Shown: positions 1 to 12,761 of the stretch, piece by piece
How the letters are laid out: every line of letters starts with the position of its first letter
How positions within the stretch are numbered: position 1 is the first letter of the stretch
Position numbers and translations under genes: made by a program
The notes under the pieces: model-generated
Databases searched by the model: none
The model's input: only the letters and a program-made list of their open reading frames with translations
Told to the model about the DNA's origin: nothing
DNA from: Candidatus Desantisbacteria bacterium CG1_02_49_89
GTDB taxonomy: Bacteria; Desantisbacteria; UBA1551
DNA: 12,761 bases
Direction: 5' to 3'
Assembly (NCBI GenBank): GCA_001871075.1
Contig: MNUP01000041.1
Span: forward strand, 1 to 12,761

Positions 1-279
1 TTTTATATCGCTTCACTCGGGGAAATTGCTTTTACGGAAGCTTTCAAGGTCGCTGACCGCCTGCGCAGGAGCGGTTTCAGAATCCTGTCATCCGGTTCAA
101 CAAAAAGCCTGAAAAGCCAGATGAGGGAGGCGGACAGGTTAAAAGCAAAATATACCCTGATACTGGGCGGGGATGAGCTTGCAAAGGGAATAATTATGCT
201 CAGGGATATGAGATCCAGCACCCAGAAGGAAATACCGCTTGCAGATCTAGAAGATGAGCTCAAAAAATCGATATCTTAA
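1..279 (+). CDS. hisS: Histidyl-tRNA synthetase, C-terminal part (5' end outside window)
   Basis: This frame is open from the first base and ends at TAA 277-279, giving 92 residues of a C-terminus. It matches the anticodon-binding domain of class IIa histidyl-tRNA synthetase, which charges tRNA-His in the cytoplasm. Visible family features are a start like YIASLGE, the helix ADRLRRSGF, the stretch SLKSQMREADRLKAKY, then LILGGDELAKG, and a final strand with LRDM..STQ before the last helix. These correspond to the usual order of a Rossmann-like alpha/beta anticodon domain. The catalytic core and motifs 1-3 lie upstream of the window. The gene is cut only by the window edge and shows no frameshift. 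It is followed by a palindromic intergenic repeat, so it is probably the last gene of its unit. The family assignment is from motif memory and is fairly firm. Confidence 0.88.
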   Translation, partial: FYIASLGEIAFTEAFKVADRLRRSGFRILSSGSTKSLKSQMREADRLKAKYTLILGGDELAKGIIMLRDMRSSTQKEIPLADLEDELKKSIS

Positions 280-303
280 GAAATTACATAATTTATTAAA
301 TAT

Positions 304-381
304 TGTCATTGCGAGGAACGTAAGAGACGAAGCAATCTCGTATGGGATTGCCGCGCCCTTCGGGTCCAACGGACAATGACA
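304..381. repeat. Intergenic palindrome-bounded repeat (MITE/REP-like)
   Basis: A roughly 78-nt element bounded by inverted 8-mers, TGTCATTG at 304-311 and CAATGACA at 374-381. Inside it carries AAGCAATCTCG followed by GGGATTGCC and a small CCCTTCGGG hairpin. Elements beginning TGTCATTGCGAGG with AAGCAATCTC are common dispersed intergenic repeats in many uncultured bacteria (general knowledge). Only one copy is in this window. It fills most of the gap between hisS and the next gene. Confidence 0.6.
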
Positions 382-397
382 CGCGGGTAAAAAATTA

Positions 398-1870
398 ATG
401 ATAAAATTGGAAAATAAAAATTTGATATTAGCTATTACCTGTTTGCTGTCAATAGCATGCTTGCCGGTTGCTGCGTTTTGCGAACAGGCGCCTGAAGAGA
501 TATGGTCAAAGAGATATGACAGGGCGGGCGAGGACAGGGCGAAAAGGCTGTGCGTAGACAGGGACGGCAACATATATGTTGCTGGATATTCAAACAACGG
601 TTCAAATAATGACCTGACGATCATCAAATACAGCCCGAACGGCATACCAATTTGGGTCAGGAACATTGACAAGGGCGGAGTTGATGAGGGCCATGATATC
701 ATTCTGGACGATCTGGGTTATATCTATGTGGCAGGTTGCACGAAGGGAGCAAACCTTGATGGTTTTATCGTAAAGATGGATTCAAATGGAGATACGGTCT
801 GGGAAAGGTCTCACGACGTTTCGGGGAGCAAGTTATATAGTTTAACTTCTGACAATACCGGGAATATATTCGTATGCGGCTATTCCGACGCAGGGGGCGC
901 GAGCAAGAATTTTTTTGCGGCTAAATGCAATGTTTCTGGTGAGACATTCCTCTGGACATATACATATGACAGCGGTAACAATGATGAGGCAAAAGCTATC
1001 GCCGTTGCGCCAGACGGCTCCTCTTACGTGACCGGGGTTGCCAATGACAATAATATATTTACGGTTAAACTTGATTCCTTTGGAAACACAGCCTGGACCG
1101 CGGCGGTCGCAGGCAGTAGCTCAAATGTAGCCGGCAACGATATATCTCTAACTTCGGACGGTAGTATATTGGTAGCCGGTACATCTAATACCGGATTTAC
1201 AGATAACTGCATACTGATTAATTACCGTTCTGACAGCTCCGTGGCATGGACCCAGACTATTGATAAGGGAGGGATAGACCGCGGTTTCAGCGTCATGGTG
1301 GACCAAAGCGGTTATATATATATCGGGGCGGAATCCTATAACACTGCAAATTTTGATTTTGACTGGCTTATAGCAAAATTTACTTCAGACGGTAGTCCGC
1401 TCTGGACGAGGTATTATGACAGTGGCGACACGGACAGGGAGCCTGACCTTAAAACGGACGCCAGCGGTTATGTTTACCTTACCGGTTATTCTCATAATGG
1501 CGCGAATAATGATTTCCTGACGATTAAATATACAACAGTACCCGGGATACTGCCGCCCCAGAGCACGGGCGAGGTAAGGATAGGTTCAACGGGAAAACAG
1601 GGGATAGTTTATCCTCTCCAGGGTGATAAGGCGATAATAGCGGTAAAACCGGCAACCGCCGGGAGAATAGTGGTGAAGATATATACTGTTACGGGGAATT
1701 ATGTCACCGATAATGTTTTTGACGTGCTTGACCCGCTGGACAGTTCAAAGAACTACTGGCTGTGGGATTGTTACAACAGTCAGGGAAGCCCGGTTGTTTC
1801 AGGGACATACATTGTTTACGTTGAAGGCCCGGGCATAAGGGTTTCGAAGAAAGTGATAATAATACGCTGA
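398..1870 (+). CDS. Secreted seven-repeat beta-propeller protein with FlgD-like C-terminal domain
   Basis: 490 residues. Residues 1-28 form a signal peptide: a charged MIKLENKN start, a hydrophobic run and AAFC before the mature protein. Residues about 35-380 contain seven repeats of about 45-50 residues. Each has the pattern W..xxYD.GG.D...., then D..G.IYVAGYS, then D..I.KY...G...W, typical of SBBP-type beta-propeller repeats. Seven repeats fit one closed seven-bladed propeller. Residues about 391-490 look like a FlgD-type Ig domain (VKIYTVTGNYV, WDCYNSQGSPVVSGTYIVYV, KKVIIIR), used by many uncultured diderm bacteria as a C-terminal module of secreted or surface proteins. The Shine-Dalgarno is weak (GGGTAA around 385), so the start is chosen by the signal peptide. 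A PorV-like gene follows immediately. Role inferred: exported surface or outer-membrane-associated protein. The substrate or ligand cannot be told. Confidence 0.75.
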   Translation: MIKLENKNLILAITCLLSIACLPVAAFCEQAPEEIWSKRYDRAGEDRAKRLCVDRDGNIYVAGYSNNGSNNDLTIIKYSPNGIPIWVRNIDKGGVDEGHDIILDDLGYIYVAGCTKGANLDGFIVKMDSNGDTVWERSHDVSGSKLYSLTSDNTGNIFVCGYSDAGGASKNFFAAKCNVSGETFLWTYTYDSGNNDEAKAIAVAPDGSSYVTGVANDNNIFTVKLDSFGNTAWTAAVAGSSSNVAGNDISLTSDGSILVAGTSNTGFTDNCILINYRSDSSVAWTQTIDKGGIDRGFSVMVDQSGYIYIGAESYNTANFDFDWLIAKFTSDGSPLWTRYYDSGDTDREPDLKTDASGYVYLTGYSHNGANNDFLTIKYTTVPGILPPQSTGEVRIGSTGKQGIVYPLQGDKAIIAVKPATAGRIVVKIYTVTGNYVTDNVFDVLDPLDSSKNYWLWDCYNSQGSPVVSGTYIVYVEGPGIRVSKKVIIIR

Positions 1871-1871
1871 A

Positions 1872-1906
1872 AACGTGTCAGCGTGTCAGCGTATCAACGT
1901 GTCAGA
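1872..1906. repeat. CGTGTCAG tandem word array between cargo gene and PorV-like gene
   Basis: Three to four degenerate copies of a CGTGTCAG/CGTATCA word with 8-9 nt spacing fill the gap between the propeller gene and the PorV-like gene. The same word reappears at 9304-9358, which is also a gap between a FlgD-tailed gene and a PorV-like gene. Confidence 0.7.
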
Positions 1907-1915
1907 GTAAAAGCA

Positions 1916-2839
1916 ATGAATAAAAACATAAAGATTTATTTAATTCTTGGGATTTTAACTTGTAACTTGTCACTTGTTACTTGTCACTGTTACGGCTGGG
2001 GCGGGGGAGTGACGGCAGGCGCGGGTCTTGAGTTCGAATACCTTGCGGGCGCGCGCACCGGAGCGATGGGCGAGATAGGCAGCGCTCTGGAAAATGACAT
2101 ATCGCTCCTGCCGTATAATCCGGCGGGGCTCGCGAATCTTACGGAGTCCCAGGTCGGTTTTGACTATATGCTGGGTTTCGGGGATCTGAGCTTCTGCAGG
2201 TTTGTTTACAACCTGCCGACTGACATCGGAAGTTTCGCGGTTTCTCTTTCTTCTTTCGACGCGGGCAGCGCGGAGCTGAATTTCGCTGACGGAACGGTGA
2301 GGGTCATCAAAGCCCAGACCGACGTCGTATTCACGTTTTCGTACGCGAAGGAGTTTTTTAAGGGCATACCTATCGGTTTCAGCGGCAAGGTGATCTCTTC
2401 ATCTCTTGCGGAAAGGTCAGCGGTCCAGGCGTTCGCGATAGACGCCGGCGGGCTTTTCAGGGTCCCGGTCGAAGGCCTCAGGGTCGGGGTCTGCCTGCAG
2501 AATATGGGCGGCGGGCTGAACTACCTTACTCAGGCCGAACCGCTCCCAGCCACGCTCAGGGCGGGCCTTTCGTATGAACTGCTTGAATTCGGGATGATAG
2601 GCGGGCTTGAGTTCAAATGGCTGCTGAACGAAGGCAAGATCATACCAAGCCTCGGGGGCGAATACAAGTTCAGCGAGAACCTCGCGTTCAGGTTCGGCTA
2701 CATATTCGGGAACACAGAGGGTATGACATTCGGCCTGGGTTTTAACATCAAGCGCTATACTTTTGATTACGCGATAAGCCTTGTGAAGGATATAGCGCCG
2801 TTCGGCAACCAGCGCCTTGGTTTTAAAATGCAGTTGTAA
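1916..2839 (+). CDS. PorV/PorQ-family (UPF0164-like) outer-membrane beta-barrel protein
   Basis: 307 residues from ATG 1916. A GTG at 1883 is in frame but would place 11 non-hydrophobic residues, encoded by the repeat array, ahead of the signal peptide, so ATG 1916 is preferred. Residues 1-26 are a signal peptide (MNKNIKIYLILGILTCNLSL...). The mature N-terminus contains the family signature GARTGAMGEIGSA..ND...YNPAGLANL. After it come alternating amphipathic strands with many Gly and aromatic residues, such as LGFGDLSFCRFVYNLP, and a final strand ending in RLGFKMQL with the usual hydrophobic C-terminal residue. Known PorV proteins are outer-membrane barrels acting as shuttles in type IX secretion. 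Many homologues outside Bacteroidota are uncharacterised. It follows a secreted FlgD-tailed protein, an order repeated at 6459-10421. Much of the signal peptide is encoded by a heptamer DNA repeat (1957-1984). Confidence 0.75.
   Translation: MNKNIKIYLILGILTCNLSLVTCHCYGWGGGVTAGAGLEFEYLAGARTGAMGEIGSALENDISLLPYNPAGLANLTESQVGFDYMLGFGDLSFCRFVYNLPTDIGSFAVSLSSFDAGSAELNFADGTVRVIKAQTDVVFTFSYAKEFFKGIPIGFSGKVISSSLAERSAVQAFAIDAGGLFRVPVEGLRVGVCLQNMGGGLNYLTQAEPLPATLRAGLSYELLEFGMIGGLEFKWLLNEGKIIPSLGGEYKFSENLAFRFGYIFGNTEGMTFGLGFNIKRYTFDYAISLVKDIAPFGNQRLGFKMQL
1957..1984 (+). repeat. Heptamer array NACTTGT x4 inside a signal-peptide coding region
   Basis: Four exact 7-nt units (AACTTGT twice, then CACTTGT and TACTTGT) sit inside the PorV-like gene and encode residues such as LTCNLSLVTC. 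The run TTTTAAC just before and CACTGTTAC just after extend the same rhythm. Because 7 is not a multiple of 3, gain or loss of one unit would shift the reading frame. Confidence 0.85.
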
Positions 2840-2843
2840 ATAA

Positions 2844-3104
2844 TCACCACGGAAGCACGGAAAAATAATTCAGCCACGGATTCTTTGCTCCGCAACATTC
2901 TTTGTGGGCTGCGTCGATAAACGACGAATTTCACGGATTTTAAACTGTGTAAACTTTATAAACTCTGTAAACTATATAAACTGCATATATAACCACGGGT
3001 GAACACAGGTTGACGCAAGTTAACACTGTTTAGAATAAGAATCCTTGCTTTTGATTCATAACTCATAATTTTTTACTAATGACTAATGACAAATGACAAA
3101 TGAC
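2844..3104. repeat. Repeat mosaic filling the intergenic gap
   Basis: No gene is seen between 2840 and 3123; the gap holds a series of distinct short-period repeats. At 2844-2861 is a CCACGGAAGCACGG word. At 2873-2940 are CCACGGATT and TCACGGATT words around a less ordered stretch. At 2941-2985 are five 9-nt units beginning TAAACT. At 2991-3070 is a composite element that recurs at 10426-10509. At 3075-3104 are four 7-nt units, ACTAATG twice then ACAAATG twice. No promoter with both boxes is convincing here. Confidence 0.75.
2991..3070 (+). repeat. Composite dispersed repeat, copy 1
   Basis: It starts AACCACGGGTGAACACAGG, continues with GTTAACAC, then ATCCTTGCTTTTGATTCATA and ends ACTCATAATT. 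The same order of blocks is found at 10426-10509. The second half recurs alone or inverted around 4771-4854, 5028-5060 and 5127-5160. It lies just upstream of a start codon, as does copy 2. Confidence 0.75.
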
Positions 3105-3123
3105 TGTATTTAAAGGAGGGCAA

Positions 3124-3858
3124 ATGTCGGAGTTCAGGCTGGGTATGCAGAGTTACACGTTCAGGAATTTCAAGACCCTGGACGAGGCGATCGGGCTTAC
3201 AAAGAAGGCGGGGCTTTCTTACATGGAGTTGTTTTCAGGCCACCTGTCATGCGACGCGGACGACGCGACCGTGCAGGCAGGCCTTGACAAGCTGAAGGCG
3301 GCGGGAATAACGCCTGATTCATACGGGGTGCACGGTTTTTCAAAGGACGAAGCCGCCAACAGGAGAGCGCTTGGATTCGCAAAGAAGGCCGGCATTAAAG
3401 CGCTTAGCGCGGACATAGAGCCGGACGCGCTGGATATGGCGGAGAACCTGAGCAAGGAATACAACGTAAGGCTCGCGATACATAACCACGGGATAAACCA
3501 CAGGTACGGGACCGTAAAACAGCTGAAGGAGCTGTTCGGGAAGACCGGGGCGAATATAGGATTGTGCCTTGATACCGCGTGGATGCTGCAGACCAAAACA
3601 GACCCGGTGAAAGCGGCGAAGATCTTCGGCGAACGCCTTTACGGAGTGCATCTGAAGGATTTTGTTTTCGCGGCTGACAGCTCACCGAAAGACGTAGTGC
3701 TGGGCGAGGGCGGGTTGAAACTGGAGCAGCTCTTCCAGGCTCTTGATTCAATGAACTTCAGCGGGTATCTTTCGATAGAATACGAGGGTGAGCCGGATGA
3801 CCCGCTTCCCGCGGTTTTAAGGTCCGTCGCGAAAATTAAGAAGGTCCTGGGCGACTGA
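3124..3858 (+). CDS. Sugar phosphate isomerase/epimerase (xylose isomerase-like TIM barrel)
   Basis: 244 residues from ATG 3124, chosen because AAGGAGGG at 3113-3120 is a strong Shine-Dalgarno for it; an upstream in-frame ATG at 3100 lies in a repeat array. The protein fits the AP-endonuclease-2/xylose-isomerase-like superfamily of metal-dependent TIM barrels, soluble enzymes acting on sugars or inositols. Visible elements are LGMQSYTFR on strand 1, a likely ligand E35 in GLSYMELFSGH, H70 in YGVHGF, IHNHG (H120, H122), the strand GLCLDTAW with D150, GVHLKD with H176, and LSIEYEGEP with E219. The Asp, His and Glu at the ends of the last strands are the usual divalent-metal ligands, so the site looks intact. 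Length is typical. The exact substrate cannot be read from sequence. A second probable TIM-barrel gene follows after a repeat-filled gap of 118 nt. Confidence 0.8.
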   Translation: MSEFRLGMQSYTFRNFKTLDEAIGLTKKAGLSYMELFSGHLSCDADDATVQAGLDKLKAAGITPDSYGVHGFSKDEAANRRALGFAKKAGIKALSADIEPDALDMAENLSKEYNVRLAIHNHGINHRYGTVKQLKELFGKTGANIGLCLDTAWMLQTKTDPVKAAKIFGERLYGVHLKDFVFAADSSPKDVVLGEGGLKLEQLFQALDSMNFSGYLSIEYEGEPDDPLPAVLRSVAKIKKVLGD

Positions 3859-3884
3859 GTAGCTGCAAAGGTTGCTTTGCTATA
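3859..3884. repeat. Palindromic post-stop repeat (GCAAAG/CTTTGC hairpin)
   Basis: Directly after the TGA stop, GTAGCTGCAAAG, a GTTG loop and CTTTGCTATA form a hairpin with a GCAAAG/CTTTGC stem. The frame resembles GTAGCGGCAGGGCTTGCCC after the stop at 9275: both begin GTAGC, both have TTG in the loop and both end GCTAT. It is a candidate REP-like element or a weak transcription end. No T-run follows. Confidence 0.5.
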
Positions 3885-3960
3885 GGTTAAAAAGGTTAAA
3901 GGTGTTAAAAGTTAAAAAGGTTGAAAACTCAATCTGTGAAAATCCGTGTTAATCCGTGGT
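3885..3960. repeat. GGTTAAAA array followed by AATCCGTG array
   Basis: At 3885-3928 is a degenerate 7-10 nt word GGTTAAAA repeated about five times. It is the reverse complement of the TTTTAAC word that occurs in the PorV-like signal peptides at 1953-1959 and 9431-9447. At 3931-3960 are three 10-nt units, AATCTGTGAA, AATCCGTGTT and AATCCGTGGT. The Shine-Dalgarno of the next gene begins four bases later. Confidence 0.75.
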
Positions 3961-3976
3961 TACAGGAGGTTTTGTT

Positions 3977-4777
3977 GTGGAAAATGTAAAGCTGGGGAAT
4001 CTTGAGGTCAGCAGGTTTATACTCGGCGCGAATCCGTTCTGCGGTTTCTCGCACCATTCGATCGAAAAAGACTGGGAGATGCGCAAATATTTCACGGTTG
4101 ACAGGATAAAGCAGCTCCTTCGCCAGGCCGAATCACTGGGCGTGAATTCGCTTATAGCCAGGGTGGATTTCCATATCATGCGCATGCTTCTTGAATACTA
4201 CGGCGAGGGAGGGAAGATCCAGTGGATCGCGCAGGTATGTTCGGATGTTGCCGGAAATATAAAGTCCGGGATCGAAGCCGCTATTAATTACGGCGCGAAA
4301 GCCTGTTTCATTCACGGTGGGCACATGGATTATATGGTCTCGCAGTCCAAGGCTGACATTGTAGGCCCGGTCCTTCAGATCGCGAAAGACAAAGGTATCC
4401 CGGTCGGCGTTGCCGGGCACAACCCGGAAGTTTTCAAGTGGGCTTTAGAAAACCTTAAACTTGATTTTTACATGTGTTCCCACTACGACCCGATACCGCG
4501 CGAGGACAATCCCCAGCACAGGTTCGGGGCTAAAGAGGAATTCAAGGAAGAGCAGAGGCAGGCAATGGCAAAGGTCATAAAGGGCCTTCCCGCACCGGTA
4601 ATACACTACAAGATATTGGCAGGCGGAAGGAATGACCCCCGTGAGGCGTATGAGTTCACGGCGGGCATAATGCGCCCGGGGGACGCGGTGTGCGTGGGAA
4701 TTTACCCGCCGGACAAAAAGGATATGATGAAGGAGAACATAGAACTCTTAGAGAGCAGCTTGAAAAAACAATTATGA
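3977..4777 (+). CDS. Unrecognised protein, probably a TIM-barrel (aldo/keto-reductase-like start)
   Basis: 266 residues from GTG 3977, preferred over the in-frame GTG at 3956 because AGGAGG at 3964-3969 is well placed (7 nt) for it. I do not recognise a named family. The start LGNLEVSRFILGANPFCGFSH resembles the first strand of aldo/keto-reductase-like barrels (SRLxLGxNPF). After it helices and strands alternate: SLGVNSLIAR, KIQWIAQVCSD, YGAKACFIHGGH, GIPVGVAGHNPEV, LDFYMCSHYDP, VIHYKILAGGR and VCVGIYPPDK, a plausible eight-stranded barrel. Polar residues at strand ends (H in FIHGGH, GHNPE, SHYDP, K in YKILAGG) could form an active site. No NADPH-reductase tetrad is assured. No signal peptide or membrane segment is seen, so it is probably cytoplasmic. 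Its neighbour is a xylose-isomerase-like protein, which suggests a shared sugar-related role (inference only). The TGA stop lies inside a repeat. Confidence 0.6.
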   Translation: MENVKLGNLEVSRFILGANPFCGFSHHSIEKDWEMRKYFTVDRIKQLLRQAESLGVNSLIARVDFHIMRMLLEYYGEGGKIQWIAQVCSDVAGNIKSGIEAAINYGAKACFIHGGHMDYMVSQSKADIVGPVLQIAKDKGIPVGVAGHNPEVFKWALENLKLDFYMCSHYDPIPREDNPQHRFGAKEEFKEEQRQAMAKVIKGLPAPVIHYKILAGGRNDPREAYEFTAGIMRPGDAVCVGIYPPDKKDMMKENIELLESSLKKQL

Positions 4778-4854
4778 ATTATGAATGATGAATTATGAAT
4801 TAAAAGCAAGGATTTTATTTAAAGTTTTTGATTCATAACTCATAACTCATAATT
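4771..4854. repeat. Long imperfect inverted repeat of ATTATGAA / TTCATAAC words
   Basis: The left arm at 4771-4804 is an array of AATTATGA words followed by AAAAGCAAGGAT. The right arm at 4824-4854 is TTTTTGATTCATAACTC with further CATAACTC units. The arms are near-complementary over about 29 nt, with a few mismatches, around a 20-nt AT-rich spacer, so a hairpin is possible. The left arm overlaps the last codons and stop of the preceding gene, and the right arm ends about 7 nt before the Shine-Dalgarno of the next. Confidence 0.75.
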
Positions 4855-4875
4855 AATTTTGAAAGGGAGGGTGTT

Positions 4876-5025
4876 ATGACAGAGGGAAGATGCATGAAGT
4901 GCAAGAAGCAGGTGGAAATGAAGGACGGGAAAGAGATCGAGATGAAAGGCGGCAGGAGAGCGATGCAGGGTTGCTGCCCGACCTGCGGGACAAAGGTTTT
5001 CAGGATCCTCGGTAAGAAGAAATAA
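4876..5025 (+). CDS. Small zinc-ribbon protein, DUF5679-like
   Basis: 49 residues, ATG 4876 to TAA 5023-5025, with AAGGGAGG at 4863-4870 as a strong Shine-Dalgarno. Two CxxC pairs are visible: CMKC (C6, C9) near the start and CPTC (C34, C37) near the end. They are separated by a basic-acidic segment with KGGRRAMQG, and KVFRILGKKK closes the chain. This order (short CxxC, K-x-G-R-x-A-x-x-G, C-P-x-C-G-T-K-x-F-R-I) is that of the DUF5679 family of small proteins in archaea and bacteria, whose function is unknown. Four cysteines fit one structural zinc site. It is too small to be an enzyme; a nucleic-acid- or protein-binding role is a guess. It stands alone between two repeat arrays, so I cannot infer an operon partner. 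Confidence 0.75.
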   Translation: MTEGRCMKCKKQVEMKDGKEIEMKGGRRAMQGCCPTCGTKVFRILGKKK

Positions 5026-5027
5026 TA

Positions 5028-5060
5028 GTTATGAATGATGAATTATGAATTATGAATGAA
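5028..5060 (-). repeat. ATGAATTATGAA word array (inverted orientation)
   Basis: An array of ATGAATGATG and AATTATGA words begins two bases after the TAA of the zinc-ribbon gene. It is the reverse-complement orientation of the array at 5127-5160 and repeats the layout at 4771-4854: inverted array after a stop, forward array before the next start. Confidence 0.7.
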
Positions 5061-5065
5061 GGAAT

Positions 5066-5111
5066 CAGGGCTAAAGCCCTGAGTTACCCCGAAGGGATCC
5101 CTTTGGGACAA
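5066..5111. repeat. Palindrome CAGGGC-TAAA-GCCCTG plus GGATCCCTTTGGGACAA word
   Basis: The stem CAGGGC (5066-5071) and GCCCTG (5076-5081) enclose a TAAA loop, a core like the CGCAGGC/GCCTGCG hairpin at 9372-9389 in reverse. Right after it, 5089-5111 carries a 23-nt word containing GGATCCCTTTGGGACAA. The same 23 nt with one mismatch occurs at 9448-9470 inside the second PorV-like gene. Confidence 0.75.
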
Positions 5112-5126
5112 TAAAATTCCATGCCG

Positions 5127-5160
5127 TTGATTCATAATTCATAACTCGTAACTCATAACT
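5127..5160 (+). repeat. TTCATAACTC word array (forward orientation)
   Basis: The array consists of GATTCATAATTC, then ATAACTCG and TAACTCATAACT units with about 7-8 nt rhythm. It ends about 8 nt before the ATG of the DUF362 gene, which has no clear Shine-Dalgarno. The same array precedes the genes starting at 3124, 4876 and 10523. Confidence 0.7.
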
Positions 5161-5168
5161 AAATACAA

Positions 5169-6332
5169 ATGGGGAAGGTAAAAGTAGCCATAGTGAGCTG
5201 CAAAAGCTATGGCTACAGGGAACTCAGGGAAGCGATCGCCAGATCCCTGGATCTGATAGGTGGGCTCGGAGCGGTAATGAGAAAAGGCGATAAAGTACTG
5301 CTCAAGCCCAACATGATGGCATCCAAACCCCCTGAAAAGGCCATAAACACGCATCCTGCTTTTGTAAGGGCGCTGTTTGAGCTTATCAGGGATTTTGGCG
5401 CGAAGCCCGTAATAGGCGAAAGCCCTGGCGGCGCGATATTCGGAACAAAAAGGGTCTGGAAGAATTCGGGAATGGAGGAGATGGCGAAGGAAGCCGGCGC
5501 TGAAATAGTAAGGCTGGAATCCAGCGGCATCGTCAAAGTAAAGCCCCCGTTCGGAAAGAAGCTTAAGGAATTCTACATTGCCAGGCCGGTGCTTGACGCG
5601 GATGTTGTGGTCAGCGTCCCGAAGTTCAAGGTCCACGGGACAATGCTGCTCACGGGCGCCATCAAGAATTTTCTTGGCACGATCCCGGGGATACATAAAA
5701 TAGATTTCCACAAGGCAGCTCCCAAGCCGGACGAGTTCGGGGATGTGCTTTCGGACATCCTTTCCGTTATCAAGCCGAAGCTCGCGGTAATGGACGCTGT
5801 CACCGGAATGGATGGTAATGGTCCGACTTTCGGCCGGGCAAGGGATGTCGGGTTTGTGATCGCCAGCCCGGACTGCGTGGCGCTGGACGCGGTTGCAGCC
5901 ACAATGATGGGCATAGAGCCGATGAAAGTCTATGCCACGAAACACGCGGCTCGCAAAGGCCTTGGGGTCGCTGACCTGGCTATGATTGACATAGAAGGGG
6001 TCCCGCTTTCCGAGGCGAAGATCCCTGACTGGAAACCGGATTTCATTTCAAACCGGACCGTTTCCAGGATCCCCAGGTTCCTCTTGAAACTCTACGGGTG
6101 GGGGTTCAGGGCTTACCCGCTCCTGAATGAGCGCAAGTGCAAAAAATGCGGTGAGTGCATTGAAGGATGTCCGACAGGCGCCAGGTTCCTGGACAACCAG
6201 GTGCCGAAAGTGGATTTCAAGAAATGCATACGCTGTTTACAATGTTTTGAAAAGTGCCGGAACAGGGCTGTAAGGCTTAAATTCAGTTACTTCGCAAAAC
6301 AATGGCTGAAGTCGCAGGCGGGCGGTATTTAA
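5169..6332 (+). CDS. DUF362 protein with two C-terminal 4Fe-4S ferredoxin motifs
   Basis: 387 residues. Residues about 1-310 fit the DUF362 domain: GDKVLLKPNMM near residue 45, NTHPAFVRAL, VIGESPGG, the strand VVSVPKFKVHGTMLLTGAIKNFLGTIPG, VMDAVTGMDGNGPTFG and SPDCVALDAVAATMMGI. The C-terminal part carries two complete 4Fe-4S binding motifs, C324-x2-C327-x2-C330-x3-C334-P and C353-x2-C356-x2-C359-x3-C363, the latter followed by Arg instead of Pro. DUF362 proteins with this ferredoxin tail are widespread in anaerobes. They are presumed cytoplasmic redox proteins of unknown partner, and some relatives are annotated as iron-sulfur binding only. There is no signal peptide. ATG 5169 has no good Shine-Dalgarno because a repeat array occupies the upstream region, yet the N-terminus MGKVKVAIVSCKSYG matches a first strand. 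It is flanked by repeats on both sides and seems monocistronic. Confidence 0.82.
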   Translation: MGKVKVAIVSCKSYGYRELREAIARSLDLIGGLGAVMRKGDKVLLKPNMMASKPPEKAINTHPAFVRALFELIRDFGAKPVIGESPGGAIFGTKRVWKNSGMEEMAKEAGAEIVRLESSGIVKVKPPFGKKLKEFYIARPVLDADVVVSVPKFKVHGTMLLTGAIKNFLGTIPGIHKIDFHKAAPKPDEFGDVLSDILSVIKPKLAVMDAVTGMDGNGPTFGRARDVGFVIASPDCVALDAVAATMMGIEPMKVYATKHAARKGLGVADLAMIDIEGVPLSEAKIPDWKPDFISNRTVSRIPRFLLKLYGWGFRAYPLLNERKCKKCGECIEGCPTGARFLDNQVPKVDFKKCIRCLQCFEKCRNRAVRLKFSYFAKQWLKSQAGGI

Positions 6333-6340
6333 ATGCAGTT

Positions 6341-6437
6341 GTTTGTCATTAGTCGTTTGTCATTAGTCTAACTCAGTGAACTCAGTGCATTCAGTGGCAA
6401 AAAGATTTCTCTGTGCCTCCGTGCCTCTGTGGTGATC
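6341..6437. repeat. Three adjacent word arrays upstream of the large secreted protein
   Basis: At 6341-6368 are two exact 14-nt units, GTTTGTCATTAGTC, the inverse of the ACTAATG/ACAAATG array at 3075-3104. At 6370-6396 are three 9-nt units, AACTCAGTG twice then CATTCAGTG. At 6399-6437 are CTCTGTGCC, TCCGTGCC and TCTGTGGTG, 8-nt rhythm, the reverse complement of the array at 10978-11008. Together they fill the gap after the DUF362 gene and supply the sequence just before the next start. Confidence 0.8.
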
Positions 6438-6458
6438 TTTAGTGTTTTTGGGAAAAAT

Positions 6459-9275
6459 ATGAAAAGAACAGGTTTAGCGATCTCTATTCTTGTTTTTATG
6501 TTATGCGCGCAGAGTTGCCGGGCGTTCAAGATGGACACTGACGGTTCGTATCCTACTGAGCACGAGCTACACTGGCTTTCGTCCGCGATCCCGGTTAAAT
6601 ATTACATAGGCGAAACTCCGCCTAAGGACGTTGCGCTTTCAGATGCGGTCAATGCAGTTACCAGCGCGTTCCAGGTGTGGGAGAGCGTACCGAGTTCTTT
6701 TATCGCGTTTGATTACAAGGGCACGACTACAGCGAACCCGGTAGCAGGCACAATGGACGGCAAGAATCTTGTCAGGTGGGTTAAGGAAAGCGAATGGGGA
6801 GAAAGGCCTGCAAACGCTATTGCATATGTCTGGGTGTTCAGCAGTCAGGTGGACGGAAGGATCCTTGAATGCGACATAGATTTCGCCGATTCATGTTCCT
6901 GGTCAACTACGGGCCTGACTCAGACATTTGACATCCAGAACGTAGCCGCGAACGAAGTCGGAAAATTCATCGGTCTTGGGTCGCTGAACGGTTTTCACGA
7001 TAAAGAAAAAACTATGTACGGTTCTTTTTCAACACAGGAAATAAAAAAAAGGACGCTCGACGAGGACGACGAGGCAGGCGCGAACCATATCTACCCGGTT
7101 ATAGAAGAGCCTAAACTCGATCATATGCCTTATTACACCCGCACAGGGGATTATACGGTTTCGTGGCAGGGCGGTTCGAATACCGATTACTACGAACTGC
7201 AGGAAAGCGACACGCCTATATTCATTGCTCCGGTGTCGAACACAATAACGTTGAATTCTAAGGTTTATTCAGGTAAACCGGAAGGGAACTATTTCTACCA
7301 GGTGCGTTCCCACGGAGACACGGAAGGGAACAGCGAGTGGTGCGCGGGGGACAGCATATTTGTTGACTGGACGCCGCCCGTAGGCAGCATTTTAATTGAC
7401 AGCGGAGCGGAATTCATAAACACTGTCGGGGCAGTGCTGTATTTTACCTGCATTGAAACCCTGAGCGGCATTGACACAACAGTTGTGAGCAACCTTGCGG
7501 ATTTTTCGATTTCCGACACGTCGTTTTACTCAGACACGAAAGCATGGGTGCTTGAAAGCGGTTCTGACGGCACCAGGACCGTTTACGTAGTTTTTTACGA
7601 CGAAGCCGCAAACACGTCCGTTGTTTATTCTGATACGATAGTGGTGGACAGGGTGCAGCCGTCCACAGTCACTTTTGCGCCGGTGCCTGACTGGACCGAT
7701 ACCAATTCAGTCGTGCTGGACTGGGATGACACGCTGGATACCATGGCAGGATTGCTACGCTACGCGGTCCTGAGAAGCGATTCATATTCAGGCCCATATT
7801 CCGAGATCATTTCCTGCGATACCTCGGCCTGTGCGGATACGGATGTGCTTGACGGGCAGGAATGGTTCTACAGGATCAAGGCATATGACAGGGCGGGTAA
7901 TTATTCGGTTTCAGATCCGGACAGCACTTTCGTAGACGTTGCCGCGCCCGGGATACCTGTTCTGACATTCCCGCAGGACAACGCGAAAATAAACGATGCC
8001 ACACCGCTGTTTACATGGAGCATTGCTGATACGGGTTCACCCCTGACCTTCAGGATCGAAGTTTCGGAAACGATTTCGTTTCCGTCCCTGACGTATGAGA
8101 ATACCGTTACATCCCAGAGCTGCGGGCTGACAGAAGCGCTGGCCGTCTATACGACGTATTACTGGCGGGTTTTTGTGTGGGACGTTTTCAGGAGCGGGAC
8201 AGTTTCCGCGACCTACAGCTTCAGCATGGATACTTACCCGCCGCAGGTTTATATACAATCACCTGAAAACGGCAGTATCACGAACGCGGCAGTTGCAGTA
8301 TGCACGGGAACAATAGAAGACAGCAGCCCGGTTAATACCGCGGTTCTTTACCTTAACGGCGCGGCGCAGGTTATAAATATCAACACCGGGACTTTCTTTG
8401 AAACCATAACGTTTAAAAAAGGTTTCAACGAGATCAGCGTTCTTGTGTGCGACGCATACGGCAATACAGGTTCCTCCGCGGTCAGCATCGACTGCATAAC
8501 GGTTATAAGCGGGGCGATATTCCCTTCATCCGCGGAAACAACTGTTCCGAGCGCTTACGCTGAAATAACAGTGCCGTCAGGCGCTTTTTCCGAAACTGTC
8601 GAAATCGCGATAGCGGGAAGCCCGGTTTATGACAGCATCGCTGTCGCGAACAACGCGGCCGCCGCGGATAGGAACTTAAGGCTTGTAACCGAGCTTGGCG
8701 GGACAATATGCGAGGCGCTCGCGTTCAGGATAATAGACGGGGTCTTTTCGTGCACGCAGGTCCTGACAGGCCTTTTCAACAAAGATTTAGAAATAGCTGT
8801 TTTCTACCCGGTATCGCAGGCTATCCTGCTCGCAGAGGACGCCCTGCGCGCGTATTATCTGGACACAGGCACGCTCAGGTGGGTTATTGTGCCGGGAGCC
8901 CAGACTGTTGATAAGGTGAGGAGATGCGTTAGTTTCAACGTGAACCATTTGAGCATATTCAGGATCATGTCGCTTTCTTTCGCCGCGCAGGACCTGACGG
9001 GGGTGCTGGTATACCCCAATCCGTTCACGCCTTCTTCCGCGGTGGGAGGAAAGCTGAAATTCACAAAGCTTACCGCGAAAGCGGTTATCAGGATATATAC
9101 GGTGTCGGGTGAGCTGGTTTACACAATAGATAAGGCAGGGGACCCAACCGACAGGGCTGAATGGGACGGAAAGAACACCGCGGGCGAAAACGCCGCGAAC
9201 GGTCTTTATTATTACGTTATCACGACAGAAGGCAGCGCTGAGAAAAAGATAGGCAAGTTCGTCGTGCGCAAGTAG
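6459..9275 (+). CDS. Large secreted protein: degenerate matrixin-like domain, Ig/FN3-like modules, FlgD-like tail
   Basis: 938 residues from ATG 6459; an in-frame GTG at 6429 lies in a repeat array and would bury the signal peptide. Residues 1-22 are a signal peptide (MKRTGLAISILVFMLC..SCRA). Residues about 30-213 resemble a matrixin (M10-type) protease domain: IPVKYYIG, AFQVWESVPSSFIAFDY, DIDFAD, FDIQNVAANEVGKFIGLGS, TMYGS and KRTLDEDDEAGANHIYP. The zinc motif HExGHxxGLxH reads N165-E-V-G-K169...S175, so all three histidines are gone while the Glu remains. Residues about 215-680 hold around five FN3/Ig-like modules (for example YTVSWQGGSNTDYYELQES, DYAGN-type turns, PPQVYIQSPENGS). Residues about 680-840 are a beta-rich region with NVNHLSIFRI. 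The last 93 residues form a FlgD-like domain (VYPNPF, IRIYTVSGELVYT, WDGKNTAGENAANGLYYYV, GKFVVRK). Inferred role: exported adhesive or binding protein, not a protease. A PorV-like gene follows. Confidence 0.75.
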   Translation: MKRTGLAISILVFMLCAQSCRAFKMDTDGSYPTEHELHWLSSAIPVKYYIGETPPKDVALSDAVNAVTSAFQVWESVPSSFIAFDYKGTTTANPVAGTMDGKNLVRWVKESEWGERPANAIAYVWVFSSQVDGRILECDIDFADSCSWSTTGLTQTFDIQNVAANEVGKFIGLGSLNGFHDKEKTMYGSFSTQEIKKRTLDEDDEAGANHIYPVIEEPKLDHMPYYTRTGDYTVSWQGGSNTDYYELQESDTPIFIAPVSNTITLNSKVYSGKPEGNYFYQVRSHGDTEGNSEWCAGDSIFVDWTPPVGSILIDSGAEFINTVGAVLYFTCIETLSGIDTTVVSNLADFSISDTSFYSDTKAWVLESGSDGTRTVYVVFYDEAANTSVVYSDTIVVDRVQPSTVTFAPVPDWTDTNSVVLDWDDTLDTMAGLLRYAVLRSDSYSGPYSEIISCDTSACADTDVLDGQEWFYRIKAYDRAGNYSVSDPDSTFVDVAAPGIPVLTFPQDNAKINDATPLFTWSIADTGSPLTFRIEVSETISFPSLTYENTVTSQSCGLTEALAVYTTYYWRVFVWDVFRSGTVSATYSFSMDTYPPQVYIQSPENGSITNAAVAVCTGTIEDSSPVNTAVLYLNGAAQVININTGTFFETITFKKGFNEISVLVCDAYGNTGSSAVSIDCITVISGAIFPSSAETTVPSAYAEITVPSGAFSETVEIAIAGSPVYDSIAVANNAAAADRNLRLVTELGGTICEALAFRIIDGVFSCTQVLTGLFNKDLEIAVFYPVSQAILLAEDALRAYYLDTGTLRWVIVPGAQTVDKVRRCVSFNVNHLSIFRIMSLSFAAQDLTGVLVYPNPFTPSSAVGGKLKFTKLTAKAVIRIYTVSGELVYTIDKAGDPTDRAEWDGKNTAGENAANGLYYYVITTEGSAEKKIGKFVVRK

Positions 9276-9277
9276 CG

Positions 9278-9299
9278 GCAGGGCTTGCCCTGCTATTTT
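9278..9299 (+). terminator. Possible terminator hairpin after the large secreted protein gene
   Basis: GCAGGG at 9278-9283 and CCCTGC at 9288-9293 form a perfect 6-bp stem with a CTTG loop, followed by TATTTT. It starts three bases after the TAG stop. The T-run is short, and the element also belongs to the GTAGC...GCTAT repeat type seen at 3859-3884, so it may be a repeat first and a terminator only secondarily. Confidence 0.4.
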
Positions 9300-9303
9300 G
9301 AAA

Positions 9304-9358
9304 GCGTGTCCCGCCCAGCAAGATTGGCGGGCAGGCGCTGTGTCAACGTGTCAACGCA
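9304..9358. repeat. CGTGTCAA array interrupted by a CCCGCC/GGCGGG palindrome
   Basis: GCGTGTC at 9304-9310 runs into a palindrome with stem CCCGCC (9310-9315) and GGCGGG (9326-9331). After GCAGG the word array resumes as GTGTCAACGTGTCAACG (9340-9356). The array is the same word as at 1872-1906. The layout looks like one repeat inserted into another. Confidence 0.65.
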
Positions 9359-9371
9359 ACTGCAAGGTAGC

Positions 9372-9389
9372 CGCAGGCTTTAGCCTGCG
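9372..9389. repeat. CGCAGGC-TTTA-GCCTGCG hairpin next to the ribosome binding site
   Basis: A perfect 7-bp stem with a TTTA loop. The base of its 3' arm abuts GAGG (9389-9392), the likely Shine-Dalgarno of the gene starting at 9402. It resembles the CAGGGC-TAAA-GCCCTG hairpin at 5066-5081 read on the other strand. It could modulate access to the ribosome binding site, but the simplest reading is a dispersed palindrome. Confidence 0.5.
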
Positions 9390-9401
9390 AGGATGTAAAG
9401 T

Positions 9402-10421
9402 ATGAAAAAGAAGATTTTAATAATCTTGTTTTTAACTTTTAACTTTTCCGAATGGATCCCTTTGGGACAACTTTTAACTTTTCCGCCCACCATGGGTATT
9501 GGTGGGCGAGACCTCGCCCAGATGAATATCTGGGCGGGTAGCTGCGCCTGGGCGCTCAGCCCGGGAAGCAGCGGGGTGAATTTCCTAAGGCTCGCGGTGG
9601 GCGCAAGGGCCGCGGGAATGGGCGAAGCATTCACTGCGGTCGCGGATGACGCAAGCGCGGTCGGCTGGAACCCGGCAGGGCTGACACAGATCGAAGACAA
9701 GCAGATATTTTTTGTCCACGGATTGCTGCCTTTATTTGTAAACCAGGATCTAGTAAGCTACGCGCAATCCTGGGACAAATATTCGTTTGGGTTCAGCGCG
9801 AACTTTCTTTCAAGCGGCAAAATGTACAGGACCACGGAGAACGCTTCGGGGGATTACACCGGGACTAACGGGCAGTTTGAAAGCGTTGATTCCGCGTTCA
9901 TGTTTTCCTTCGCGCAAAGAACGGGAGGTTTCGGGTTCGGCGCCACTCTTAAGATATTACGCAGCGTTATAGATAGTTATTCCGGAAATGCCATAGGGGT
10001 GGATGTGGGTTTCCTTTACAGGTTTGGGAACAACAAAAATTTCAAGCTGGCAGCGGTCTTGCAGAATTTCGGCTCCAAGATGAAGTATTCAAATGACGTG
10101 CAGGACGGCCTGCCCATGGGCATGCGCCTGGGCGGTTCTTACGCGGTCGGCACTGAACTGGGAAAGATGAACCTGAGTTTTGATCTGAATTTGCCTATTG
10201 ATCATTCCGCGGGAGTGCATCTGGGGTTAGAATACTGGATACAGGACATTGCCGCGATAAGGATAGGGTATAAAACTGACAGGATAAACGATCTGGACGC
10301 TCTTTCCGGGCTCTGCTGCGGCGGCGGCGTGAAGTTTGAGAACTTCGAGGTGGATTACGCCTACGTTCCTTACGGGGACTTGGGCCAAACGCATCGCATC
10401 TCCATACTTGCTAGCTTCTAA
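9402..10421 (+). CDS. PorV/PorQ-family (UPF0164-like) outer-membrane protein with repeat-invaded signal peptide
   Basis: 339 residues. The mature region begins around residue 55 with GSSGVNFLRLAVGARAAGMGEAFTAVADDASAVGWNPAGL, whose central GARAAGMGEA...DDASAVGWNPAGL is the classic PorV/UPF0164 signature. Barrel-like strands follow, and the chain ends in HRISILASF with a C-terminal Phe as in many outer-membrane barrels. Known PorV acts in type IX secretion; the role of homologues in other phyla is not established. The N-terminus is odd: a normal hydrophobic start MKKKILIILFLTFNFS is separated from the expected cleavage region GSCAWALSPG by 29 residues encoded by palindromic intergenic repeats (9450-9536). 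Without them the signal peptide would be of ordinary length. GAGG at 9389-9392 is the likely Shine-Dalgarno for ATG 9402. It directly follows a FlgD-tailed secreted protein, like the pair at 398-2839. Confidence 0.78.
   Translation: MKKKILIILFLTFNFSEWIPLGQLLTFPPTMGIGGRDLAQMNIWAGSCAWALSPGSSGVNFLRLAVGARAAGMGEAFTAVADDASAVGWNPAGLTQIEDKQIFFVHGLLPLFVNQDLVSYAQSWDKYSFGFSANFLSSGKMYRTTENASGDYTGTNGQFESVDSAFMFSFAQRTGGFGFGATLKILRSVIDSYSGNAIGVDVGFLYRFGNNKNFKLAAVLQNFGSKMKYSNDVQDGLPMGMRLGGSYAVGTELGKMNLSFDLNLPIDHSAGVHLGLEYWIQDIAAIRIGYKTDRINDLDALSGLCCGGGVKFENFEVDYAYVPYGDLGQTHRISILASF
9450..9536 (+). repeat. 87-nt palindrome-rich segment inserted in frame in the signal peptide region
   Basis: Its left part shares the word GGATCCCTTTGGGACAA with 5095-5111. 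Next comes a second copy (9469-9485) of the 17-nt sequence at 9434-9450 (AACTTTTAACTTTTCCG). Two perfect hairpins follow: GCCCACC (9485-9491) with GGTGGGC (9501-9507), and CGCCCAGAT (9515-9523) with ATCTGGGCG (9528-9536). The length is 29 codons with no stop, so the host frame is kept. Confidence 0.7.
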
Positions 10422-10425
10422 AATT

Positions 10426-10509
10426 AACCACAGGTTAACACAGGTAAACACAGTTTCAGATAAAAACCTTGTTTTTGATTCATAATTCATAACTCATAAT
10501 TCATAATTA
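10426..10509 (+). repeat. Composite dispersed repeat, copy 2
   Basis: AACCACAGGTTAACACAGG, then GTAAACACAGTTT, then ACCTTGTTTTTGATTCATA, then ATTCATAACTCATAATTC units. It has the same block order as 2991-3070, with the first part slightly shorter and the CATAATTC array longer. It fills the gap between a stop (10421) and the Shine-Dalgarno of the next gene. Confidence 0.75.
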
Positions 10510-10522
10510 GAAAGAGGGAAAA

Positions 10523-10954
10523 ATGAATACGGCGCCGAGTTTAAAAGCAATGCTGACCTGCGACAACATTATAACAGAGCAGGGCACAGGCAAAAAAAGC
10601 CTGATAGGGATATTCGAAAAAATACATTCGCAGAGGTTTCCCTGCATGCATCCGGCTTTAAGCGTGTACGTGAATTTTACGGATGCCGTGGGGAAATACA
10701 ATTTCAAGCTGGAATTATACGACGTTGAAAAAGAGAAGGTGCTTGCCGGAGCGGAAATAAAAGACATTAACATACCGGACAAGCTGGGCATAAGCGAACT
10801 CGCGTTCAACCTGAGGGGACTCGGGTTCGAGCACCCTGGAAAATACGAGTTCAGGATCTCAGCGAACGGCAGGTTTTTCGGGATGAAGTCTTTTATGCTT
10901 GAGCAGGCTAAAGCGCAGGGCGCTCAGCAGCATCCCGGTGAAACCATCAACTAA
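10523..10954 (+). CDS. DUF6941-like protein of unknown function
   Basis: 143 residues, ATG 10523, with AAAGAGGG at 10511-10518 as a good Shine-Dalgarno. The opening AMLTCDNIITEQGTGKKSLIGIFEKIHSQRFPCMHPALSVYVNFTDAVGKYNFKLELYD matches, from memory, the DUF6941 pattern: a CDxVI.E..TGK.SIIGIF start, then FP..HP.L.V, then a sandwich-like G.Y.F.L.L.D strand set. The second half has LAFNLRGLGFEHPGKYEFRISANGRFFGMKSFML, a strand pair of the type ...PG.Y.F.I..ng..., consistent with a small beta-sandwich. There is no signal peptide, membrane span or catalytic motif, so a cytoplasmic protein is likely. Function is unknown and I do not assign one. The short tail AKAQGAQQHPGETIN looks disordered. It stands between repeat-filled gaps and the tRNA gene. 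Confidence 0.65.
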   Translation: MNTAPSLKAMLTCDNIITEQGTGKKSLIGIFEKIHSQRFPCMHPALSVYVNFTDAVGKYNFKLELYDVEKEKVLAGAEIKDINIPDKLGISELAFNLRGLGFEHPGKYEFRISANGRFFGMKSFMLEQAKAQGAQQHPGETIN

Positions 10955-10977
10955 CACAAACAATTAAGAACGCAGGA

Positions 10978-11058
10978 TAAACCACGGAGACACAGAGGCA
11001 CAGAGAAGAATTTCTTGGTTTTAAACTGGATACTGGATACTGGCAACTGGTAACTGTA
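10978..11058. repeat. CACAGAGGC array and ACTGGATA array before the tRNA
   Basis: At 10978-11008, AAACCACGGAGACACAGAGG and CACAGAGAA repeat an 8-nt rhythm, the reverse complement of 6399-6437. At 11024-11058, ACTGGAT, ACTGGAT, ACTGGCA, ACTGGTA and ACTGTAG form a 7-nt array. It ends 9 nt before the tRNA gene. Confidence 0.75.
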
Positions 11059-11067
11059 GTTAAGGAT

Positions 11068-11151
11068 GCCGAAGTGGCGGAATTGGCATACGCCTACGGC
11101 TCAGGACCGTAGGGGCGAAAGCCCTTGGGGGTTCAACTCCCCCCTTCGGCA
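11068..11151 (+). tRNA. tRNA-Leu (anticodon CAG)
   Basis: The cloverleaf can be drawn fully: acceptor GCCGAAG with CUUCGGC, D-arm GCGGAAUUGGCAUACGC, anticodon stem UACGG/CCGUA with loop CUCAGGA so that CAG lies at 11102-11104, a long variable arm GGGCGAAAGCCC typical of class II tRNAs, and T-arm GGGGG-UUCAACU-CCCCC. The discriminator base is A. CCA is not encoded (TGT follows). It reads CUG codons. The module downstream is compositionally different, so this tRNA may mark an integration site. Confidence 0.96.
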
Positions 11152-11178
11152 TGTCCTTTTCGCAAAACGAAAAGGACA
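11152..11178 (+). other. Perfect hairpin directly after tRNA-Leu
   Basis: TGTCCTTTTCG (11152-11162), a CAAAA loop and CGAAAAGGACA (11168-11178) make an 11-bp stem without mismatch. It could be the transcription end or a 3' processing signal of the tRNA. No T-run follows on the plus strand, so a standard intrinsic terminator is not shown. Confidence 0.55.
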
Positions 11179-11180
11179 GA

Positions 11181-11391
11181 GCAATGGAGCAATGGAAAAT
11201 AGAGAATAGGTTAAAGACAAGGCGACATTGCGGTCTATTCTCTATTGTTCTATTCTCAGATGTTTTTAATTAGCTCCCCGGTAGAAGCGGGGGAGTTGAA
11301 AGGCACTTTCCGCTTATATTAAATGAATCCGTTGTTCACAATTATTACTCAGCTTGATCGATGGAATCAGGTATGACAAATCAGAATTTAT
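11181..11391. other. Gap with inverted repeats, no gene seen
   Basis: GCAATGGA twice (11181-11195) is followed by AATAGAGAATAG (11198-11209), whose inverse CTATTCTCTATT is at 11235-11246. A second hairpin, AGCTCCCC (11272-11279) with GGGGAGTT (11290-11297), follows. After that about 95 nt of AT-rich sequence shows no repeat I can name and no open frame with coding character. Confidence 0.5.
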
Positions 11392-11420
11392 TTGACTTTT
11401 GAGCCAGGTTATGCTATAAT
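11392..11420 (+). promoter_or_regulatory. Sigma-70-type promoter of the MNT-HEPN module
   Basis: TTGACT at 11392-11397, a 17-nt spacer and a perfect TATAAT at 11415-11420. Transcription would begin near 11427, about 40 nt before the start codon and within the palindromic operator. This is the clearest promoter in the window. Confidence 0.82.
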
Positions 11421-11457
11421 GTTCTATAAAACGAACAATTGTTCGCAAAATAGAACA
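11420..11457. promoter_or_regulatory. Nested palindromic operator overlapping the transcription start
   Basis: The core CGAACAATTGTTCG (11432-11445) is a perfect 14-nt palindrome. It is enclosed by TGTTCTAT (11420-11427) and its inverse ATAGAACA (11450-11457), all sharing one centre at 11438/11439. The element can also be read as two copies of GTTC-N8-GAAC (11421-11436 and 11441-11456). Its position between the -10 box and the Shine-Dalgarno fits a repressor site. The wHTH part of the downstream protein is the obvious candidate ligand. Confidence 0.7.
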
Positions 11458-11466
11458 TAGGAGAAA

Positions 11467-12072
11467 ATGATGAGGTTTCATGATATATTAGAGGATATTT
11501 TTTCCAGCAAGGTAAAAATATCCGTTGTTAAAATATTGTTTCGCTATCCAGAAAAGAAATTTAGCGGCAGAGAATTAGCGAGAGTTGTCAATGCTTCTCC
11601 CTCTAGAGTGTGGGAGATCCTGAATTTTCTACAACGATACGGAATAATTGAAAGCGCGAGAATTGGAAATACAATTGCATGGAATTTGAACAAAAGCAGT
11701 ATATTTTCAAAAGAGTTAAAAAGGGTTTTTCATTTAGAAAAGAAAATGTTTGGAGATTTAAAACATAAAATAGCACATTTGTTCAAAAAACGGCTATTTG
11801 TCAAAAGGGTAATACTTTTTGGCTCGGTTGCTCATGGAAAAGAATCGCCTGAAAGTGATATAGATCTCCTTGTCGTAGTTAAGAAAGAAAATGATAAGAA
11901 AATTGCAGGAGATATAATTCAACAACTGAACCCAGTTTTTCTATCTTTATACGGAAATATGATTTCAGAAATTATTTATTCTGAGAAAGAATGGTTGGCA
12001 AAGAGAAACACGCCCCTTGCAAAGAATATAGAATCTAAGGGAGAAATTCTTTTTGAAAGGGAATCAGCGTAA
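11467..12072 (+). CDS. wHTH-nucleotidyltransferase (MNT) fusion, likely antitoxin of an MNT-HEPN module
   Basis: 201 residues. AGGAG at 11459-11463 serves ATG 11467 or the adjacent ATG 11470, so the start is uncertain by one codon. Residues about 12-75 form a winged helix-turn-helix (SVVKILFRYPEKKFSGRELARVV, SPSRVWEILNFLQRYGIIES, NTIAWNLN). A helical linker leads to a minimal nucleotidyltransferase domain at about 112-200: VILFGSVAHG then SDIDLLVVV, giving GS-x10-DxD with G119, S120, D131 and D133. A possible third acidic residue is E168. In known MntA/HEPN systems the nucleotidyltransferase AMPylates and inactivates the HEPN RNase. The wHTH suggests that this antitoxin also binds its own palindromic operator (inference). 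The HEPN gene starts 11 nt after the stop. The DNA is visibly AT-richer than the genes to the left, suggesting transfer. Confidence 0.85.
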   Translation: MMRFHDILEDIFSSKVKISVVKILFRYPEKKFSGRELARVVNASPSRVWEILNFLQRYGIIESARIGNTIAWNLNKSSIFSKELKRVFHLEKKMFGDLKHKIAHLFKKRLFVKRVILFGSVAHGKESPESDIDLLVVVKKENDKKIAGDIIQQLNPVFLSLYGNMISEIIYSEKEWLAKRNTPLAKNIESKGEILFERESA

Positions 12073-12083
12073 ACAAAATAAAA

Positions 12084-12479
12084 GTGTATGATATAGAAGA
12101 GGAGCGTTATAATATATACTGGAAAAAAGCTAAAGAATTTTATCAGATAATGAAGTTTGCGGAAGATAAAGAATTATGGATAGGCGCAGGGCTTCTTGGT
12201 ATCCACTGTGCCATTTCACTTTGCGATGCATTAACAACTTTCTATTTAGGGGCAAGGTCAAGAAGTGAAAAACATCAAGATGTGGTTGTATTGCTTAAGA
12301 AAATCAAAGTGAAAAATATAGATGAAAAAATAAGGCACGTTCTATCTATACTTTCTGTAAAAAATCTTGTAGAATATGAAGCAAGAGAATTCAAAGAAAG
12401 TGATTCAAGGAAAATTATAATTCAGGTAGAACGCTTGTATGTTTGGGTAAGTCAACTTCTTCCCATAAGAGAAGATTGA
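12084..12479 (+). CDS. HEPN-domain protein, likely RNase toxin of the MNT-HEPN module
   Basis: 131 residues from GTG 12084. The nearby ATG at 12088 is out of frame, and no better in-frame start exists after the upstream stop. A Shine-Dalgarno is not evident, so translational coupling to the upstream gene (11-nt gap) is likely. The protein is all-helical: an N-terminal helix EEERYNIYWKKAKEFYQIM, then WIGAGLLGIHCAISLCDALTTFYLGARSRSEKHQDVVVLLKKI, then two more helices. The segment H..ISL.DALT...LG.RS...H.D.V.LL is the pattern of a HEPN family found beside nucleotidyltransferases. The likely catalytic motif is R58-x5-H64 (or R60-x3-H64), near the Rx4-6H of HEPN RNases. Known relatives cleave RNA and are held in check by the MNT partner. 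Activity here is unproven. It is AT-rich like its partner. Confidence 0.78.
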   Translation: MYDIEEERYNIYWKKAKEFYQIMKFAEDKELWIGAGLLGIHCAISLCDALTTFYLGARSRSEKHQDVVVLLKKIKVKNIDEKIRHVLSILSVKNLVEYEAREFKESDSRKIIIQVERLYVWVSQLLPIRED

Positions 12480-12537
12480 CAGAAATATAAAAGTAGCTTT
12501 AGAATTCCGCAGACAGAGCAACGGGGAAGATTATGGT

Positions 12538-12761
12538 GATTAGGCGAGCGCCAAGCTAAGCTGTGGCTAATCCAGTCAGTTGCAAATAACTGACCCAGAT
12601 AAGATTTGGCAGTCTGGTAGCAAGAAGCCAGAAAGGAAGGAGCAATCTTTCTTTTCTAAGCGGCTTGACAAAGTCCGCCTCGGGCGGGCGATGCAAAAGA
12701 CGGGTTGCAACGAAAGTGAATCCAGGTGTAGCTTCGTAAACATTAAAGGGTGAGGAGGGCG
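12538..12761 (+). ncRNA. Structured RNA, probably 5' part of a group II intron (runs off window)
   Basis: From 12480 on there is no open frame, but from 12538 one perfect helix follows another: GATTAG/CTAATC (12538-12543 with 12567-12572), GTCAGTT/AACTGAC (12575-12581 with 12588-12594), TCTGG/CCAGA (12613-12617 with 12628-12632), AGAAAG/CTTTCT as an alternative, GTCCGCC/GGCGGGC (12673-12679 with 12683-12689), TGCAA/TTGCA (12692-12696 with 12705-12709) and ACGAA/TTCGT (12710-12714 with 12733-12737). Purine-rich joiners such as AAAGTGAATCCAGG and AAAGGGTGAGGAGGGCG resemble domain I of bacterial group II introns as I remember them. The exact 5' boundary is unclear, and GTG at 12536-12538 may be the first intron bases. 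An intron-encoded reverse transcriptase would lie beyond 12761. Another large structured RNA cannot be excluded. Confidence 0.5.

Follow-up and report, generated by a model that had tools for sequence, protein, structure and literature searches.

In-frame palindromic repeats in the signal peptide of a PorV-like gene of Candidatus Desantisbacteria bacterium CG1_02_49_89

Introduction

How does a run of hairpin-forming repeats come to lie inside the signal peptide of an apparently intact gene, and is it translated there? The question is raised by a PorV-like gene in a 12,761-nt contig (the window) of Candidatus Desantisbacteria bacterium CG1_02_49_89, whose assembly is metagenome-like and comprises 2.48 Mb in 150 contigs. 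The original prediction, made from the letters of the window, held that 87 nt of palindromic repeat DNA had been inserted in frame between a normal hydrophobic start and the cleavage region, in the manner of the Rickettsia palindromic elements (RPEs). RPEs and the palindromic elements of Wolbachia were described by Ogata et al. (2000, 2002, 2005), as reviewed in PMC10969869 and PMC3767692. Here we describe the block, its copies elsewhere in the genome and in other genomes, and the explanations that may account for it.

Results

A repeat block read in frame within the signal peptide

The open reading frame at 9402–10421 (+) is intact and encodes a 339-aa product, which in profile searches matched PF19572 (E=1.3e-7) and PF03687 (E=1.7e-10) and exceeded the family-profile cut-off for PorV / UPF0164 outer-membrane proteins, in agreement with the earlier naming of the gene. 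The N-terminus reads MKKKILIILFLTFNFS-EWIPLGQLLTFPPTMGIGGRDLAQMNIWA-GSCAWALSPG, and dispersed repeats at 9430–9537 are read through in it, as predicted. The block consists of a 7-nt array, a palindrome (element A), the array again and a double hairpin (element B), all in frame and on the forward strand (+). The first array, approximately 2.6 units of TTTTAAC at 9430–9447, encodes FLTFNF of the signal-peptide core. Element A at 9447–9470 copies the palindrome TCCCAAAGGGATCCCTTTGGGA imperfectly (GAATGG variant), with CAA added, and encodes SEWIPLGQ; the 23-nt word at 9448–9470 occurs again at 5089–5111 with one mismatch, as had been noticed, while 200 shuffles of the window gave 0 matches. The array 17-mer at 9434–9450 is exactly duplicated at 9469–9485 (AACTTTTAACTTTTCCG). 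Element B at 9483–9537 contains the two predicted hairpins, at 9484–9508 and 9515–9536, which are joined by the core GGGCGAGACCTCGCCC (9504–9519). Both were confirmed with 9-bp stems, and their single-strand DNA fold is -22 kcal/mol (z = -7.7), compared with z = -6.5 for the whole block. Ordinary sequence, GSCAWALSPGSSGVNFLRLAVGARAAGMG, picks up after 9537, and from there on the gene is stop-free with the frame kept. The predicted translation of the block includes the peptide EWIPLGQLLTFPPTMGIGGR. Because a plain TTTTAAC array in the host-gene frame can be read for only five to six codons before a stop, the array and the palindrome must be read jointly in this gene. Over 52 of 52 nt, the signal peptide is identical to that of an unrelated exported-protein gene on another contig (C31, L002).

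Two parts of the original prediction stood only in part. MKKKILIILF is indeed a signal-peptide start, but the core LTFNF is itself repeat-derived, because the repeat unit already starts at 9430, with the 7-nt array. Removal of 87 nt is one possible parse; others would take out 21 nt (A by itself), 35 nt (A with the array) or 55 nt (B), and the exact 87-nt boundary of the insert is unproven.

The genome holds approximately 29 paralogous matches to the host gene, and the best homologue in a genome of the same order shows 37% identity. Among the relatives and paralogues whose N-termini were read, after placement by tblastn, none carries the residues of A or B, and the conserved FLKxGVGAR motif is reached without them. 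The aligned region starts approximately 20–35 residues past the likeliest start in most homologues, versus 46 in the host gene; for the few homologues with a longer distance, the start was probably picked too far upstream. In the host gene, the added residues most likely make for a longer signal peptide.

Further repeats lie on the forward strand (+) of the window. The second copy of A, at 5087–5111, is intergenic and adjoins a hairpin of another family, E (TCAGGGCTAAAGCCCTGAGTTA, 5065–5086). A REP-like repeat, GTAG followed by the hairpin CCGCAGGCTTTAGCCTGCG, occupies 9367–9389 just 5' of the host gene, and the second PorV-like gene of the window has a 7-nt array at 1956–1993, within its signal peptide (ILTCNLSLVTCHC). 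A hairpin module, CCCGCCCAGCAAGATTGGCGGG, was also observed at 9310–9331; the peptide VPPSKIGGQAQ, found in a metallo-beta-lactamase-like protein (C83) and at the end of a protein on C14, fits this module. A group II intron domain lies at 12577–12715, near the contig end (Rfam RF02003, 66 bits).

Copies of A and B across the genome

A search with an A-type pattern, allowing at most 3 mismatches, returned 85 forward and 79 reverse matches, most sites being counted twice because A is palindromic. The B core gave 70 forward and 63 reverse matches at 1 mismatch (up to 133), and the reversed-pattern control gave 0 for both elements. From the matches listed and the stretches around them (420 kb), we catalogued at least 72 copies of A and at least 109 of B at a minimum of 167 sites. 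Both elements are mostly intergenic and often lie inside arrays of 7–10 nt units, which differ between sites.

A is a 22-nt palindrome that, among the matches listed, is stop-free in six frames in 95% of copies versus 20% when shuffled. The variant present in the window, GGATCCATTCGG, has five copies among the matches listed; all of them lie in an AACTTTT-type array, and because they share this one array type, array and palindrome appear to travel together. B has the form CCGCCC-stem-loop-GGGCGAGGTCTCGCCC-stem-loop-GGGCGG and is usually 43–56 nt long, with a maximum of 74. Its outer stem pairs are constant, and pairs 6–9 vary with compensation: pair 6 is CG, AT, TA or GC, and pairing is kept there in 39 of 44 distinct left hairpins among the matches listed. 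An IS-derived MITE would be recognized by the terminal inverted repeats of a resident IS and by a target duplication of fixed length. Direct repeats flanking the element (8 of 8 nt) were present in a minority of the matches listed, 13/58 for A and 13/70 for B, where shuffling of the flanks gave 1.8 and 1.3. They follow the local arrays, and this signal is partly one of insertion into tandem arrays.

Some matches stand apart. An A-like match lies in a PorV paralogue (C139:7150). B-like elements with longer stems adjoin sequence resembling the 5' half of serine/leucine tRNA (C81:19413, C81:19620 and C142:1110-1196), and at locus L225 of another genome, G362, a B copy lies against a tRNA-like stretch. 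Two candidate intragenic elements, C7:28546 (5 mismatches) and C50:16385, were judged to be chance matches.

Genes carrying the elements in frame

Among the matches listed, at least 18 genes carry A, B or module D in frame, and all 18 copies are stop-free. In eight of these genes the element lies in the signal peptide, namely the host gene and genes on C31, C81, C46, C115, C130, C80 and C104. Only seven of the eight are firm, because the C115 gene may start downstream of its elements. The remaining genes carry the element internally and encode DnaE (C25), a B12-radical-SAM protein (C30), D-Ala-D-Ala ligase (Ddl, C59), HisF (C76), lipoamide dehydrogenase (Lpd, C85), an aconitase-family protein (C23), a ROK kinase (C96, module D) and three proteins named by eye, which are glycosidase-like (C38), QueE-like with two copies of B (C105) and fumarase-like (C47). 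Three more copies form C-terminal tails (C50, C22 and C38:1514), and four same-strand cases, seen as neighbouring ORFs, could be split genes. In the ROK-family kinase (C96:10271-10393, L269), module D sits between TGCAAAA and ACGACGC 7-nt arrays, all in frame. An ORF of approximately 1300 aa on C80 (L004, L153) combines a signal-peptide copy of B with a tandem pair of A copies located internally.

HisF offers the cleanest case of in-frame insertion, with a clean empty site. Its insert of approximately 60 residues, made of module D, B and array, is exactly absent from the same-order orthologue (80% identical), which reads AIDSKRTGKRK/WEVYI with no gap at the junction, and is also missing from other relatives and from solved structures. 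The DnaE insert lies between aligned blocks and is missing from the aligned homologues. Those of Ddl and the aconitase-family protein likewise fall between aligned blocks of homologues, including solved structures. The predicted likeness to RPEs, with other sequences, was supported by the high copy number, the 52 nt shared with an unrelated signal peptide, at least 17 further in-frame genes, the absence of the residues from the N-termini read in relatives and paralogues, and the empty site in HisF.

The elements are depleted in genes overall, with 17 A- or B-bearing genes per 167 sites versus a coding share of approximately 70% in an A/B-poor sample. Those that do lie in genes favour signal peptides (8 of 18 genes, p ~2e-8), with signal peptides called by a heuristic rule and assumed to make up 3% of coding sequence.

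Seven-nucleotide arrays in signal peptides

A period-7 array was found in 4/29 signal-peptide-like N-termini, compared with 2/348 internal gene segments (p = 4e-4) and 13/442 intergenic windows (p = 0.016), in a sample of 164 kb drawn from 20 contigs that hold no listed match to A or B and were picked regardless of signal peptides. The same enrichment is seen in the sample around the elements, which is itself biased. Several paralogous PorV-like genes have an array of their own, encoding ALHLTPYTLH, ALHLTLYTLH or TLHLTLYTLH. Comparable to these 7-nt arrays are the short tandem repeats and small dispersed repeats of cyanobacteria.

Occurrence in other genomes

Among 386 genomes, A was found in five and B in two, the host included. 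The genome nearest to the host is of the same order and the others share only the domain, a poor fit to the well-sampled Rickettsiales. Neither element occurs in the one same-order genome, and vertical inheritance within the order was rejected on this absence. The exact 25-nt A is present in assemblies of Ratteibacteria (three loci), Ignavibacteriae, Sphingobacteriales and Patescibacteria type. A is therefore patchy across phyla, through transfer, binning error or shared origin. In genome G345, which is distant from the host, five A-like palindromes follow one another approximately 100–260 nt apart (C1:4172251-4172942, L218).

Discussion

Relation to known repeats

A and B share with RPEs, as published descriptions give these, the character of dispersed, high-copy palindromic hairpin repeats that are intergenic and also inserted in frame, at tolerated positions, in unrelated genes, conserved enzymes included. 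The DnaE of R. conorii also carries an element (PMC3733652). In contrast to RPEs, given as approximately 100–150 nt (PMC3767692), A has 22 nt and B 43–74 nt, so that the length expected of an RPE is not reached. On the same descriptions, A and B also differ from RPEs in their 7-nt arrays, their use of several frames and both strands and their strong signal-peptide bias, and probably in lineage and sequence, RPE-1 to RPE-10 being elements of Rickettsiales.

Intragenic REPs and REPINs (PMC3733652, PMC3116915) resemble A and B in being small stem-loops, often dimers and in some cases within ORFs, in genomes that encode RAYT genes, and the compensatory hairpin change expected of REPs is found in B. 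Unlike the GTAG and CGTC families of REP/REPIN, A and B have no constant tetranucleotide tag at the stem foot among the flanks listed. A RAYT gene flanked by its own repeat was found for family E (C23:1824, C23:3850) and not for A or B. It should be noted that REP-like repeats do occur here, since family E and the 9367–9389 hairpin bear GTAA/GTAG. Enterobacterial RU-1/RU-2 (ERIC-type) repeats fused to ORFs are 127–168 nt long and isolated cases, whereas at least eight signal peptides are involved here; RU-2 in YPO1552 is the single earlier instance in which a signal peptide is made up in part by a small mobile repeat (PMC2759123). The TAACTGA heptamer repeats of Beggiatoaceae and cyanobacteria (PMC4679880) share intergenic 7-nt arrays, distant phyla and A/T-rich units that are coding in some frames, but the arrays of the present genome have many unit types, host palindromes and form signal-peptide cores. 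A search among open-licence papers returned none describing A, B or the signal-peptide bias. A and B work like RPEs and intragenic REPs and, on the features tested, are members of neither.

A possible route of spread

The genome contains ten Y1-transposase matches. On C23 there are two 163-aa frames, each closely copying the other; the one that was scanned passes the cut-off for REP-associated tyrosine transposases (NF047646) and resembles TnpA-REP 4er8. Both genes (C23:1824-2150, L208; C23:3850-4176, L207) lie among tandem arrays of family E, a REPIN-like dimer GTAACTCAAACCTTCAGGTTTGA...TCAGGGCTTTAGCCCTGAGTTAC that adjoins A at 5065–5111 and B at many sites. Some hairpins at these loci have a further palindrome within the loop.

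We consider it likely that the block is a stack of mobile REP-like repeats that landed in the gene and are translated as part of it, the repeats being copied by Y1 transposases. A and B would be REP-like units copied by Y1 (HUH) tyrosine transposases, which recognize hairpins and cut single strands. Copying by such enzymes is suggested because RAYT-type enzymes are encoded, two of them amid arrays of the sister family E, which adjoins A and B elsewhere. None of the 8 Y1 loci examined has A or B flanking the transposase gene, so their spread by a RAYT-type enzyme is a plausible guess; the narrower proposal that they are canonical REPs of the resident RAYT was ruled out by tag and position. Insertion would not be targeted to genes, and intragenic copies would survive only if they disturb neither frame nor function. 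The openness of A in six frames and the length-changing 7-nt arrays would improve the odds of survival in genes, and the arrays may change length until the frame fits. Signal peptides may gather elements by way of T/C-rich 7-nt arrays: these code for hydrophobic residues, are able to act as the core and may in turn host A and B.

Alternative explanations

If the true start lay downstream, the block would be untranslated 5' intergenic repeat DNA. The ATGs 9492 and 9522 are available, N-terminal REP annotations in many cases probably concern extragenic copies (PMC3733652), and a TTG past the elements could serve in the C115 gene. However, both ATGs lie inside element B, have no AGGA-like upstream motif and would leave neither a charged n-region nor a hydrophobic core in a family that is exported. 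ATG 9402, by contrast, is preceded at 8 nt by a Shine-Dalgarno-like AGGA (9390–9393, +, read from the sequence) and opens the textbook lysine-rich n-region MKKKILIILF, followed by the hydrophobic core. A later start, named at the outset as a possible refutation, would also leave unexplained the same peptide within the C31 signal peptide and the internal copies in HisF, Ddl, Lpd, DnaE and others, and we regard it as quite improbable. That the block formed on the spot, through slippage and the local rise of palindromes without any mobility, is slightly less credible still. Slippage does lengthen and shorten the 7-nt arrays, which vary by site, but the 52 nt shared exactly by two unrelated loci, one A variant found five times in one array type, about a hundred copies of fixed A and B cores and the exact 25-nt A in other phyla all argue against it.

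A different doubt concerns the protein. A recent insertion may have broken the export signal, so that the gene is disabled and being lost. The AxA cleavage motif (CAWA) lies approximately 34 residues past the hydrophobic core, a distance too long for signal peptidase I, so that decay is conceivable, and redundant paralogues would permit it. Yet the frame is kept, the remainder is intact and stop-free, and elements also lie in frame in otherwise well-conserved enzymes such as HisF and Ddl, so that decay seems unlikely, if the most serious of these alternatives. The protein might instead be normal, the elements being removed after transcription or bypassed by the ribosome in an intron- or byp-like manner. 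Strong hairpins and conserved enzymes hit without apparent loss would fit this, but all 18 listed copies are in frame and stop-free, which would be needless if they were skipped; the four possible split genes stand outside this count. This explanation is the least probable of all, and we retain the reading of the block as translated mobile REP-like repeats.

Implications

Protein-coding palindromes are best known from Rickettsiales, and REP cases elsewhere are scattered. The present genome is apparently a second, independent and dense case, with conserved enzymes affected, an empty site in a relative and a preference for signal peptides. It opens to test the spread of small palindromes without an enzyme of their own, here beside a RAYT system of the same genome that has a sister repeat, as well as the bacterial gain of export signals out of non-coding repeats. 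Annotators are warned that repeats may be the source of residues peculiar to one lineage in such genes. More tentatively, and with doubt prevailing, this lineage may rebuild its signal peptides from intergenic-type DNA, in which the arrays would supply the core and the palindromes ride in, and the spreading of repeats would thus be a source of export signals.
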